This document shows, in pieces, positions 1-64,000 of a stretch of 64,000 bases of DNA. The position numbers were made by a program, and so were the translations under genes. The notes beneath the pieces were generated by a model, which had not been told where the DNA came from, did no database searches, and saw nothing but the letters and a program-made list of their open reading frames with translations. The stretch comes from Roseovarius sp. M141 (GTDB lineage: Bacteria; Pseudomonadota; Alphaproteobacteria; Rhodobacterales; Rhodobacteraceae), in the NCBI RefSeq assembly GCF_024355225.1, contig NZ_VCNH01000008.1, forward strand, positions 2,170,001-2,234,000, read 5' to 3'. Each line of letters starts with the position of its first letter. Positions within the stretch are counted from its first letter, which is position 1.

Positions 1-16
1 CAGTGTAAATGGCCGA

Positions 17-1018
17 TTAATCCAAGCGACCCATCACAGCCGCGACATCGGCCATGCGGCAGGAAAAGCCCCATTCGTTGTCGTACCACGCCAGAACGCG
101 CACCAGAGTGCCGCCGACAACCTTGGTCTGTTCGGGGGCGAAGATGCTGCTTTCTTCGGTGTGGTTGAAATCGATGCTGACCTTGGGCGCGGGATCATAG
201 GCCAGGATGCCTTTCATCGCACCGGCTGCGGCCTCGGCGACGACGGCATTCACGTCCGCCTCGGTCACGGATTTGCTGGCGACGAATGTCAGGTCCACTG
301 CCGAAACGTTCGGCGTCGGCACGCGGATGGCCGAACCGTCCAGCTTGCCCTCGAGGGCCGGCAGAACCTCGGCCAGCGCCTTGGCCGCGCCGGTGGAGGT
401 TGGGATCATCGACATCGCAGCGGCGCGTGCGCGGTAGAGATCCTTGTGACGGCGGTCCAGCGTGGGCTGATCGCCGGTATAGGCATGAATCGTGGTCATG
501 ATGCCCGACTCAATCCCGATGCCCTCGTGCAGGACTTTGGCCAGCGGGGCAAGGCAGTTGGTTGTGCAGGACCCGTTCGAGATCATCCGCTCACTGGCCA
601 GCAATTCGCCGTCGTTGACGCCCATAACCACGGTGCGGTCGACATTTTTGCCGGGGGCGGACAGCAGCACCTTGCCGGCGCCGCGCTCCAAGTGCTTTTT
701 CGCCTTTTCGCCGTCGTTGAAATTGCCGGTGCATTCCAGCACGACATCGACGCCATCCCAGTCCAGTTCGTCCATGTCGTAGGTCGAAAACATCTGGATC
801 GGGCCTCGGCCCAGATCCAGGGTGCCATCGCCGGTGGTGACGGTGCCGGGGAACCGGCCATGCACGCTGTCATAGCGGATCAGGTGGGCGGCTGTTTCCA
901 GCGGGCCGGTCGCGTTCAGTTTGACGACCTTCACATCTTCGCGGCCCGTCTCGGAAATATGGGCGAGGGTGGCGCGGCCGATGCGGCCAAATCCGTTGAT
1001 GCCGACTGTGATGGTCAT
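17..1018 (-). CDS. gap: Glyceraldehyde-3-phosphate dehydrogenase, type I
   Basis: This cytosolic enzyme interconverts glyceraldehyde 3-phosphate and 1,3-bisphosphoglycerate in glycolysis and gluconeogenesis. The 333-residue product has the normal family length. It opens with the dinucleotide-binding GINGFGRIGR at residues 6-15. The catalytic cysteine is Cys151 in SNGSCTTNC, and the partner histidine is about His178 in TTIHAYTGDQ. The end of the second beta strand reads LNATG (34-38) where NAD-specific enzymes have an Asp (IND.G). The same Asp-to-Ala change is seen in GapB-type enzymes that prefer NADP, so cofactor use may be relaxed or NADP-directed; that is inference. The gene faces away from the DUF808 gene. 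Confidence 0.96.
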   Translation of the reverse strand: MTITVGINGFGRIGRATLAHISETGREDVKVVKLNATGPLETAAHLIRYDSVHGRFPGTVTTGDGTLDLGRGPIQMFSTYDMDELDWDGVDVVLECTGNFNDGEKAKKHLERGAGKVLLSAPGKNVDRTVVMGVNDGELLASERMISNGSCTTNCLAPLAKVLHEGIGIESGIMTTIHAYTGDQPTLDRRHKDLYRARAAAMSMIPTSTGAAKALAEVLPALEGKLDGSAIRVPTPNVSAVDLTFVASKSVTEADVNAVVAEAAAGAMKGILAYDPAPKVSIDFNHTEESSIFAPEQTKVVGGTLVRVLAWYDNEWGFSCRMADVAAVMGRLD

Positions 1019-1187
1019 GGGAAGGCTCCTGGCGGTTGGTGGACGTTACCCGCGCTATACGGCGACAGACGGCGTGCTGAAAGGTGAAAAATGCCGCTTT
1101 TGCGGTGTTATCGCTATCTGGCGCAGACCCCTTGCGCGTCGACCGTGCGTCGCTACCTTTGCAGAACCTCAAAGGCGGAGCAATGAC

Positions 1188-2153
1188 ATGAGCGGACTTC
1201 TGGCCCTACTCGACGATGTGGCGGCGATTGCCAAGGTGGCGGCGGCGTCGATCGATGACGTGGCAGCGCAGGCGGCCAAAGCGGGCGCCAAGGCGGCCGG
1301 GGCCGCCATTGATGATGCCGCCGTGACGCCGAAATATATGCAGGGCTTCGACGCGAAGCGCGAATTGCCGATCATCTGGCGCATCGCGCGGGGCTCGCTG
1401 TTCAACAAGCTGGTGTTCCTGCTGCCTGCGGGCCTCGTGCTGCGCGAATTCGCGCCGGGGGCCGTGACGCCGCTGCTTATGCTGGGTGGGTGCTATTTGT
1501 GTTTTGAAGGGGCGGAAAAGGTGGCCCATGCGCTGGCAGGCGGGCATCATGAGAAAAAAGAGGCGATAGCCGAGGGCAGCCCCGCCCATCTGGAAGAGGA
1601 AAAGATCGCCGGCGCCATCAAGACCGATTTTATCCTGTCCGCCGAGATCATGACCATCGCGCTGGCAGCGATTCCCGATGGGTCAATCTGGATGGAGGGG
1701 GCAACGCTGGCGACCGTTGCCCTGATGATCACGGTTGCGGTTTACGGCGTCGTTGCGCTGATCGTAAAGGCCGACGATCTGGGTCTGCTCATGGCCGCCA
1801 AGGGGCGTTTTGCGGCGACACGGGGGGCGGGCCGGGGGCTGGTAAATGCGATGCCCAAGGTGCTGGCCGCACTGATGATCATCGGCACCGCCGCGATGCT
1901 GTGGGTCGGCGGCAACATCATTCTGCACGGGCTGAAAGATCTGGGATTTGGGTGGCCTTACAACCAGATACACCACGTTTCTCATGTAGCGACGCAGGCG
2001 CTTGACACGGGCCGCGCGGCAGCGGAATGGGCGCTGGTCGCGGCGATGGACGGTGTGTTCGGCTTGGCGCTGGGGCTGGTGCTGATTCCGATCGGAACCA
2101 AGATCATCACGCCGATCTGGCAACGTGTGAAGCGGCTTAACCCGGTTGTATGA
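1188..2153 (+). CDS. DUF808 family inner-membrane protein
   Basis: The 321-residue product matches the DUF808/YedI family, whose function is unknown. It begins MSGLLALLDDVAAIAK and carries the family features: an Ala-rich N-terminal helix, a membrane segment around FLLPAGLVL, a conserved GCYLCFEGAEKVAHAL stretch, and several later hydrophobic helices. The ATG at 1188 was chosen because it begins the conserved family N-terminus and has AAAGGCGGAG upstream. The reading frame is open much further upstream, but that part looks non-coding. The gene ends against a strong bidirectional hairpin shared with transketolase. Confidence 0.88.
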   Translation: MSGLLALLDDVAAIAKVAAASIDDVAAQAAKAGAKAAGAAIDDAAVTPKYMQGFDAKRELPIIWRIARGSLFNKLVFLLPAGLVLREFAPGAVTPLLMLGGCYLCFEGAEKVAHALAGGHHEKKEAIAEGSPAHLEEEKIAGAIKTDFILSAEIMTIALAAIPDGSIWMEGATLATVALMITVAVYGVVALIVKADDLGLLMAAKGRFAATRGAGRGLVNAMPKVLAALMIIGTAAMLWVGGNIILHGLKDLGFGWPYNQIHHVSHVATQALDTGRAAAEWALVAAMDGVFGLALGLVLIPIGTKIITPIWQRVKRLNPVV

Positions 2154-2183
2154 CTCGACGATTTTTCGCAATCGGTAAAGGGA

Positions 2184-2212
2184 TGGGAAGGCTGTATTTT
2201 ACAGCCTTCCCA
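2184..2212. terminator. Bidirectional hairpin terminator between DUF808 gene and tkt
   Basis: A perfect 13-base inverted repeat (2184-2196 with 2200-2212) surrounds a 3-base TTT loop. It lies between the convergent stop codons of the DUF808 gene (2153) and transketolase (2218). A short T/A-rich tail on each side lets it serve both strands. Confidence 0.8.
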
Positions 2213-2217
2213 ATGTT

Positions 2218-4233
2218 TTACAGCAGGGACTTCACCTTGACGGCAACCGCCTCGGCGGTGATGGCGAACTTCTCGTAAAGCTCCTCGGCGGGGGCCGACG
2301 CGCCGAAACCTTCCATGCCGACAAAGCCCGATTTCGCCTCGCGCCCACGCTCGCCGCACAGCCAGCGGTCCCAGCCTTGGCGCGCGGCGGCCTCGACCGC
2401 GACGCGCACGGGACCGGCGGGCAGAACCTTGCGGCGGGTTGCCTCGTCCTGCGCCTCGAACAGCTCCCAGCAGGGCATGGAAACGACGCGCGTGCCGATG
2501 CCTTCGGCCTGTAGCAGATCGCGCGCTTTCATCGCGATCTCGACCTCGGAGCCGGTCGCCATGAGGATCGCCTGACGTTTCCCTTCGGAGTCGGCCAGCA
2601 CATAGGCGCCCTCGGCGGTCAGGTTCTTGTTGCGGTGCTGGGTCCGAAGGGTCGGCAGGTTCTGGCGGGTCAGTGACAGGACCGACGGCGTTTCCTTGGA
2701 CGTCAGGGCCAGTTCCCACGCCTCAGCTGTTTCCACCGTGTCGCAGGGGCGGAACACCCAAGTGTTGGGCGTTGCGCGGCTGATTGCCAAATGCTCGATG
2801 GGCTGGTGGGTGGGGCCGTCTTCGCCCAGGCCGATGCTGTCATGTGTCATCACGAACACGGTCGGGATACGCATCAACGCGGCCAGGCGCATGGCGGGGC
2901 GGGCGTAGTCGGTAAAGCACATGAACGTGCCGCCATAGGGGCGGATGCCGCCATGCAGCACCATGCCGTTCATCGCCGCCGACATACCATGTTCGCGGAT
3001 GCCCCAATACACATAGCGGCCCTTGCGGTTGTCGGTGTCGAACACGCCCAGATCGCCCGTCTTGGTGTTGTTCGATCCGGTCAGGTCGGCCGAGCCGCCG
3101 ACCGTCTCGGACATGATCGGGTTCACGATCTCCAGCACCATTTCGCTGGATTTGCGGGTGGCAAGTTTGGGGGCCTCTTCGCTGATCTGTTTCTTCAGCG
3201 CTTTGATGCGGGCGCTGAGGGCCTTGGGCGCCTCGCGCTCAAAAATACGGGTGAATTCCTTCTGGCGGCGTTCGGACACCTCGGCAAAGCGGCCCTCCCA
3301 CGCCTCGCGCTCGGATTTGCCCCGCGCGCCGATGGCTTCCCATGCGGATTTGATGTCGCCGGGCACCTCAAAAGGTCCGGTTGTCCAGCCATAGGCGGCC
3401 TTGGCATCGGCCATCTGGTCGGCATCGGTCAGCGCGCCGTGCCCCTTGGAGGTGTCCTGCGCGGCATGGCCAAGCGCGATATGCGTTTTGCAGGCGATCA
3501 TCGACGGCTTCTTCGAGGTCTTCGCCTTGGTGATCGCGTCGTCAATCTCGGACGGGTTATGGCCGTCGATCTCGATCACCTGCCAGTTTGCCGCGCGGAA
3601 GCGTTTCACCTGATCGGTGCGGTCCGACAGCGACACCTTGCCATCGATGGTGATGTCGTTGTTGTCCCAGAACACGATCAGCTTGCCCAGCGAATGACGC
3701 CCTGCCAGCGTGATCGCCTCCTGGCTGATTCCCTCCATCAGGCAGCCGTCGCCAGCGATGACGTAGGTGTGGTGATCGACCAGCTTGCGGCCATAGCGCG
3801 CGCGCAGCATTTCTTCGGCCATGGCGAAGCCGACGGAATTGGCGATGCCCTGACCCAGCGGGCCGGTGGTGGTCTCGATCCCCTTGGCGTGGCCATATTC
3901 GGGATGGCCTGCCGTTATCGCGCCCCATTGGCGGAAATTCTTGACCTGCTCCAGTGTCATGTCGCCGTAGCCGGTCAGGTGCAGCAGGGAATACAGCAGC
4001 ATCGAGCCGTGCCCGGCGCTGAGGATGAAACGGTCGCGGTCTGGCCAATCGGGCGCAGATGCATCGAATTTCAGGTGCTTTTCGTACAGGACGGTGGCAA
4101 CATCGGCCATGCCCATCGGCATCCCCGAATGGCCCGAATTGGCCGCGTGAACCGCGTCCAGTGTCAGCGCGCGTATGGCGGTCGCTTTGGACCAGTGATC
4201 GGGGTTGGCTTGGGCCAGGGCTTTGATGTCCAC
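2218..4233 (-). CDS. tkt: Transketolase
   Basis: Thiamine-diphosphate enzyme that transfers two-carbon ketol units in the pentose phosphate pathway. From the chosen start the product is 671 residues, the usual bacterial size. The thiamine-diphosphate motif begins at GDGCLMEG (about 161-168), and the N-terminal family signature [15 protein letters not shown] is at 31-45. The start is a GTG at 4233 ([10 protein letters not shown]), preceded by AAGGA about 11 bases upstream. The frame continues open to 4383, but the extra 50 residues ([15 protein letters not shown]...) have no family counterpart and would crowd the divergent gene at 4461. The C-terminus shares a bidirectional hairpin with the DUF808 gene. 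Confidence 0.95.
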
Positions 4234-4460
4234 GGGCTGTGGTATCCTTATGGCAGGGATGAATTGCACAGGCTGAATACCAGCCCGCGCCCAAAGATCA
4301 AGCGCCGCCATGGTCGCGGTGTGCAGGGGCGTCGGCGCAGGTGCGCTGCGGGCCGCAAGGGGGGAAGCCTTTTTGCCAGCCATTCGTTACACTTGGGCCG
4401 ACAGACGGGCGGTGGCGATTCGGCCGGCGCTCCGGCACCACAGATGAGGACATGCAAGGG

Positions 4461-5030
4461 ATGAGCGATATCGACGCGATGCAGGGCCGGATCATGGCCG
4501 CGCTGGACCGGATCGGGCAGGGGCTCGATGGGTTGTCGCAGGACACCGGCGATACCGAACTGGAGGGCCTGCGCCAGCAGTTGAAGGACGAAACGCTGGC
4601 CAATGCCCATCTGGAGGAGCACGTCAAGAAGCTGACTGCGCGCACCTGCGAGGCAGAGGAGGCAGCGCGTCGCGGCGCCGACGCGCACGCCATGGAAACA
4701 GCAGACCGCGAGGCCGCGCAGAAAGAGCGCGGTCAGGTCCTGCAGCAACTGGATGACGCGCTTCAGTCTCTGCGCAAGGCCAATCAGCAGCTGCGCGACA
4801 ATAACGCGGCGCTGCGGGCGGCCAATGCCGAAGGCGTGGCCGATCCGCACCTGATCAATCAGTCGATGATGGCCGAACTGGACGGGCTGCGCGCCGCGTG
4901 CGCCGCCGACCGGGCCGAAATGGACGTTCTGCTGACCGAGCTGGCCCAAATTACGGCCGCTTCGGACGGTGCAGATACAGAAAGCCCAAATACCGGCAGC
5001 GAAAGCGCCGCACGGATGGAGGACGTATGA
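4461..5030 (+). CDS. Coiled-coil protein encoded directly upstream of zapA
   Basis: The 189-residue product has no catalytic motif. It is dominated by heptad-like charged and leucine stretches (for example LEGLRQQLKDETL, LQQLDDALQSLRKANQQL, MAELDGLRAA), which predict a long coiled coil. The ATG at 4461 was chosen because GAGGA sits 10 bases upstream; the ATG at 4452 has no usable spacing. Its TGA overlaps the zapA ATG, so the two are probably translationally coupled. By position and shape it may be a division-associated structural partner of ZapA, but that is inference and I do not recognise a named family. Confidence 0.8.
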   Translation: MSDIDAMQGRIMAALDRIGQGLDGLSQDTGDTELEGLRQQLKDETLANAHLEEHVKKLTARTCEAEEAARRGADAHAMETADREAAQKERGQVLQQLDDALQSLRKANQQLRDNNAALRAANAEGVADPHLINQSMMAELDGLRAACAADRAEMDVLLTELAQITAASDGADTESPNTGSESAARMEDV

Positions 5031-5425
5031 TGCCAGAGGTGGATATCCAAATCGGCGGACGCACCTTTCAGGTGTCCTGCCAGGAGGGCGAAGAGCATTA
5101 CCTGCATTCTGCCGCCAAGATGCTGGACGACGAGGCCATCGTCGTGGCCGCCCAGATCGGCCGCGTCCCCGAGCCGCGCATGCTGCTGATGGCGGGTCTT
5201 ATGCTGGCCGATAAGACCGCCGGTCTTCAGGACAAGCTGCGCGAGATCGAGGACCGGATGGCCGAAAAAGAGGCCGAGCTGGACCATCTGCGCAATACCC
5301 CGGCCCCCGCGCCTGAACGGGTCGAGGTGCCGGTCGTGCCCGCCTCTGTCACCGATACATTGGCCGAGATCGCGGCGCGTGCCGAGGCGCTGGCCGAGAC
5401 GATCGACGGCAAAAGGGCAGGCTAG
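5030..5425 (+). CDS. zapA: Cell division protein ZapA
   Basis: ZapA binds FtsZ and promotes filament bundling at the division ring. The 131-residue product starts MPEVDIQIGGRTFQVSC and then has the family pattern EEHYLHSAAKMLDDE, followed by a C-terminal coiled coil (LQDKLREIEDRMAEKEAEL). Two adjacent ATGs (5027, 5030) are possible; GGAGG lies at 5018-5022, so 5030 has the better spacing. It is coupled to the upstream coiled-coil gene by a TGATG overlap and is followed by a strong terminator. Confidence 0.9.
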   Translation: MPEVDIQIGGRTFQVSCQEGEEHYLHSAAKMLDDEAIVVAAQIGRVPEPRMLLMAGLMLADKTAGLQDKLREIEDRMAEKEAELDHLRNTPAPAPERVEVPVVPASVTDTLAEIAARAEALAETIDGKRAG

Positions 5426-5462
5426 GCGGCGCGCTACGCCCTGCCATGCACCCGCATCGCCA

Positions 5463-5490
5463 AATGGCCGGACATCGTCCGGCCATTTTT
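5463..5490 (+). terminator. Rho-independent terminator after zapA
   Basis: A perfect 11-base-pair stem (5463-5473 with 5477-5487) with loop ATC ends in a run of five T (5486-5490). It lies 38 bases after the zapA stop codon and separates it from the helicase gene. Confidence 0.9.
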
Positions 5491-5534
5491 ATCCAAGGCA
5501 GGCCGCCGTCGCCTTTTTCTGCGCAGGGCGCATG

Positions 5535-5549
5535 GAACATAGGCTGAAC
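5535..5549 (+). promoter_or_regulatory. LexA-binding SOS box upstream of uvrD-like helicase
   Basis: The sequence GAAC ATAGGCT GAAC is an exact match to the alphaproteobacterial SOS box GAAC-N7-GAAC. It lies 42 bases before the helicase ATG at 5591. The same pattern, on the opposite strand, precedes lexA in this window. Confidence 0.8.
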
Positions 5550-5590
5550 ATCCCTTTAACTTCGACCTCGGTAAGGTTAGTATCGCGCGC

Positions 5591-7969
5591 ATGAACAGCT
5601 TTGACGAATCCGACGCCTTTGAGGGCGCCTCGCTGTCCGCGCGTGCGATGGCCGCGCGCCCGGCGCCTTATCTGGATGGGCTTAATCCCGAACAACGCCT
5701 TGCGGTTGAGACGATGGATGGCCCGGTGCTGATGTTGGCCGGGGCAGGGACAGGCAAGACCAAGGCGCTGACGACGCGCATCGTGCATTTGTTGAACACC
5801 GGTCGCGCCCAGCCGAACGAGGTGCTGGCCGTAACATTTACCAACAAGGCCGCGCGCGAGATGAAAAACCGCGTTGGCGCGCTGTTGGGCCAGTCGATCG
5901 AGGGGATGCCGTGGCTCGGCACGTTCCATTCGATCTGCGTCAAGCTGCTGCGCCGCCATGCCGAGTTGATTGGGGTGCAGGGCGGCGAGGGCGCGCGCGA
6001 AGTCACGCTGAAATCGAACTTTACCATTCTGGACACCGACGATCAGCTGCGCCTGCTGAAACAGCTGGTTCGGGCTGTCGGCATCGATGACAAGCGTTGG
6101 CCCGCCCGTCAATTGGCCGGTGTCATCGACCACTGGAAAAACCGCGCCTGGACGCCGGACAAAGTGCCCGCAGCCGAGGCCGGAGCCTATAACGGCAAGG
6201 CGGTTCAGCTTTATGCGCAGTATCAGCGCCGCCTGATCGAACTGAATGCCGTGGATTTCGGCGATCTGCTGCTGCATGTGGTCAGCATTTTTCAGACCCA
6301 CGACGACATCCTGCAAAAATACCAGCGCTGGTTCAGCTATATCTTGGTAGATGAATACCAGGATACCAACGTCGCCCAATACCTGTGGCTACGCCTGCTG
6401 GCCGCCGGTCACAAGAATATCTGCTGCGTCGGCGATGACGACCAATCCATCTATGGCTGGCGCGGCGCCGAGGTGGGCAATATCCTGCGGTTCGAAAAGG
6501 ATTTTCCCGGTGCGCATGTTGTCCGGCTGGAGCAGAATTACCGCTCGACCCCGCATATTCTGGCGGCTGCCTCGGGCGTCATCGCGGGCAATCAGGGCCG
6601 TCTGGGCAAGGAGCTGTGGACCGACGTGCAAGACGGCGAAAAGGTCCGCCTGATCGGCCACTGGGACGGCGAGGAAGAGGCGCGCTGGATCGGCGAAGAG
6701 ATCGAGTCGATGCAGCGCGGCACGCGTGGCCTGCGCCAGTTCAGCCTCGACGAGATGGCGATCCTCGTGCGCGCGTCGCATCAGATGCGCGCGTTCGAGG
6801 ACCGGTTCCTGACCATCGGCCTGCCATATCGCGTCATCGGCGGCCCGCGTTTCTACGAACGGCTCGAAATTCGCGACGCAATGGCCTATTTCCGCTGCGT
6901 CACCAGCCCCAGCGACGATCTGGCGTTCGAGCGGATCGTGAACACCCCCAAACGCGGCCTTGGCGACAAGGCGCAGCAGAAAATCCAGATGACGGCCCGC
7001 CAGAACGGCGTGCCGCTGATCGAGGGCGCGCGCATCCTGCTGGAGGAAAAAGGCCTCGGCGGCAAGGGCGCCAAGGAGTTGGCGACGTTGCTGGACGGGC
7101 TAGCGCGCTGGGGCCGCATGTCCGGGGATTCGGCGATCAACCATATCGAACTGGCCGGGATCATCCTGGACGAATCCGGCTATACCGAGATGTGGCAAAA
7201 CGACAAGACGCCCGAGGCGCCGGGGCGGCTGGAAAACCTCAAGGAACTGGTCAAGGCACTGGAAAATTTCGAGAACTTCACGGGTTTTCTTGAACATATC
7301 AGCCTGATTATGGACAACGAGAGCGAGAATGAGGGCGCCAAGGTGTCCATCATGACGCTTCACGCGGCCAAGGGCCTCGAATTTCCGGCCGTATTCCTGC
7401 CGGGCTGGGAGGACGGGCTGTTTCCGTCGCAACGCTCGATGGACGAGTCGGGCCTCAAAGGTGTCGAAGAGGAGCGCCGCCTTGCCTATGTCGGGATCAC
7501 CCGCGCTGAAGAGATCTGCACGATCTCCTATGCTGGTAATCGCCGGGTGTTTGGCCGGTGGCAAACGTCCCCGAAATCCCGTTTCATTGATGAGTTGCCC
7601 GAGAAGCATGTCGAGGTGCTGACGCCGCCGGGCCTCTATGGCGGCGGCTATGGTGCTGCTGCGGGCGTCCAAAACAGCATCGACGCCAAGGTTGCGGACG
7701 CGAATGTCTATAATTCCCCCGGCTGGAAACGCATGCAGGCCCGCGCCGGCCAGCGGCCCACGGCGCAGCCGCGCGACTCCGTTTCGCCGGTGATCGATAT
7801 GGCTGCCACATCCTCCCACACGGTGGGCGAACGGGTATTCCATCAGAAATTCGGCTATGGCGAGATTATGGGCATCGAAGGCGACAAGCTGGAAGTTGCC
7901 TTCGACAAGGCCGGCGCAAAAAAGGTCATCGCCCGCTTTGTCACCAGCCCGGACGACGTGCCCTTCTAG
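5591..7969 (+). CDS. uvrD: ATP-dependent DNA helicase, UvrD/PcrA family
   Basis: Superfamily 1A 3'-5' DNA helicase acting in nucleotide excision repair, mismatch repair and replication restart. The 792-residue product has the full motif set: Q-motif LNPEQRLAVE at 31-40, Walker A AGAGTGKTKAL at 50-60, motif Ia VTFTNKAAREM, motif II LVDEYQDTN near 253, motif III GDDDQSIYGWRGA, motif IV QNYRST, motif V TLHAAKGLEFPAVFLPG, and motif VI EERRLAYVGITRA. The C-terminal tail (GERVFHQKFGYGEI...) is typical of PcrA/UvrD. An SOS box upstream implies DNA-damage induction. UvrD and PcrA cannot be separated from sequence alone. Confidence 0.95.
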   Translation: MNSFDESDAFEGASLSARAMAARPAPYLDGLNPEQRLAVETMDGPVLMLAGAGTGKTKALTTRIVHLLNTGRAQPNEVLAVTFTNKAAREMKNRVGALLGQSIEGMPWLGTFHSICVKLLRRHAELIGVQGGEGAREVTLKSNFTILDTDDQLRLLKQLVRAVGIDDKRWPARQLAGVIDHWKNRAWTPDKVPAAEAGAYNGKAVQLYAQYQRRLIELNAVDFGDLLLHVVSIFQTHDDILQKYQRWFSYILVDEYQDTNVAQYLWLRLLAAGHKNICCVGDDDQSIYGWRGAEVGNILRFEKDFPGAHVVRLEQNYRSTPHILAAASGVIAGNQGRLGKELWTDVQDGEKVRLIGHWDGEEEARWIGEEIESMQRGTRGLRQFSLDEMAILVRASHQMRAFEDRFLTIGLPYRVIGGPRFYERLEIRDAMAYFRCVTSPSDDLAFERIVNTPKRGLGDKAQQKIQMTARQNGVPLIEGARILLEEKGLGGKGAKELATLLDGLARWGRMSGDSAINHIELAGIILDESGYTEMWQNDKTPEAPGRLENLKELVKALENFENFTGFLEHISLIMDNESENEGAKVSIMTLHAAKGLEFPAVFLPGWEDGLFPSQRSMDESGLKGVEEERRLAYVGITRAEEICTISYAGNRRVFGRWQTSPKSRFIDELPEKHVEVLTPPGLYGGGYGAAAGVQNSIDAKVADANVYNSPGWKRMQARAGQRPTAQPRDSVSPVIDMAATSSHTVGERVFHQKFGYGEIMGIEGDKLEVAFDKAGAKKVIARFVTSPDDVPF

Positions 7970-8052
7970 GCGCGGGCCGTGGAGTTCTCTGGGTCCGAAT
8001 ATTCCCACCGGCGGTGGGTTTTGACACCGCGCGATATCGAAGGAATTATCCT

Positions 8053-8349
8053 ATGAGTGGTCAATTCGTTGTTGCAGCATTCGTATCCCTTGCCGCCTGC
8101 GCCGCGCCCGAGCCGCACAGCACCGTCGGGCGCGCAAATCCGGCGTCGGAATATTGTGCCCAGATCGGCGGCAGGGTCGAAATTCGCAAGGAAACGGATG
8201 GAGAGGTCGGATATTGTCATCTGCCGGATGGGCGCGTGATCGAGGAGTGGACGTTATTCCACGACAGCCAAGAGGATGCCCAAGTGCCCATCGGCATGTT
8301 TTTCCAGAGCTTGAAAGTTAATGTAATGAAGCTTGGGTCACACCTTTGA
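8053..8349 (+). CDS. DUF333-family small lipoprotein-like protein
   Basis: The 98-residue product contains the DUF333 pattern: NPASEYCAQIGG followed by GYCHLPDGRVIEEWTLF, with the conserved paired cysteines and the EEW motif. These are usually small exported proteins of unknown function. The N-terminus MSGQFVVAAFVSLAAC resembles a lipoprotein signal ending in a lipobox-like LAAC, but it lacks the usual basic residues, so export is uncertain. The ATG at 8053 has AGGA at 8041-8044. The C-terminal part beyond the domain is not conserved, and its end overlaps the convergent znuB stop by about 12 bases. Confidence 0.7.
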   Translation: MSGQFVVAAFVSLAACAAPEPHSTVGRANPASEYCAQIGGRVEIRKETDGEVGYCHLPDGRVIEEWTLFHDSQEDAQVPIGMFFQSLKVNVMKLGSHL

Positions 8350-9135
8350 TCGCGTGGTGGTAACGATGCTAGACGCGCAGAACATTAGCGCCAAACCGCA
8401 CACGATGGTTGGCCCCGTCGGCGTGTCGAGCGCGTATGAGATGCGCAGCCCGCCCCACGCCGCGGCCATGGCGAGGATGGCGGCGATTGCTGCCATCGCC
8501 TCGGGGGTGCGGGCAAAGGGGCGGGCGGTCGCGGCGGGGATGATCAGCAGTGCGGTGATCAGCAGGACACCCACCACCTTGATCGCGACGGCCACGACAA
8601 TCGCCAGCGCCAGCGTCAGGATCAGCTCTTCGCGGCGCGGGTCGATCCCGGCGGCGCGCGCCAGATCGGGGCTCAGTGTCGCCGTCAGCAGTGCCGACCA
8701 GCGCCACAGCGTCAGCGCCAGCACCAGCGCCGCACCGCCCCAGATGATGCCCAGATCGCCGCGCGATACCGACAGGATGTCGCCAAAAAGATAGGCCATC
8801 ACATCGATGCGTACCCCGCCCAGGAACGACACCGCCACCAGTCCGAACGCCAGCGCGGAATGGGCCATGACCCCCAGTAGCGTGTCCATCGCATAGCCGC
8901 GCCCGGCCAGCAGTGTCACCAGCGTGGCCATGACCAGCGCCACGACCAGCGCCCCGGCAAAGACCGGCAGCGACAGCGCCAGTGACAATGCCACGCCCAA
9001 AATCGCCGCATGCGCCGTCGCGTCGCCAAAATAGGCCATGCGGCGCCAGACCACAAAGCAGCCCAGCGGCGCGGCTGCCAGTGCCGTGCCGATACCGGCC
9101 AGCGCTGCACGTGCCATGAAATCGTCGAGGATCAT
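8338..9135 (-). CDS. znuB: Zinc ABC transporter permease ZnuB
   Basis: Membrane permease of the ZnuABC high-affinity zinc importer. The 265-residue product is almost entirely transmembrane helices and contains the family stretch GCFVVWRRMAYFGDATAHAA near the N-terminus. The ATG at 9135 overlaps the znuC stop in an ATGA junction. The longer open frame upstream only reads through the His-rich 3' end of znuC and was rejected. Third gene of the zur-znuC-znuB operon, so presumably repressed by zinc-loaded Zur. Confidence 0.94.
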   Translation of the reverse strand: MILDDFMARAALAGIGTALAAAPLGCFVVWRRMAYFGDATAHAAILGVALSLALSLPVFAGALVVALVMATLVTLLAGRGYAMDTLLGVMAHSALAFGLVAVSFLGGVRIDVMAYLFGDILSVSRGDLGIIWGGAALVLALTLWRWSALLTATLSPDLARAAGIDPRREELILTLALAIVVAVAIKVVGVLLITALLIIPAATARPFARTPEAMAAIAAILAMAAAWGGLRISYALDTPTGPTIVCGLALMFCASSIVTTTRSKV

Positions 9136-9953
9136 TCCTGCGTCTCCGCTTTGGCCTGCATGGGTTTGGCCGGCTCTGCCTTGGCCAGTGTTCCGTGGTC
9201 GTGGCCGCAACCATCATGTGCATCCTGCCCGGCCTGCGGACCGTGCGTGTGGTCGTGGTGATGGCGATAAAGCGCCAGCGCCCCTTGCGTGCCCTCGCCA
9301 AAGAGGGCGCGGTAGACCGGCGCCTCGGCGACCACCTCGGGCGTGCCTTCGCAGCAGATATGACCGTTGACACAGATGACGCGGTCCGACGCGCTCATCA
9401 CGACGTGCAGGTCGTGGCTGACCATCAGTATTGCGCAGCCGGTATCGCTGCGGACCTGTTCGATTTGACGGTAAAAGGCGGCGGCGCCGGGCTGATCCAG
9501 ACCGGCCGTCGCCTCGTCCAGAATCAACAGTTCGGGCTGGGCGATCAGGGCGCGGGCCAATAGGACGCGCTGGAACTGACCGCCAGACAGGGCCGCCATC
9601 TGACGGGTTTCGATACCGGGGACACCTGCGCGCGCCAGCGCAGCCGTGGTGGCGTCATGCGACACCCGGCGCGGGAGCCCCAGAAACCGCAGAACAGTCA
9701 TTGGCAGGGTCGCGTCCAACACCAGCCGCTGGGGCACATAGCCCAGCCGCAGGCCTGCGCGCCGTGTCACTTGTCCCGATGCCGCCCGCACGCCACCCAG
9801 AATCGCCCGCAGCAGGGTAGATTTGCCCGATCCGTTCGGACCGACAATCGTCACGATTTCGCCCGGTGCGATGCTGAAATCGACATTCTCCAGAACAGGG
9901 GTGACGCCATGGCGTACGGTCAGGCCTGCCGTTGTGACCAGTGGAAGGCTCAT
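9132..9953 (-). CDS. znuC: Zinc ABC transporter ATP-binding protein ZnuC
   Basis: ATPase of the ZnuABC importer. The 273-residue product has Walker A GPNGSGKST at 38-46, the signature LSGGQFQRV, Walker B LLILDEATAGLDQPG and the switch His in MVSHDLH. The C-terminal tail is unusually rich in histidine (YRHHHDHTHG and CGHDHG), a likely zinc-binding extension seen in some ZnuC proteins. The start at 9953 overlaps the zur stop (ATGA), and the end overlaps znuB, so the three genes are translationally coupled. Confidence 0.95.
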   Translation of the reverse strand: MSLPLVTTAGLTVRHGVTPVLENVDFSIAPGEIVTIVGPNGSGKSTLLRAILGGVRAASGQVTRRAGLRLGYVPQRLVLDATLPMTVLRFLGLPRRVSHDATTAALARAGVPGIETRQMAALSGGQFQRVLLARALIAQPELLILDEATAGLDQPGAAAFYRQIEQVRSDTGCAILMVSHDLHVVMSASDRVICVNGHICCEGTPEVVAEAPVYRALFGEGTQGALALYRHHHDHTHGPQAGQDAHDGCGHDHGTLAKAEPAKPMQAKAETQE

Positions 9954-10444
9954 GCGTCGCCGCCCGCGCATCCGGGGCACAGCCCCTCGGCCTCGCGCAC
10001 CGTGCGCTCGATCATGAATCCGGCCTGCTTTGCCGCGCGGCCCAATTCACCTGCGCTGGGGTCGGTTTCGGTCTCGACCACGCGCTGACAGGTGCGGCAG
10101 ATCAGGAAGGCGGGGGTATGCTGCCCTTTGCCATGCGCGCCAGGCGTATGCGAGCAGGCGATGAAGGCGTTCAGCTGCTCAATCCGGTGGGCAAAGCCAT
10201 GGGTGACCAGAAAATCCAGCGCCCGATACGCCATGGGCGGCTGCGCATTCAGCCCGTCACCGCGCAGCCGGTCCAGAATCTCGTAGGCGCCCAGCGATGT
10301 GTGGTCGCCCAAAAGGATTTCCAGCACGCGGCGGCGGATTGGAGTGAATTGCAGCCCCGCCTTGGCGCAGTGACGCTCGGCGGCCTTTAGCCCGTCGTCG
10401 ATGCAGCCCTGATGGTCATGTGGGTCGAAGGCGTCGGTCGGCAT
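9950..10444 (-). CDS. zur: Zinc uptake regulator Zur (Fur family)
   Basis: Zinc-responsive repressor of zinc uptake genes. The 164-residue product shows the Fur winged-helix region (FTPIRRRVLEILL ... LGAYEILDRL ... PMAYRALDFLVTHGFAHRI). It also has the metal-binding region with a conserved CSHTPGAHGKGQHTPAF and two CxxC pairs (CRTC and CPGC) expected for structural zinc. It is the first gene of zur-znuC-znuB and faces znuA across a 103-base gap with two Zur-like palindromes, so it probably autoregulates and controls both units. Confidence 0.94.
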   Translation of the reverse strand: MPTDAFDPHDHQGCIDDGLKAAERHCAKAGLQFTPIRRRVLEILLGDHTSLGAYEILDRLRGDGLNAQPPMAYRALDFLVTHGFAHRIEQLNAFIACSHTPGAHGKGQHTPAFLICRTCQRVVETETDPSAGELGRAAKQAGFMIERTVREAEGLCPGCAGGDA

Positions 10445-10475
10445 GGTAAATCCTTGGCAGAGATTAACTTGCAGT

Positions 10476-10488
10476 GTTATAGTATATC
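10476..10488. promoter_or_regulatory. Putative Zur operator 1 (zur side)
   Basis: GTTATAGTATATC differs at one base from a perfect palindrome GTTATA-N-TATAAC. This AT-rich shape is what Zur sites in alphaproteobacteria look like. It sits 32 bases upstream of the zur start, in the divergent zur/znuA gap. Confidence 0.6.
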
Positions 10489-10509
10489 GCTTACTGCTGG
10501 TGGTGGAAT

Positions 10510-10522
10510 GTTATAATGTCAC
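10510..10522. promoter_or_regulatory. Putative Zur operator 2 (znuA side)
   Basis: GTTATAATGTCAC shares the left half GTTATA with operator 1 and matches the right half TATAAC at four of six bases. It lies 26 bases before the znuA ATG at 10548, a good position for repression of znuA. Confidence 0.5.
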
Positions 10523-10547
10523 ACATCATATGTCACAAGGGGCACGC

Positions 10548-11513
10548 ATGTTCAACCGGATGAAACAGGCCATTCTGGTCACCACTTTGATAACCCCAGC
10601 CTTGGGCGTTGCTGCCTACGCCGAGGTACCCAAGGTTGCGACCGACATCGCGCCCGTGCAGGCGCTGGTCGCACAGGTGATGGGCGGGCTGGGCGCGCCG
10701 GCGGTGGTCGTGCGGCCCGGCGCGTCGCCCCACGGCTATGCAATGCGCCCGTCCGAGGCAGGCGCATTGCAAGAGGCGGACGCCGTGTTCTGGATCGGAC
10801 CGGCGCTGACGCCGTGGCTGGAGGGTGCGATCGACACTTTGGCGGGGGGCGCGTCGGTGACGCCCTTGCTGAAGGCGCCGGGAACCACTGTGCTTGCGTT
10901 CCGCACCGGCAACCGGTTCGAACCGCACGAGCACGAGCACGAGCATGAGGGCCAGGCACACGAGGACGAGGATCACGACCATGACGCCCACGCCCACGAA
11001 GGGCAGGATCCGCATGCCTGGCTGGATCCGCGCAATGCCCAAGTCTGGCTGGACGTGATCGCGCAAAGGCTGGGCGACATTGACCCTGAAAATGCGCAGA
11101 CCTACCTTGCCAACGCCGGGGTCGGCCGGGCCGAGATCGCCGCGCTTGAGGCTGAGCTGCAACAGGCGTTGGGGCCGGTTCGGGAGGTGCCGTTCGTCGT
11201 CTTTCACGATGCGCTCCACTATTTTGAAGACCGCTTCGGTCTGGCCGCTGTCGGGGCCATCGCGCTGGGTGATGCCTCCGATCCCGGCCCCGCGCGGATC
11301 CAGGCGGTGCGCCAGACAGTGCAGGAGATGGGCGTGACCTGCGTGCTGTCCGAACCGGCCTTTAATCCGTCGCTGGTGCAAACCGTGATCGAGGGTAGCG
11401 GCGCACGCACGGGTCTGGTCGACCCTATGGGGGGGGGTATTGCGCCGGGCGCGGCGTTCTATCCCGCATTGCTGCGCAGCGTCGCCGCCGAGCTGGTCCA
11501 GTGTTTGGAATAA
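10548..11513 (+). CDS. znuA: Zinc ABC transporter substrate-binding protein ZnuA
   Basis: Periplasmic zinc-binding protein that delivers zinc to ZnuBC. The 321-residue product has a signal peptide (MKQAILVTTLITPALGVAAYA), the cluster A-I features ASPHGYAMRPSEA (metal His) and DPHAWLDPRNAQ, and a His/Asp/Glu-rich loop between them (repeats of HEHEHEHE and DHDHDAHAH) typical of ZnuA. The ATG at 10548 was chosen because it begins the signal peptide and has AAGGGG upstream. The gene is divergent from zur and probably Zur-regulated. Confidence 0.95.
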   Translation: MFNRMKQAILVTTLITPALGVAAYAEVPKVATDIAPVQALVAQVMGGLGAPAVVVRPGASPHGYAMRPSEAGALQEADAVFWIGPALTPWLEGAIDTLAGGASVTPLLKAPGTTVLAFRTGNRFEPHEHEHEHEGQAHEDEDHDHDAHAHEGQDPHAWLDPRNAQVWLDVIAQRLGDIDPENAQTYLANAGVGRAEIAALEAELQQALGPVREVPFVVFHDALHYFEDRFGLAAVGAIALGDASDPGPARIQAVRQTVQEMGVTCVLSEPAFNPSLVQTVIEGSGARTGLVDPMGGGIAPGAAFYPALLRSVAAELVQCLE

Positions 11514-11781
11514 TGCAGGTACGCGTCACTGCTGCCCTGCACGACGGCTGATGCTATGATGCGTATTATGATCTGGTGGTGAGGGGCATTGTGGACTGGA
11601 CGCCGCGGCAACCCGAAACGATTGCCCTCTAACCTCAACGCAAAAGGACTAACGCGATGGCAACTTGGCACGCAAAGCGCACCAACCAAAAGCGATGTGT
11701 ACCGCATCGAACGTGCGTATGGCCCGACGGTGCAGGTCATCGCCACGGGCACTGCCGAATGCGCTGCGAGGGGGCTTTGAT

Positions 11782-13476
11782 ATGATGTCGCGGCGCAGTG
11801 TAACCTGTGGCCTGCTTTCATCGGCTGCCATGATCGGCGGTGGGGTGATAGTCCGTGCGGGCGATGTCCCTGCGTCAGCCACCAAAATCCCGCAACGTGC
11901 ATTCCCCGCCACCTACAAGCGGATGATCAATAGCGGCCACAGCCTGACGGATGCCTACGTCAATTGGGGGGCTTTCCCCAGCACATTCCGCTCCATGTGG
12001 AACGAATTCTATGCGGGTAATCCGGCGTGGGACAATGTCGAGGAATCTACTGTTCCCGGCTCGGATACCAAACACCGCTGGGATAAGGCGGATTGGCCCG
12101 CCGGTGCCGACGCGCGTCGGGACATTGCCGATTACGGCCAGCTGGTTCTCGCGGAGGGTGGGCCGATAGCGCGCCCCGGCAGCATCGATGAAATTTACGA
12201 GTACGCCAAATATCTGCAGGATCTCAGATACGAGAGTCTGTTCTATGAAAACACTATCACGCTGGGCGATGGCGGCGCGGGCGCGGAAATGCTGCTCTGG
12301 ACGATCTGGCCTGAAATTTCCGGCGACAACGGCGGCCGCGGCAGTTTTCGCGACATGCTGGACGAATACGAATACTCCTTCCATGACCGGCAGGAAAAGA
12401 TCATGGCGGCGCATCCCGGCGGGCCGTACCTGCATATTATTCCCGGCCATCGCCTGATGATGAGGATCTGGGATGATATGCAATCAGGCGTCTTTCCTGA
12501 TGGGATCACGGATATTCAGGTGCTGTTCGATGACCTGATCCACCCCAACGCCATCGGCAACTATGCCTGCTCGCTGATGGTTCTGTCCGTCACGCTGGCG
12601 ATTGATCCGCGCGACGTGGTGCATGTGCCGGATATGACAATCGGAGGAACCAATTACGCCACGCCTGCGATGGTCGCCTACATGAAGCAGATCGTCTGGG
12701 AGATTGTGACGACCTACGCCCGCGCAGGCATGGGTGGCACGGATCTGGGGGCGATTGTTGATTATTCCGAAACCCTGATCGAGACGCCGCGCGAAACGCT
12801 GGGTGACGCTGTGTTTCATCAAGCACAAAGGTCGGACATGGCAGGGCTGACCGGGCCCATCACATCGGCCGTGCTGGACGGGCAGACGTTCAACGTGTCC
12901 AATCCCGGCGAGGGATCTGTCGTCGCTGAAAACGGTGGCATCACATTCACCGACAACGGCCTGTATCTGGCGATCCCCGGTGCCACACCGACAAGCATGG
13001 TCTATGGTATCGTTGCCCTCAACGCAGCGTGGAATCCCGCAGGGGAGCGCGGGACAAAGCTGCTGGAGTTGACTGATGGGGTTAGTGGCGACGGCGTGGG
13101 CATCGACAACTGGAATGAAACAGGTAGCCCGCCGATGTACCGCACGTTTTCAAGCAACGCCAGCGGCAACGAAATCATGGTGGCGCGCGCTGAAAACATC
13201 ATTCTCGAATTTTATTATGGCGCTGGCAAGACTTGGATATTCGGGCAAAGTCTGTCTGATCCAACCGTGATCGGATACCAAACATCGACAATCACCCACA
13301 CACCCAAAACCATCAACTACATCAGTTACGGTGTGCCACAGAAAGCGCAGCCTTGGTTTTCGGGCAGGTCCAACTGGACGCTTTACGGGGCTGCGTTCTC
13401 GCGCGGCACAGAACCGACATGGATCGAGCGCAAAGTGATGCGCGCGTGGGCCAAACGTCAGTTCCCGGCGGTATGA
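11782..13476 (+). CDS. Exported SGNH/GDSL-hydrolase-like protein of unknown substrate
   Basis: The 564-residue product starts with MMSRRSVTCGLLSSAAMIGGGVIVRAGD, a Tat-like or Sec signal. A block I-like NSGHSLTDAY (about 50-59) and a block V-like FDDLIHPNAIGNY (about 250-262, with the Asp-x-x-His pair) resemble the serine-hydrolase SGNH fold, so an esterase or deacylase role is plausible. The remaining C-terminal half reads like a beta-rich domain without a name I recognise. AG followed by a run of G lies 8-14 bases before the ATG. The gene sits between znuA and a tRNA gene with no operon partner, which is a common place for acquired DNA. Confidence 0.7.
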   Translation: MMSRRSVTCGLLSSAAMIGGGVIVRAGDVPASATKIPQRAFPATYKRMINSGHSLTDAYVNWGAFPSTFRSMWNEFYAGNPAWDNVEESTVPGSDTKHRWDKADWPAGADARRDIADYGQLVLAEGGPIARPGSIDEIYEYAKYLQDLRYESLFYENTITLGDGGAGAEMLLWTIWPEISGDNGGRGSFRDMLDEYEYSFHDRQEKIMAAHPGGPYLHIIPGHRLMMRIWDDMQSGVFPDGITDIQVLFDDLIHPNAIGNYACSLMVLSVTLAIDPRDVVHVPDMTIGGTNYATPAMVAYMKQIVWEIVTTYARAGMGGTDLGAIVDYSETLIETPRETLGDAVFHQAQRSDMAGLTGPITSAVLDGQTFNVSNPGEGSVVAENGGITFTDNGLYLAIPGATPTSMVYGIVALNAAWNPAGERGTKLLELTDGVSGDGVGIDNWNETGSPPMYRTFSSNASGNEIMVARAENIILEFYYGAGKTWIFGQSLSDPTVIGYQTSTITHTPKTINYISYGVPQKAQPWFSGRSNWTLYGAAFSRGTEPTWIERKVMRAWAKRQFPAV

Positions 13477-13641
13477 TGGTGATCCCAGTCAATAAGGGTC
13501 TGGGTCGGCGATCACGAAAGCGTCGTTGCGGCGCTTGGATGCCGCATTCGGCGCGAAGCATCGGACAAAGGCTCTGCATCCAAAGCCCATGCAGGGCACT
13601 TTCCTTAAAATCCCTGCAATATCAAGGGTCTCTTGTGGCGA

Positions 13642-13718
13642 TGGTAGGCCCGGCAGGACTTGAACCCGCAACCAAAGCGTTATGAGCGCTCTGCTCTAAC
13701 CAGTTGAGCTACAGGCCC
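13642..13718 (-). tRNA. tRNA with CAU anticodon (probably tRNA-Ile2, possibly elongator tRNA-Met)
   Basis: Read on the minus strand, 77 bases fold as a cloverleaf with an encoded CCA. The acceptor is GGGCCTG/CGGGCCT (two G-U pairs), the D arm contains AGCTCAACTGGTTAGAGC, the anticodon stem is GAGCG/CGCTT with loop CTCATAA (anticodon CAT), and the T arm has GGTTCAAGTCC. The anticodon-arm neighbourhood CTCATAACGCTTTGGTTG resembles lysidine-modified isoleucine tRNAs more than elongator methionine tRNAs. The presence of tilS cannot be checked in this window. Confidence 0.93.
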
Positions 13719-13730
13719 GCCATGACCCGC

Positions 13731-13759
13731 GTCCTAATCAGCAGGCGCGCCCGCGTCAA
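13731..13759 (-). promoter_or_regulatory. Putative sigma-70 promoter of the CAU tRNA
   Basis: On the minus strand a TTGACG -35 element (13754-13759) and a TAGGAC -10 element (13731-13736) are separated by exactly 17 bases. The expected start would be a few bases before the tRNA 5' end at 13718. Confidence 0.5.
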
Positions 13760-13836
13760 GGCTTTGAGATTGCGATTGCCGTGATGATGGGCTACCCCGC
13801 GCGTGATCCGCCCGCCATGGACCAAGGAGTGCCAGG

Positions 13837-14883
13837 ATGACAAACCCGAAAAATGGTATCAGCTATGCCGATGCAGGCGTCGATATCGACGCAGGCAACG
13901 CGCTGGTCGAGCGGATCAAACCCGCAGCAAAGCGCACTGCGCGCCCCGGCGTGATGTCTGGCCTTGGGGGGTTTGGCGCGCTGTTCGATCTGAAGGCGGC
14001 AGGCTATAGCGATCCGGTTCTGGTCGCGGCCACCGACGGCGTCGGCACCAAACTGCGCATCGCCATTGATACCGGCAATGTCGACGGCGTGGGCATAGAT
14101 CTGGTCGCCATGTGCGTCAACGACTTGGTCTGCCAAGGCGCCGAGCCGCTGTTTTTCCTGGATTATTTCGCCACAGGCAAGCTGGAGACCGAGCAGGCCG
14201 CGCGCATCATCGAAGGCATAGCAGAAGGTTGCGCGCGTTCGGGTGCAGCGCTTATCGGCGGTGAGACGGCGGAAATGCCGGGCATGTATCCGGCGGGTGA
14301 TTTCGATCTGGCGGGCTTTGCCGTCGGCGCGATGGAGCGGGGCAGTGCTCTGCCGGACGGCGTGGCCGAGGGCGACGTTCTGCTGGGCCTCGCCAGCGAT
14401 GGCGTGCATTCCAACGGCTATAGCCTTGTGCGCAAGCTGGTCGAGCTTTCGGAGCTGGGCTGGGACGAAGATTGCCCTTGGGCGGATGGAACTCTGGGCA
14501 GGGCGCTGCTGACGCCCACGCGGCTATATGTCAAATCGGCGCTGTCTGCGATCCGCACAGGCGGCGTGCATGCGCTGGCTCATATCACCGGCGGCGGGCT
14601 GACCGAAAATCTGCCACGCGTCCTGCCCGAGGGGCTGGGCGCCGATATCGATCTGGGAGCTTGGCCGCTGCCCGGCGTCTTTGGCTGGTTGAAACAGACC
14701 GGCAACATGGAAGAGGCCGAACTGCTGAAGACATTCAACTGCGGCATCGGCATGATCGTCAGCGTGGATGCGGACCGCGCTGATGCGCTGGTCGAATTGT
14801 TCGCTGAGCAGGGCGAGACGGTGTACCGCCTTGGCCATGTCACCAAGGGTGCCGGCATCCGCTACAGCGGCACGCTGGCGTGA
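13837..14883 (+). CDS. purM: Phosphoribosylformylglycinamidine cyclo-ligase
   Basis: AIR synthetase, the fifth step of purine biosynthesis. The 348-residue product carries the family segments [16 protein letters not shown] at the N-terminus, [12 protein letters not shown], the Asp-rich [34 protein letters not shown] and [29 protein letters not shown] precedes the ATG. The GTG of purN overlaps its stop codon, forming a coupled purMN operon. Confidence 0.96.
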
Positions 14884-15473
14884 GCAAACGGGTCGCCATC
14901 CTGCTGTCTGGCGGCGGCTCGAACATGGTGGCGCTGCTGGACAGCATGACCGGTGATCACGCAGGTCGCCCGGCGCTGGTGCTGTCGAATCGCGCGGACG
15001 CGGGCGGGCTGGACAAGGCTGCAGCCCGCGGTGTGCCGACCGAGGTGGTCGATCATCGGCCCTATGGGGCCGATCGCGCCGCGTTCGAGGATGCGCTGCA
15101 CGCACGCATCATGGATTATCGCCCTGATATCATCTGCCTTGCCGGGTTCATGCGGGTGCTGACCGAAGGGTTCGTGTCCCGCTGGCAGGGGCGGATGATC
15201 AACATTCACCCCTCGCTTTTGCCCAAATATCGCGGCCTGCATACCCACGCGCGCGCCCTTGCCGCGGGCGAGGCCGAGGCGGGCTGTACCGTTCACGAGG
15301 TGACGGCGGCGCTGGATGACGGCCCGATCCTCGGGCAGGCACGCGTGCCTGTCGATCCGGCCGACACGCCCGACACACTGGCCGCGCGCGTGTTGACGAT
15401 GGAGCATCGCCTCTATCCCGCCGTCCTGCGCCGTTTCGCCGCCGGGGACCGCGCGCCGGTGTGGCTGCCTTAG
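14880..15473 (+). CDS. purN: Phosphoribosylglycinamide formyltransferase
   Basis: GAR transformylase, using 10-formyltetrahydrofolate in purine synthesis. The 197-residue product begins [15 protein letters not shown] (phosphate loop) and contains the catalytic Asn-His-Asp set in [14 protein letters not shown] and [15 protein letters not shown]. It starts with GTG at 14880, inside the purM stop codon (GTGA overlap), which implies translational coupling. Confidence 0.95.
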
Positions 15474-15559
15474 GTGATCGGGCGTCGGCAATATCGTTTT
15501 AATTCCCGCCGCTTTGCAGTATAGCAGCGCAGCCGCCATCAGCGAAAGAAGCCGTTCCC

Positions 15560-16720
15560 TTGATCCAGACCATCACCACGACCGACGCCCTGGCCGAATT
15601 TTGCACCCGCGCCGCCGGGCACCCCTACGTCACCGTCGACACCGAATTCCTGCGCGAACGGACGTATTATTCCAATCTGTGCCTCGTGCAGCTGGCCTAT
15701 CCCGGCGACGGAGACGAGGCGGCAGTGCTGGTTGATCCGCTGGCAGAAGGGCTGTCGCTGGAGCCGCTTTATACGCTGTTTCGCGACGAATCTGTGGTCA
15801 AAGTGTTCCACGCCGCCCGACAGGATCTGGAAATTTTCTATGTTGATGCCGGGCTGATTCCGACGCCGTTGTTCGACACGCAGGTCGCGGCGATGGTCTG
15901 CGGTTTTGGCGAGCAGGCAGGATACGAGACACTGGTCAAACGCATTGCCAAGGCACAGGTCGACAAATCTTCGCGCTTTACCGACTGGTCGCGCCGCCCG
16001 CTGAGCGATGCGCAAAAGACTTACGCGCTGGCGGATGTGACGCATCTGCGCAAGGTGTACGAATATCTGGCCAAAGAGCTGAAGAAAAGCGGACGTGACA
16101 AATGGGTGGCCGAGGAAATGGCCGTTCTGACCAATCCCGAAACCTACGTCACCCACCCGCAGGATGCCTGGAAGCGCATTAAGACTCGGAACAATTCAGG
16201 CCGATACCTGTCGATCCTGCGTGCCCTGGCCGAGTTCCGCGAGGCGTATGCCCAGTCGCGCAACGTGCCGCGCAACCGCGTCTACAAGGATGATGCACTG
16301 GTCGAACTGGCCGCGACCAAACCCACCAGCGTTCAGGATCTTGGCCGGTCCCGCCTGCTGCTGCGCGAGGCGCGAAAGGGCGAGATCGCGGACGGTATCC
16401 TAAAGGCCGTGGCCGATGGGCAGGCCGTGCCGACAGGCGAGCAGCCGGAGCCTGATCTCAGCCGCGAAAAGCTACAAGTGAACCCGGCGATTGCGGACCT
16501 TCTGCGCGTCTTGCTCAAAGGGGTGGCAGACCGCGAGGGGGTGGCGTCAAAACTGATCGCGACCGCATCGGACCTTGATGCCATCGCGGCGGGACAGCGC
16601 GACGTGCCCGCGCTCAGCGGTTGGCGCCGCGACGTCTTTGGCGAAGAGGCGCTACGGCTGTGCAAGGGTGAGATCGCCCTGCGCGTGAAGGGCAGCATGA
16701 TCGAGACTGTCGCACTGTAA
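15560..16720 (+). CDS. rnd: Ribonuclease D
   Basis: 3'-5' exoribonuclease that trims tRNA precursors. The 386-residue product has the DEDDy exonuclease motifs: VTVDTEFLRERTYY near the N-terminus, FHAARQDLEIFY, and DWSRRPLSDAQKTYALADV with the Tyr-Asp pair. A C-terminal HRDC-like domain follows (SRYLSILRALAEFREAYAQSRNVPRNRVYKD...). The start is a TTG at 15560, chosen because the family begins at this point (MIQTITTTDALAEF) and no ATG is nearby in frame. Confidence 0.94.
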   Translation: MIQTITTTDALAEFCTRAAGHPYVTVDTEFLRERTYYSNLCLVQLAYPGDGDEAAVLVDPLAEGLSLEPLYTLFRDESVVKVFHAARQDLEIFYVDAGLIPTPLFDTQVAAMVCGFGEQAGYETLVKRIAKAQVDKSSRFTDWSRRPLSDAQKTYALADVTHLRKVYEYLAKELKKSGRDKWVAEEMAVLTNPETYVTHPQDAWKRIKTRNNSGRYLSILRALAEFREAYAQSRNVPRNRVYKDDALVELAATKPTSVQDLGRSRLLLREARKGEIADGILKAVADGQAVPTGEQPEPDLSREKLQVNPAIADLLRVLLKGVADREGVASKLIATASDLDAIAAGQRDVPALSGWRRDVFGEEALRLCKGEIALRVKGSMIETVAL

Positions 16721-16783
16721 CTGTGGCACTGCAACCGGGGGCGTCCTTTCGGATGTCCGCTTTCGAACGCTCAAACGTATTGC

Positions 16784-17305
16784 TTAGCGGTTGCTGGTGG
16801 CCGTCGTTGTCTGGCTGAGCACACGCACGCCGCGCACCCTGTCCAGGGTCTGGCTTGATACGAACTGCCCGGCGCTGACGCGGCGGGTCTGCTCGGGGCC
16901 TTGCGGGGTATTTACCAACTGTATCGCGCGCATGGTATAGGTCAGCATCCCATCGACGGGCGCGCCACCGTTTTCTGGCCACAGGCGCACATCGAACGCG
17001 CCTTGGCGCAGTGAAACGCCCGTCGCCTTGACGATCGCGCCGCCGGCCGATGGCGCGACCACGACATTCTGGACGGCATAGATTGGCGTACCGGCATAGG
17101 TTTCGGCGTCGGACTTGCGGCGAAAGATGCTGTTGCTTTGCTCCGGGATCAAAGGGTTGGCCGCCGGATCCTGCACGGGCGCACTCTGCTCGGCGGTGCG
17201 GCCCGGGCCAAACCAGTTGGCTGGATTGGCCCGCGAATCGCCAAAGCCAGAACAGCCCGCCAGCGACAGGCTGGAAATCGTCAGAAGTGTCACCAGACCG
17301 CGCAT
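16784..17305 (-). CDS. Hypothetical lipoprotein
   Basis: The 173-residue product starts MRGLVTLLTISSLSLAGCSG, a signal peptide ending in the lipobox LAGC, so it should be lipidated. A low-complexity segment follows (residues about 20-60), then a conserved-looking region AGTPIYAVQNVVVAPSAG and LWPENGGAPVDGMLTY. The ATG at 17305 has AGGGG nine bases upstream; the open frame runs further but without a start signal. It is divergent from sufE. I do not recognise a named family. Confidence 0.82.
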   Translation of the reverse strand: MRGLVTLLTISSLSLAGCSGFGDSRANPANWFGPGRTAEQSAPVQDPAANPLIPEQSNSIFRRKSDAETYAGTPIYAVQNVVVAPSAGGAIVKATGVSLRQGAFDVRLWPENGGAPVDGMLTYTMRAIQLVNTPQGPEQTRRVSAGQFVSSQTLDRVRGVRVLSQTTTATSNR

Positions 17306-17449
17306 CGCAAAATGCCCCTTTAACCTCGTATCATTGGCGCGGACCCTAGCAGGCCACACCGCCCAAGCGCAAGCCAGCGCGGCGCTGTGGGCTGGACGTT
17401 TGTGGGTGCCGGGGCTACCTCCGGGGTAGAGTAAGTCAAAGGATGGATC

Positions 17450-17860
17450 ATGGCCCAAGCCCGCTTCGAAGAGATCGTCGAGGATTTCGAGTTTCTGGAC
17501 GATTGGGAAGACCGATATCGCCACGTCATTGAACAGGGCAAGGCGATGAAGCCGCTTGATAATGCGCTCAAGGTGCCCGCAACCCGCGTCGAGGGTTGCG
17601 CCAGTCAAGTCTGGCTGCACCCGCAAATCGAGGCAGGCAAGTTTCGCTTTGACGGGGATAGTGACGCGCTGATCGTGCGCGGCCTGATCGCGGTCTTGCG
17701 CGCGCTGTATAACGACCTGCCAGTTGCAGAGGTGCCTGCCGTCGATGCGGGGGGCGAATTGGCCCGACTGGGCCTAACCGATCATTTGTCAGCGCAGCGC
17801 TCGAACGGGCTGCGCGCGATGATCGAGCGGATAAGGCTGGTCGCAGCTCAGACCTCCTGA
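17450..17860 (+). CDS. sufE: SufE-like sulfur acceptor protein
   Basis: SufE accepts persulfide sulfur from the cysteine desulfurase SufS and passes it to the SufBCD scaffold for Fe-S cluster assembly. The 136-residue product has the expected fold pattern: FEFLDDWEDRYRHVIEQGK, then the acceptor loop VEGCASQVWL with catalytic Cys50, and RGLIAVLRALYND. It stands apart from any suf cluster in this window, as in many Rhodobacterales. Confidence 0.94.
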   Translation: MAQARFEEIVEDFEFLDDWEDRYRHVIEQGKAMKPLDNALKVPATRVEGCASQVWLHPQIEAGKFRFDGDSDALIVRGLIAVLRALYNDLPVAEVPAVDAGGELARLGLTDHLSAQRSNGLRAMIERIRLVAAQTS

Positions 17861-18219
17861 GCGCGGCTGGCGGCGGGATCTGGGTATTTTCACCAAGAAA
17901 AAGCCCGGGCGGGCCCAACCCGCTACATTAAATGATGCAAAGATCTTTTAGGCCGACCAGATTTTGGCCAGCCTTTTCCATGCTCACACATAATTTATGC
18001 CGTTTCAGCCACAACTGGATGGGACGCCATCCAACCAAGAAAACGGCGAAGGTGAAACTGGCGCTGGCGAAGGGCGCGATCTAGGCAAAAGAGCCGTTCG
18101 CCTGGCCTTAAAAAACAACCGCCAATGTAACTCATCCGTGGTTGCATCATGCACTGCAAAGCAATGGGAGCGCGCGCCCGGCTTTCAATGTTCTGAAAAT
18201 ACTCAAATCCGCAGCCGTA
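17861..18219. other. Intergenic stretch between convergent sufE and purL
   Basis: These 359 bases hold no convincing gene. Near the sufE end (17870-17904) lies one copy of a GGCGGGATcTGGGTATTTTCACCAAGAA-type extragenic sequence, described separately. A 34-codon open frame (17980-18084) ends in a Lys/Ala-rich stretch but has no ribosome binding site. The remainder is lower in GC than the neighbouring genes and may be decayed DNA. Confidence 0.4.
17870..17904 (+). repeat. Extragenic repeat, copy 1
   Basis: The segment after the sufE stop follows the pattern GGCGGGATnTGGGTATTTT-CACCAAGAA. The reverse strand of 35474-35509 has the same order of elements: GGCGGGGATATTTTTAGCAAGAAGAA. Both lie just downstream of a stop codon, so I read them as members of one dispersed extragenic family. 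Confidence 0.45.
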
Positions 18220-20385
18220 TCACGCGAACCGGTCCACAAAACTGGTGCGGAACATCCGGCTCAGGCCGTCGAGTGGCGCCTCCGCGCCGCCCATGCGGAC
18301 TTGATCGCCGGTGAATTTGCCCACGCTGGAAATCGCCACGCCCGCCTTGTCGGCCTCGGTCATCAGCGCCTCGGCCTGATCAAAGTTGCAGGCTACCAGA
18401 TAGCGCGCCTGATCTTCGCCAAAAAGCGTCGCGGTGTCGGCGCTGTCCAGATGCACGCCGACACCGGCCGCTTCAGCCATTTCGAACGCAGCGAGGGCTA
18501 GGCCGCCATCGCTGAGGTCGGTGCAGGCCCGGATCAGCGTGTGGTTGGCGCGGATGAAATCGCCATTGCGTTTCTCCGCCGCCAGATCGACATCGGGCGC
18601 GTCGCCCTCGTTGCGGCCGAACACTTCGGCCAGCAGCGCGGATTGGCCCAGATGACCGTGTGTTTCGCCTATCAGCAGTGCCACATGACCCTCGCGCGCC
18701 TGGCCGATGATCGCCTCGTCCTCGTGGGCGATCAGGCCCACGGCGCCGATGGTCGGTGTGGGCAGGATCGCGGCGCCGTCGGTTTCGTTGTAGAGTGATA
18801 CGTTGCCCGACACGATCGGCATGTCGAGGGCGGCCACGGCCTCCCCGATGCCCTTGATCGCGCTGACAAGCTGGCCCATGATTTGCGGCTTTTCGGGATT
18901 TCCGAAGTTCAGGTTGTCCGTGCTGGCCAAGGGTTTGGCGCCAAGGGCGGACAGGTTACGATAGGCCTCTGCCACCGCTTGCTTGCCGCCCATTTCGGGG
19001 TTGGCCTGCACGTAGCGGGGCGTCACGTCGGACGTGAAGGCCAGCAGTTTATCGGTGCCATGCACCCGGATCAGCCCACCGCCGAGGCCGGGGCCGCGCA
19101 CGGTGTCTGCCATGACCATCGTGTCATATTGTTCATACACCCATTCGCGACTGCAATAGTTGGGCGACGAGATCAACGCGCGCAACGCGTCGATGGGGTC
19201 GACCTGCGGCACGGTTGCGCCGTCCAGCGGCTGGGCCGTCGGCGTTTCCACCCATGGGCGGTCGTATTCGGGGGCGGTGCCCGAAAGGGCAGCCAGTGGC
19301 AGGTCGGCCTTGACCACGTTGTTATGCATGATCAGGAACCGGTCCTCGGCAATGGTTTCGCCGACGATGGCGAAATCGAGGTCCCATTTCTCGAACACAG
19401 CGCGCGCCTCGGCCTCAAGCGACGGTTCCAGCACCATCAACATCCGCTCTTGGGACTCCGACAGCATCATCTCGTAGGCGGTCATGTTCTCTTCGCGTTG
19501 CGGAACGGTCTCCAGGTTCAGGCGCACGCCCAGCCCGCCCTTGTCGCCCATTTCCACGGCCGAGCAGGTCAGGCCCGCCGCGCCCATATCCTGAATTGAG
19601 ATGACAGCGCCCGTCGCCATCAGTTCCAGCGTGGCTTCCATCAGGCGCTTTTCGGTGAAGGGGTCACCGACCTGCACGGTGGGGCGCTTGTCCTCGATCG
19701 TGTCGTCGAATTCCGCCGATGCCATGGTGGCGCCGCCGACACCGTCGCGGCCCGTTTTGGCGCCTAGATAGACCACCGGGCGCCCCACGCCCGAGGCGGC
19801 GGAGTAGAAAATCTTGTCGGTGTCGGCGAGGCCTGCGGCGAAGGCGTTGACCAGGCAGTTGCCGTTGTAGGCGGGATCAAAGCGTAGCTCGCCGCCGACG
19901 GTCGGCACGCCGAAGGCATTGCCATAGCCGCCGATACCCTCAACGACGCCATGCACCAACTGCCGCGTCTTGTGGTGGTCCGGCTCACCGAAGCTGAGCG
20001 AATTCATCGCGGCGATGGGGCGTGCGCCCATGGTGAAGACGTCGCGCAGAATGCCGCCGACGCCGGTCGCGGCGCCCTGGTACGGTTCGATATAGGAGGG
20101 GTGGTTGTGCGACTCCATTTTGAAAACAACGCATTGGCCGTCGCCGATATCGACGATGCCGGCATTTTCGCCGGGACCGCAGATGACCTGAGGGCCGGTC
20201 GTGGGCAGGGTGCGCAGCCATTTCTTGGAGGATTTATAGCTGCAATGCTCGTTCCACATGGCAGAGAAGATACCCAGCTCGGTAAAGGTCGGCTCGCGTC
20301 CGATGATTTCGAGGATGCGGTCATACTCGTCCGGCTTCAGCCCGTGGCTGGCGATCAGGTCGGGTGTGATGTCCGGCTCGTTCAT
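18220..20385 (-). CDS. purL: Phosphoribosylformylglycinamidine synthase subunit PurL
   Basis: FGAM synthase II, the fourth step of purine biosynthesis, working with PurS and PurQ. The 721-residue product is the small-type PurL. It has [23 protein letters not shown] near the N-terminus, [25 protein letters not shown] (His catalytic region), [13 protein letters not shown] and a second AIRS-like half with [10 protein letters not shown]. The ATG at 20385 ([16 protein letters not shown]) is preceded by AGGGATAT. Frame upstream of it is open but unlike the family. It is divergent from the PLP lyase gene. Confidence 0.96.
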
Positions 20386-20522
20386 GGTGCAATATCCCTC
20401 AGGCTGCTGGCTTGGCGCCTCTTTAAGCGATTGCGGGCGAGGGGGGAAGGGGGGCCGCATGACCGGGCCTTGACGCGAAGGGGCGCGGCGCGTCCAATGA
20501 GTGCTGATGAGGGAGGCACATC

Positions 20523-21554
20523 ATGCAGATCGACGACAACCCATGGCGGGGCAAGGGCCTGCCGGACGAGGCGCTGGCCGATATTCCATCGCCCAGCACC
20601 GACGCGGACGCGCCGCGCGCGCTGTTGGAGCAGTGCCCGGCGGCGGCGGTGACTCCGCTGGTGGTGGCCGAAGGGTACGGTCCGACCGTCTGGGTCAAGG
20701 ACGAGCGAGCGCGCATGAACCTGGGCAGTTTCAAGGCATTGGGCGCGGCTTATGTCATCGCACACGAGGCCGTGCAGGCGGGCGGCGATGATCTGAGGCG
20801 CGCGCTTGAGGGGCGCACCTATGTGACCGCCAGCGCCGGCAATCACGGTCTGTCGGTGGCGGCGGGCGCTGCGCTGTTCGGGGCGCGGGCGGTGATTTAT
20901 CTGGCGGCGCCGGTGCCCGAGAGCTTTGCGGATCGCTTGCGCGCCCGCGGCGCCGAGGTCGTGCGTGCGGGTGCGCATTACGAGGCCAGCATGGAGGCGG
21001 CGCAGAAGGCGGCGAAGGATAACGGCTGGACGCTGCTATCGGACAGTTCGTGGCCGGGCTATACCGAGTTGCCGCACCGCCTGATGGAGGGGTATCTGGC
21101 CATGGCTGCCGAGGCGGCCGAGCAGGTGCCGGACGTGCCGACGCATATCCTGCTTCAGGCCGGGGTTGGAGGACTCGCCGGTGCCTGCGCTGCGCATTTT
21201 CGCGCCGTTTGGGGCGATGCGCCCCGGATCATCGTCGTCGAGCCAGAGGCCGCGCCGGCGCTGCATGCCTGCATTCAGGCGGGCAAATTCGTCAGCACCG
21301 CCGGGCCGGTGTCGAATATGGGCCGCCTCGATTGCAAGGAGGCGTCGCTGATTGCGCTGAAGGGGCTCGCGCGTGATGCCGATGCCTTTGCGTTGATTTC
21401 GGATGATCAGGCGTCGGCGGCGCTACCGGAACTGGCTGCGATCGGGTTGGAGACCTCCGAATCGGGTGGCGCGGGATTGGCGGCGCTCAGCCATATGAGC
21501 CTATCCAAGGAGGCGCGCGTATTGTGCATCCTCAGCGAAGGGCCGGCCGAGTGA
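20523..21554 (+). CDS. PLP-dependent lyase, diaminopropionate ammonia-lyase-like
   Basis: Fold-type II pyridoxal-phosphate enzyme of 343 residues. The PLP lysine is in NLGSFKALGAAY (Lys about 64), the cofactor-ring Asn loop is TASAGNHGLSVAAGA, and the phosphate-binding glycine loop is LQAGVGGLAGA. The LGSFKALG signature and overall order fit 2,3-diaminopropionate ammonia-lyases, though it is shorter than E. coli YgeX, so substrate is only inferred. GAGGGAGGCACATC precedes the ATG. It stands alone between purL and mazG. Confidence 0.8.
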   Translation: MQIDDNPWRGKGLPDEALADIPSPSTDADAPRALLEQCPAAAVTPLVVAEGYGPTVWVKDERARMNLGSFKALGAAYVIAHEAVQAGGDDLRRALEGRTYVTASAGNHGLSVAAGAALFGARAVIYLAAPVPESFADRLRARGAEVVRAGAHYEASMEAAQKAAKDNGWTLLSDSSWPGYTELPHRLMEGYLAMAAEAAEQVPDVPTHILLQAGVGGLAGACAAHFRAVWGDAPRIIVVEPEAAPALHACIQAGKFVSTAGPVSNMGRLDCKEASLIALKGLARDADAFALISDDQASAALPELAAIGLETSESGGAGLAALSHMSLSKEARVLCILSEGPAE

Positions 21555-21626
21555 TACGGGGCTTTGCGTTTGCTGAATTCCACGCATGGCTGGCGGCTTT
21601 GACCGCAACTTTGCCGTCAAGGCTGT

Positions 21627-22454
21627 TTACGGGGCGGGCGTTTCGCCTTTTTCCTCGGCCTTGGCTTGGTCCCAAAGGGCGTCCATTTCGGACAGGTGGC
21701 TGTCTGTCGGCGTCTTGCCTGCTTCGGCCAGCAGCGATTCGATCCGCTCGAACCGGCGGGTGAATTTGGCGTTGGCACGGCGCAGGGCCGCTTCGGGGTC
21801 GATCTTCATATGGCGCGCGAGGTTGGCCATGACGAACAGCAGGTCGCCGAATTCTTCTTCGGTATGATCCTCGTCGCCGCTGGTCTCGGCCTCGACCAGT
21901 TCGGTCATTTCCTCAGCGATCTTGTCGAGCACCTGCGCGGTTTCAGGCCAGTCAAAACCAACGCGCGCGGCGCGCTTTTGCAGTTTGACCGCGCGCAAAA
22001 GGGCCGGCAGGCCGAGCGCAACACCATCAAGCGCGCCGGCCTCGGCGCGGGTGGCGCGCTCGGCGGCCTTGACCGTCTCCCAGTCGCGGGTCTGCTGGGC
22101 TGACGTCTTGTCGCGGCTTTCATTGCCGAAGACATGGGGGTGGCGGGCGACCATTTTGTTGGCGATGCTGTTCGCCACATCGTCAAAATCGAACAGGTCG
22201 CGATCCTGCGCGATCTGCGCGTGAAAAACGACCTGTAGCAGCAGATCGCCCAATTCCCCGGTCAGATCGGACCAGTCGGCGCGCTGGATGGCGTCGGCAA
22301 CTTCGTATGCCTCCTCAATCGTGTAGGGGGCGATGGAAGCAAAATCCTGCTCGATATCCCAGGGGCAGCCGGTGGCCGGATCGCGCAGGGCGCGCATGAT
22401 GGCCCGAAGGCGTGGAAGCCCGCCCTTGGGGTCGTGGATCAGATCTTGGGTCAT
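21627..22454 (-). CDS. mazG: Nucleoside triphosphate pyrophosphohydrolase MazG
   Basis: Housecleaning enzyme that hydrolyses NTPs and lowers ppGpp-linked stress signalling. The 275-residue product carries two MazG domains. The first has CPWDIEQDFASIAPYTIEEAYEVADAI with the EExxE metal site and ELGDLLLQVVFHAQIA. The second has EEMTELVEAETSGDEDHTEEEFGDLLFVMANLARH. The ATG at 22454 (MTQDLIHDPKGGLPRL) follows an AGAGGAACCA ribosome site. It is divergent from the agmatinase gene. Confidence 0.95.
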   Translation of the reverse strand: MTQDLIHDPKGGLPRLRAIMRALRDPATGCPWDIEQDFASIAPYTIEEAYEVADAIQRADWSDLTGELGDLLLQVVFHAQIAQDRDLFDFDDVANSIANKMVARHPHVFGNESRDKTSAQQTRDWETVKAAERATRAEAGALDGVALGLPALLRAVKLQKRAARVGFDWPETAQVLDKIAEEMTELVEAETSGDEDHTEEEFGDLLFVMANLARHMKIDPEAALRRANAKFTRRFERIESLLAEAGKTPTDSHLSEMDALWDQAKAEEKGETPAP

Positions 22455-22549
22455 TGGTTCCTCTTTTGTCGCGCGCTGCGTGGCCTTGCATCCGGGCCGG
22501 TTTGTCATACACGATATGGCAAGCACACAAGCGCAAAAGGGATTGCACG

Positions 22550-23521
22550 ATGGGATTGGAAGACGCAAGCAGCACGGTCGACGAGGCTTTTACCCGCAAG
22601 GACAATCGTGGTCTGAGCTTTGAGAATACCTTTGGCGGGGCGACCTCATTCCTGCGGCGGCGTTATACCAAGGATCTGGCGGGCGTGGATATTGCTGTCA
22701 CGGGCGTGCCCTTCGATCAGGCTGTGACCAATCGCACCGGCACGCGGCTGGGCCCGCGCGCGATCCGCGAGGCAAGTGCGCTTCAGACCGCCGATGCGCC
22801 TTATGGCTGGGGGTATGATCCGATGGAGGCGATGAATATCGTCGATTACGGCGATCTGGCGTTCGATTATGCGATGGTGCCGGAGTTTCCGGGCCTTTTG
22901 ACGCAGCATATCAAGGGGATCTTGGATGCCGGTGCGGCCAGTGTCGTGCTGGGCGGCGATCACTATATCAGCTTTCCCATTCTCAAGGCCTATGCCGAGA
23001 AATACGGGCCCATGGCCTTGCTGCATTTCGATGCGCATACCGACACGTGGCAGGACGACAATTTCGACAGGATCGACCATGGCACGATGTTCTACAAGGC
23101 AATCAAGCTGGGGTTGATCGATCCGGCGCGCTCGGTTCAGGTGGGGATTCGAACGACGGTACCCGATACGATGGGCATGAATATTATTGACGCGCGCGAG
23201 GTGCACGAAGGCGGCACTGTGGCGGCGGTGAAGAAGATCAAGGGCATTCTGGGCGACGCCCCGGTTTACCTGAGTTTCGATATCGATGCGCTGGACCCGG
23301 CCTTTGCGCCGGGCACGGGCACGCCGGTCTGGGGAGGGCTGACATCAGCGCAGGCGTCGATCGTGCTGCGCGATCTGGCCGGCATCGATCTGAAGGGCGG
23401 GGATATCGTGGAGGTATCACCGCCGTTTGACACGAGCGGCGCGACGGCCATCGCCGGGGCGCATGTGGCGACGGCGATCATTTGCCTGCTGGGGTGGAAC
23501 GCCCATGGCGGGGGCGCCTGA
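22550..23521 (+). CDS. speB: Agmatinase (ureohydrolase family)
   Basis: Binuclear manganese ureohydrolase that splits agmatine into putrescine and urea. The 323-residue product has all metal-ligand motifs: VLGGDHYISFP, ALLHFDAHTDTWQ, and YLSFDIDALDPAFAPGTGTP, plus a Glu-rich EVSPPFD. The ATG at 22550 (MGLEDASSTVDEAF) follows AAAAGGGATTGCACG. Other guanidino substrates are possible for this family, so agmatine is the best guess rather than proven. Confidence 0.88.
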   Translation: MGLEDASSTVDEAFTRKDNRGLSFENTFGGATSFLRRRYTKDLAGVDIAVTGVPFDQAVTNRTGTRLGPRAIREASALQTADAPYGWGYDPMEAMNIVDYGDLAFDYAMVPEFPGLLTQHIKGILDAGAASVVLGGDHYISFPILKAYAEKYGPMALLHFDAHTDTWQDDNFDRIDHGTMFYKAIKLGLIDPARSVQVGIRTTVPDTMGMNIIDAREVHEGGTVAAVKKIKGILGDAPVYLSFDIDALDPAFAPGTGTPVWGGLTSAQASIVLRDLAGIDLKGGDIVEVSPPFDTSGATAIAGAHVATAIICLLGWNAHGGGA

Positions 23522-23570
23522 GGCGATGTCTGAACTTGAGTATTTATTGGAACATTGAAAGGGGTGGGAC

Positions 23571-23972
23571 GTGAATTGGGTCTGGTTGGGTTTGGCGCTG
23601 CTGTTGCTGTTTGCGGTCTGCGGGTTGGCGTGGATCAGGCTGGCACGCGATGACGTGGCGCGCTGGCACCGTCTGCCTGAGGGGGTATCTGATCGCGATA
23701 TGGAAGGCGGCGTGATGCGCGTGGCGTCGGGGGATCTGGCGGATCTGGACGGTATCATCCGCGCAGAGCCACGCACGCATGTCCTGGCCGGGTCGGTGGA
23801 GTGTGGGATGGTGACCTATGTCACGCGCTCAAAGGTCTTTGGTTTTCCCGACTATACTACGGTGGCACAGAGGGGAGCGGACTTGGCGCTTTATGCGCGG
23901 CTGCGATATGGCAAGTCCGACATGGGCGTCAACAAGGCGCGCGTAGAGCGTTGGCTGGTGGCGCTGCGATAG
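23571..23972 (+). CDS. DUF1499 family membrane-anchored protein
   Basis: The 133-residue product starts with a GTG at 23571 behind GAAAGGGGTGGGAC. It has one N-terminal transmembrane helix (WVWLGLALLLLFAVCGLAWI), then a soluble domain with FGFPDYTTVAQRGADLALYARLRYGKSDMGVN, the conserved part of DUF1499. The function of this family is unknown. It follows the agmatinase gene by 49 bases on the same strand. Confidence 0.85.
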   Translation: MNWVWLGLALLLLFAVCGLAWIRLARDDVARWHRLPEGVSDRDMEGGVMRVASGDLADLDGIIRAEPRTHVLAGSVECGMVTYVTRSKVFGFPDYTTVAQRGADLALYARLRYGKSDMGVNKARVERWLVALR

Positions 23973-24128
23973 CGATGAGCTAACGCATTCGTCCGAAATC
24001 TTGCGCCAGATCGGCACATTCAGAGCCATCTGGCACTGGGCGGTGAAGGTTTTGCAGCCCATGTTGCCGTTCGCGACCGCAGGCACGGCGGTAGTAGGCA
24101 AGGCCAGGATGAGGGGGATGGAGCGCAT
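23973..24128 (-). pseudogene. Possible 3'-truncated gene for a small secreted Cys-containing protein
   Basis: The minus strand here encodes MRSIPLILALPTTAVPAVA, a convincing signal peptide, followed by NGNMGCKTFTAQCQMALNVP with two cysteines. Third codon positions are strongly G/C-rich up to about position 23990. After that the frame runs into the DUF1499 gene on the other strand (to 23829), where codon use collapses. I read it as a real reading frame that has lost its 3' end. No ribosome site is obvious, so confidence is low. Confidence 0.3.
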
Positions 24129-24171
24129 GGCGCTCTTGACCAAACGCTATGGATGAAGGACACGGACCCTC

Positions 24172-25221
24172 ATGGTGCCATTGGACAGATTAGAGCAGAT
24201 CGCGCAGCGCTTCGAGTTTATCGAGGCCAAGATGTCGACGGGCGGCGGCGATATTGCCGCGCTGGGCCGCGAATATGCTGAACTGCGCCCGGTTGTTGAC
24301 GAAATCCGCCTGTACAAGGCGCTGCTGGCGGACGTGGACGGCGCGCGCGCCATGCTGGGCGATCCGGAAATGCGCGGACTGGCCCAGGACGAACTGCAAG
24401 AGCTGGAGGCGCAATTGCCAAGGGTCGAGGCGGCGCTGCAACTTAGCCTTTTGCCCAAGGACGCGGCCGATTCGCGCCCCGCGATGATCGAAATCCGGCC
24501 CGGGACTGGTGGCGAAGAGGCGGCGCTGTTCGCCGGGGACCTGCTGCGCATGTATCAGCGCTATGCGGAGGCGCGTGGCTGGTCGCTGGACATCATCGAG
24601 ATGAATCAGACCGAGCTGGGCGGGATCAAGGAGGTGGTCGCGCATGTGAAGGGGGGCCACGTCTTTGCCCGGCTGAAATTTGAAAGCGGCGTTCATCGCG
24701 TGCAGCGCGTGCCCGAAACCGAGAGCGGCGGGCGTATCCATACCAGCGCGGCGACGGTGGCGGTGCTGCCCGAGGCCGAAGATGTGGACATCAAGATCGA
24801 CGCGAACGATCTGCGGATCGACACGATGCGCAGCTCGGGCGCAGGCGGGCAGCATGTGAACACGACCGATTCGGCGGTTCGGATCACGCATATTCCCAGC
24901 GGCATCGTTGTGACCAGTTCGGAAAAATCGCAGCACCGCAACCGCGATATCGCGATGCAGGTGCTGAAGGCGCGGCTTTATGATGCAGAGCGGCAGCGCG
25001 TCGACAGCGCGCGCAGTGCAGATCGCGCGGCGCAGGTAGGCACAGGCGACCGGAGCGAGCGGATACGCACCTATAATTTCCCGCAGGGGCGGATGACGGA
25101 CCACCGGATCAACCTGACCCTTTACAAGCTGGATCAGGTGATGGCGGGCGATCTGGACGAGGTGATCGACGCGCTGACCGCCGATTCGCAGGCGCAGATG
25201 CTGGCTGAGATGGGCGCGTGA
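24172..25221 (+). CDS. prfA: Peptide chain release factor 1
   Basis: Release factor that recognises UAA and UAG and triggers peptide release. The 349-residue product contains the GGQ motif at about 227-229 in [17 protein letters not shown] and the RF1 segment [36 protein letters not shown] precedes the ATG. The GTG of prmC overlaps its stop codon, which links the factor with the methyltransferase that modifies its GGQ glutamine. Confidence 0.96.
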
Positions 25222-26054
25222 GTCGGACGCTGGGTGACCTGGCGCGCGCGGCCACGGCGCGGCTGGAGAGCGCCGGAATAGCGGGCGGTGCGCGGGATGC
25301 CCGGCTGCTGCTGGCCCATGCCGCCGGTCTGAGCGGCGCGCGGCTGGGCACTGAGTTGGGCGAGATCGCAGCGCCGGACGTCATCGTGCGTTATAAGGCG
25401 ATGATCGCGCGGCGCAGCGCCCGCGAGCCAGTGTCGTATATCACGGGCAAGAGACTGTTTTTCAATCATGAATTTCAGGTTTCTCCAGCCGTTCTGGACC
25501 CGCGACCCGAGACGGAGGCGCTGGTTCTGGCCGCGCTGGGCGCGCCGTTCGGGCGGGTTCTGGATCTTGGGACCGGATCGGGGGCGATTTTGCTGTCGCT
25601 GCTGGCCGAGCGAGCCGAGGCGACTGGGCTGGGCACTGATCTGTCCGAGGCCGCCTTGGATATGGCGCGCGCGAATGCCAGCCGTCTGGGACTGGCCGGG
25701 CGCAGCGAACTGCGAGCGTCTAATTGGTTTGCGGATGTGACGGGGCGCTTTGATCTGATTGTATCGAATCCGCCCTACATTGCGCGCGGCGAGATGGTAG
25801 ACCTTGCGCCTGAGCTGTCGCACGAGCCGATGATGGCGCTGACCGACGATGCCGACGGGCTGAGCGCGTATCGAGCCATTTGCGAGGATGCGCGCACCCA
25901 TCTGGCCTCTGGCGGGCGTCTGATGGTCGAAATCGGCTGGACGCAAGGGGCCGATGTGGCTGCGCTTATGACGGGGGCAGGGCTGCATGACGTCAGTATT
26001 CTGCCGGATCTGGATGGGCGGGACCGGGTAGTGCTGGGGTACGCAGATCGGTGA
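25218..26054 (+). CDS. prmC: Peptide chain release factor N5-glutamine methyltransferase
   Basis: SAM-dependent enzyme that methylates the Gln of the GGQ motif in release factors. The 278-residue product has the SAM motif [15 protein letters not shown] and the catalytic NPPY in [13 protein letters not shown], after an N-terminal helical domain with [17 protein letters not shown] and [10 protein letters not shown]. It starts with GTG at 25218, coupled to prfA through a GTGA overlap. Confidence 0.95.
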
Positions 26055-26300
26055 TTTCGGGTTCGAAAACAGGCGAAAAACGGCTCTTGGGGCGAATATT
26101 GCCGAAAAATACAAGCTTTGCCCTTGTGCGGACGCGCCCGGCGTGATTACTGGATTTTGTCAACGCGGTGGATACCCGGCCTGAGGGTGGTCCCGCTTGA
26201 CGCCAAGCCAACATAACCGACACCCGGTTCCATTTTATCGGCGCATCGGGCGCCCCTCGGGTTCACCACGGTTCTCAAAACAAGGCTGGACAGCAGACAT

Positions 26301-27047
26301 ATGAGATCTTCGAAGACACGTTCGCGTAACAAGTCGAACAGAAATCGCCCAAACTCGGTTGGCAATGTTGTCAATCGCGTGTTCGACAGCTCTGGCCCAG
26401 AGGGCAAGGTGCGCGGAACGCCGCAGCAGATTATCGAGAAGTACAATCAGCTGGCCCGCGACGCGCAGCTGTCCAATGACCGTGTTGCGACCGAGAATTT
26501 CCAGCAACACGCCGAGCATTATCTGCGGCTGCTGAGCGAGGCGCAAAAGGAAATGGACGCCAAGCGAGAGCAGCAGGAGCGCGAGAACCGCGACCGGCAG
26601 GCCGAGCGCGATCGTGACCGCCCGCAAAGCGAGGGCGATCCCGCCAATGCCCCTCAGCCGGGCACCGAAAACGTTCGGGACAAGGGCGGTGAGCGGTCCA
26701 ATGACAAGGGACGCGATGGCGGTCCCGACCGGGCGGCTGATGCTGGTCGTGAGGTGTCCCGCGACGGCCGCGATGACGACAATGAAAAAAGTACTCTGGT
26801 CGAGACCCCGGAAAGCAAGCCCAAGCGCGCCCCGCGCAAGCCGCGTCGCGCCCCGCCGCAGGAAAACGCACCGGGAAACGTGCAGGGAGAGGCTCAGGAG
26901 GGTGGCCGGGAAAGCGGTCAGGATTCAGCAACTGAGACGCCGCCAGCCCCCAAGGCGCGTGCACCTCGCACCCCGCGCAAACCCAAGGGCGATGCACCGA
27001 AGCCTGAGTCTTCGGATGACACACCGTCCGATACAGCGGCTGAGTGA
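26301..27047 (+). CDS. DUF4167 domain protein
   Basis: The 248-residue product begins MRSSKTRSRNKSNRNRP, a basic N-terminus, then has the conserved DUF4167 core NVVNRVFDSSGPEGKVRGTPQQIIEKYNQLARDAQLSNDRVATENFQQHAEHY split across two helices (about 26-77). The remainder is a low-complexity Arg/Glu/Pro-rich tail, probably disordered. The family is found in alphaproteobacteria, and its function is not established; the basic start suggests nucleic-acid contact. AAGGCTGGACAGCAGACAT lies upstream. Confidence 0.9.
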   Translation: MRSSKTRSRNKSNRNRPNSVGNVVNRVFDSSGPEGKVRGTPQQIIEKYNQLARDAQLSNDRVATENFQQHAEHYLRLLSEAQKEMDAKREQQERENRDRQAERDRDRPQSEGDPANAPQPGTENVRDKGGERSNDKGRDGGPDRAADAGREVSRDGRDDDNEKSTLVETPESKPKRAPRKPRRAPPQENAPGNVQGEAQEGGRESGQDSATETPPAPKARAPRTPRKPKGDAPKPESSDDTPSDTAAE

Positions 27048-27081
27048 CGCCGCGCGCAATTTTCCAAGTTTAAAGCATCAC

Positions 27082-27112
27082 CCGGGCGGACGCATGTCTC
27101 GCCCGGTTTTTT
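27082..27112 (+). terminator. Rho-independent terminator after the DUF4167 gene
   Basis: CCGGGCG (27082-27088) pairs with CGCCCGG (27100-27106) around an 11-base loop and is followed by six T. It lies 35 bases downstream of the DUF4167 stop codon. Confidence 0.85.
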
Positions 27113-27202
27113 ACGTGCGATGATCGGTGGACGGACAAACAGGTCGGCGGGTGGAACGGCCAGATCAATCGCTCTGGCGTGCGGTCACTCCACATGTGCG
27201 GG

Positions 27203-27282
27203 CAAAAAAAAGGCCGAGCACTAAGCTCGGCCATAGTCCAACAGGGAGGTATGAAGAAAACGCCGTAACGGCGTTCCCGTCA
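27203..27282 (-). ncRNA. Candidate trans-acting small RNA with an anti-Shine-Dalgarno segment
   Basis: Read on the minus strand, a promoter (27289-27317) is followed by about 80 bases with a small-RNA layout. First comes a 7-base-pair hairpin (27259-27275), then an unpaired segment containing CCTCCC (complement of 27244-27249). Last is a terminator hairpin GGCCGAGC/GCTCGGCC (27212-27232) followed by seven T. The CCTCCC could pair with ribosome binding sites of target mRNAs, as in Hfq-dependent sRNAs of Rhodobacterales. It might instead be the 3' end of the LysR transcript, whose stop codon lies about 100 bases upstream. Confidence 0.5.
27212..27232 (-). terminator. Rho-independent terminator on the minus strand
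   Basis: A perfect 8-base-pair stem with a 5-base loop is followed on the minus strand by seven T (complement of 27204-27210). It ends either the small-RNA candidate or the LysR transcript. Confidence 0.85.
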
Positions 27283-27288
27283 AAGCAG

Positions 27289-27317
27289 CAAATAGACCCT
27301 GTTCCCGGGCCAATCAA
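27289..27317 (-). promoter_or_regulatory. Putative promoter of the small-RNA candidate
   Basis: On the minus strand TTGATT (27312-27317) and TATTTG (27289-27294) are separated by exactly 17 bases. The start of transcription would fall near 27282. Confidence 0.4.
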
Positions 27318-27378
27318 GAAAAATACAAAAAAATAGCGACATGGCGGCTATGCGATGAATGCATAGCAGGCAAAAAAA

Positions 27379-28284
27379 TCATCTAATCTTATGTTCTTTA
27401 ACATTTTTTCGGTACGCGATGATTTCTTCCTGAACAAAGTCCCTAAATGCGGCAATGCGCTGGGAATGGCGCAACTCTTCAGGGTAGGCCAGATACACTG
27501 GTACTTCGACCGACTCAACTTCGGGTAGCACGCGTACGAGATTCGGAAAATCGAAAGTCAGGTAATCCGGCAGAATGCCGATTCCCAGATTGTGGATCAC
27601 GCCCTGAAGGACGCCAAAGTAGTTGTTGACATGCAACATTGACGAAATATCGTTCGTAATCAATTCCTTGACGAGATAGGTGGCGGCGCTGACCTGCGCG
27701 GAATTGGTATTTTGGCAGATCAGGCGGTGCTCGGACAGATCCTCGACCACCTCGGGGGTACCGCGCTGCTCCAAATACTCGGGTGAGGCGAAAAGGCCTA
27801 TATGTACACCCATCAGGCGCTTGCGAATCAGATCGGCCTGGCTGGGTTCCTTCATGCGAATTGCGATGTCGGCCTCGCGCATGGGCAGGTCCAGCACGCG
27901 TTCTTCCAGCATCAGGTCGATCTTGAGATCGGGGTATTTTTCATAGAGCTTGGCCAGACGTGGTGCCAGCCAGAGCGTGCCGAATCCGATCGTAGTGGTT
28001 ACGCGCAATTCACCGAAAACCTCATCCTCGCTGTCGCGGATGCGGGCGGTGGCGGTCTCTAGCCGTTTCATCATGGAACGCGTGGCTTCGAACAGCAGTT
28101 CGCCCTGCTCGGTCAGGATAAGGCCGCGCGCATGGCGGTGGAACAGGGTGGAGTCCAGCGTTTCCTCTAGCGAGCGCACCTGGCGGGACACGGCCGATTG
28201 CGACAGGTGAAGCTGATCGCCCGCATGCGTCAGGCTACCGGCATCGGCGACGGCGTGGAAAATTCTAAGTTTGTCCCAGTCCAT
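27379..28284 (-). CDS. LysR-type transcriptional regulator
   Basis: The 301-residue product has the LysR winged-helix domain at the N-terminus (MDWDKLRIFHAVADAGSLTHAGDQL with LSQSAVSRQVRSLEETL as recognition helix) and then a substrate-binding-protein-like effector domain (FGELRVTTTIGFGTLWLAPRL ... YLVKELITNDISSMLHV). It stands alone, divergent from murI. The ligand and targets are unknown. The ATG at 28284 was chosen because it begins the canonical domain; the open frame upstream is not conserved. Confidence 0.92.
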   Translation of the reverse strand: MDWDKLRIFHAVADAGSLTHAGDQLHLSQSAVSRQVRSLEETLDSTLFHRHARGLILTEQGELLFEATRSMMKRLETATARIRDSEDEVFGELRVTTTIGFGTLWLAPRLAKLYEKYPDLKIDLMLEERVLDLPMREADIAIRMKEPSQADLIRKRLMGVHIGLFASPEYLEQRGTPEVVEDLSEHRLICQNTNSAQVSAATYLVKELITNDISSMLHVNNYFGVLQGVIHNLGIGILPDYLTFDFPNLVRVLPEVESVEVPVYLAYPEELRHSQRIAAFRDFVQEEIIAYRKNVKEHKIR

Positions 28285-28467
28285 GCGTGCACGTGCCCAT
28301 CTGCTGTCAATGAAAACCAGCCTTATCAAATAAATGGCTTGGGTGCACTGAATGTTCGTGCGGCGCGGGAAATATCTGGCTGCGCGAACCCCACACCGCT
28401 GGGGCTGGCGCTTCGCGCGCCAGCGTTTTAAAATCGGGCAGCGCATAGCGCAGAGGAGAGCATCACG

Positions 28468-29280
28468 ATGGCGGTAGGGATTTTCGACAGCGGTCTGGGC
28501 GGGCTTACCGTGCTTCAGGCGATCGCGGCGCGGCTGCCGGATCAGCCGCTCGTCTATCTGGGCGACAACGCGCATGCGCCCTATGGTGTGCGTACCCAAG
28601 ACGACATTTTCGACCTGACCCGCGCGGGCGTGCAGCGCCTGTGGGATTGCGGCTGCGATCTGGTCGTGCTGGCCTGCAACACCGCCTCGGCTGCCGCGCT
28701 GCGCCGCATGCAGGAGGCGGGCGTGCCGCAGGGCAAGCGGGTGCTGGGCGTTTTCGTGCCGCTGATCGAGGCGCTGACCGAACGTGAATGGGGCGATAAT
28801 TCCCCCCCGCGCGAGGTGGCGGTGCGTCACGTGGCACTGTTCGCAACACCTGCGACCGTTGCATCACGCGCGTTCCAGCGCGAGCTGGCCTTTCGCGCCA
28901 TCGGCGTCGACGTCGAAGCGCAGGCCTGTGGCGGTGTCGTCGACGCCATCGAAGACGGCGACATGATTTTGGCAGGCGCGCTGGTGCGCGGTCATGTGGA
29001 TGCCTTGCGTCGCAAGCTGCCGAATCCGCAGGCGGCGGTGCTGGGCTGCACGCATTACCCGCTGCTTCAGGACGTATTTGCGCAGGCATTGGGGCCGGAC
29101 GTGACGGTCTATTCGCAGCCTGCACTGGTGGCTGAAAGTCTGGCGTATTATCTGGCTCGCCATCCCGAAATGGCAGGGACGGGCGGCGGGATCACCTATC
29201 TGACGACGGGTGATGCGGGCCGCGTGTCGGACCGCGCGACACAGTTTCTGCGCCATCCGGTGGAGTTTATTGCCGCATGA
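28468..29280 (+). CDS. murI: Glutamate racemase
   Basis: Supplies D-glutamate for peptidoglycan. The 270-residue product has the two catalytic cysteines in family motifs, [15 protein letters not shown] (about 70-84) and [13 protein letters not shown], and the N-terminal Asp-Ser in [32 protein letters not shown] precedes the ATG. It is followed 71 bases later by argC on the same strand. Confidence 0.95.
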
Positions 29281-29351
29281 GGCTTGCGCGCCTTTGCCGC
29301 ATGGCGTGGGCCATCGAACCGGCCTAAACGGCCAGAGACATAAGGTATGAC

Positions 29352-30380
29352 ATGACGTACAACATCGCCATTCTGGGCGCTTCGGGCTACACCGGGGCCG
29401 AGTTGGTCCGCCTGATCGCCACGCATTCCAGCATGCGGATCGCCGCGCTTGCCGCGAACTCCAAGGCGGGGCAGCCCATGGCAGAGGTGTTTCCGCATCT
29501 GCGCCATCTGGATTTACCAGACCTGGTGACCATCGATCAGATTGATTTTTCTGGCATCGACCTGTGCTTTTGCGCGCTGCCGCACGCGACGAGCCAGGAA
29601 GTGATTGCCAAACTGCCGAAGGATCTGAAGATCGTCGATCTCAGCGCTGATTTTCGCCTGCGTGACCCGGCAGTATATAAAAAATGGTATGGCAGCGCGC
29701 ATGCCGCGCTAGAGTGTCAGGCCGAGGCTGTCTATGGCCTAACCGAATTTTATCGCGAGGAAATCCGCGCCGCTCGGCTGGTCGCCGGGACCGGATGCAA
29801 CGCGGCGACGGGGCAATATGCGCTGCGACCATTGATCGCGGGCGGCCTGATAGACCTCGACGACATTATCATCGACCTCAAGACCGGGGTGAGCGGCGCG
29901 GGCCGCAGTCTCAAGGAAAACCTGCTCCATGCCGAGCTGAGCGAGGGCGCACATGCATATGGCGTCGGTGGGACCCACCGCCATTTGGCGGAGTTCGATC
30001 AGGAGTTTAGCGCCATCGCAGGGCGACGGGTTCAAGTTCAGTTTACACCGCACTTGTTGCCTGCAAACAGGGGGATACTGGCCACTGTTTATGTGAAAGG
30101 TGAGGCGGAGGCCATTCATGCCGCGCTGTCGGATGCCTACGCAGCTGAGCCGTTTTTGCAGGTGCTTCCGTTTGGGCAGGTCCCCAGCACACGGCACATT
30201 CGCGGTAGCAACTTTTGCCACATAGGTGTGTCCGGCGACCGGATACCGGGCCGCACAATCGTGATCGCGGCGCTTGACAACCTGACCAAGGGGTCCAGCG
30301 GTCAGGCCTTGCAGAACGCCAACCTGATGTTAGGTGAGGATGAGACGGCCGGGCTGATGCTGGCCCCTGTTTTCCCGTAA
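29352..30380 (+). CDS. argC: N-acetyl-gamma-glutamyl-phosphate reductase
   Basis: NADPH-dependent third step of arginine biosynthesis. The 342-residue product has the dinucleotide motif [15 protein letters not shown] at 7-21, the catalytic Cys in [17 protein letters not shown], and [14 protein letters not shown] with the conserved His. The sequence TTTRxxRG-like [11 protein letters not shown] and [18 protein letters not shown] near the end are typical. The next gene downstream is ccmE. Confidence 0.95.
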
Positions 30381-30410
30381 CGAAAACTATAAAGAACGCG
30401 AGGCAATGCG

Positions 30411-30857
30411 ATGAAGTCGCTCAAGAAAAAGCGCAGGGTTCAGGTCATTGTCGTGGCAGCGGTTGCGCTGGTTTTGTCGACCGCGCTGATTGGGTACGCA
30501 ATGCGCGATGGCATCAATTTCTTTCGCTCACCAAGCGAGATCGTGGCTGATCCGCCCGGTCCGGGCGAGGTGTTCCGCATCGGCGGCTTGGTCGAGGCCG
30601 GTACACTGGTGCGAGGGAGTGGCGCCGAGGTGCGCTTTGCCGTGACGGATGGTGGTGCCAGCGTTCCGGTCAGTTATGTGGGCGTCCTGCCGGATTTGTT
30701 TGGCGAGGATCAGGGCATGGTCGGCCTTGGCAGTTATGACGGTGCGACCTTCCGGGCGACTGAAATTCTGGCCAAGCATGACGAATCCTACATGCCCAAA
30801 GAGGTCGTCGATGCGCTGAAGGAACAGGGCGTCTATCAGGCACCGGACGCCGACTAA
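30411..30857 (+). CDS. ccmE: Cytochrome c maturation protein CcmE (heme chaperone)
   Basis: Periplasmic, membrane-anchored protein that carries heme covalently to the CcmF/CcmH lyase. The 148-residue product has one N-terminal transmembrane helix (VIVVAAVALVLSTALIGYAM), an OB-fold body (FRIGGLVEAGTLVRG), and the heme-binding His in KHDESYMPKEV (about His124). It is separated from ccmF by two phage-like lysis genes. Confidence 0.95.
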   Translation: MKSLKKKRRVQVIVVAAVALVLSTALIGYAMRDGINFFRSPSEIVADPPGPGEVFRIGGLVEAGTLVRGSGAEVRFAVTDGGASVPVSYVGVLPDLFGEDQGMVGLGSYDGATFRATEILAKHDESYMPKEVVDALKEQGVYQAPDAD

Positions 30858-30938
30858 GCATCGCATTAACCAATTCCAGTCCATTTTTTTGCCCATGGCG
30901 GGGGATGGTCCCCGGCCCATGGATGCAAAGGCTGTGGC

Positions 30939-31550
30939 ATGGATCAAGTATACGAAATCGCTCGTGAAATTGTCGCCCGGGAGGGTGGGTTTGTAGACGA
31001 TCCGGACGATCCCGGCGGGGCGACGAAACATGGTGTGACCGTGCATACGATGCGCCGTCTGGGGCTGGACCTCAACGATGACGGGCGCATCGATACGCAG
31101 GATGTACGCCGCCTGACCAGCGCGGACGCCGAAAGGATATTTGTCCAGCATTACTATGCCCGCCCCGGCATCGACCGTTTGCCGGACGTGCTGCGCGCTG
31201 TTGTGTTCGATATGTATGTGAATGCGGGCGCCAATGCAGTGAAAATTCTTCAGCGGCTTTTGCGTCAGATGGGGCAGGACGTGGTCGTCGACGGTGTGAT
31301 TGGCCCACAGACGGCAGATGCCGCCGATGCAGCGGCCCGTGCGGCGCCGGGACATCTGGCCGACGCCTATGCCATCGCACGGCGCAATTATTATCTGCGA
31401 CTTGCTGATCGCCGCCCGGCCAGCCGCAAATTTGCCCGAACGCGGGCAGGCGGCAAAGGTGGCTGGATTCTGCGCGCCGAATACTTCATGTCGCAGCGCT
31501 ATCGCATGACGGACGCGGAATTTGCTGAACGGGTGGAGCTATGGGATTGA
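30939..31550 (+). CDS. GTA-type endolysin, holin-associated N-acetylmuramidase (GH108 / DUF847 type)
   Basis: Peptidoglycan hydrolase of 203 residues. It begins DQVYEIAREIVAREGGFVDDPDDPGGATKHGVT, with the Glu-Gly-Gly and DDPGG-TKHG signature of the secretion-activator muramidases; the catalytic Glu is about residue 15. A C-terminal peptidoglycan-binding part contains VVDGVIGPQTADA. In Rhodobacter capsulatus the gene-transfer-agent endolysin and holin lie away from the capsid cluster, so this pair most likely releases GTA particles. Its 3' end overlaps the holin start by 10 bases. Confidence 0.88.
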   Translation: MDQVYEIAREIVAREGGFVDDPDDPGGATKHGVTVHTMRRLGLDLNDDGRIDTQDVRRLTSADAERIFVQHYYARPGIDRLPDVLRAVVFDMYVNAGANAVKILQRLLRQMGQDVVVDGVIGPQTADAADAAARAAPGHLADAYAIARRNYYLRLADRRPASRKFARTRAGGKGGWILRAEYFMSQRYRMTDAEFAERVELWD

Positions 31551-32116
31551 TCGGCAAGATCCTGACGACGCTGTTTGGCGACAATCGCAACGTGGTTGCG
31601 CGCACGGCTGAGGTCTTTCGCGAAAACGCCGAGGCCGGTGCGGCCCGGCAAACAGCCGAGAGGGGCGCAGCCCTGTCCCAGTTCGAGGGTGAATTTGCCG
31701 CTGCGCGGGCTGGCTGGTTTGACCGGTTCATGGACGGGGTCAACCGTCTGCCGCGCCCGGCGATGGCGCTGGGGACGATGGGCCTTTTTGTTGCGGCGAT
31801 GGTCGATCCGGTTTGGTTTGCGGCGCGCATGCAGGGTATCGCGCTGGTGCCTGAGCCGCTGTGGTGGCTGCTGGGGGTGATCGTATCGTTCTATTTCGGT
31901 GCGCGTCATCAGTTCAAAGGCCAAAACTTCCAGCGTTCCATCGTGCAGAGCGCCGCGCGCGCCCCTCAGATCGCGGCCAGCATAGAGGCGCTGGAGCGCG
32001 CGCATCCCACGCGCCCGCACGTTGCCGATACCGGTAGCGATGCGGATGCCGCCCTGACCGTGACCCGGCCCGAGGCAAATCCGGCCCTGCAAGCGTGGCG
32101 CGGGCGCGAGCGCTGA
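31541..32116 (+). CDS. GTA-type 3TM holin
   Basis: The 191-residue product matches the GTA_holin_3TM family in pattern. It begins MGLIGKILTTLFGDNRNVV with an amphipathic start, then has hydrophobic segments MALGTMGLFVAAMVDPVWF and LWWLLGVIVSFYFGARHQFKG. It would permeabilise the inner membrane so that the adjacent endolysin reaches the wall. GGTGGAGCT precedes its ATG inside the end of the endolysin gene, so the two are coupled. Confidence 0.88.
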   Translation: MGLIGKILTTLFGDNRNVVARTAEVFRENAEAGAARQTAERGAALSQFEGEFAAARAGWFDRFMDGVNRLPRPAMALGTMGLFVAAMVDPVWFAARMQGIALVPEPLWWLLGVIVSFYFGARHQFKGQNFQRSIVQSAARAPQIAASIEALERAHPTRPHVADTGSDADAALTVTRPEANPALQAWRGRER

Positions 32117-32195
32117 CAGTGCCCGCGACAATCTGAACCGCCCCGCGCGCGCGAATCCCTTGGTCGCGGGGCGGCGCGCGGGTTATACAGCGGGC

Positions 32196-34172
32196 ATGAT
32201 TACAGAACTCGGCCATTTCGCCCTTATTCTAGCCTTCGCCATTGCATGCGTTCAGGCCACAGTCCCACTGATCGGCGCGCAAAAGCGCTGGAGCGGGTGG
32301 ATGGCCGTGGGCGACACTGCGGCGGGCCTGCAATTTTTGATGATTGCGGTCTCCTTTGCGGCGCTGACGCATGCCTTTGTCACCTCGGATTTCTCGCTGC
32401 GGTTGGTCACGCTGAACAGCCACTCGGCAAAGCCGATGCTGTACAAGATCACCGGCGTTTGGGGCAATCATGAGGGGTCCATGCTGCTATGGGTGCTGAT
32501 CGTAGCACTTTTTGGGGCCTGCGCTGCGTGGTTCGGGGGCAATTTGCCGCCCAGCTTGCGGGCGCGGGTTCTGGCGGTGCAGGGGATGATAGGCGTGGCA
32601 TTTCTTGCCTTTATCATCTTTACCTCGAATCCGTTTTTGCGCCTGGCAATGCCGCCGCTGGACGGGCAGGATCTGAACCCGCTGCTGCAGGATCCCGGCC
32701 TCGCGTTTCATCCGCCGTTTTTGTACGGGGGCTATGTCGGTCTATCGATGACGTTCAGCTTTGCCATTGCTGCCCTGATCGAGGGGCGCGTTGATGCGGC
32801 TTGGGGCCGCTGGGTGCGGCCCTATACGCTGGCCGCATGGATTTTTCTAACCATCGGGATCGCCTTGGGTAGTTGGTGGGCTTATTACGAGCTGGGCTGG
32901 GGCGGTTTCTGGTTCTGGGATCCGGTGGAAAACGCCAGCTTCATGCCTTGGCTGATCGCTGCGGCCCTGTTGCACTCGGCCATCGTTGTGGAAAAGCGGG
33001 AAAGCCTGAAAAGCTGGACAATCCTGCTGGCCATCATTGCCTTCGGTTTTTCCATGATCGGCGCGTTCATTACGCGCTCGGGCGTCCTGACCTCGGTTCA
33101 TGCCTTTGCGAACGACCCGGAGCGGGGGATGTTCCTGCTGGGCATTACCGCGATCTTCATGATGGGCGGACTGACGATGTTCGCCGCACGCGCCAACGTG
33201 ATGCAGGCGCGCGGGGTCTTTTCGCTCAGCAGTCGCGAATCGATGCTGCTGGTGAACAACGTTCTGCTGGGCGTCGCGGCCTTTGTCGTATTTGTCGGAA
33301 CGATCTGGCCGCTGGTGTCAGAGCTGTTCTTTGACCGCAAACTATCGGTTGGCGCGCCGTTTTTTGACAAGGCGTTCACACCCTTCATGATCCTTTTGGG
33401 TCTGGCGCTGCCGATTGGCGCGATGATGCCGTGGAAGCGCGGCCAGATGCGGCGCGCCTTGCGCCAACTGGCCCCGGCGGCGACGCTGGCAATTGCGGTG
33501 CTGGGCCTTGCATGGACCATGCAGGGCGGGCGCAGCCTGCTGGGCCCCTTTGGGTTGATGCTGGGCACCTGGCTGGTGGCCGGGGCGGCGACGGATCTAT
33601 GGTCGCGCACTGGCACAGGCGGGATTTCAGGGCGATTTGGCCGTCTGCGGCGGTTGCCGCGCGCCGATTGGGGCAAGGCAGTGGCGCATGCAGGCCTGGG
33701 TGTCACGATGGCGGGCGTTGCAGGCGTACTGGCCTGGCAGACCGAAGATATCCGCGTGGTCGAAACCGGCGACAGCTTCGATCTGTCGGGCTATACGCTG
33801 ACGCTGACGGATGTGCGGCAGGAAAACGGGCCCAACTACGGCGCGACCATCGCCGACGTCACCCTCGTGCGGGGTGACCGGATAATTTCAACCCTGCATC
33901 CTGAAAAGCGATACTATCCCGTCGCGGACATGCCGACGACCGAGGCGGCGATCGACATCGGGTTTTTCCGCGACGTTTACGTCGTGATCGGCGATCCGCA
34001 GGACGGGGGCGGCTGGGCGATGCGCAGCTACTACAAACCGCTGGCAAACTGGATCTGGGGCGGTGCATTGCTGATGGCCCTCGGCGGCGGGCTGTCGCTC
34101 AGCGACCGGCGCTATCGCGTGGCTGCCGGCGCGCGCAAGGCCGCACCCGCAGCAAAGGTGCCAGCGGAATGA
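32196..34172 (+). CDS. ccmF: Cytochrome c heme lyase subunit CcmF
   Basis: Large inner-membrane protein that joins heme to apocytochrome c. The 658-residue product has about 15 hydrophobic helices. It carries the tryptophan-rich heme-handling motif in GSWWAYYELGWGGFWFWDPVEN (Trp-rich, about 229-250), which marks the CcmF/CcmC family, and KITGVWGNHEGSMLLWV. The ATG at 32196 (MITELGHFALILAF) is the natural start; upstream frame is unlike the family. Its stop overlaps the ccmH ATG. Confidence 0.96.
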   Translation: MITELGHFALILAFAIACVQATVPLIGAQKRWSGWMAVGDTAAGLQFLMIAVSFAALTHAFVTSDFSLRLVTLNSHSAKPMLYKITGVWGNHEGSMLLWVLIVALFGACAAWFGGNLPPSLRARVLAVQGMIGVAFLAFIIFTSNPFLRLAMPPLDGQDLNPLLQDPGLAFHPPFLYGGYVGLSMTFSFAIAALIEGRVDAAWGRWVRPYTLAAWIFLTIGIALGSWWAYYELGWGGFWFWDPVENASFMPWLIAAALLHSAIVVEKRESLKSWTILLAIIAFGFSMIGAFITRSGVLTSVHAFANDPERGMFLLGITAIFMMGGLTMFAARANVMQARGVFSLSSRESMLLVNNVLLGVAAFVVFVGTIWPLVSELFFDRKLSVGAPFFDKAFTPFMILLGLALPIGAMMPWKRGQMRRALRQLAPAATLAIAVLGLAWTMQGGRSLLGPFGLMLGTWLVAGAATDLWSRTGTGGISGRFGRLRRLPRADWGKAVAHAGLGVTMAGVAGVLAWQTEDIRVVETGDSFDLSGYTLTLTDVRQENGPNYGATIADVTLVRGDRIISTLHPEKRYYPVADMPTTEAAIDIGFFRDVYVVIGDPQDGGGWAMRSYYKPLANWIWGGALLMALGGGLSLSDRRYRVAAGARKAAPAAKVPAE

Positions 34173-34618
34173 GGCGGCTGGTGCTGATCCTGTGCTTGCT
34201 GGCCGGCCCGCTTGCCGCCGTGCAGCCCAACGAAATGCTGGACGATCCAGCGCTCGAGGCACGGGCGCGCGATATCTCAAAGGGGCTGCGTTGCCTGGTC
34301 TGCCAGAACGAGAATATCGATGATTCGAACGCCTCGCTTGCGCATGACCTGCGCGTTCTGGTGCGCGACCGGCTGACCGCCGGAGATAGCGACGCCGAAA
34401 CTGTCGATTTCATCGTGGATCGGTACGGCGAATATGTGCTGCTAGAGCCACGCGCGACCGGTAGCACGCTGGCATTGTGGCTGGCAGGACCTGCAATGCT
34501 GCTGCTGGGCGCGGGCGTTGCATTGGCTTATGTCCGAAGGCGCGGTCGCGCTGCGCCGGAAGATGCCCGTTTGAGCGAAGACGAGACCGCCCGGCTGCGT
34601 GATATCCTGAAAGAATGA
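34169..34618 (+). CDS. ccmH: Cytochrome c-type biogenesis protein CcmH
   Basis: Membrane-anchored thioredoxin-like protein that reduces apocytochrome c cysteines. The 149-residue product has a signal peptide (MRRLVLILCLLAGPLAA), the redox motif LRCLVCQNENIDDSNA (Cys-x-x-Cys about 43-46), and a C-terminal membrane helix (LALWLAGPAMLLLGAGVALAYV). It is coupled to ccmF by an ATGA overlap. Confidence 0.95.
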   Translation: MRRLVLILCLLAGPLAAVQPNEMLDDPALEARARDISKGLRCLVCQNENIDDSNASLAHDLRVLVRDRLTAGDSDAETVDFIVDRYGEYVLLEPRATGSTLALWLAGPAMLLLGAGVALAYVRRRGRAAPEDARLSEDETARLRDILKE

Positions 34619-34625
34619 GGCCCCC

Positions 34626-35405
34626 ATGAAGGACTACGCGACCATAACGCTGGATATTGCAGATGATATCGCAGTGCTGCGGCTGAACCGCCCGGACAAG
34701 ATGAACGCGTTGAACACGGTCATGCGTGCCGAAATCACTGATGCCACAGCTTTTGCCAGCCGCAGTGCGCGTGCTCTGGTGCTGACCGGCAACGGCAGGG
34801 CATTTTGCGCGGGTCAGGATCTGAGCGATGCAGGAACCGCCGCCGCGCTGGATCTGGAGCGCGTGCTGCGCGACGAATATGTGCCCATGCTGCGCGCCAT
34901 CGGGGATTGTCCGATCCCCACTATTGCCGCCGTCAATGGCCCCGCAGCCGGGGCCGGCGCCAACCTTGCCCTGTCTGCCGATGTGGTGATCGCGGCGCAC
35001 AGTGCGTATTTCATGCAGGCCTTCACGCGTATCGGCTTGATGCCGGATGCGGGCGGAACTTACTGGCTGCCTCGCCAGATCGGCGCGGCCAAGGCGATGG
35101 GCGCAGCCCTCTTTGCCGAGCCGATCAGCGCTGTCGATGCTGCCAGGTGGGGTATGATCTGGGAGGCCGTGCCTGATATGGATTTCGACGCCCACTGGCG
35201 CGCCCGCGCCGCGCATCTGGCAGCCGGCCCGACCGAAAGCTACCGCCACCTGAAGACCGCGATCCGCGGCAGTTGGGACAACAGCCATGACACACAGCTC
35301 GATCTGGAAGCACGGTTGCAGGGCGCCTGCGGTCAAACGCGCGACTTCAAAGAGGGGATCGTTGCTTTTCTGGACAAGCGCGCCGCCCAATTCGAGGGAC
35401 GCTGA
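34626..35405 (+). CDS. Enoyl-CoA hydratase/isomerase (PaaG-like)
   Basis: Crotonase-fold enzyme of 259 residues. The oxyanion-hole regions are RAFCAGQDLSD and AAVNGPAAGAGANLALSADVVIA, and the acidic region is RIGLMPDAGGTYWLPRQIG. The presence of an Asp rather than the two-Glu pair of hydratases fits PaaG-type isomerases of phenylacetate catabolism, but no paa genes are nearby. The ATG follows ccmH by 7 bases, so it may be cotranscribed. Confidence 0.85.
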   Translation: MKDYATITLDIADDIAVLRLNRPDKMNALNTVMRAEITDATAFASRSARALVLTGNGRAFCAGQDLSDAGTAAALDLERVLRDEYVPMLRAIGDCPIPTIAAVNGPAAGAGANLALSADVVIAAHSAYFMQAFTRIGLMPDAGGTYWLPRQIGAAKAMGAALFAEPISAVDAARWGMIWEAVPDMDFDAHWRARAAHLAAGPTESYRHLKTAIRGSWDNSHDTQLDLEARLQGACGQTRDFKEGIVAFLDKRAAQFEGR

Positions 35406-35473
35406 CCCCGACACCGCGAGGGTCTCTTGCTTCTGGGCGAGGAGACACTGATCGCAAAAAATGTAGAAATCAG

Positions 35474-35509
35474 CCCTTTCTTCTTGCTAAAAATATCCCC
35501 GCCGGAGGC
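35474..35509 (-). repeat. Extragenic repeat, copy 2
   Basis: On the minus strand the segment reads CCTCCGGCGGGGATATTTTTAGCAAGAAGAAAGGG in parts: GGCGGGGATATTTTTAGC then AAGAAGAAAGGG. The same order of elements occurs at 17870-17904. It sits in the convergent gap between the enoyl-CoA hydratase gene and gltA. Confidence 0.45.
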
Positions 35510-35536
35510 ATAATTGTTCTGACTTATACATATGCA

Positions 35537-35565
35537 AAAGGCGCACCCGATACGGATGCGCCTTT
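35537..35565. terminator. Hairpin terminator at the gltA 3' end
   Basis: AAAGGCGCA (35537-35545) pairs with TGCGCCTTT (35557-35565), and the loop itself contains a CCG/CGG pair. The A and T flanks let it act on both strands; it lies 20 bases beyond the gltA stop codon. Confidence 0.75.
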
Positions 35566-35584
35566 GTCGTTTCAAAGGGCCGCT

Positions 35585-36880
35585 TTAGCGGTTTTCAATA
35601 TCGACGTAGTCGCGAAGAGTCGCGCCGACATATAGCTGGCGGGGGCGTCCGATTTTCAGTTGCGGATCGGCAATCATTTCCTTCCACTGCGAAATCCAGC
35701 CCACCGTGCGCGACACGGCAAAGATCGCCGTGAACATCGAGGTCGGGAACCCCATCGCCTCGAGAATGATGCCCGAATAGAAATCGACGTTCGGGAACAG
35801 CTTCTTCTCGGCAAAGTATGGATCGTCGAGCGCCTGTCTTTCCAGCTCTTTGGCCACTTGGAGCGTCGGGTTGTCCTCAATCCCCATCAGCTCCAGAACC
35901 TCGTCGGCTGATTGCTTCATCACCGTCGCGCGGGGATCGAAATTCTTGTAGACGCGGTGGCCAAAGCCCATCAGGCGGAAGGGATCGTTCTTGTCCTTGG
36001 CACGTGCGATGAATTCCGGGATGCGGTCGACAGTCCCGATTTCGCGCAGCATCTCCAGGCAGGCCTGATTGGCGCCGCCATGGGCCGGACCCCAAAGGCA
36101 GGCGATGCCGGCCGCGATACAGGCAAACGGATTCGCGCCCGAGGACGACGCCAAACGCACTGTCGACGTCGAGGCGTTTTGTTCGTGATCCGCGTGCAGG
36201 GTAAAGATACGGTCCATGGCACGGCTCAGGATCGGGTTTACCTCGTAATCCTCGGACGGAACGGCAAAGCACATGCGCAGGAAGTTCGACGCATAGTCAA
36301 GCTCGTTGCGTGGGTAGATGAATGGCTGACCGATGGTGTATTTATAGGCCATCGCCGCGATTGTCGGCATCTTGGCGATCATGCGCACCGAAGCCACCTC
36401 GCGCTGCCACGGATCGTTCACATCGGTGCTGTCATGATAGAATGCGCTGAGCGCGCCGACGACGCCAACCATGATGGCCATCGGGGGCGCGTCACGGCGA
36501 AAACCGCGGAAAAGAAAATGCAGCTGCTCGTGCAGCATCGTGTGTTTCGTCACGCGGCTCTCGAAATCCTCCAGCTGCGCGGCCGAGGGCAATTCGCCGT
36601 AAAGCAGCAGGTAGCAAACTTCGAGATAATGGGAATTTCCGGCCAGCTGTTCGATCGGATAGCCACGATGCAGCAATTCGCCCTTTTCGCCGTCAATAAA
36701 GGTGATGGTGCTGTCGCAGCTGGCGGTCGATGTGAAACCCGGATCGTAGGTAAAGACGCCTGCCTGACCGTACAGCTTGCGAATGTCGATCACGTCCGGC
36801 CCCAATGTGGGCGAATGAACCGGCAGCTCGTATTCTTTGCCGTTAAGATTTAGCGTTGCGGATTTCTGGTCATCGGCCAT
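35585..36880 (-). CDS. gltA: Citrate synthase
   Basis: Condenses acetyl-CoA and oxaloacetate at the entry of the TCA cycle. The 431-residue product is the hexameric gram-negative type. It starts [27 protein letters not shown] and has [25 protein letters not shown], the catalytic His in [16 protein letters not shown] and [14 protein letters not shown], and the Asp region IILEAMGFP. It is the only TCA gene in the window and stands next to gltX. Confidence 0.97.
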
Positions 36881-36957
36881 TCAGCGCTCTCCTTGTTGCA
36901 GCCCGCGTGCCACCGAGGCAGCACGGGCTGGATAAATCCAATGGCCTTCAAGAGTGG

Positions 36958-38367
36958 TTAACCGCTCTGTTGGCCTGCATCAGTCAGACGGCCCAGCGTC
37001 TCGGCCTGTCCAAGCACCAGCATCATGTCAAATACACTAGGCGTTGCACTACGTCCTGCCAATGCAGCTCTTAGGGGTCCGGCCATCTTGCCGAACTTGG
37101 TGCCACGATCCTCGGCGAATTGGGTCGTCAACTCTTCTAGGCTGTCACGATTCCAAGTAGCATTTTGCAGGTGCGGCGTCAATTCTTTGAGCATACCGCG
37201 GGATACCGAGTCGAGTTGCGCGGCCGCTTTATCATCGGGTTCAATGGGGCGGGAGGCAAGGATAAATTGCGCTTTATCAATTAGTTCGGGGAAAGTGCGC
37301 GCGCGTTCCTTCAGGCAGTACATGCCGTCCAGAAACAACGCTGATTGCGGCGCGGTCAGGGGGGGCTGATCGGTGATGTCGAGGAAGCTCTGCAATTCAT
37401 GCAGCAGCGCAGCATCCGGCATCGCCGCCATATGTTGCCCGCAGATATTTTCAAGTTTCTTGAAGTCAAACCGCGCTGCGGCCTTGCCGATACCGCTCAG
37501 ATCGAACCATGCCTGCGCCTGCGCGTCGGTGAAGAACTCGTCATCCCCATGGCTCCAGCCGAGGCGCGCAAGGTAGTTGCGCATGCCGGCAGCAGGATAG
37601 CCCATCTGGCGATATTCCTGCGTTCCCAGCGCGCCGTGACGCTTGCTCAGTTTCTTGCCATCAGGGCCGTGGATCAGCGGGATATGGGCGTAGACGGGCA
37701 GGGGCCAGCCCATCGCGTGATAGATCATCATTTGCCGCGCGGCGTTGTTCAGATGGTCGTCGCCGCGGATGACATGAGTGACACCCATGTCATGATCGTC
37801 GACCGCAACCGCCAGCATGTAGACCGGCGTACCGTCCGAGCGCAGCAAGACCATGTCGTCCAGCTGCTCGTTGCGAATGGTGACATCACCTTGCACGGCA
37901 TCGTTTATGATCGTGGCGCCGTCGCGCGGGGCCTTGATGCGGATGACATGGGGCAGGTCGGGATGTGTTTCAGGTGCCGCGTCGCGCCACGGGCTGCGGT
38001 AAATCGTCGAGCGGCCCTCGGCCTTGGCCGCGTCGCGGAAGGTCTGGATCTCGTCCTGCGTGGCGAAACATTTATAGGCGGCGCCCGCCTTTAACATCTG
38101 CTGTGCGACTTCGGCATGGCGCCCGGCGCGACCGAACTGGCTGACAACCTCGCCGTCGTGGTCCAGACCCATCCACGCCATGCCGTCCAGAATGGCCTGG
38201 GTCGCCTCGGGGGTCGAACGGGCGCGGTCCGTATCCTCGATCCGCAGCAGGAATTTACCCCCGCGCGCCCGCGCGAACAGCCAGTTGAACAGCGCCGTGC
38301 GCGCCCCGCCGATATGCAGATAGCCGGTGGGCGAGGGGGCGAAACGGGTCACGACCTGTTGGGACAT
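36958..38367 (-). CDS. gltX: Glutamate--tRNA ligase
   Basis: Class I aminoacyl-tRNA synthetase charging tRNA-Glu. The 469-residue product has the HIGH-type motif [19 protein letters not shown] (about 10-28) and the KMSKS-type KKLSKRHGA. The protein is shorter at the anticodon-binding end than some GltX but in the normal range. Rhodobacterales usually lack GlnRS, so this enzyme or a paralogue may also misacylate tRNA-Gln for the GatCAB pathway; that is inference. Confidence 0.96.
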
Positions 38368-38443
38368 GGGGGCTATTAACCTTTCGGTAACGATGTGGGG
38401 GCTAGGATGGCGTCTGTCTAGCGGCCCACCGAAGGGGAAACAA

Positions 38444-40486
38444 GTGGCGGCGGTCTGGGGCCATCTTACGCACGCGCTGCTTTTGCAACGGGGTCATTTT
38501 TTTGGCTGGGCGCCGGTGTGCCTTGGCACGGGGATCGCGATCTATTTCGCCTTGCGGATTGAACCCTCGCTTTGGGTCTATGCCGGGCTCGGTGCGCTGA
38601 TCATCGCATGCCTTGGCTTTGCGCGCGTGCTTGGCCATGCAGCGGGACCATTGGCAATCGGCGCGGCGCTGATCTTGACCGGGGTCATTCTGGCGGGCGC
38701 GCGGGCGCATGTCGTTGGCGGGCCGGTGTTGGGCTGGCGGTATTACGGCCCGGTCGAAGGGCGCGTGGTCGGCATCGATCGGTCGGCGTCGGACGCGGTG
38801 CGCGTCACCCTGGACCGCGTAAGCCTGCGCGACGTCGCACCGATGCGCACGCCCAAACGCGTGCGCGTGTCGCTTCATTCCGGCATCACTGGTGCCGTTC
38901 CGGTTCCTGGACTCAACTTGGGGGCGACCGCCCATTTGTCGCCGCCCTCCGGCCCGGTCGAACCGGGCGGATTTGATTTCCAGCGTCACGCCTGGTTTCA
39001 GGGTCTCGGCGCGGTCGGATATACGCGCGTTCCGCTGGTTGCGCTGGCGCCTCCGGACAATGTCCAGCCGATGTTTGCAATCCGCATGGCGCTGTCGACC
39101 CATGTGCAGGCTGTATTGCCGGGCGAGGCCGGGGCATTTGCCGCCGCCATCATGACCGGCGACCGCTCTGGTATGGGGCAGGAGACGTTGACGGCGCTGC
39201 GCGTATCAAATCTGGCGCATCTGCTGGCCATTTCCGGCCTGCACATGGGCCTTTTGACAGCGTTTGTCTTTGCCGCTTTCCGGTATGGGCTGGCCCTGGT
39301 ACCGTGGCTGGCACTGCGCGCCCCGGTCAAGCCGTTGGCGGCGGCGCTGGCGCTGGTCGTCGCGGCCTTTTACCTGGGCCTGTCGGGGGGCAGCATCGCA
39401 ACCGAGCGGGCTTTTATCATGGTGGCGGTCATGCTGGTGGCGGTCATGCTCGGCCGCCGCGCGCTCAGCCTGCGGGCGGTGGCGCTGGCGGCATTGGTCG
39501 TGCTCTGCCTGCGCCCCGAGGCGGTGCTGGGACCGGGGTTTCAGATGTCCTTTGCCGCGACGACCGCACTGATTGCGGTCTTTGGCTGGATCCAGAAGGT
39601 GCGACTGCCGCTTGGTCCCCGGTGGCTGCGGCCCGTTTCGGCGGTGGTCATTTCCTCGCTGGTGGCGGGGCTGGCAACGGCGCCTTTCGCGGCGGCGCAT
39701 TTTAATCAGATCGCCCATTACGGTCTGATCGCCAACCTGCTCAGCGTGCCATTGATGGGGGCGTTGGTCATGCCTGCCGCCGTTTTTGCCGTGTGTCTGT
39801 TGCCCTTCGGGTTGGAGGGGATCGGCCTTTGGATCATGGGGCTGGGTTTGGATTGGATTCTTGGTGTCGCTCGCTGGACCGCCGCGCTGGACGGCGCACG
39901 CGGCACGGTTGTCAGTCCGGGTATCTGGGTGGTGCCGCTGCTCAGCCTCGGCGCGTTGACGGTAATCCTGTGGCAAGGCCGGGCGCGATTATTGGGAGTG
40001 GTGCCAATGATTGCTGCCCTTTTCCTCTGGATGCAGGCCGAGCGGCCAATTGTTCTGATCGCCGATACGGGCGGCCTTGTCGGCGTCATGACAGAGCAGG
40101 GGCGCGCCCTGAGTGCCCGGCGCGGTTCGGGATTCATTGCGCTCAATTGGTTGGAAAACGACGGGGACGCTGCCGAACAGGAGGCAGCCGCGGATCGCTG
40201 GGTGCCCAAGCTGGCCGGACCCGGTGGCATCAACATCACTGCCGTGCGCGGTAAACGCGCCGCCGCCGCCTTGACCGGTTGCGCTGCTGGCGAATGGGTC
40301 GTGCTGAATACTGCGCCGCCCGAAGAATGGGCGAGGGCTTCGGGCTGCACGCTGTTGACGCCGACAACCTTGCGCAAAACTGGTGCCATTGCGCTTTACG
40401 AGCGGCGCGGTGAAGGCCACTCCTTAGGTCCTCGCATCGTCACCGCGCGCGAGGTCAGCGGCGCGCGGCTGTGGAGCACCCGCTGA
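38444..40486 (+). CDS. comEC: ComEC/Rec2-family DNA uptake channel
   Basis: Inner-membrane channel that brings transforming single-stranded DNA into the cytoplasm. The 680-residue product has an N-terminal DUF4131-like region with membrane helices, the OB-like segment around [13 protein letters not shown], and a multi-helix competence domain marked by [17 protein letters not shown] and [14 protein letters not shown]. The GTG at 38444 follows GAAGGGGAAACAA; ATGs further upstream lack a ribosome site and overlap gltX. In Rhodobacter, ComEC is needed for uptake of GTA-delivered DNA, which ties it to the lysis genes at 31-32 kb. Confidence 0.9.
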
Positions 40487-40496
40487 ACATGGTCGC

Positions 40497-41198
40497 CTAG
40501 TACGTGCGGATCAGACCCACCAACCGGCCCTGCACCTTGACTTTGTCGTCAGGCAGGATGCGGGTTTCATAAGCGGGGTTCGCCGCCTCCAGCGCGATTG
40601 CGCCGCCACGCCGGAAAAAGCGTTTCAGCGTCGCTTCCTGATCTTCGACCAGTGCCACGACGATGTCACCATTATCTGCTGTCGACGTCTCGCGGATGAC
40701 CACGATATCGCCGTCGTTGATACCCGCATCAATCATCGAATCGCCTTTGACCTCCAGCGCGTAATGCTCCCCCGGGCCGCTGACCATGCCGCCCGGCACT
40801 GCAACGTTATGTGACGCGTGCTGGATTGCCTCGATCGGGACACCGGCCGCGATACGGCCCATGAGCGGTAGTTCCATGGCATCGACGGTCGAAACAGGCT
40901 GCGCGTTCGCGGGCGTTGCTGCGTCGGGTCGATCACCATCGATAACACGTGCGGCAAATCCATGCGACGCGCCGCCGCCAAGCGATTCGGGCAGCTTGAT
41001 GATCTCAAGCGCGCGCGCGCGGTGGGCTAGGCGGCGGATGAACCCACGCTCCTCAAGCGCAGTGATCAGGCGGTGAATGCCGGATTTCGACCGCAGGTCC
41101 AGCGCATCCTTCATCTCATCGAAACTGGGCGGGACACCATCGCGCTGTACGCGCTTGTTGATATAGTCGAGCAAATCGAGTTGCTTCTTGGTGAGCAT
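40497..41198 (-). CDS. lexA: LexA repressor
   Basis: Master repressor of the SOS response, self-cleaved when RecA is activated. The 233-residue product has the N-terminal winged-helix domain ([32 protein letters not shown]), the cleavage site Ala-Gly in [12 protein letters not shown], and the catalytic Ser in [12 protein letters not shown] with the Lys in [15 protein letters not shown]. An exact SOS box lies just upstream, so it represses itself. It ends convergently with comEC. Confidence 0.96.
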
Positions 41199-41234
41199 GC
41201 CGTCCGTCCCTCAAGCTTGTAACTGTTCTATTTT

Positions 41235-41249
41235 GTTCTACGCATGTTC
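41235..41249 (-). promoter_or_regulatory. SOS box of lexA
   Basis: On the plus strand the sequence is GTTC TACGCAT GTTC, i.e. GAAC-N7-GAAC on the coding strand. It lies 37 bases upstream of the lexA start. An additional GTTC 10 bases further (41225-41228) makes a GTTC triplet that may strengthen binding. Confidence 0.85.
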
Positions 41250-41281
41250 TTGTTTTGTGTCAACAGGCGCGGCGCGCAGTG

Positions 41282-42454
41282 TCAGATGCGCATGCAGGTC
41301 ACGTCGTCACCAGCCTGTTTGGGGCTGTCATGCGAGGGGCGGATCAGCAATACGTTGGCGCGCGCCAGAACACCCAGCAGCGCGCTGTCTTGCGATGTCG
41401 CGGGAGTGGCGATCCCATCGGTAAATGTGGCGCGCATATAGTGTGTGCGCGGGCCATTGCCGGGCAGCTCCTCCCCCAGACGCGCGGTGAAAATCGGTGC
41501 TGGTGCGGCGCCCAGTCCAAGCATCGCGCGCACCATTGGAAGAATGAAGACATGCCCACAAACCATTGCCGAAACGGGATTTCCTGGAAGACCAACCATT
41601 ACTGCATTTCCCATCTGGCCTGCCATCAATGGCTTGCCCGGGCGCATCGCGATCTTGTAGAAGGCACGCTTCATCCCCATGCTTTCGGCGACCTGACCGA
41701 CAATGTCGTGGTCGCCCACCGACGCGCCCCCGATCGTGATGATCAGGTCTGACCCAACGGCCAGGTCGAACGCCATTTCAAGCGATGCAGCGCTATCGCG
41801 CGCAATCGGCAGAAGGCGGGCATGCGCGCCGTGCGCCTCGACCAACGCGGCAAGGCCGAAACTGTTAGAGGCAATGATCTGATCGGGGCCGGGTATTTCG
41901 CCGGGCATCACCAGCTCGTCCCCGGTCGCGATGATAGCGATCTCAGGGCGGCGGGTGACAGGTAGTTCTGCAACGTTCATCGCCGCGAGCAAAGCAATGT
42001 CATGCGGGCCCAAAAGGCGCGGCGCCTCCATCCTTGTGCCAGCAGTGAAATCCGCAGCGGCGGGCCTCACATGCGGCCCGGTGTCCACGGAACCCCCAAG
42101 TGTGATCACAGATCCGGAAACGGTTACATCCTCTTGAATGATAGCGCGATCTGCGCCCTCTGGGATAGGGGCGCCGGTGAAAATGCGCACAGCCTGACCC
42201 GGTCCGGCGCTGCCGTCAAAACGGTGTCCGGCTGCGGCCTCTCCAATAACGGTGAAACTGGCGTTGGGGGCAACGTCGGCGCTGCGCACAGCGTAGCCGT
42301 CCATGGCAGAGGCTGCAAAAGGCGGCTGATCGCGCGTCGCGGCGACGGGTTGCGCCAGAACACGGCCCGAGCCGACGCGTAGCGGGACTATCTCAGGCGC
42401 GAGCGGTGTGATCAGATCAAATAGATGGGCCAGAGCCTCGTCGACAGAGATCAT
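41282..42454 (-). CDS. moeA: Molybdopterin molybdotransferase MoeA
   Basis: Inserts molybdenum into molybdopterin at the last step of cofactor synthesis. The 390-residue product has the family patterns PPFAASAMDGYAVRSADV, IFTGAPIPEGADRAIIQEDV, and GDELVMPGEIPGPDQIIASNSFGLAAL, then VGDHDIVGQ and MRPGKPLMAGQMGNAVMVGLPGNPVSAM. It follows moaC on the same strand after 59 bases and precedes lexA. Confidence 0.95.
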   Translation of the reverse strand: MISVDEALAHLFDLITPLAPEIVPLRVGSGRVLAQPVAATRDQPPFAASAMDGYAVRSADVAPNASFTVIGEAAAGHRFDGSAGPGQAVRIFTGAPIPEGADRAIIQEDVTVSGSVITLGGSVDTGPHVRPAAADFTAGTRMEAPRLLGPHDIALLAAMNVAELPVTRRPEIAIIATGDELVMPGEIPGPDQIIASNSFGLAALVEAHGAHARLLPIARDSAASLEMAFDLAVGSDLIITIGGASVGDHDIVGQVAESMGMKRAFYKIAMRPGKPLMAGQMGNAVMVGLPGNPVSAMVCGHVFILPMVRAMLGLGAAPAPIFTARLGEELPGNGPRTHYMRATFTDGIATPATSQDSALLGVLARANVLLIRPSHDSPKQAGDDVTCMRI

Positions 42455-42501
42455 ATATGATTTGCCCTATGAAAAAATTTGATATCCACTGCGTAGAGTG
42501 C

Positions 42502-42517
42502 ATGAATATACATTCAT
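42502..42517. repeat. Small AT-rich palindrome between moaC and moeA
   Basis: ATGAAT-ATAC-ATTCAT is a perfect 6-base inverted repeat that covers the moaC stop codon and the start of the 59-base gap before moeA. It has no poly-T tail; a weak regulatory or mRNA-processing site is possible. Confidence 0.3.
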
Positions 42518-42990
42518 TCCGACGCGTAACGACCTGACTTTCCCCCATCTTTCAAAACCACGCGGAGCCCGCCGATTTGCATCGCGCGGTCCACGGCCTT
42601 GGCCATGTCATAGACGGTCAAGGCGGCTACGCTCGCTGCTGTCAGCGCTTCCATCTCGACGCCGGTCTGGCCAGTCGTCTTGACGGTCGCCTCAATCTGG
42701 ATGCCGGGCAGGTCGGGGTCCAGGGTCAGGTCGACCGATGCCTTAGTGATGGGCAGAGGATGGCATAGCGGTATAAGGTCTGAGGTGCGTTTGGCCCCCA
42801 TGATACCGGCAAGCCGCGCTACCGACAGAACATCACCCTTCTTGGCGCGGCCTTGCGCAATGATATCAAAGGTTTCCGATGCCATCTTGATGTAGCATGC
42901 GGCCGTTGCGATCCGCGCAGTCACATCCTTGGCGGAGACGTCGACCATATGGGCCTCGCCATTGCTGTCAAAATGAGTCAGGCCGGGCAT
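42514..42990 (-). CDS. moaC: Cyclic pyranopterin monophosphate synthase MoaC
   Basis: Second half of the first step of molybdopterin synthesis, working with MoaA. The 158-residue product has the hexamer family motifs [16 protein letters not shown] (start of domain), [33 protein letters not shown], and [25 protein letters not shown]. The ATG at 42990 is one base from the trpC stop, so moaC is in the trpGDC operon. Confidence 0.95.
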
Positions 42991-42991
42991 T

Positions 42992-43807
42992 TCAGCGGCC
43001 CCTCGCTATCAGCGGGCTGCTGAGGATTGTGCGCGTCGCGCTGGCCACGTCATCGGCGCGCATCAACGTCTCGCCAATCAGGAAGCAGCGCGCACCATAA
43101 CGGGCGATATCAGCCAGATCTTCGCGTGTCTCCAGTCCGCTTTCGCAGATGATGATGCGATCCTCGGGTACGTAGCGGGCAAGGGTGCGCGACGTGTCCA
43201 AAGTCGTCTCGAACGTGTTGAGATCACGGTTGTTTATACCGATCAGGGGCGATTTCAGCGCCTCGGCGCGGCGCAGTTCATCCTCGTTGTGGATCTCGAT
43301 GATCGCATCCATACCCCAATGCGCAGCGGCATTTTCCAGCGCGGCAGCCTCGCCATCGGTGAGGCATGCCATGATGATCAGGATGCAATCGGCGCCAAGG
43401 GCGCGGGCCTCGGACACCTGATAGGTGTCGAACATGAAATCCTTGCGCAGCACCGGCAGATCGCAGGCGGCGCGGGCCTGAGTCAGATATTCATTCGCCC
43501 CTTGAAAGCTGGGTGTGTCGGTCAGGACGGACAGGCATGTTGCGCCGCCTTCGGCATAGGCGGCGGCCAGTGCGGCGGGATCGAAATCGGCGCGAATGAG
43601 GCCCTTGGACGGGCTGGCCTTCTTGATTTCAGCGATCAGGCCGTAACCACTGATCGATGCCTGCAGAAGCGCGTCCTTGAATTTGCGTACCGGCGGCGCG
43701 GCGCGGGCCTTGTCATTCATCGCGTCTGGCGAGGTTTCGTCCTTGGCGGCGGCGACCTCTTGCAGTTTGTAAGCTTTGATCTTGTCGAGAATCGTGGGGG
43801 TGCTCAT
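42992..43807 (-). CDS. trpC: Indole-3-glycerol phosphate synthase
   Basis: Fourth step of tryptophan synthesis, TIM-barrel fold. The 271-residue product has the family motifs [55 protein letters not shown] (active Lys), [30 protein letters not shown] and [11 protein letters not shown]. It is coupled to trpD by an ATGA overlap. Confidence 0.96.
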
Positions 43808-44826
43808 GATGCCTCCGATGTAATTTTTGCCAGCAGATCCAGCCGCTTGCGCGCGGCGCCGCTATCGATACTTTCAGTGGCCAGCCCTGCGCCCTCGCGC
43901 AGGTCCGCCGCCCGGCCGGCTACAACCAGCGCGGCGGCCGAATTCAGCAACACTGCGTCGCGATAGGCGCCGTGTGCACCGTCTAAAAGGGCACGAAACG
44001 CGGCGCCGTTTTCCTGCGGAGTGCCGCCCAGAATATCCTCGAACGGATGCAAGGGCAGGCCGGCATCCTCGGGGTTGATTTCAAATTCGACGATGCTGCC
44101 ATCTTCCTCTAGCGCAGCGACCCAGGAATGACCGGAGATTGCCAGTTCATCTGTGCCGTCGCTGCCGTGGACCAACCACGCGCGCGTCGATCCCAGGCGC
44201 AGCAGCGTCTCGGCCATGGGGCGAATCAGATCGCGGCGATAGGCGCCGGTCAGCTGCCTCTTGACGCCTGCGGGGTTGGTCAGCGGCCCCAGAATGTTGA
44301 AGATCGTGCGCGTGCCCAGCTCGGCCCGCGTTGGGCCGACATGGGCCATGGCCGGGTGGTGCATTGGCGCCATCATGAAGGCGATACCGGCACCTTCCAA
44401 AGCCTTTTCAACGACTTCCGGTCCGACCATCACCTTGACGCCCGACTGCGTCAGGGCATCCGCCGCGCCCGATTTCGAGCTGAGGTTGCGATTGCCATGC
44501 TTGGCGACGCAGACGCCGGTGCCCGCTACGACAAAGGCCGTCGCAGTTGAAATGTTCAGCGTGCCCTTGCCGTCGCCGCCGGTGCCGACGATGTCGATCG
44601 CCCCTTCGGGTGCGCGTACCTTGTGGCATTTGGCGCGCATCACTGCGGCGGCGGCGGCGTATTCATCCACCGTCTCGCCACGGGTGCGCAGCGCCATCAG
44701 GAATCCGCCCATCTGGCTGGGCGTTGCCTTGCCCTCGAACAGGATCGCAAACGCGGCCTCGGCCTCGGTTCGGGTCAGGGGGCGGTCTGCGGCGGTGTCG
44801 ATCAGGGGCTTTAGCGCGTCGCTCAT
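43804..44826 (-). CDS. trpD: Anthranilate phosphoribosyltransferase
   Basis: Attaches phosphoribose to anthranilate. The 340-residue product shows [18 protein letters not shown] (PRPP-binding glycine loop), [17 protein letters not shown] and [35 protein letters not shown]. It is overlapped at both ends by ATGA junctions with trpG and trpC. Confidence 0.96.
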
Positions 44827-45404
44827 GCGGGGATCTTCATCATATCAAGGAAATTTTCCAACAGCGCATGGCCATGCTGCGAGGCGATGGATTCGGGGTG
44901 AAACTGCACGCCCTCGATGGGCAATTCGCGGTGGCGCAGGCCCATGATCGTGCCGTCTGCCAGATGCGCCGTCACCTCCAGGCAGTCCGGCAGGCTGTCA
45001 CGCTCGACCACCAGCGAATGGTAGCGCGTCGCCTCGAACGGTGAGGGCAGTCCGGCAAAGACGCCCTTACCTTCGTGATGCATCCGGCCCATCTTGCCAT
45101 GCACGATTTCACTGTGGCGTATGACGCGTCCGCCAAAGGCCTGCCCGATGGCCTGATGGCCCAGGCAAACGCCCAGCAGGGGGATGCCCGCATCCGCCGC
45201 CGCCAATATCAGATCTAAACATATACCGGCCTGATCAGGGTCGCACGGACCGGGGGACAGCAAGATGCCCGCCGGTTTCAGTGCCAGTGCGGCGGCGACA
45301 TCCAGCGCGTCGTTGCGGTGCACCACCACATTGGCGCCTAATTCGCCAACATAGTGCACCAGATTATAGGTGAAACTGTCATAATTATCGATAAGCAACA
45401 GCAT
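44823..45404 (-). CDS. trpG: Anthranilate synthase component II (glutamine amidotransferase)
   Basis: Supplies ammonia to TrpE. The 193-residue product starts [23 protein letters not shown]. It has the nucleophile Cys in [17 protein letters not shown] (about Cys80) and the catalytic His-Glu in [10 protein letters not shown]. The ATG at 45404 was chosen because all family members begin here; the longer [10 protein letters not shown] start at 45434 is also open. First gene of trpG-trpD-trpC-moaC. Confidence 0.95.
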
Positions 45405-45574
45405 CTTGGCCTGTCCGTGTTGGTAAGAGCCCATGATCGTACCCCATCCCGTGATTGGGGGTGGAGGCCGGGGGGCCGGTCACGATATACTTGTTCAGGC
45501 TTGGCCCCGAGGGTCAAGGGGCCGAAGGCGGGAAACGCCGCGCGCGAGGGACATGCAAGGGGGAATCGGGCGAC

Positions 45575-46984
45575 ATGGCAGGTGGATTTTTGTCGGGATT
45601 GGTGGCTGGAACGGTTGTGTCCGGGCTGGCGCTGGGGGCGATGTCGGTCGCGATCGGCCCGGAGGTCTCCGGGCGCGGCCCGGATGCGGGCGCGCTGGAT
45701 GTGCCGGCAGGCTCGGGCTTTAACCAAGCGCGCGACGATACGGCCGCGCGCTTGCCACGGACCGATGGTGCGCCAGCATTGACGGGCGGCGCGCCTCAGT
45801 TTGGCGTTGCGTCGCCCGATGATCTGAGCCAGGTCGCCGCAGCAGACACGGCGCCCACCATGCGCCCGGAAATCAGCGCGCCGCAGACGGATTTGACGGC
45901 GCCGGAGGTCATGGACGAGGGCAGCGGCATGCCGATGGCGGCACAGGATGCTGCGGGGGCGGGCGGCGATGATGCATATGATGCAAGTGATGCCGCCAGT
46001 ACGGCGCCTGCTGCGGGCGGTGCAGATGCTTCGATTTCTGCCGATCCCGCGCAGCCCAGCCTGCCCGAGGTGGAAGGCAGCGCGAGCTTTAACGCCGCTG
46101 TGCCCGCGCCGCAGCTGGCCCCGGTCCCACAGCAGGCAGAAACGGCGGATGACGCAGTGCCAGACATGCCGTCGGACGCTAAGATACCCGACAATAGCAA
46201 TACGTCTTCGGGAACTGTCGGCGGGATCGAAACGCAGCGCCTGCCAATCCCTGGCGCGTCGCCCAAGCCCGAGCCTGCCGCCGATGATGGCGCGTCGCCG
46301 ACGGATCGGCCCGCGATCAGGGCCTATGCTTCCGGCTTTGACAACCCCGAGGGCAGGCCACTGATGTCGGTTGTGCTGATCGACGACGGCACCAGCGCCA
46401 TCGGTTTGGACGCGCTGGCATCGTTTCCCTATCCGCTGAGCTTTGCGGTTGATGCCGCTTGGCCGGGTGCGACGGATGCGATGCGCCGATACCGCGATGC
46501 GGGGTTCGAGGTGCTGGCGATTGCCGATCTGCCCGCCAACGCAACGGTGCGTGACACCGAAACCAATATTCAGATGGTGGAGAGCGCCGTACCCGAAGCG
46601 GTCGCGATCCTTGAGGGCACCGGCGAAGGTTTGCAAATCAGCGGGGAAGCAAGTGAGCGGTTGGCGTCGATCCTGATGGAGTCCGGGCGGGGTTTGGTCA
46701 TCTATTCCAAGGGACTTGAAACCGCGCCCAAGCTGATCGCGCGCGAGGGCATGCCGGTGGCGACCGTATTTCGCGACGTCGACTCCGGTGGCCAGAGCGC
46801 GACGGTGGTCCGCCGTTTTCTGGATCAGGCGGCATCCAAGTCCCGCCGGGACGAGGGCGGTGTGATCTTGGTGGGGCGCCTGCAGGCGGACACGATCCGT
46901 GCGCTGCTGCTTTGGGGGGTGCAGGACCGCGCCAGCCTTGTGGCGCTGGCGCCGGTGTCGGCGGTGCTGACGGAGAATAACTAA
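45575..46984 (+). CDS. Divergent polysaccharide deacetylase family protein (YibQ-type)
   Basis: The 469-residue product has an N-terminal membrane anchor ([24 protein letters not shown]). A long Ala/Pro/Asp-rich disordered linker follows (about 30-250). The C-terminal domain has the divergent-deacetylase motifs [34 protein letters not shown], and [15 protein letters not shown]. Members are thought to act on envelope polysaccharide, but activity is unproven, and metal-binding His residues of true deacetylases are not evident. The ATG at 45575 follows AAGGGGGAATCGGGCGAC. It faces trpG. Confidence 0.82.
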
Positions 46985-47517
46985 GCGTCGCGCCAGCAAC
47001 CCGGCGCGATTCCATCCAGCGACCGGTCGCCGATGCGCCAGCGCACCAGACGCAAGGTGGGGTGACCGACATGGGCAGTCATGCGCCGTACCTGCCGGTT
47101 GCGCCCCTCGGTAATGATCAGCTCGATCCAGGCGTCCGGCACGGATTTGCGATAGCGAATGGGCGGCACGCGCGGCCATAGGTCCGGCGGCGCGATCCGG
47201 CAGGCCTGCGCCGGAAGGGTCGGACCGTCCTTCAGCGTGATGCCGGTTCGCAACGCCGACAGGGCGGCGTCATCGGGCAGCCCCTCGACCTGTACCAGAT
47301 ATGTTTTGGGCTTTTTATATCTGGGGTCGGCAATGCGCGCCTGAAGTTTGCCATCATCGGTGAGCAGCAGCAGCCCCTCGCTGTCCCGATCCAGACGTCC
47401 GGCGGGATAGATTCCCGGAACGTCGATATAAGACGACAAGGTGGGCCGACCGCTGCCATCGTCGCTGAACTGGGACAGCACGCCATGCGGTTTGTTGAAC
47501 AGGATCAGGCGCGCCAT
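46981..47517 (-). CDS. rRNA pseudouridine synthase (RsuA/RluE type)
   Basis: Modifies uridine in ribosomal RNA. The 178-residue product lacks the S4 domain and begins [17 protein letters not shown]. It has the catalytic Asp in [22 protein letters not shown] (Asp about 46) and the typical [24 protein letters not shown]. The lack of S4 and the length fit RluE (23S U2457). The start at 47517 is the last plausible one; the frame upstream reads through the trpE 3' end. It ends against the deacetylase-like gene with a 4-base overlap. Confidence 0.93.
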
Positions 47518-47529
47518 CTGGGGCCACGC

Positions 47530-47549
47530 CAAATTTTCGCGAAAATTTG
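47530..47549. repeat. 20-base perfect palindrome downstream of trpE
   Basis: CAAATTTTCG-CGAAAATTTG reads the same on both strands. It sits between the trpE stop (47582) and the pseudouridine synthase start. It has no loop, so it could be a protein-binding site or form a hairpin in either transcript. Confidence 0.6.
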
Positions 47550-47554
47550 CGCCA

Positions 47555-47574
47555 CGAATTTCAGTGAAAATTCG
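47555..47574. repeat. Second palindrome paired with the 20-base one
   Basis: CGAATTT (47555-47561) and AAATTCG (47568-47574) surround a 6-base centre. The two palindromes are 25 bases apart centre to centre and share AATTT/AAATT arms, so they look like two copies of one site, with this copy diverged. Confidence 0.5.
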
Positions 47575-47581
47575 GCGTGCA

Positions 47582-49088
47582 TCAACTGTTGCCGTCGCCA
47601 CCAAAGCGGGCAGCATCCGCTGCGGCGCGGCGGATCGCGTTGGATTTATGGACGGTTTCCATATATTCCGCCTCTGGGTCGCTATCATAAACGACACCGC
47701 CGCCTGCCTGAATGTAAAGGTTTTCATCCTTGACCACGGCGGTGCGCAGGGCGATGCAGATGTCCATATCACCGCCGGCGCTGAAATACCCGACACCACC
47801 GCCATAGACGCCGCGCTTTTCCGGCTCAAGCTCGTCGATGATTTCCATCGCGCGGACTTTTGGGGCCCCTGACACCGTGCGGCAGCCCGGCCAGAAGCGC
47901 GCTGAGCGCGTCCTGATCGTCGGACAATTCGCCCACCACGTTGCTGACGATATGCATGACGTGGCTATAGCGTTCGATGATGAATTCCTCGGTCGGGCGC
48001 ACTGTGCCCACCTTGCAGACGCGGCCCGTGTCGTTGCGGCCCAGATCCAGCAGCATCAGATGCTCGGCCAGTTCCTTGGCGTCCGACATCAGATCGGCCT
48101 CGTTCGCGCGATCCTCTTCGGGCGTGGCGCCGCGAGGGCGGGTGCCGGCGATGGGGCGGATCGTCACCTCGTTGCCAAAGACGCGCACCAGAATTTCCGG
48201 GCTGGCGCCGATAACCTGAAAGCCGCCGAAATTAAAGTAGAACATGAAAGGCGACGGGTTCGTGCGCCGGAGGCTGCGATAGAGCGCAAAGGGCGGCTGG
48301 CGGAAGGGCTGCGTCCAACGCTGGCTGGGCACCACCTGAAATATGTCGCCGGCGCGGATATACTCCTTGGCCTGATCGACGGCGGCCTTGTAGCCATCAC
48401 GCGTGAAATTAGACGTGACGTCACCCTCATCGGCCGCCGCGCCCAGACCACGGCTGGCTTGGGGCAGGGCGCGTTCCAGATCGCGGACCGCATCCATCAC
48501 GCGCTCGGCGGCCTGCGCATAGGCTGCGCGCGCGGACTGTCCTGACCCGGCCCATGCCGGGGCGACGACGATCACCTCGCCCTTGACCCCGTCCAGAACG
48601 GCTATCACCGAAGGACGCAGCATCAGCGCATCCGGCAGGCCCAGCGGGTCGGGGTTCACGTTCGGCAGATGCTCGACCAGCCGGATCATGTCATAACCGA
48701 GATAGCCGAAAAGGCCCGCGCTCGCGGCGGGCAGATCCTCCGGCAGATCAATCCGGCTTTCTGCGATGAGCTGGCGCAGGTTGTCCAGCGGGTTGCCGTC
48801 CTGGGCCTCCCACGCGTCGGAATCAAAGCGCGCCTGCCGGTTGATGCGGCTGGTCTTGCCGTGGCACTGCCAGATCAGATCGGGTTTCATCCCGATGATC
48901 GAATAGCGTCCGCGCACTTCGCCGCCGGTCACCGATTCCAGCATGAAGGCGTCGGTGGCCGCACCCGTCAGTTTCAGCATCAAGGACACGGGTGTGTCCA
49001 GATCGGCAGCAAGGCGGGTATAGACGATCTGGCTGGCTCCGGCCTCGTGGCCGGGAGCGAAATCATCGAAGGTCGGTGTCAGATCCAC
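47582..49088 (-). pseudogene. trpE: Anthranilate synthase component I, frameshifted
   Basis: TrpE makes anthranilate from chorismate with ammonia from TrpG. The gene reads in two frames: 49088-47883 encodes the N-terminal and most of the catalytic part ([51 protein letters not shown]), and 47877-47582 encodes the end ([21 protein letters not shown] ... [18 protein letters not shown]). At the join, homologues have GLPAGTVSGAP; here the bases CTGCCGCACGGTGTC lack five bases after CCG. Translation of frame 1 ends at 47826 after a changed tail. Start is GTG at 49088 behind AGGGGA, 12 bases from ppiD. Without repair or suppression the protein should be inactive. Confidence 0.88.
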
Positions 49089-49100
49089 GGTGCGCGTCCC

Positions 49101-50954
49101 CTATTGGAAGTTGGCATGCACGGCGTTGATTGCCTGCTGATCCAGCGTAATGCCGGCGCGGCTGCGAATGTCGCCCGCCAGCGCCTGATAGAGATCCTGC
49201 GCGATGTCGTTCGCCGCCGAATCGCGCAGGGTCTGGCGCATCTGAACCAGATCGCCATCCGTCGCGTCGGGCGTCGCATCCGGCGATTCGATGGCGTCAA
49301 GGCGCACGATGAACAGGTCCGTTGTGCCCGGGATCGTCATGACGTCACCCTCTTGCATATCGAATAGGGCGGGGATGAAGCCGGGCGGCGTGCCCTGCTG
49401 AAAGCCTTGGCGGGTCAGGCCCGCTGCGGTCTGCGGCGTCAGGCCCTGATCTTCAAAACTGGCGCCGTTCTCGATTGCCTCGACCATAGGGGCGGCCTGT
49501 TCGCTCAGCGCGTCCAGCAGGGCATCGCGCGCCCATGCGGCGGCGACCTGATCCTGCACTTCGGATATCGGCTGCACCGTCGGATCGATCACCTCGTCAA
49601 GGCGCAGCGCAAAGATGCCACCGTCGCCAAGGGCGGCGACCGCCGGGAAATCGCCATCCGCCACCGCCTCGGCGGCACTGCGGAATTCAGTGTAACCGGC
49701 GATGCCCTCGCCTAGGCCCGGATGCCAGTCGATCACGCCGACCTGCATGTTGGTTTCGTCCTTGAGGTTTTCCAGCGTAGCGCCGCCAGCCAGAAGGTCG
49801 TCGATGGTATCGGTGGCCGCATCGACCACGCGGGCGGCGCGGTCGCCTGCCAGTTCGTCCCTCAGCTGTGGTTCGGCCTCTTCAAAGCTGGTGCTTTGCG
49901 CCTGTAGCACGGCGTTGACGCGAAACAACGCGGGGCCCAGATTGCTGTCCAACGGGCCAACCACGTCGCCCGCACCGGCGTCAAACACGGCCTCGCCCGC
50001 GCCGTTCAGATCGTCGCGTTCCACATCGCCCAGATCCACATCCTGAAGGCTGAGACCGCGCGCCGCGACCAGATCATCAAAGCTGGCCTCGCCGCTGTCG
50101 ATCTGCGCCATGGCGGTGGCGGCGGCGTCTGCATCGGGGAAGACCAGACGCTCGACCAGACGGCGTTCGGGCTGTTCAAACTCCGCGATGCGGCTGTCAT
50201 AGGCCTCGCGCAGGGCGTCCTGGGGCACCTCGACATCGTCGATGATCATCTCGGGCGTCATCCACGCATAAGTGATCCGCTTGATCTGCGGCGTGGTGAA
50301 GGCGGGCAGGTTCGACTGGTAATAGGCCTCAAGGTCGGCATCGCTGGGCACCGGCATGCCGGTGGTCAGATCGGCGCGGGCGAGGGGGGCGTAGGTCACG
50401 CTGCGCTCTTCTGCGATGTAGTTCAGCAGGGTGTCGATGTAGGCGTCGGGCGTGCTGACGCCCGAGATTATGGCGCCCTGGACCAGCGTGCTGGCCGTCT
50501 CGGTACGTATGTCCTCTTCGAATTCCGCCTCGCTAAAGCCGGCACGGTCTAGTGCGTAGCGATATCCGTCGCGGTCGAAATTTCCGTCAAGGCCCTGAAA
50601 ACCTGGGATTTCCGTGATCTGTTGCAGGAGCGTGGCGTCGCCCACGGAAATGCCCAGACGTGCAGTTTCATCCTCCAGCGCGGCCTGCGCTATGAGGCGC
50701 GACAGCACGTTCTGCGGCAGGCCCTCTGCCTCGGCCTGGGCAAAGCTGACCGGTGCGCCGGTTTCGGCGGTGGCGGCATTGACCTCGGCGCGCAGGGCGC
50801 GGGCGTATTCATTGACGTCGATTGCCGTCTCGCCGACACTGCCGACCTGGGTGATGCCGCCGCTGAAATTAGTGACGCTGAACCCGGCGAGCCCGAGGAC
50901 CAGAAGGCCCATCAGGATCCACATTGCGGATTTGGAAATACGGCTAGATCGCAT
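49101..50954 (-). CDS. ppiD: Periplasmic foldase, PpiD-like peptidylprolyl isomerase
   Basis: Membrane-anchored SurA/PpiD-family chaperone for envelope proteins. The 617-residue product has an N-terminal transmembrane helix (MWILMGLLVLGLAGFSVTNF), SurA-like N-terminal region (VNEYARALRAEVNAA ... AQAALEDETARLGISVGD), and a long parvulin-like central region with Asp/Glu-rich segments. The canonical parvulin active site is not clear. The trpE GTG follows its stop by 12 bases, so the two are probably cotranscribed. Confidence 0.85.
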   Translation of the reverse strand: MRSSRISKSAMWILMGLLVLGLAGFSVTNFSGGITQVGSVGETAIDVNEYARALRAEVNAATAETGAPVSFAQAEAEGLPQNVLSRLIAQAALEDETARLGISVGDATLLQQITEIPGFQGLDGNFDRDGYRYALDRAGFSEAEFEEDIRTETASTLVQGAIISGVSTPDAYIDTLLNYIAEERSVTYAPLARADLTTGMPVPSDADLEAYYQSNLPAFTTPQIKRITYAWMTPEMIIDDVEVPQDALREAYDSRIAEFEQPERRLVERLVFPDADAAATAMAQIDSGEASFDDLVAARGLSLQDVDLGDVERDDLNGAGEAVFDAGAGDVVGPLDSNLGPALFRVNAVLQAQSTSFEEAEPQLRDELAGDRAARVVDAATDTIDDLLAGGATLENLKDETNMQVGVIDWHPGLGEGIAGYTEFRSAAEAVADGDFPAVAALGDGGIFALRLDEVIDPTVQPISEVQDQVAAAWARDALLDALSEQAAPMVEAIENGASFEDQGLTPQTAAGLTRQGFQQGTPPGFIPALFDMQEGDVMTIPGTTDLFIVRLDAIESPDATPDATDGDLVQMRQTLRDSAANDIAQDLYQALAGDIRSRAGITLDQQAINAVHANFQ

Positions 50955-50998
50955 GGTCGGGGCGCCCTCGGATTGGGGAAAATGGCTTTGGCGACTGT

Positions 50999-52204
50999 CT
51001 ATGCGCTCGCCGCTTTGGGGGCAAGGGGCCAGCCCGGCCCGCCCAGTGCTGCAAGTCTATCAAACAGCGTTCCGATTCCGGCGCGATCGACATTGGCAAA
51101 CGCGACGCGGAAGTGGCGCGCGCCAGAGGTATCCCCCTTGGGCGTGAACATCGTGCCGGGCAGCAGTAAAACGCCCGCATCCTGCACCAGTTTGGGCGCC
51201 AGAACGTCCGAGCCGGGCGCGAAGGGATGCGCGATATATGCAAAATAGGCACCGACGCCTTTTAAGTCCCAGCCCCGATCGGCAAGGCGGGGCATACCCT
51301 GTTGGATCGCGGCGCGGCGGTCCAGAATTTCGGCCCGCTCGCCCGCCAGCCACTGACCGAGGTTCCGCATCCCCCAAAGTGCGCCGATCTGGCCCAGCTG
51401 GTTCGGGCAGATCGCCACGCAATCGAGGAACTTTTCGGCCGCTTCCAGCCGTGCGGGGGATGTCACAATCGCGCCAACACGGTGGCCGGTCAGGCGGTAT
51501 GCCTTGGAAAAGGAATAGAGCTGGATCAGCGTATCGTCCCAGTCCGGGTCGGTGAACAGATCATGCGGCGCGCCCGTGCGCGCGTCGAAATCGCGGTAGG
51601 TTTCATCGATGATCAGGGCGATGCCATGTTTGCGGGCCAGATCAAAGAAGGCGCGCACCAGATTGCTGGGGTATTCGACACCGCCCGGGTTGTTCGGGGT
51701 GACCAGCACGATGGCGCGGGTGCGGGGCGTGATCAGCGTCGCGGCGCGCTCGGGGTCGGGCAGCAGGCCTGCTTCGGCGGGCAGGGGGACGCTGCGCACC
51801 CCGGTCATGTCCAGCCACATCTTGTGGTTGAAATACCACGGGGTCGGCAGGATCACCTCGTCGCCCTCATCGCACAGCGTAGCCAGCGCCGCACAGAACG
51901 CCTGATTGCAGCCCGAGGTTATGGCGACGTTCTGCGCGCCGATCTGGCCGCCATAGGCCGCGCTCCACTGCGCCGCGACTTCGGCGCGCAGATCGTCGCG
52001 GCCAAGGACGGCGCCATAAAGATGCGCGTCCGTCTGGTGCATCGCGGCCTCGGCAATGGCGGCGCGCAGCCCTTCAGGGGGCGCGTCGACGGGGGCGGCC
52101 TGGCTGAGGTTCAGCAAAGGGCGATCCGCGGTGAACTGGACGCCGTCCAGCCAGCGGCGGGCCTCCATCACGGGCGGGGCAAAGCTGTGGGATGTGCGGC
52201 TCAT
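50999..52204 (-). CDS. PLP-dependent class I/II aminotransferase
   Basis: Fold-type I aminotransferase of 401 residues. It has the PLP-binding Lys in LYSFSKAYRLTGHRVGAI, the cofactor Asp in ALIIDETYRDFDA and TPNNPGGVEYP. The substrate is not determined; the family includes aspartate/aromatic enzymes. GGAGACATATA precedes the ATG. It ends before the ppiD promoter region and starts 20 bases downstream of the gpt stop codon. Confidence 0.88.
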   Translation of the reverse strand: MSRTSHSFAPPVMEARRWLDGVQFTADRPLLNLSQAAPVDAPPEGLRAAIAEAAMHQTDAHLYGAVLGRDDLRAEVAAQWSAAYGGQIGAQNVAITSGCNQAFCAALATLCDEGDEVILPTPWYFNHKMWLDMTGVRSVPLPAEAGLLPDPERAATLITPRTRAIVLVTPNNPGGVEYPSNLVRAFFDLARKHGIALIIDETYRDFDARTGAPHDLFTDPDWDDTLIQLYSFSKAYRLTGHRVGAIVTSPARLEAAEKFLDCVAICPNQLGQIGALWGMRNLGQWLAGERAEILDRRAAIQQGMPRLADRGWDLKGVGAYFAYIAHPFAPGSDVLAPKLVQDAGVLLLPGTMFTPKGDTSGARHFRVAFANVDRAGIGTLFDRLAALGGPGWPLAPKAASA

Positions 52205-52224
52205 ATTATATGTCTCCGGGCGGT

Positions 52225-52725
52225 CTATTTGCCGCGATAGGGCTGAACGTATTGCAGTGCCAGATCCCAGGGGAAGAAGATCCAGGTATCCTGACTGACC
52301 TCGGTGACGAAGCTTTGCACGCGGTCGCGGCCCATCGGCTTGGCATAGACTGTGGCGATATGCGCCTTTGGCATATGGGCGCGCACGACGTCCAGGGTGC
52401 GCCCCGTGTCCACCAGATCGTCAATCACCAGCACGCCGGTGCCGTCACCGATCACATTCATGTCGGGCGATTTCAGGATGCGTGCGTCGCCCTGGGATTG
52501 GTGGTCGTAGCTTTTGACGCTGATCGTATCGACTGTGCGAATGTCCAGCTCGCGCGCGACGATCATCGCGGGGGCCATGCCGCCGCGGGTTATGGCGACG
52601 ACCGCACGCCATGCGCCGTCATCGGGGCCGTGCCCGTCCAGCCGCCACGCCAGCGCGCGCGCGTCGCGGTGCAGCTGGTCCCAGCTGACGTGAAAGCCCT
52701 TTTCGTGCGGCAGTGGCTCTTGCAT
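52225..52725 (-). CDS. gpt: Xanthine phosphoribosyltransferase
   Basis: Purine salvage enzyme. The 166-residue product carries the PRPP-binding loop [17 protein letters not shown] (about 103-119) and the N-terminal part [29 protein letters not shown]. The end [18 protein letters not shown] matches bacterial Gpt. GGACCCCCC precedes its ATG on the minus strand. It is followed by the aminotransferase gene. Confidence 0.93.
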
Positions 52726-52740
52726 GGGGGGTCCTTCAGG

Positions 52741-52929
52741 TCAAATGGCGATACGGGCGGCCATCGCGCCCAAGGGCAGGGCGGCGCCCCGGTCGAATTT
52801 AGATTCGAGGCGAACATAGCCCCTGCGCATCGGCGTGGTGGTCAGGGTCATCGCAATGAACGCAGGTCCGGGGCTGGTGAGTGCGCTAAGGATTGCAGCG
52901 CTGAACAACAGGAGCGTCGCGGTATCCAT
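52741..52929 (-). pseudogene. LysE/RhtB-family exporter with a large internal deletion
   Basis: The 62-codon frame begins MDTATLLLFSAAILSALTSPGPAFIAMTLT, the start of LysE/RhtB amino-acid exporters with the SPGP motif. It ends FDRGAALPLGAMAARIAI, which resembles the last helix of the same family. About 150 residues are missing between them, so it looks like an in-frame or near-frame internal deletion rather than a small gene. It begins 3 bases after the fabI stop. Function is presumably lost. Confidence 0.6.
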
Positions 52930-52932
52930 CGC

Positions 52933-53739
52933 CTAGGTGGCGTCGATATCGGGCGCGTCGACCGCCTTCATCCCGACGACGTGATAGCCCGCGTCGACAT
53001 GCAGGTTCTCGCCCGTGGTGCCGCTGCCCAGATCGCTGAGCAGGAACAGCGCGGCCTTGCCGACATCGTCGATGGTCACATTGCGCCGCAGGGGCGAATT
53101 CAGTTCGTTCCACTTCAGGATATAGCGGAAATCGCCGATGCCGCTGGCGGCCAGCGTCTTGATCGGGCCGGCGGAAATGGCATTGACGCGGATGCCGTCC
53201 TTGCCCAGATCCTCGGCGAGGTATTTGACAGACGCCTCAAGCGCAGCCTTGGCGATGCCCATCACGTTGTAGTGCGGCATCACCTGTTCGGCCCCGTAAT
53301 AGGTGAGCGTCAGCATCGAGCCACCGTCCCGCATGAGCTTCTCGGCCCGCTTGGCCACGGCGGTGAAGCTGTAGCAGCTGACATCCAGCGTATTCAGGAA
53401 GTTCTCGCGGCTGGTATCGATATAGCGGCCGCGCAGTTCGTTCTTGTCTGAAAAGCCGATGGCGTGAACCAGAAAGTCGATCTTGCCCCAGACCTTTTCG
53501 ATCTCGGCAAAGGCGGCGTCGATCGAGGCGGGATCGGACACGTTGCAATCTATCATGACGTCCGAGCCAAGCGATCTGGCCAGCGGCTCGACCCGTTTTT
53601 TGAACGCATCGCCCATATAGGTGAATGCCAGTTCGGCGCCCGCATCGGCGCAGGCCTGCGCGATGCCCCATGCGATGGATTTGTCATTGGCGAGGCCCAT
53701 GATCAGCCCGCGCTTGCCCGCCATTAAAGTGTTAGACAT
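52933..53739 (-). CDS. fabI: Enoyl-[acyl-carrier-protein] reductase (NADH), FabI
   Basis: Final reductive step of fatty-acid elongation. The 268-residue product has the Gly-rich loop RGLIMGLANDKSIAWGIAQAC and the Tyr-x6-Lys catalytic pair in TYYGAEQVMPHYNVMGIAKAAL, as in FabI rather than FabL. The ATG at 53739 has GGGAAA nine bases upstream; an ATG two codons earlier lacks that spacing. It is divergent from pdxH. Confidence 0.95.
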   Translation of the reverse strand: MSNTLMAGKRGLIMGLANDKSIAWGIAQACADAGAELAFTYMGDAFKKRVEPLARSLGSDVMIDCNVSDPASIDAAFAEIEKVWGKIDFLVHAIGFSDKNELRGRYIDTSRENFLNTLDVSCYSFTAVAKRAEKLMRDGGSMLTLTYYGAEQVMPHYNVMGIAKAALEASVKYLAEDLGKDGIRVNAISAGPIKTLAASGIGDFRYILKWNELNSPLRRNVTIDDVGKAALFLLSDLGSGTTGENLHVDAGYHVVGMKAVDAPDIDAT

Positions 53740-53901
53740 GTCCATTTCCCAACGCAATTCTGATGTATCAACGATCTTTTATGCGATTGACTTGGGTGCA
53801 TCAAGGGTTGGCTTCAGCGGCGCGATGGGACGTTGCACATGGGCGCGTGTCGGGCCACATTGCCCGTAATGGGGCAGTGCAGCAAAGATAGGTAGGACGA
53901 C

Positions 53902-54507
53902 ATGATCGACAGGACCGGAATATTCGCCGGGGACGACCCGTTCACCATCGCGCGCGACTGGCTGGCCGAGGCTGAAATCAGCGAGCCGAACGATCCCAAT
54001 GCCATCGCGCTGGCAACGGTCGATGCGGATGGCCTGCCGAACATGCGCATGGTCCTGCTGAAGGAAATCGCGGACGATGGTTTTGTGTTTTACACTAATT
54101 ATGACAGCGCCAAAGGCCAGGAACTGGCCGCGACCGGCAAGGCCGGGTTCGTCATGCATTGGAAAAGCCTGCGCCGCCAGATCCGTGTGCGCGGCACAAT
54201 CACACGCCAGGAGGGGCCGGAAGCGGACGCATACTACGCGTCCCGCTCGCTCAAAAGCAGGTTGGGCGCCTGGGCGTCGAAACAATCGCGGCCATTGTCC
54301 AGCCGCGGCGCGCTGATGGCCGAGGTGGCCAAGGTATCGGCCCGCCATGGGCTGAACCCGTCGCGCCCGCCATTCTGGGGTGGCTTCAAGATCACCCCGG
54401 TCGAGATCGAATTTTGGGCCGATGGGGATTTTCGCCTGCATGACCGCTTTGTCTGGCGGCGCGGAGAGGCGACAGCACCGTGGGAGATTACACGTCTCAA
54501 CCCCTAA
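53902..54507 (+). CDS. pdxH: Pyridoxamine 5'-phosphate oxidase
   Basis: FMN enzyme converting pyridoxine/pyridoxamine phosphate to PLP. The 201-residue product has the FMN-binding [38 protein letters not shown] and the C-terminal [17 protein letters not shown] that closes the active site. GGTAGGACGAC precedes the ATG. Confidence 0.95.
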
Positions 54508-54679
54508 AAAATGGTTTAATTTTTGTTCTGGTCAAGTTAACTCAGGTTGATCCGTGAAAAAATGTCGCATCGGCGGGCGGCGAAGCGCTTTTGCCGCGTC
54601 TTACCGATAGACGGGGCGGGATAGAGTACTATATGTATACTAAGGTTAGTTTTTACCGAGTTTCTGATGCAGGTGGGTC

Positions 54680-55195
54680 ATGACCGACAGGGTGCGAGGG
54701 CGCGTCAAATGGTTCGACCCCGGCAAGGGGTTCGGATTCGTTGTGTCCGATGCTGGCGGCGTTGATATATTGCTGCATGCCAATGTTCTGCGCAACTTTG
54801 GCCAGAGTTCTGTCGTGGATGACGCTATAATCGAACTGGACGTGCAGAAAACAGGCCGCGGCGTTCAGGCGGTTCTGGTCCATGAAATCAGCCCTCCCGA
54901 AGGGGTCGAGATGCCCGGGCTGGCGGATTTCGACGATATAGACCCCGAAGTGCTGCTTGCCGCGCCCCTGATGCCGGCCCGCATCAAGTGGTTCGACAAG
55001 GTCAAGGGATTCGGATTTGCCAACACTTTCGGCGACGAAGGTGACGTGTTCGTCCACATCGAAGTGCTGCGCCGTTCTGGCTTGGCCGATCTGCAACCCG
55101 GCGAGGCGCTGGCGATCCGTGTGATCGACGGCAAACGGGGGCGGATGGCGACCGAAGTGAACGGATGGGAGACGGCGATAAAATGCGACAGCTGA
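54680..55195 (+). CDS. Cold-shock protein with two CSD domains
   Basis: The 171-residue product has two cold-shock domains in tandem. The first (about 5-70) starts VRGRVKWFDPGKGFGFVV and contains the RNP1-like KGFGFV. The second (about 99-162) starts PARIKWFDKVKGFGFAN, with FVHIEVL as RNP2. They are joined by an acidic linker (GLADFDDIDPE). It probably binds single-stranded nucleic acid as an RNA chaperone. GATGCAGGTGGGTC precedes the ATG. Its 3' end overlaps the DUF192 gene. Confidence 0.93.
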   Translation: MTDRVRGRVKWFDPGKGFGFVVSDAGGVDILLHANVLRNFGQSSVVDDAIIELDVQKTGRGVQAVLVHEISPPEGVEMPGLADFDDIDPEVLLAAPLMPARIKWFDKVKGFGFANTFGDEGDVFVHIEVLRRSGLADLQPGEALAIRVIDGKRGRMATEVNGWETAIKCDS

Positions 55196-55665
55196 TAGCG
55201 ACCATTGCCGTCGTGGCCTGGGCGTCCGGCTGGGCTGTGGCCGCTGCATCTGCGGAACCGGCCTGCCGGGACGATCAGGTACAACTGCGGGGCGACTGGG
55301 GGCAGGCGCGGTTCACCATTGAGCTGGCTGATGACGAGGCCGAGCGCGCTCAGGGCCTGATGCACCGGGAAAGCATGCCGCAGGGCGCAGGTATGCTGTT
55401 CGTCTATCCCGAGGCACGGACCGTGGGATTCTGGATGAAAAACACACTCATTCCGCTGGACATGATTTTTCTTGACGCGACCGGTACGGTCGCGCGGGTT
55501 CATTCGAATGCAATGCCGGGTGACCTGACCCCGATTATGGGCGGCGCTGATATCAAGGCCGTGCTGGAGATCAACGGCGGTCTGGCCCAACGTATGGGAA
55601 TCGTTCCCGGTACGCAGCTGCGCCATCCTTCCTTTGCCGCAGGCCGGGCTGCTTGGGGCTGCTGA
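55183..55665 (+). CDS. DUF192 family exported protein
   Basis: The 160-residue product has a signal peptide (MRQLIATIAVVAWASGWAVAAASA) and the DUF192 motifs ERAQGLMHRESMPQGAGMLFVYPEA and VGFWMKNTLIPLDMIFLDATG, with GADIKAVLEINGG. The function of the family is unknown. The ATG at 55183 lies inside the end of the cold-shock gene (13-base overlap), with GGGAGACGG upstream. The next feature is tRNA-Pro. Confidence 0.9.
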   Translation: MRQLIATIAVVAWASGWAVAAASAEPACRDDQVQLRGDWGQARFTIELADDEAERAQGLMHRESMPQGAGMLFVYPEARTVGFWMKNTLIPLDMIFLDATGTVARVHSNAMPGDLTPIMGGADIKAVLEINGGLAQRMGIVPGTQLRHPSFAAGRAAWGC

Positions 55666-55761
55666 ACGGGGCGGCGCCGGATTCGGGGAAACTTGCGGGC
55701 CGCGGAGCTGCATTTGGGCTTTTCTTCGTCGGCGAACATGCGTATTGGGATCGCCATGGTT

Positions 55762-55838
55762 CGGGGCGTGGCGCAGTCTGGTAGCGCACCTGTTTTGGGT
55801 ACAGGGGGTCGTGAGTTCGAATCTCGCCGCCCCGACCA
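55762..55838 (+). tRNA. tRNA-Pro (UGG)
   Basis: A 77-base cloverleaf with encoded CCA: acceptor CGGGGCG/CGCCCCG, D arm with AGTCTGGTAGCGC, anticodon stem CCTGT/ACAGG with loop TTTGGGT (anticodon TGG), and T arm with GAGTTCGAATCTC. Confidence 0.97.
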
Positions 55839-56002
55839 TTCTTTCCCATTGATGATTTTTCGGCAGTCACAGCGCTGATGACGCAGCTGCGACGGTTGTG
55901 GATGGCGAGAAATCGCTTGCATGTGACGCGAGTGCATCTGCGTCGTTTCTTCCTAAAGTTTATTTTTCCGCGCCTGACATAAATATGTCACCGGAAGGTG
56001 TC

Positions 56003-56011
56003 GGTGGATAA
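56003..56011. promoter_or_regulatory. DnaA-box-like site 1
   Basis: GGTGGATAA matches the DnaA box TGTGGATAA in 8 of 9 bases. Confidence 0.35.
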
Positions 56012-56103
56012 CCCGGCGCCACCGACTGGAAGGGGCCGTCTAAACCCGCCGAAAATCAGCGGAATCGAAATCATGCGCCCGACACTGCCGCGCGCGGCCG
56101 CCC

Positions 56104-56112
56104 TGTGGATAT
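56104..56112. promoter_or_regulatory. DnaA-box-like site 2
   Basis: TGTGGATAT matches the DnaA box TGTGGATAA in 8 of 9 bases; a weaker TGTGGGTGA follows at 56115-56123. The spacing to the nrdJ start suits replication-linked control of ribonucleotide reductase. Confidence 0.4.
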
Positions 56113-56248
56113 GCTGTGGGTGAATCGGCTGGGGCCGGGCGCGCCGGAGTATCCCGAAAACGTCAACTCAAAACAGCCCGATATTGCCCTAAATTTTCGT
56201 TGACGTACTATGATGAAATGCGTCAGGTTGTGCAGACCGGTAATGTGG

Positions 56249-56264
56249 CCACAAGATATAGTGG
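56249..56264. promoter_or_regulatory. NrdR box upstream of nrdJ
   Basis: CCACAAGATATAGTGG matches the NrdR consensus ACACWATATATWGTGT at 13 of 16 positions. It lies about 190 bases before the nrdJ ATG. A TTGACG at 56200-56205 could be the -35 of the promoter that NrdR would occlude. Confidence 0.6.
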
Positions 56265-56454
56265 GTGTACGCCGGGGAAACTAATCTCAGTCAGCACCGG
56301 GTATCCGGCGTTTAATGGCGCGCATCGCGTAGGGTGCAGGGCGTCCGGCCGGGACAAGTTCGTTTGAGTGATGAGTTGTCTGGCGCGGAACGGCGCGCCC
56401 GGCAGATATGCAGACAACAGCGACACCCGTCAGACGGGGCGAGAGGGCAGTGAC

Positions 56455-59400
56455 ATGAAAATCGAGAGAAAATTCACCAAGGCAGGCCAGGATGCGTATG
56501 CAGAGCTGGAATTCGTGACGACCGCGTCCGAGATCCGCAACCCTGACGGCACGACTGTTTTCAAACTCGACAATGTCGAAGTGCCCGCTGGCTGGAGCCA
56601 GGTCGCCAGCGACGTCATCGCGCAGAAGTATTTCCGCAAGGCCGGCGTTCCCGCGCGTCTGAAGAAGGTCAAGGAAAAGGGCGTCCCCGAATTCCTGTGG
56701 CGCTCGGTCGCCGACGGCAAGGATGTCGAAACGGGCGGGGAAACGTCCGCGCGGCAGGTCTTTGACCGGCTTGCCGGCGCCTGGGCCTACTGGGGCTGGA
56801 AGGGCGGCTATTTCACCGATGAGGCCGACGCACAGGCCTATTTCGACGAGATGCGCGTGATGCTGGCCCGCCAGATGGGCGCGCCCAACAGCCCGCAATG
56901 GTTCAACACCGGCCTGCACTGGGCCTATGGCATCGACGGTCCGGGGCAGGGGCACTATTACGTCGACTACAAGTCCGGCAAGCTGACGAAATCGACGTCA
57001 GCTTACGAGCATCCGCAGCCGCATGCCTGCTTCATCCAATCCGTCGCCGATGATCTGGTCGGCGATGGCGGCATCATGGATCTGTGGGTGCGCGAGGCGC
57101 GCCTGTTCAAGTACGGCTCGGGCACCGGCACGAACTTCTCCAGCCTGCGCGCGGCGAATGAGCCGCTGTCAGGCGGTGGTAAATCGTCGGGCCTGATGGG
57201 CTTTCTGAAAATCGGTGACCGTGCGGCCGGCGCGATCAAGTCGGGCGGCACGACGCGCCGCGCGGCGAAAATGGTGATCTGCGACGCCGACCACCCCGAC
57301 GTTCAGGAATTCATCAACTGGAAAGTGAAGGAAGAGCAGAAGGTCGCCAGCATCGTCGCCGGATCAAAGATGCACGAGCAGAAGCTGAACGAGATCTTTG
57401 CCGCGATCCGCGCATGGGATGGCAGCAGTGACGATTCGGTCGACCCCAGGAAAAACGCGCAGTTGAAGGACGCCATCCGCAGCGCCAAGAAATGCTCGAT
57501 CCCCGAAACCTACGTCAAGCGCGTGCTGGATTATGCCAAGCAGGGCTACGAGAGCATTGAATTCCCGACCTACGACACCGATTGGGATAGCGAGGCATAT
57601 GCCTCCGTTTCGGGCCAGAACTCCAACAACTCGATCCGCGTGACCGATGCCTTCCTCAAGGCGGTCAAGGACGATGCCAATTGGGCGCTGCTGAACCGCA
57701 CAGACGGCTCGGTTGCCAAGACGATCAAGGCGCGTGATCTGTGGGAAGATGTCGGCCATGCCGCATGGGCCTGCGCCGATCCGGGCATCCAGTATCACGA
57801 CACGGTCAACGCGTGGCACACCTGCCCCGAAGATGGCGAGATCCGCGGGTCCAACCCTTGCTCGGAGTACATGTTTCTCGACGACACGGCCTGCAACCTC
57901 GCCTCGATGAACCTGCTGAAATTCTACGACAATGGCCGCTTCGATTCTGAGGGCTACATGCACGCTTCGCGCCTGTGGACTGTGACGCTGGAAATCAGCG
58001 TGATGATGGCACAGTTCCCGTCCAAGGAAATCGCGCAGCGCAGCTACGATTTCCGTACATTGGGTCTGGGATATGCCAATATCGGCGGTCTGCTGATGAA
58101 CATGGGCCACGGCTATGACAGCGATGAAGGCCGCGCCTTGTGCGGTGCGCTGAGTGCGATCATGACCGGCGTGGCCTATGCTACCTCTGCCGAAATGGCG
58201 GGCGAGCTGGGCCCGTTTGCCGGCTACGAGCGCAATGCCGAGCATATGCTGCGTGTCATCCGCAACCACCGCAACGCAGCCTATGGCGCCTCGGGCGGCT
58301 ATGAAAATCTGGCGGTGAAACCTGTCCCGCTGGACGTTGCGAACTGCCCTGACAGCCGTCTGGTCGAATTGGCCATGTCCAGCTGGGACGAGGCGCTGGC
58401 CTTGGGCGAAAAGCACGGTTATCGCAACGCGCAATCCACCGTCATCGCGCCCACCGGTACGATCGGTCTGGTCATGGATTGCGACACCACGGGGATCGAG
58501 CCCGACTTTGCGCTGGTCAAGTTCAAGAAACTCGCCGGTGGCGGCTATTTCAAGATCATCAACCAATCGGTTCCTGCCGCGCTAGAAATGCTGGGCTATG
58601 GCAGCGCGCATATTGAGGAAATCATCGGCTACGCCGTGGGCCACGGCACCATCGGCAACGCACCGGGGATCAACCACACCTCGCTGATCGGCCACGGTTT
58701 CGGCCCCAATGAGCTGGCCAAGGTGGATGCGGCGCTGGGGTCGGCCTTCGACATCCGGTTCGTGTTCAACCAGTGGACGCTGGGCGCCGAATTTTGCACC
58801 AATGTTCTGGGCATCCCGGCGGCCAAGCTGAACGATGCGGCCTTCGATCTGCTGGCGCATCTGGGGTATTCCCGCGCCGATATCGAGGCGGCGAACGACC
58901 ATGTCTGTGGCACCATGACACTGGAAGGCGCGCCGCATCTGAAGGTCGAGCATTACCACATCTTCGACTGCGCCAACCCCTGCGGCAAGAAGGGCAAACG
59001 TTATCTCAGCGTCAACAGCCACATTACCATGATGGCTGCCGCGCAATCCTTCATCTCGGGCGCGATCTCCAAGACGATCAACATGGCCAACGACGCCACG
59101 ATCGAGGATTGCCAGAAGGCGTACGAGCTGTCCTGGTCCCTCGGGGTCAAGGCCAACGCGCTCTACCGCGACGGCTCCAAGCTCAGCCAGCCGCTGGCAT
59201 CCGCGCTGGTCGAGGATGACGATGACGCGGCAGACGTGCTGGAATCGGGCAGCAACCACGATAAGGCGGTCGTTCTGGCCGAAAAGATCGTCGAAAAGAT
59301 CGTCATCAAAGAGGTCAACAAGTTCCAGCGCGACAAGATGCCGGAGCGGCGCAAGGGCTATACCCAGAAGGCGATCATCGGCGGTCACAAGGTGTATTTG

Positions 59401-60135
59401 CGCACGGGCGAATATGAAGACGGCCAACTGGGCGAGATTTTCATCGACATGCACAAGGAAGGCGCCGGTTTCCGTGCGATGATGAACAACTTTGCCATCG
59501 CTGTGTCGGTGGGCCTGCAATACGGCGTGCCGCTGGAGGAGTTTGTCGACGCCTTCACCTTCACCAAGTTCGAGCCGTCGGGCATGGTGCAGGGCAATGA
59601 CAGCATCAAGAACGCGACCTCGATCCTGGATTACATCTTCCGTGAACTGGCGGTGTCCTATCTGGATCGCACCGATCTGGCGCATGTGAAACCCGAGGGC
59701 CACAGCTTTGATGATCTGGGTCGCGGCGAAGAGGAAGGCGTGCGCAACATCAGTGAGATGAGCGAGGCCGCTGCCACCAGATCGCTCGCGGTGCTCAAAC
59801 AGATCAGCTCGACCGGGTATCTGCGCAAGCGTCTGCCGCAGGAGCTGTACGTGCTCAACGGAGGCCAGATGCCCAGCCAAATGACAGCCCAAGGCGGCGG
59901 CGATCCGGTCGCGAGCCTCCAGACTCTGGTGCCCGAGACGACAAGCACAGCAACGCTGGTGGCGTCTCAGACCACGGTTACGTCATCGGGCGCAGTGTCC
60001 ATGGACGCCCGCACCAAGGCCCGCATGCAGGGCTACGAGGGCGAAGCCTGCAGCGACTGCGGCAACTACACGCTGGTGCGCAACGGCACCTGCATGAAAT
60101 GCAACACCTGTGGCGCGACGAGTGGGTGTAGCTGA
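56455..60135 (+). CDS. nrdJ: Ribonucleotide reductase class II, adenosylcobalamin-dependent
   Basis: Makes deoxyribonucleotides with adenosylcobalamin as radical source. The 1226-residue product is the long monomeric type. It has the N-terminal lobe ([20 protein letters not shown]), the catalytic barrel with [20 protein letters not shown] (active Cys and Glu), [20 protein letters not shown], and a C-terminal zinc-ribbon/redox tail [13 protein letters not shown] followed by [14 protein letters not shown]. The ATG at 56455 follows GAGAGGGCAGTGAC; an in-frame upstream extension (from 56368) is not conserved. No activase or NrdAB is nearby. Regulation is likely through NrdR and possibly DnaA sites in the leader. 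Confidence 0.96.
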
Positions 60136-60277
60136 GGGAGTGAGGGTTTTTGTCGGTAGGGGCAAGGTAGCTCCCAAATCGGGCAAAGATCGTCCCGACT
60201 GTGAGAAATCGTAATTGTGAGAAGCCGTAATTTCGTTCGAATTTCAAAATTCGGTTGATACAATCTCCATGAAATAG

Positions 60278-60658
60278 GGGGTTCGCGCGCTAGGCGCGCG
60301 AACCATACCAAATTTACCACAAGCTGCAGATCTTGCATTCAGTGGTGACTTCAAAGGGTACCGAGACTTCATTCAAGAGCTCTACAAATTCGCGATCTCT
60401 GGAGGAGGAGAGGATAAGGTTGCCAGCCTCGCTCATAAGTTCACTGACGTCTCGGACGCAACCTTCGACCGCATAACTCAAGAAGATATGTTGAACTTCG
60501 TTGGAAGAATTAGTTGTTTACTCCCCCATGGAGGTATCTCGCACAAAAATACCCATCGAATGCTTCTTACTGCCGGGCACGACCTGTAGCCGAATTTGTA
60601 TGCCATGGCATTCTATATGGCACGTCAGGACATCGAAGTTTACAAATTTCAGGATTGA
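60278..60658 (+). pseudogene. Fragment of an unknown protein interrupted by an in-frame TAG
   Basis: One frame is open from 60278, and from about 60305 reads like protein: ADLAFSGDFKGYRDFIQELY, then TDVSDATFDRITQEDMLNFV, to a TAG at 60587-60589. It continues in the same frame with PNLYAMAFYMARQDIEVYKF to a TGA at 60656-60658. There is no start codon or ribosome site, and the GC content is lower than in neighbouring genes. I read it as the broken C-terminal part of an accessory gene carried by the element; no family recognised. Confidence 0.45.
60280..60304. repeat. Perfect 11-base-pair hairpin in the nrdJ 3' region
   Basis: GGTTCGCGCGC (60280-60290) pairs perfectly with GCGCGCGAACC (60294-60304) around a TAG loop. 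It lies 145 bases after the nrdJ stop. There is no poly-T run, so it may be a transcript-stabilising structure or part of the decayed element. Confidence 0.6.
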
Positions 60659-60930
60659 AAACGGTTGGATGTTTTAGGGCTGCCGTCTGCCCACCAAGGA
60701 GGCCAGCGTTCGATTGCCACGGAATCAGCTCTGGTTGTCATTTGCTGAGATCACAGTGACTATTGGGTATTTTCGGGGCATTTATCAGAAACTCGCAAAC
60801 AGGTATCCTAGACAACTCAAAAGGGCACCAAATTGAAGTAAATGCGCGAAGTTGCGTTCTTACCCGACAAAAGTTGCGTTTCTCGCCGGACAAGTTGCGA
60901 GTCATGCCGGACGGCACATCAAAAGAAAAG

Positions 60931-61005
60931 TGGCTGGGGTGGTAGGATTCGAACCTACGATACACGGTACCAAAAACCGATGCCTTACCGCTTGGCTACA
61001 CCCCA
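60931..61005 (-). tRNA. tRNA-Gln (UUG)
   Basis: A 75-base cloverleaf on the minus strand with encoded CCA: acceptor TGGGGTG/CACCCCA, D arm AGCCAAGCGGTAAGGC, anticodon loop TTTTGGT (anticodon TTG), and T arm with GGTTCGAATCC. The element-like scar ends 17 bases beyond its 3' end. Confidence 0.97.
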
Positions 61006-61016
61006 ACGTGGCGTGG

Positions 61017-61045
61017 TGATTACTCTGGCCCGGCATGGGGTGCAA
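61017..61045 (-). promoter_or_regulatory. Putative promoter of tRNA-Gln
   Basis: On the minus strand TTGCAC (61040-61045) and TAATCA (61017-61022) are 17 bases apart, and the predicted start is about 5 bases before the tRNA 5' end at 61005. Confidence 0.5.
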
Positions 61046-61145
61046 GACCGAATGGCAAAATATTCTGGCCTTTTCGCGGGTTTCTTTGCGGGCGTCGTGA
61101 CTTGCGTGATGAATAGGCGTGAAGGGGGCTGTCAAAGGGGCCGGA

Positions 61146-61646
61146 TCAGTCCAGTGTTTCTTCGGGGCCGACGCCCCAGAGGGCAGATTTCGCCACCCAG
61201 CCGCCATAGCCGCCAACCGACAGATCGCACCAGTCGCGCCTGCATTCATCAATGCGAGCGATGACACCCAGCTCCATCTGGGCCACGACCAGAGATTTTG
61301 GGTCAGGATTCGTGTGCAATTGCAGCATGTCCTGCTCGACCAGCACGGTGCGTACGCCAGACAGCAGCGAATAATGCATCCAGCCGCCCGCGCCGTCGCG
61401 GTCACGCACGCGGCGCCAATGTCCATGCTCGGCGGTGATTTCCAAAGGCGTGTCGCGCTTGCGAAAAATCCAGTCGATGCGGTGTGTCCGGCTGGGGCCA
61501 CGCCGCGCGTATCCTTCGGCTGCCTTCATCGACACAAAACGCGGTAGCGGCAGGTTGGTAACCGGACCGCGATCCTGCGCTGCGAGTGAAATAGGAAACG
61601 TGGCGGCAAGCGCCAACACCCAAAGCGTTCGGAATGGCCTGACCAT
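61146..61646 (-). CDS. Exported SH3-domain protein (SH3_4 type)
   Basis: The 166-residue product has a signal peptide (MVRPFRTLWVLALAATFPISLAAQ) and two bacterial SH3-like segments: PRFVSMKAAEGYARRGPSRTHRIDWIFRKRDTPLEI and the WMHYSLLSG region, then VVAQMELGVIARIDECRRDWCDLSVGGYGGWVAKSALWG with a Cys pair. The family is periplasmic, of unclear function, and may bind cell wall. The ATG at 61646 was preferred over an upstream frame extension with no start signal. It is divergent from the dehydrogenase. Confidence 0.85.
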   Translation of the reverse strand: MVRPFRTLWVLALAATFPISLAAQDRGPVTNLPLPRFVSMKAAEGYARRGPSRTHRIDWIFRKRDTPLEITAEHGHWRRVRDRDGAGGWMHYSLLSGVRTVLVEQDMLQLHTNPDPKSLVVAQMELGVIARIDECRRDWCDLSVGGYGGWVAKSALWGVGPEETLD

Positions 61647-61751
61647 ATTCAGATTTCTGCCCGTTCTGACCTGCGGGGTTCTTGTGCCCCGCCCGTTACT
61701 GCGCCACCATGTCACGAAGAATGTGAACATGGAAGATCAAGGAGACGCTTC

Positions 61752-62732
61752 ATGCCATCTCACCGTCTGAGTGTTGCCCTGACGCGGCGCTTGCCCGAAC
61801 CGGTCGAGGCCCGCCTGTGCGAGTTGTTCGACACCACGCTGCGCGAGGACGACACCCCGATGACCCGCGAGGAGCTGGTGGCGGCTGCACGTGGTTCCGA
61901 TGTTCTGGTGCCGACGCTCACGGACCGGATCGACGCGGGGCTGATCGGGCAGGCCGGCGACCGGCTCAAGCTGATTGCGAATTACGGCGCGGGGGTTGAT
62001 CATATCGACGTGGCGACCGCGCGCCAGCGGGGCATTCTAGTGTCGAACACGCCGGGCGTGTCCGCAGATGACACCGCCGACATGACCATGGCGCTGATCC
62101 TGAGCGTCACGCGCCGCATCCCCGAGGGGCTTGCGTTGATGCAATCGGGCGAATGGCGGGGATGGTCGCCGACCGCGCTGCTGGGCGGGCGCGTGTCGGG
62201 GCGGCGGTTGGGGGTTCTCGGCCTTGGCCGGATCGGGCAGGCGGTGGCGCGGCGCGCGGCGGCCTTTGGCATGGAGGTGCATTACCACAACCGCAAGCGC
62301 CTGCGCCCCGAGATCGAAGAGGAACTGGGCGCGCGCTATTGGGAGAGCCTGGATCAGATGGTCGCGCGAATGGATGTGATTTCGGTCAACTGCCCGCATA
62401 CCCCTTCGACCTTTCATCTGATGAACGCCCGTCGACTGGCGCTGATGAAGGAGGGCGCGGTGATTGTGAATACGTCGCGCGGCGAAGTGATCGACCAGAA
62501 CGCCCTGACGCGGATGCTGCGCGCGGGCGAAATCGGGGGCGCGGGGCTGGATGTCTACGAGGACGCGTCCAATCCACGCCTGCGCGCGATGAAGAATGTC
62601 GTACTGCTGCCTCACATGGGCTCGGCCACTATCGAGGGGCGGATGGAAATGGGAGAGAAGGTTCTGGTGAATATCAAGACCTTTCAGGACGGCCACCGCC
62701 CGCCCGATCAGGTCGTTCCGGCGATGCTGTAA
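61752..62732 (+). CDS. D-2-hydroxyacid dehydrogenase (glyoxylate/hydroxypyruvate reductase type)
   Basis: NAD(P)-dependent enzyme of 326 residues. It has the Rossmann motif LGVLGLGRIGQAVARRAAAFG (about 153-173), the substrate Arg in VNTSRGEVIDQNAL, and the His-Glu region around LLPHMGSATIEGR (catalytic His). The pattern fits GhrB-like or D-glycerate dehydrogenases; the exact substrate is not fixed. AAGGAGACGCTTC precedes the ATG. Confidence 0.88.
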   Translation: MPSHRLSVALTRRLPEPVEARLCELFDTTLREDDTPMTREELVAAARGSDVLVPTLTDRIDAGLIGQAGDRLKLIANYGAGVDHIDVATARQRGILVSNTPGVSADDTADMTMALILSVTRRIPEGLALMQSGEWRGWSPTALLGGRVSGRRLGVLGLGRIGQAVARRAAAFGMEVHYHNRKRLRPEIEEELGARYWESLDQMVARMDVISVNCPHTPSTFHLMNARRLALMKEGAVIVNTSRGEVIDQNALTRMLRAGEIGGAGLDVYEDASNPRLRAMKNVVLLPHMGSATIEGRMEMGEKVLVNIKTFQDGHRPPDQVVPAML

Positions 62733-62930
62733 CATACGCGCGCTGCTTCTGGCGCGATTGCTGTTGGCGGGCGGCGGCGCAGCAGGCCGCCGATGCCACC
62801 GCGCCCGAGATTGGCGCGGCGGCCGCCTCGCCCAAACGGCTACCATTCTCCGGCGGGGCTGGGCGTCCCCCCTTGGCCTTTGCGCCCTAACGCGCAAGGA
62901 TGCGGGCAAACAAAGCAATGGCAGGGGCAC

Positions 62931-63623
62931 ATGGGCGGGATGGGGCAGACAGGGCGCGGCACATTCGCGCGCTTGACCGTGCTGGCGGTGACATGCGCGC
63001 TGGCGCTGGCGGGCTGTGCGCGGCCCCTCACGCAGAATGAACGCCGCTTTGCCGCTGATATCCTCGGGCCATCGCTGGATCTGGATGCCGTGCGCATCGC
63101 ACGGGGGTTCACGCCTTTGCCGCCACCGCCCGAGACGCCCGACACCTCCGATCTCTACCCGATCATCGTGGAGAATCAGGTGAGTGGCCTGTGCGATCGC
63201 ACGGCGCCCGAGCCGCGCAGTGGACCGCCCCCCGGCTGGGCGCTGTGGAGCAGGGTCCACATGAGCCGCGAATTCTACCGCGCTGATCTGGCGCCGGATT
63301 GGCCGCGCTCTGCGCGGTTCCCTCAGGCCCTGGTGCTGGCGCATGAACTGGTCCATGTCTGGCAGTGGCAGAACCGGCGCATCACCGGCTACCGTCCCGC
63401 GCGGGCGGCGTTGGAAAGCTTCGTCAACATGGACCCCTATTTCTATGTACCGGGGCCAGACGCCACCTTCCTGAAATTCGGGTTTGAACAGCAGGCGGCG
63501 CTGCTGGAGGATTACGTCTGCTACACGCTCTACGATCCGGCTACGCCCCGTCGGGCCGAGTTGCGACCGCTGCTTGCGCCCCATTTTCCCGTTGGCAGGC
63601 TGGATGCGGCGCTGGCAAACTAG
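62931..63623 (+). CDS. Lipoprotein with an HExxH zinc-protease-like motif
   Basis: The 230-residue product has a lipoprotein signal ending in the lipobox LAGC (ALALAGCARP). The sequence VLAHELVHVWQWQNR holds a His-Glu-x-x-His site that binds zinc in metallopeptidases; a third ligand is not clear. The ATG at 62931 follows GCAGGGGCAC; the next ATG (62940) is also possible. The family is typical of Rhodobacterales but unnamed. It follows the dehydrogenase gene after about 200 bases. Confidence 0.75.
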   Translation: MGGMGQTGRGTFARLTVLAVTCALALAGCARPLTQNERRFAADILGPSLDLDAVRIARGFTPLPPPPETPDTSDLYPIIVENQVSGLCDRTAPEPRSGPPPGWALWSRVHMSREFYRADLAPDWPRSARFPQALVLAHELVHVWQWQNRRITGYRPARAALESFVNMDPYFYVPGPDATFLKFGFEQQAALLEDYVCYTLYDPATPRRAELRPLLAPHFPVGRLDAALAN

Positions 63624-63734
63624 CGCCGCAGCGACCGCGCGTCGGTTTTGCCATCCGTTATGTCGGATGGGCCGCGCGCCACGCGCTGGACATGATAGAA
63701 GCGTGGCAACAAATGCCCATCGGAGTCCCAGCGC

Positions 63735-64000
63735 ATGAAAACCAATGTCAAAGCCCTAGTCGTCGGCGGCGGTGCCGTCGGCACCTCGATAGCCTATCAT
63801 CTGGCACGCGCCGGCTGGGATGACGTCATGCTTCTGGAGCGGGACGAACTGACATCCGGCTCAACGTGGCATGCCGCTGGCCTTCTGCCCTATTTTAACA
63901 TGAGCTACGCAACGACCCACATCCACGACTATTCGATCAAGTTCTACAAGACGCTGGAGGAGGAGACCGGCCTCAATGCGGGTTTTGCCGTCGTCGGCAA
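63735..64000 (+). CDS. FAD-dependent oxidoreductase, dimethylglycine/sarcosine dehydrogenase type (5' part)
   Basis: Cut off by the window end after 88 codons. It begins MKTNVKALVVGGGAVGTSIAYHLARAGWDDVMLLERDEL, a FAD-binding Gly-rich loop with the Glu that contacts the ribose. The segment STWHAAGLLPYFNMSYATTHIHDYS is typical of the two-domain GcvT-fused dehydrogenases common in Roseobacters that degrade methylated amines. The substrate cannot be told from this end. Confidence 0.8.
   Translation, partial: MKTNVKALVVGGGAVGTSIAYHLARAGWDDVMLLERDELTSGSTWHAAGLLPYFNMSYATTHIHDYSIKFYKTLEEETGLNAGFAVVG

Follow-up and report, generated by a model that had tools for sequence, protein, structure and literature searches.

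A private frame break within the conserved motif of trpE in a Roseovarius assembly: very recent deletion or assembly error

The trpE gene of Roseovarius sp. M141, found in the window (the whole stretch of 64,000 bases analysed here), is read in two frames that join inside a conserved motif of the chorismate-binding domain, with a net shortfall of five bases. The product of trpE catalyzes the step with which tryptophan synthesis begins. The break is genuine in the sequence, private and young. It reveals no new biological system, being an event of an ordinary kind in a familiar gene. To a real, very recent and private 5-base deletion in trpE of this strain we give an even chance; we lean slightly towards such a null mutation, an assembly error being nearly as likely. 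The features concerned are as follows.

47826 to 49088, minus strand: trpE 5' reading frame, with a GTG start, encoding 403 TrpE residues followed by 17 out-of-frame residues and a stop
47874 to 47884, minus strand: junction of the two trpE frames, with the net five-base shortfall within the GLPAGTVSGAPK motif
47582 to 47875, minus strand: trpE 3' reading frame, encoding the last 97 residues from an internal GTG

On the minus strand, trpE extends from 49088 to 47582 and measures 1507 bases instead of the 1512 expected for 503 codons and a stop; from this comparison of lengths, the net shortfall is five bases. Frame 0 (49088 to 47826, 420 aa) is open through the GLP of the motif, and the second frame, which holds the remaining TrpE residues and terminates at 47582, resumes at TVSGAPK, the TrpE-like reading of the 3' piece beginning one codon before the internal GTG. 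When the 503-aa TrpE of an uncultured Roseovarius (L035/G060) was used as a tblastn query, its residues 1–405 matched 49088–47874 and its residues 406–503 matched 47878–47585, the two matches abutting in two frames. The initial annotation had described two overlapping frames and five bases missing from the motif, and both are borne out by the sequence, the tblastn matches and the lengths; its coordinates for the break (47876–47884) are correct, allowing for a play of a few bases in the position of the junction. Downstream of trpE, before the pseudouridine synthase gene, the gap (47520–47580) contains an A+T-rich palindromic stretch (AATTTTCGCGAAAATT, then a half-palindrome resembling it); the 31-base pattern of this gap has a single copy in the genome and belongs to no repeat family there.

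Against the TrpE profile TIGR00564, the 5' piece scores 395.2 bits (profile positions 2–368 of 455) and the 3' piece 141.4 bits (positions 370–454), neither alone reaching the cut-off of 517.7 bits. A public 503-aa protein, P0001, scores 562.6 bits with the same profile; since the two pieces score separately and the intact protein exceeds the cut-off, the gene at this locus is a broken trpE and, as read, does not encode a working TrpE. The chorismate-binding domain is likewise discontinuous, its frame breaking within the PAGTxSGAPK segment.

P0001 is in effect an intact twin of the window gene: it is identical to the window pieces over the first 403 residues and the last 98 (501 of 503 residues), and it carries the conserved motif unbroken. 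It represents a cluster of 5 member sequences on 3 contigs, the longest of 32,092 bases, and its origin may be a second assembly of this strain or a member of the same species; the next protein after it, P0002, shares 385 of the 403 N-terminal residues. The existence of an otherwise identical intact protein indicates that the break is confined to this strain or to its assembly, and that the species is not auxotrophic by descent. No truncated 420-aa form was present in the best 120 of 8000 matches to the 5' piece (lengths of 469 and up), and for the 3' piece the top identity was 95% among the best 120 of 2937 matches, which were proteins of 53–170 aa; thus, among the matches listed for either piece, none represented an independent record of this break. 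A truncated form could be hidden within the P0001 cluster.

A DNA search of 60 genomes, including that of the strain itself, gave matches in 46, among them all 35 other genomes of the genus. From 29 of these 35 genomes, and from the GTDB collection (the top 80 of 569 related places), a set of 109 loci (L006–L114) was assembled, the two parts of which are not independent samples of species. In all 109 related loci, trpE forms one open frame with the motif PAGTVSGAPK, this frame spanning no fewer than 480 codons between two stops or between a stop and the end of the contig, so the split is neither a family trait nor a chance reading. The nearest relative compared, L035/G060, has a trpE 88% identical in DNA and 95–96% identical in protein, and its TrpE of 503 aa is unbroken and matches the window in two pieces. 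Plasmid-borne relatives were at best 78% identical, none being close to the strain. In combining a frame lesion with intact orthologues, the window gene looks like a pseudogene made by a recent frameshift.

The same loci bear on the idea that the protein is made in spite of the break, either by a ribosomal +1 shift that joins the frames in the cell or by assembly of the two pieces as a split enzyme. A net +1 shift from frame 0 is what would be needed, and the second piece does have a GTG at its start, but the shifted product would still be without residues of the conserved motif. No conserved shift site was found, all 109 loci being in one frame; since neither these loci nor P0001 need a shift, there is no evolved signal, and we regard this reading as extremely improbable.

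Selection on trpE was examined over 403 + 97 codons, with the damaged motif omitted. For the window paired with L035 the dN/dS ratio is 0.049, and those of other pairs among the relatives range from 0.055 to 0.086. With 13 other sequences as outgroups, the 22 amino acid differences between the window and L035 comprise 3 private to the window, 6 private to L035, 12 seen on both sides and 1 seen on neither, and the private synonymous codons number 21 and 20, respectively. Judged by its codons, trpE is free of decay and of relaxed selection, and the frame break is its single lesion. The earlier suggestion that the decay is recent or the shift an assembly error is therefore strongly supported, by the otherwise identical intact protein as well as by the lack of relaxed selection. 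An auxotrophic lineage in which the loss of trpE is old would also show a broken frame and no second trpE in the assembly, as is seen here, but the solitary lesion, the low dN/dS, the fewer private changes than in the relative, the otherwise identical intact public protein and the retention of the other trp genes all argue against such a long-standing pseudogene, which we consider very unlikely.

That the cells carry an intact trpE and that five bases were lost in the consensus, through an assembly or sequencing error, is a serious contender to which we assign a somewhat less than even probability. It is favored by the otherwise identical P0001 in public data, which might be another assembly of the same strain, by the perfect conservation on either side of the break together with the low dN/dS, and by a completeness estimate of 100 in an assembly that lacks an alternative trpE. 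An otherwise identical intact protein is also what such an error would produce, and counts against a real deletion, as does the retention of trpE by all free-living relatives. However, the loss of five bases outside a homopolymer is an unusual consensus error. In addition, the junction DNA strand folds no better than its shuffles (z 1.23, with 178 of 200 shuffles folding at least as well), and there is thus no hairpin to explain a dropout.

To test whether the assembly is prone to indels, we compared 800 kb of it with 1.2 Mb of a relative, G029, the trpE of which is 84% identical. A first pass, over 400 kb at 65% identity, had flagged 4 of 83 ORFs. The larger pass covered the 122 ORFs that had matches at 70% identity or more (47,671 aligned residues), and gave the following: i) 105 ORFs aligned in one frame over at least 90%, ii) 10 aligned partially, with one frame of the assembly open across all or nearly all of the aligned part, and iii) 7 were flagged as split, namely trpE, a transposase broken in this assembly, and 5 ORFs that our crude calling had extended upstream of their real start. 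Stops occurred within the alignments of 15 of the 122 ORFs; in 13 of these the stop lay in a leading stretch that was very short or poorly conserved, one ORF had a stop three residues before its end, and the last was an antisense shadow that is also one of the 10 partial ORFs. Hence trpE is the sole non-transposase gene genuinely split among the 122 compared. Within the window, 35 of the 36 ORFs of G060 that have matches align without a split. The assembly thus shows no abundance of small indels, which favors a real deletion and makes an isolated error less likely.

Two further observations were made during these comparisons. In the L139–L142 region of the assembly (G000:C8, about 2320074–2321281), the N-terminal part of a transposase copy is in a frame different from that of its remainder, as judged against its relative in G029. 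At 52744–52863 of the window, the match is limited to residues 159–198 of a 198-aa G060 ORF, representing either a lost gene or a spurious ORF.

The initial annotation had also proposed that the strain might use another TrpE. The assembly (4,515,828 bases in 9 contigs, with completeness 100 and contamination 3.02) was searched with PF00425, which gave three matches, the two trpE pieces and one PabB; apart from trpE itself, a DNA search for a second trpE across it matched just 111 bases of the gene of this PabB, at 70% identity. No other TrpE is therefore present in the assembly. As the only other PF00425 protein there, and a member of the same enzyme superfamily, PabB (C8:3100660–3101424) might be thought to supply anthranilate instead of TrpE. 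However, it is intact and exceeds the PabB cut-offs (NF005698, 541.0 against 452 bits; TIGR00553, 375.5 against 328.4 bits), falls far under the TrpE cut-off (TIGR00564, 229.9 against 517.7 bits) and has the motif GSITGAPK, the serine form of the motif being typical of aminodeoxychorismate synthases. Substitution by PabB is hardly credible, and the readings other than a real null mutation and an assembly error hold, even when combined, only a small share of the probability.

The remaining genes of the pathway that lie close to trpE are listed below.

44823 to 45434, minus strand: trpG, glutamine amidotransferase subunit, intact (TIGR00566, 242.3 bits, cut-off 121.05)
43804 to 44826, minus strand: trpD, anthranilate phosphoribosyltransferase, intact (TIGR01245, 361.3 bits, cut-off 199.05)
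42992 to 43807, minus strand: trpC, indole-3-glycerol phosphate synthase, intact (NF001370, 416.1 bits, cut-off 348)

These three genes (45434–42992) lie on the strand of trpE, as befits the neighborhood of a TrpE gene, and each scores over its NCBIfam cut-off, in agreement with their earlier description as intact. Between trpE and trpG are a pseudouridine synthase gene and a deacetylase gene, the latter encoding a polysaccharide deacetylase (PF04748; 45455–46984) on the strand opposite to that of trpE and trpG. The products of trpA and trpF exceed a curated and a Pfam cut-off, respectively, and a 409-aa PALP-family protein encoded after trpF is taken to be TrpB on the basis of its place and sequence. 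Like trpG, trpD and trpC, these three genes are intact.

If the five-base deletion is real, translation would leave its frame within GLPAGTVSGAPK in the chorismate-binding domain, and the stop 17 codons after the shift would remove the last fifth of TrpE, so that no anthranilate synthase component I would be expected to be produced. The strain would then depend on a supply of tryptophan, indole or anthranilate, barring takeover by a revertant. Because the rest of the pathway is intact and the formation of anthranilate would be the only missing step among those checked, any of these three compounds should restore growth. What is observed is the frame break in the assembly, the intact relatives, the otherwise identical intact public protein, and the absence from the assembly of a second trpE and of relaxed selection on the gene; the presence of the deletion in the cells, the loss of activity and the auxotrophy are inferred.

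A stronger version of the deletion reading is that the strain is a natural tryptophan/anthranilate auxotroph of very recent origin, the other species of its genus having retained trpE, and that it would use tryptophan, indole or anthranilate from neighbors such as algae. We consider this unlikely; if true, it would be a fresh dependence caught ahead of any decay. More generally, a real deletion would make the strain a clean null mutant of very recent origin that still has its other trp genes, and one that could be of some help in following the onset of auxotrophy in marine bacteria. The main value of the case is as a warning, since automated annotation would label the strain a tryptophan auxotroph. 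Among the papers searched, there was none joining Roseovarius with tryptophan auxotrophy and none combining trpE, frameshift, pseudogene and tryptophan auxotroph; judged by titles and the openings of abstracts, nothing was found on this trpE gene.

Among known systems, the locus resembles TrpE (TIGR00564; PF04715 and PF00425) in its sequence across both pieces and in its proximity to trpG, trpD and trpC, but differs in its frame break within the chorismate-binding domain. Aminodeoxychorismate synthase component I (PabB) belongs to the same superfamily and has a motif that aligns with the broken TrpE segment, whereas it is intact, is encoded elsewhere in the genome and scores as PabB rather than TrpE. 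The closest parallel to the break itself, and a precedent for its being an error, is hisD of Azospirillum brasilense Sp245: according to the relevant portions of the published account, a predicted amino acid gap in this organism was a sequencing error that frameshifted hisD, as shown by Sanger sequencing (PMC5764234). In both cases a conserved amino acid biosynthesis gene of a free-living alphaproteobacterium is affected by one small indel, and those portions of the account describe no surrounding decay, as for trpE here. The hisD break, however, consisted of one inserted base, which Sanger sequencing and the fitness of mutants disproved, whereas that of trpE is a shortfall of five bases.
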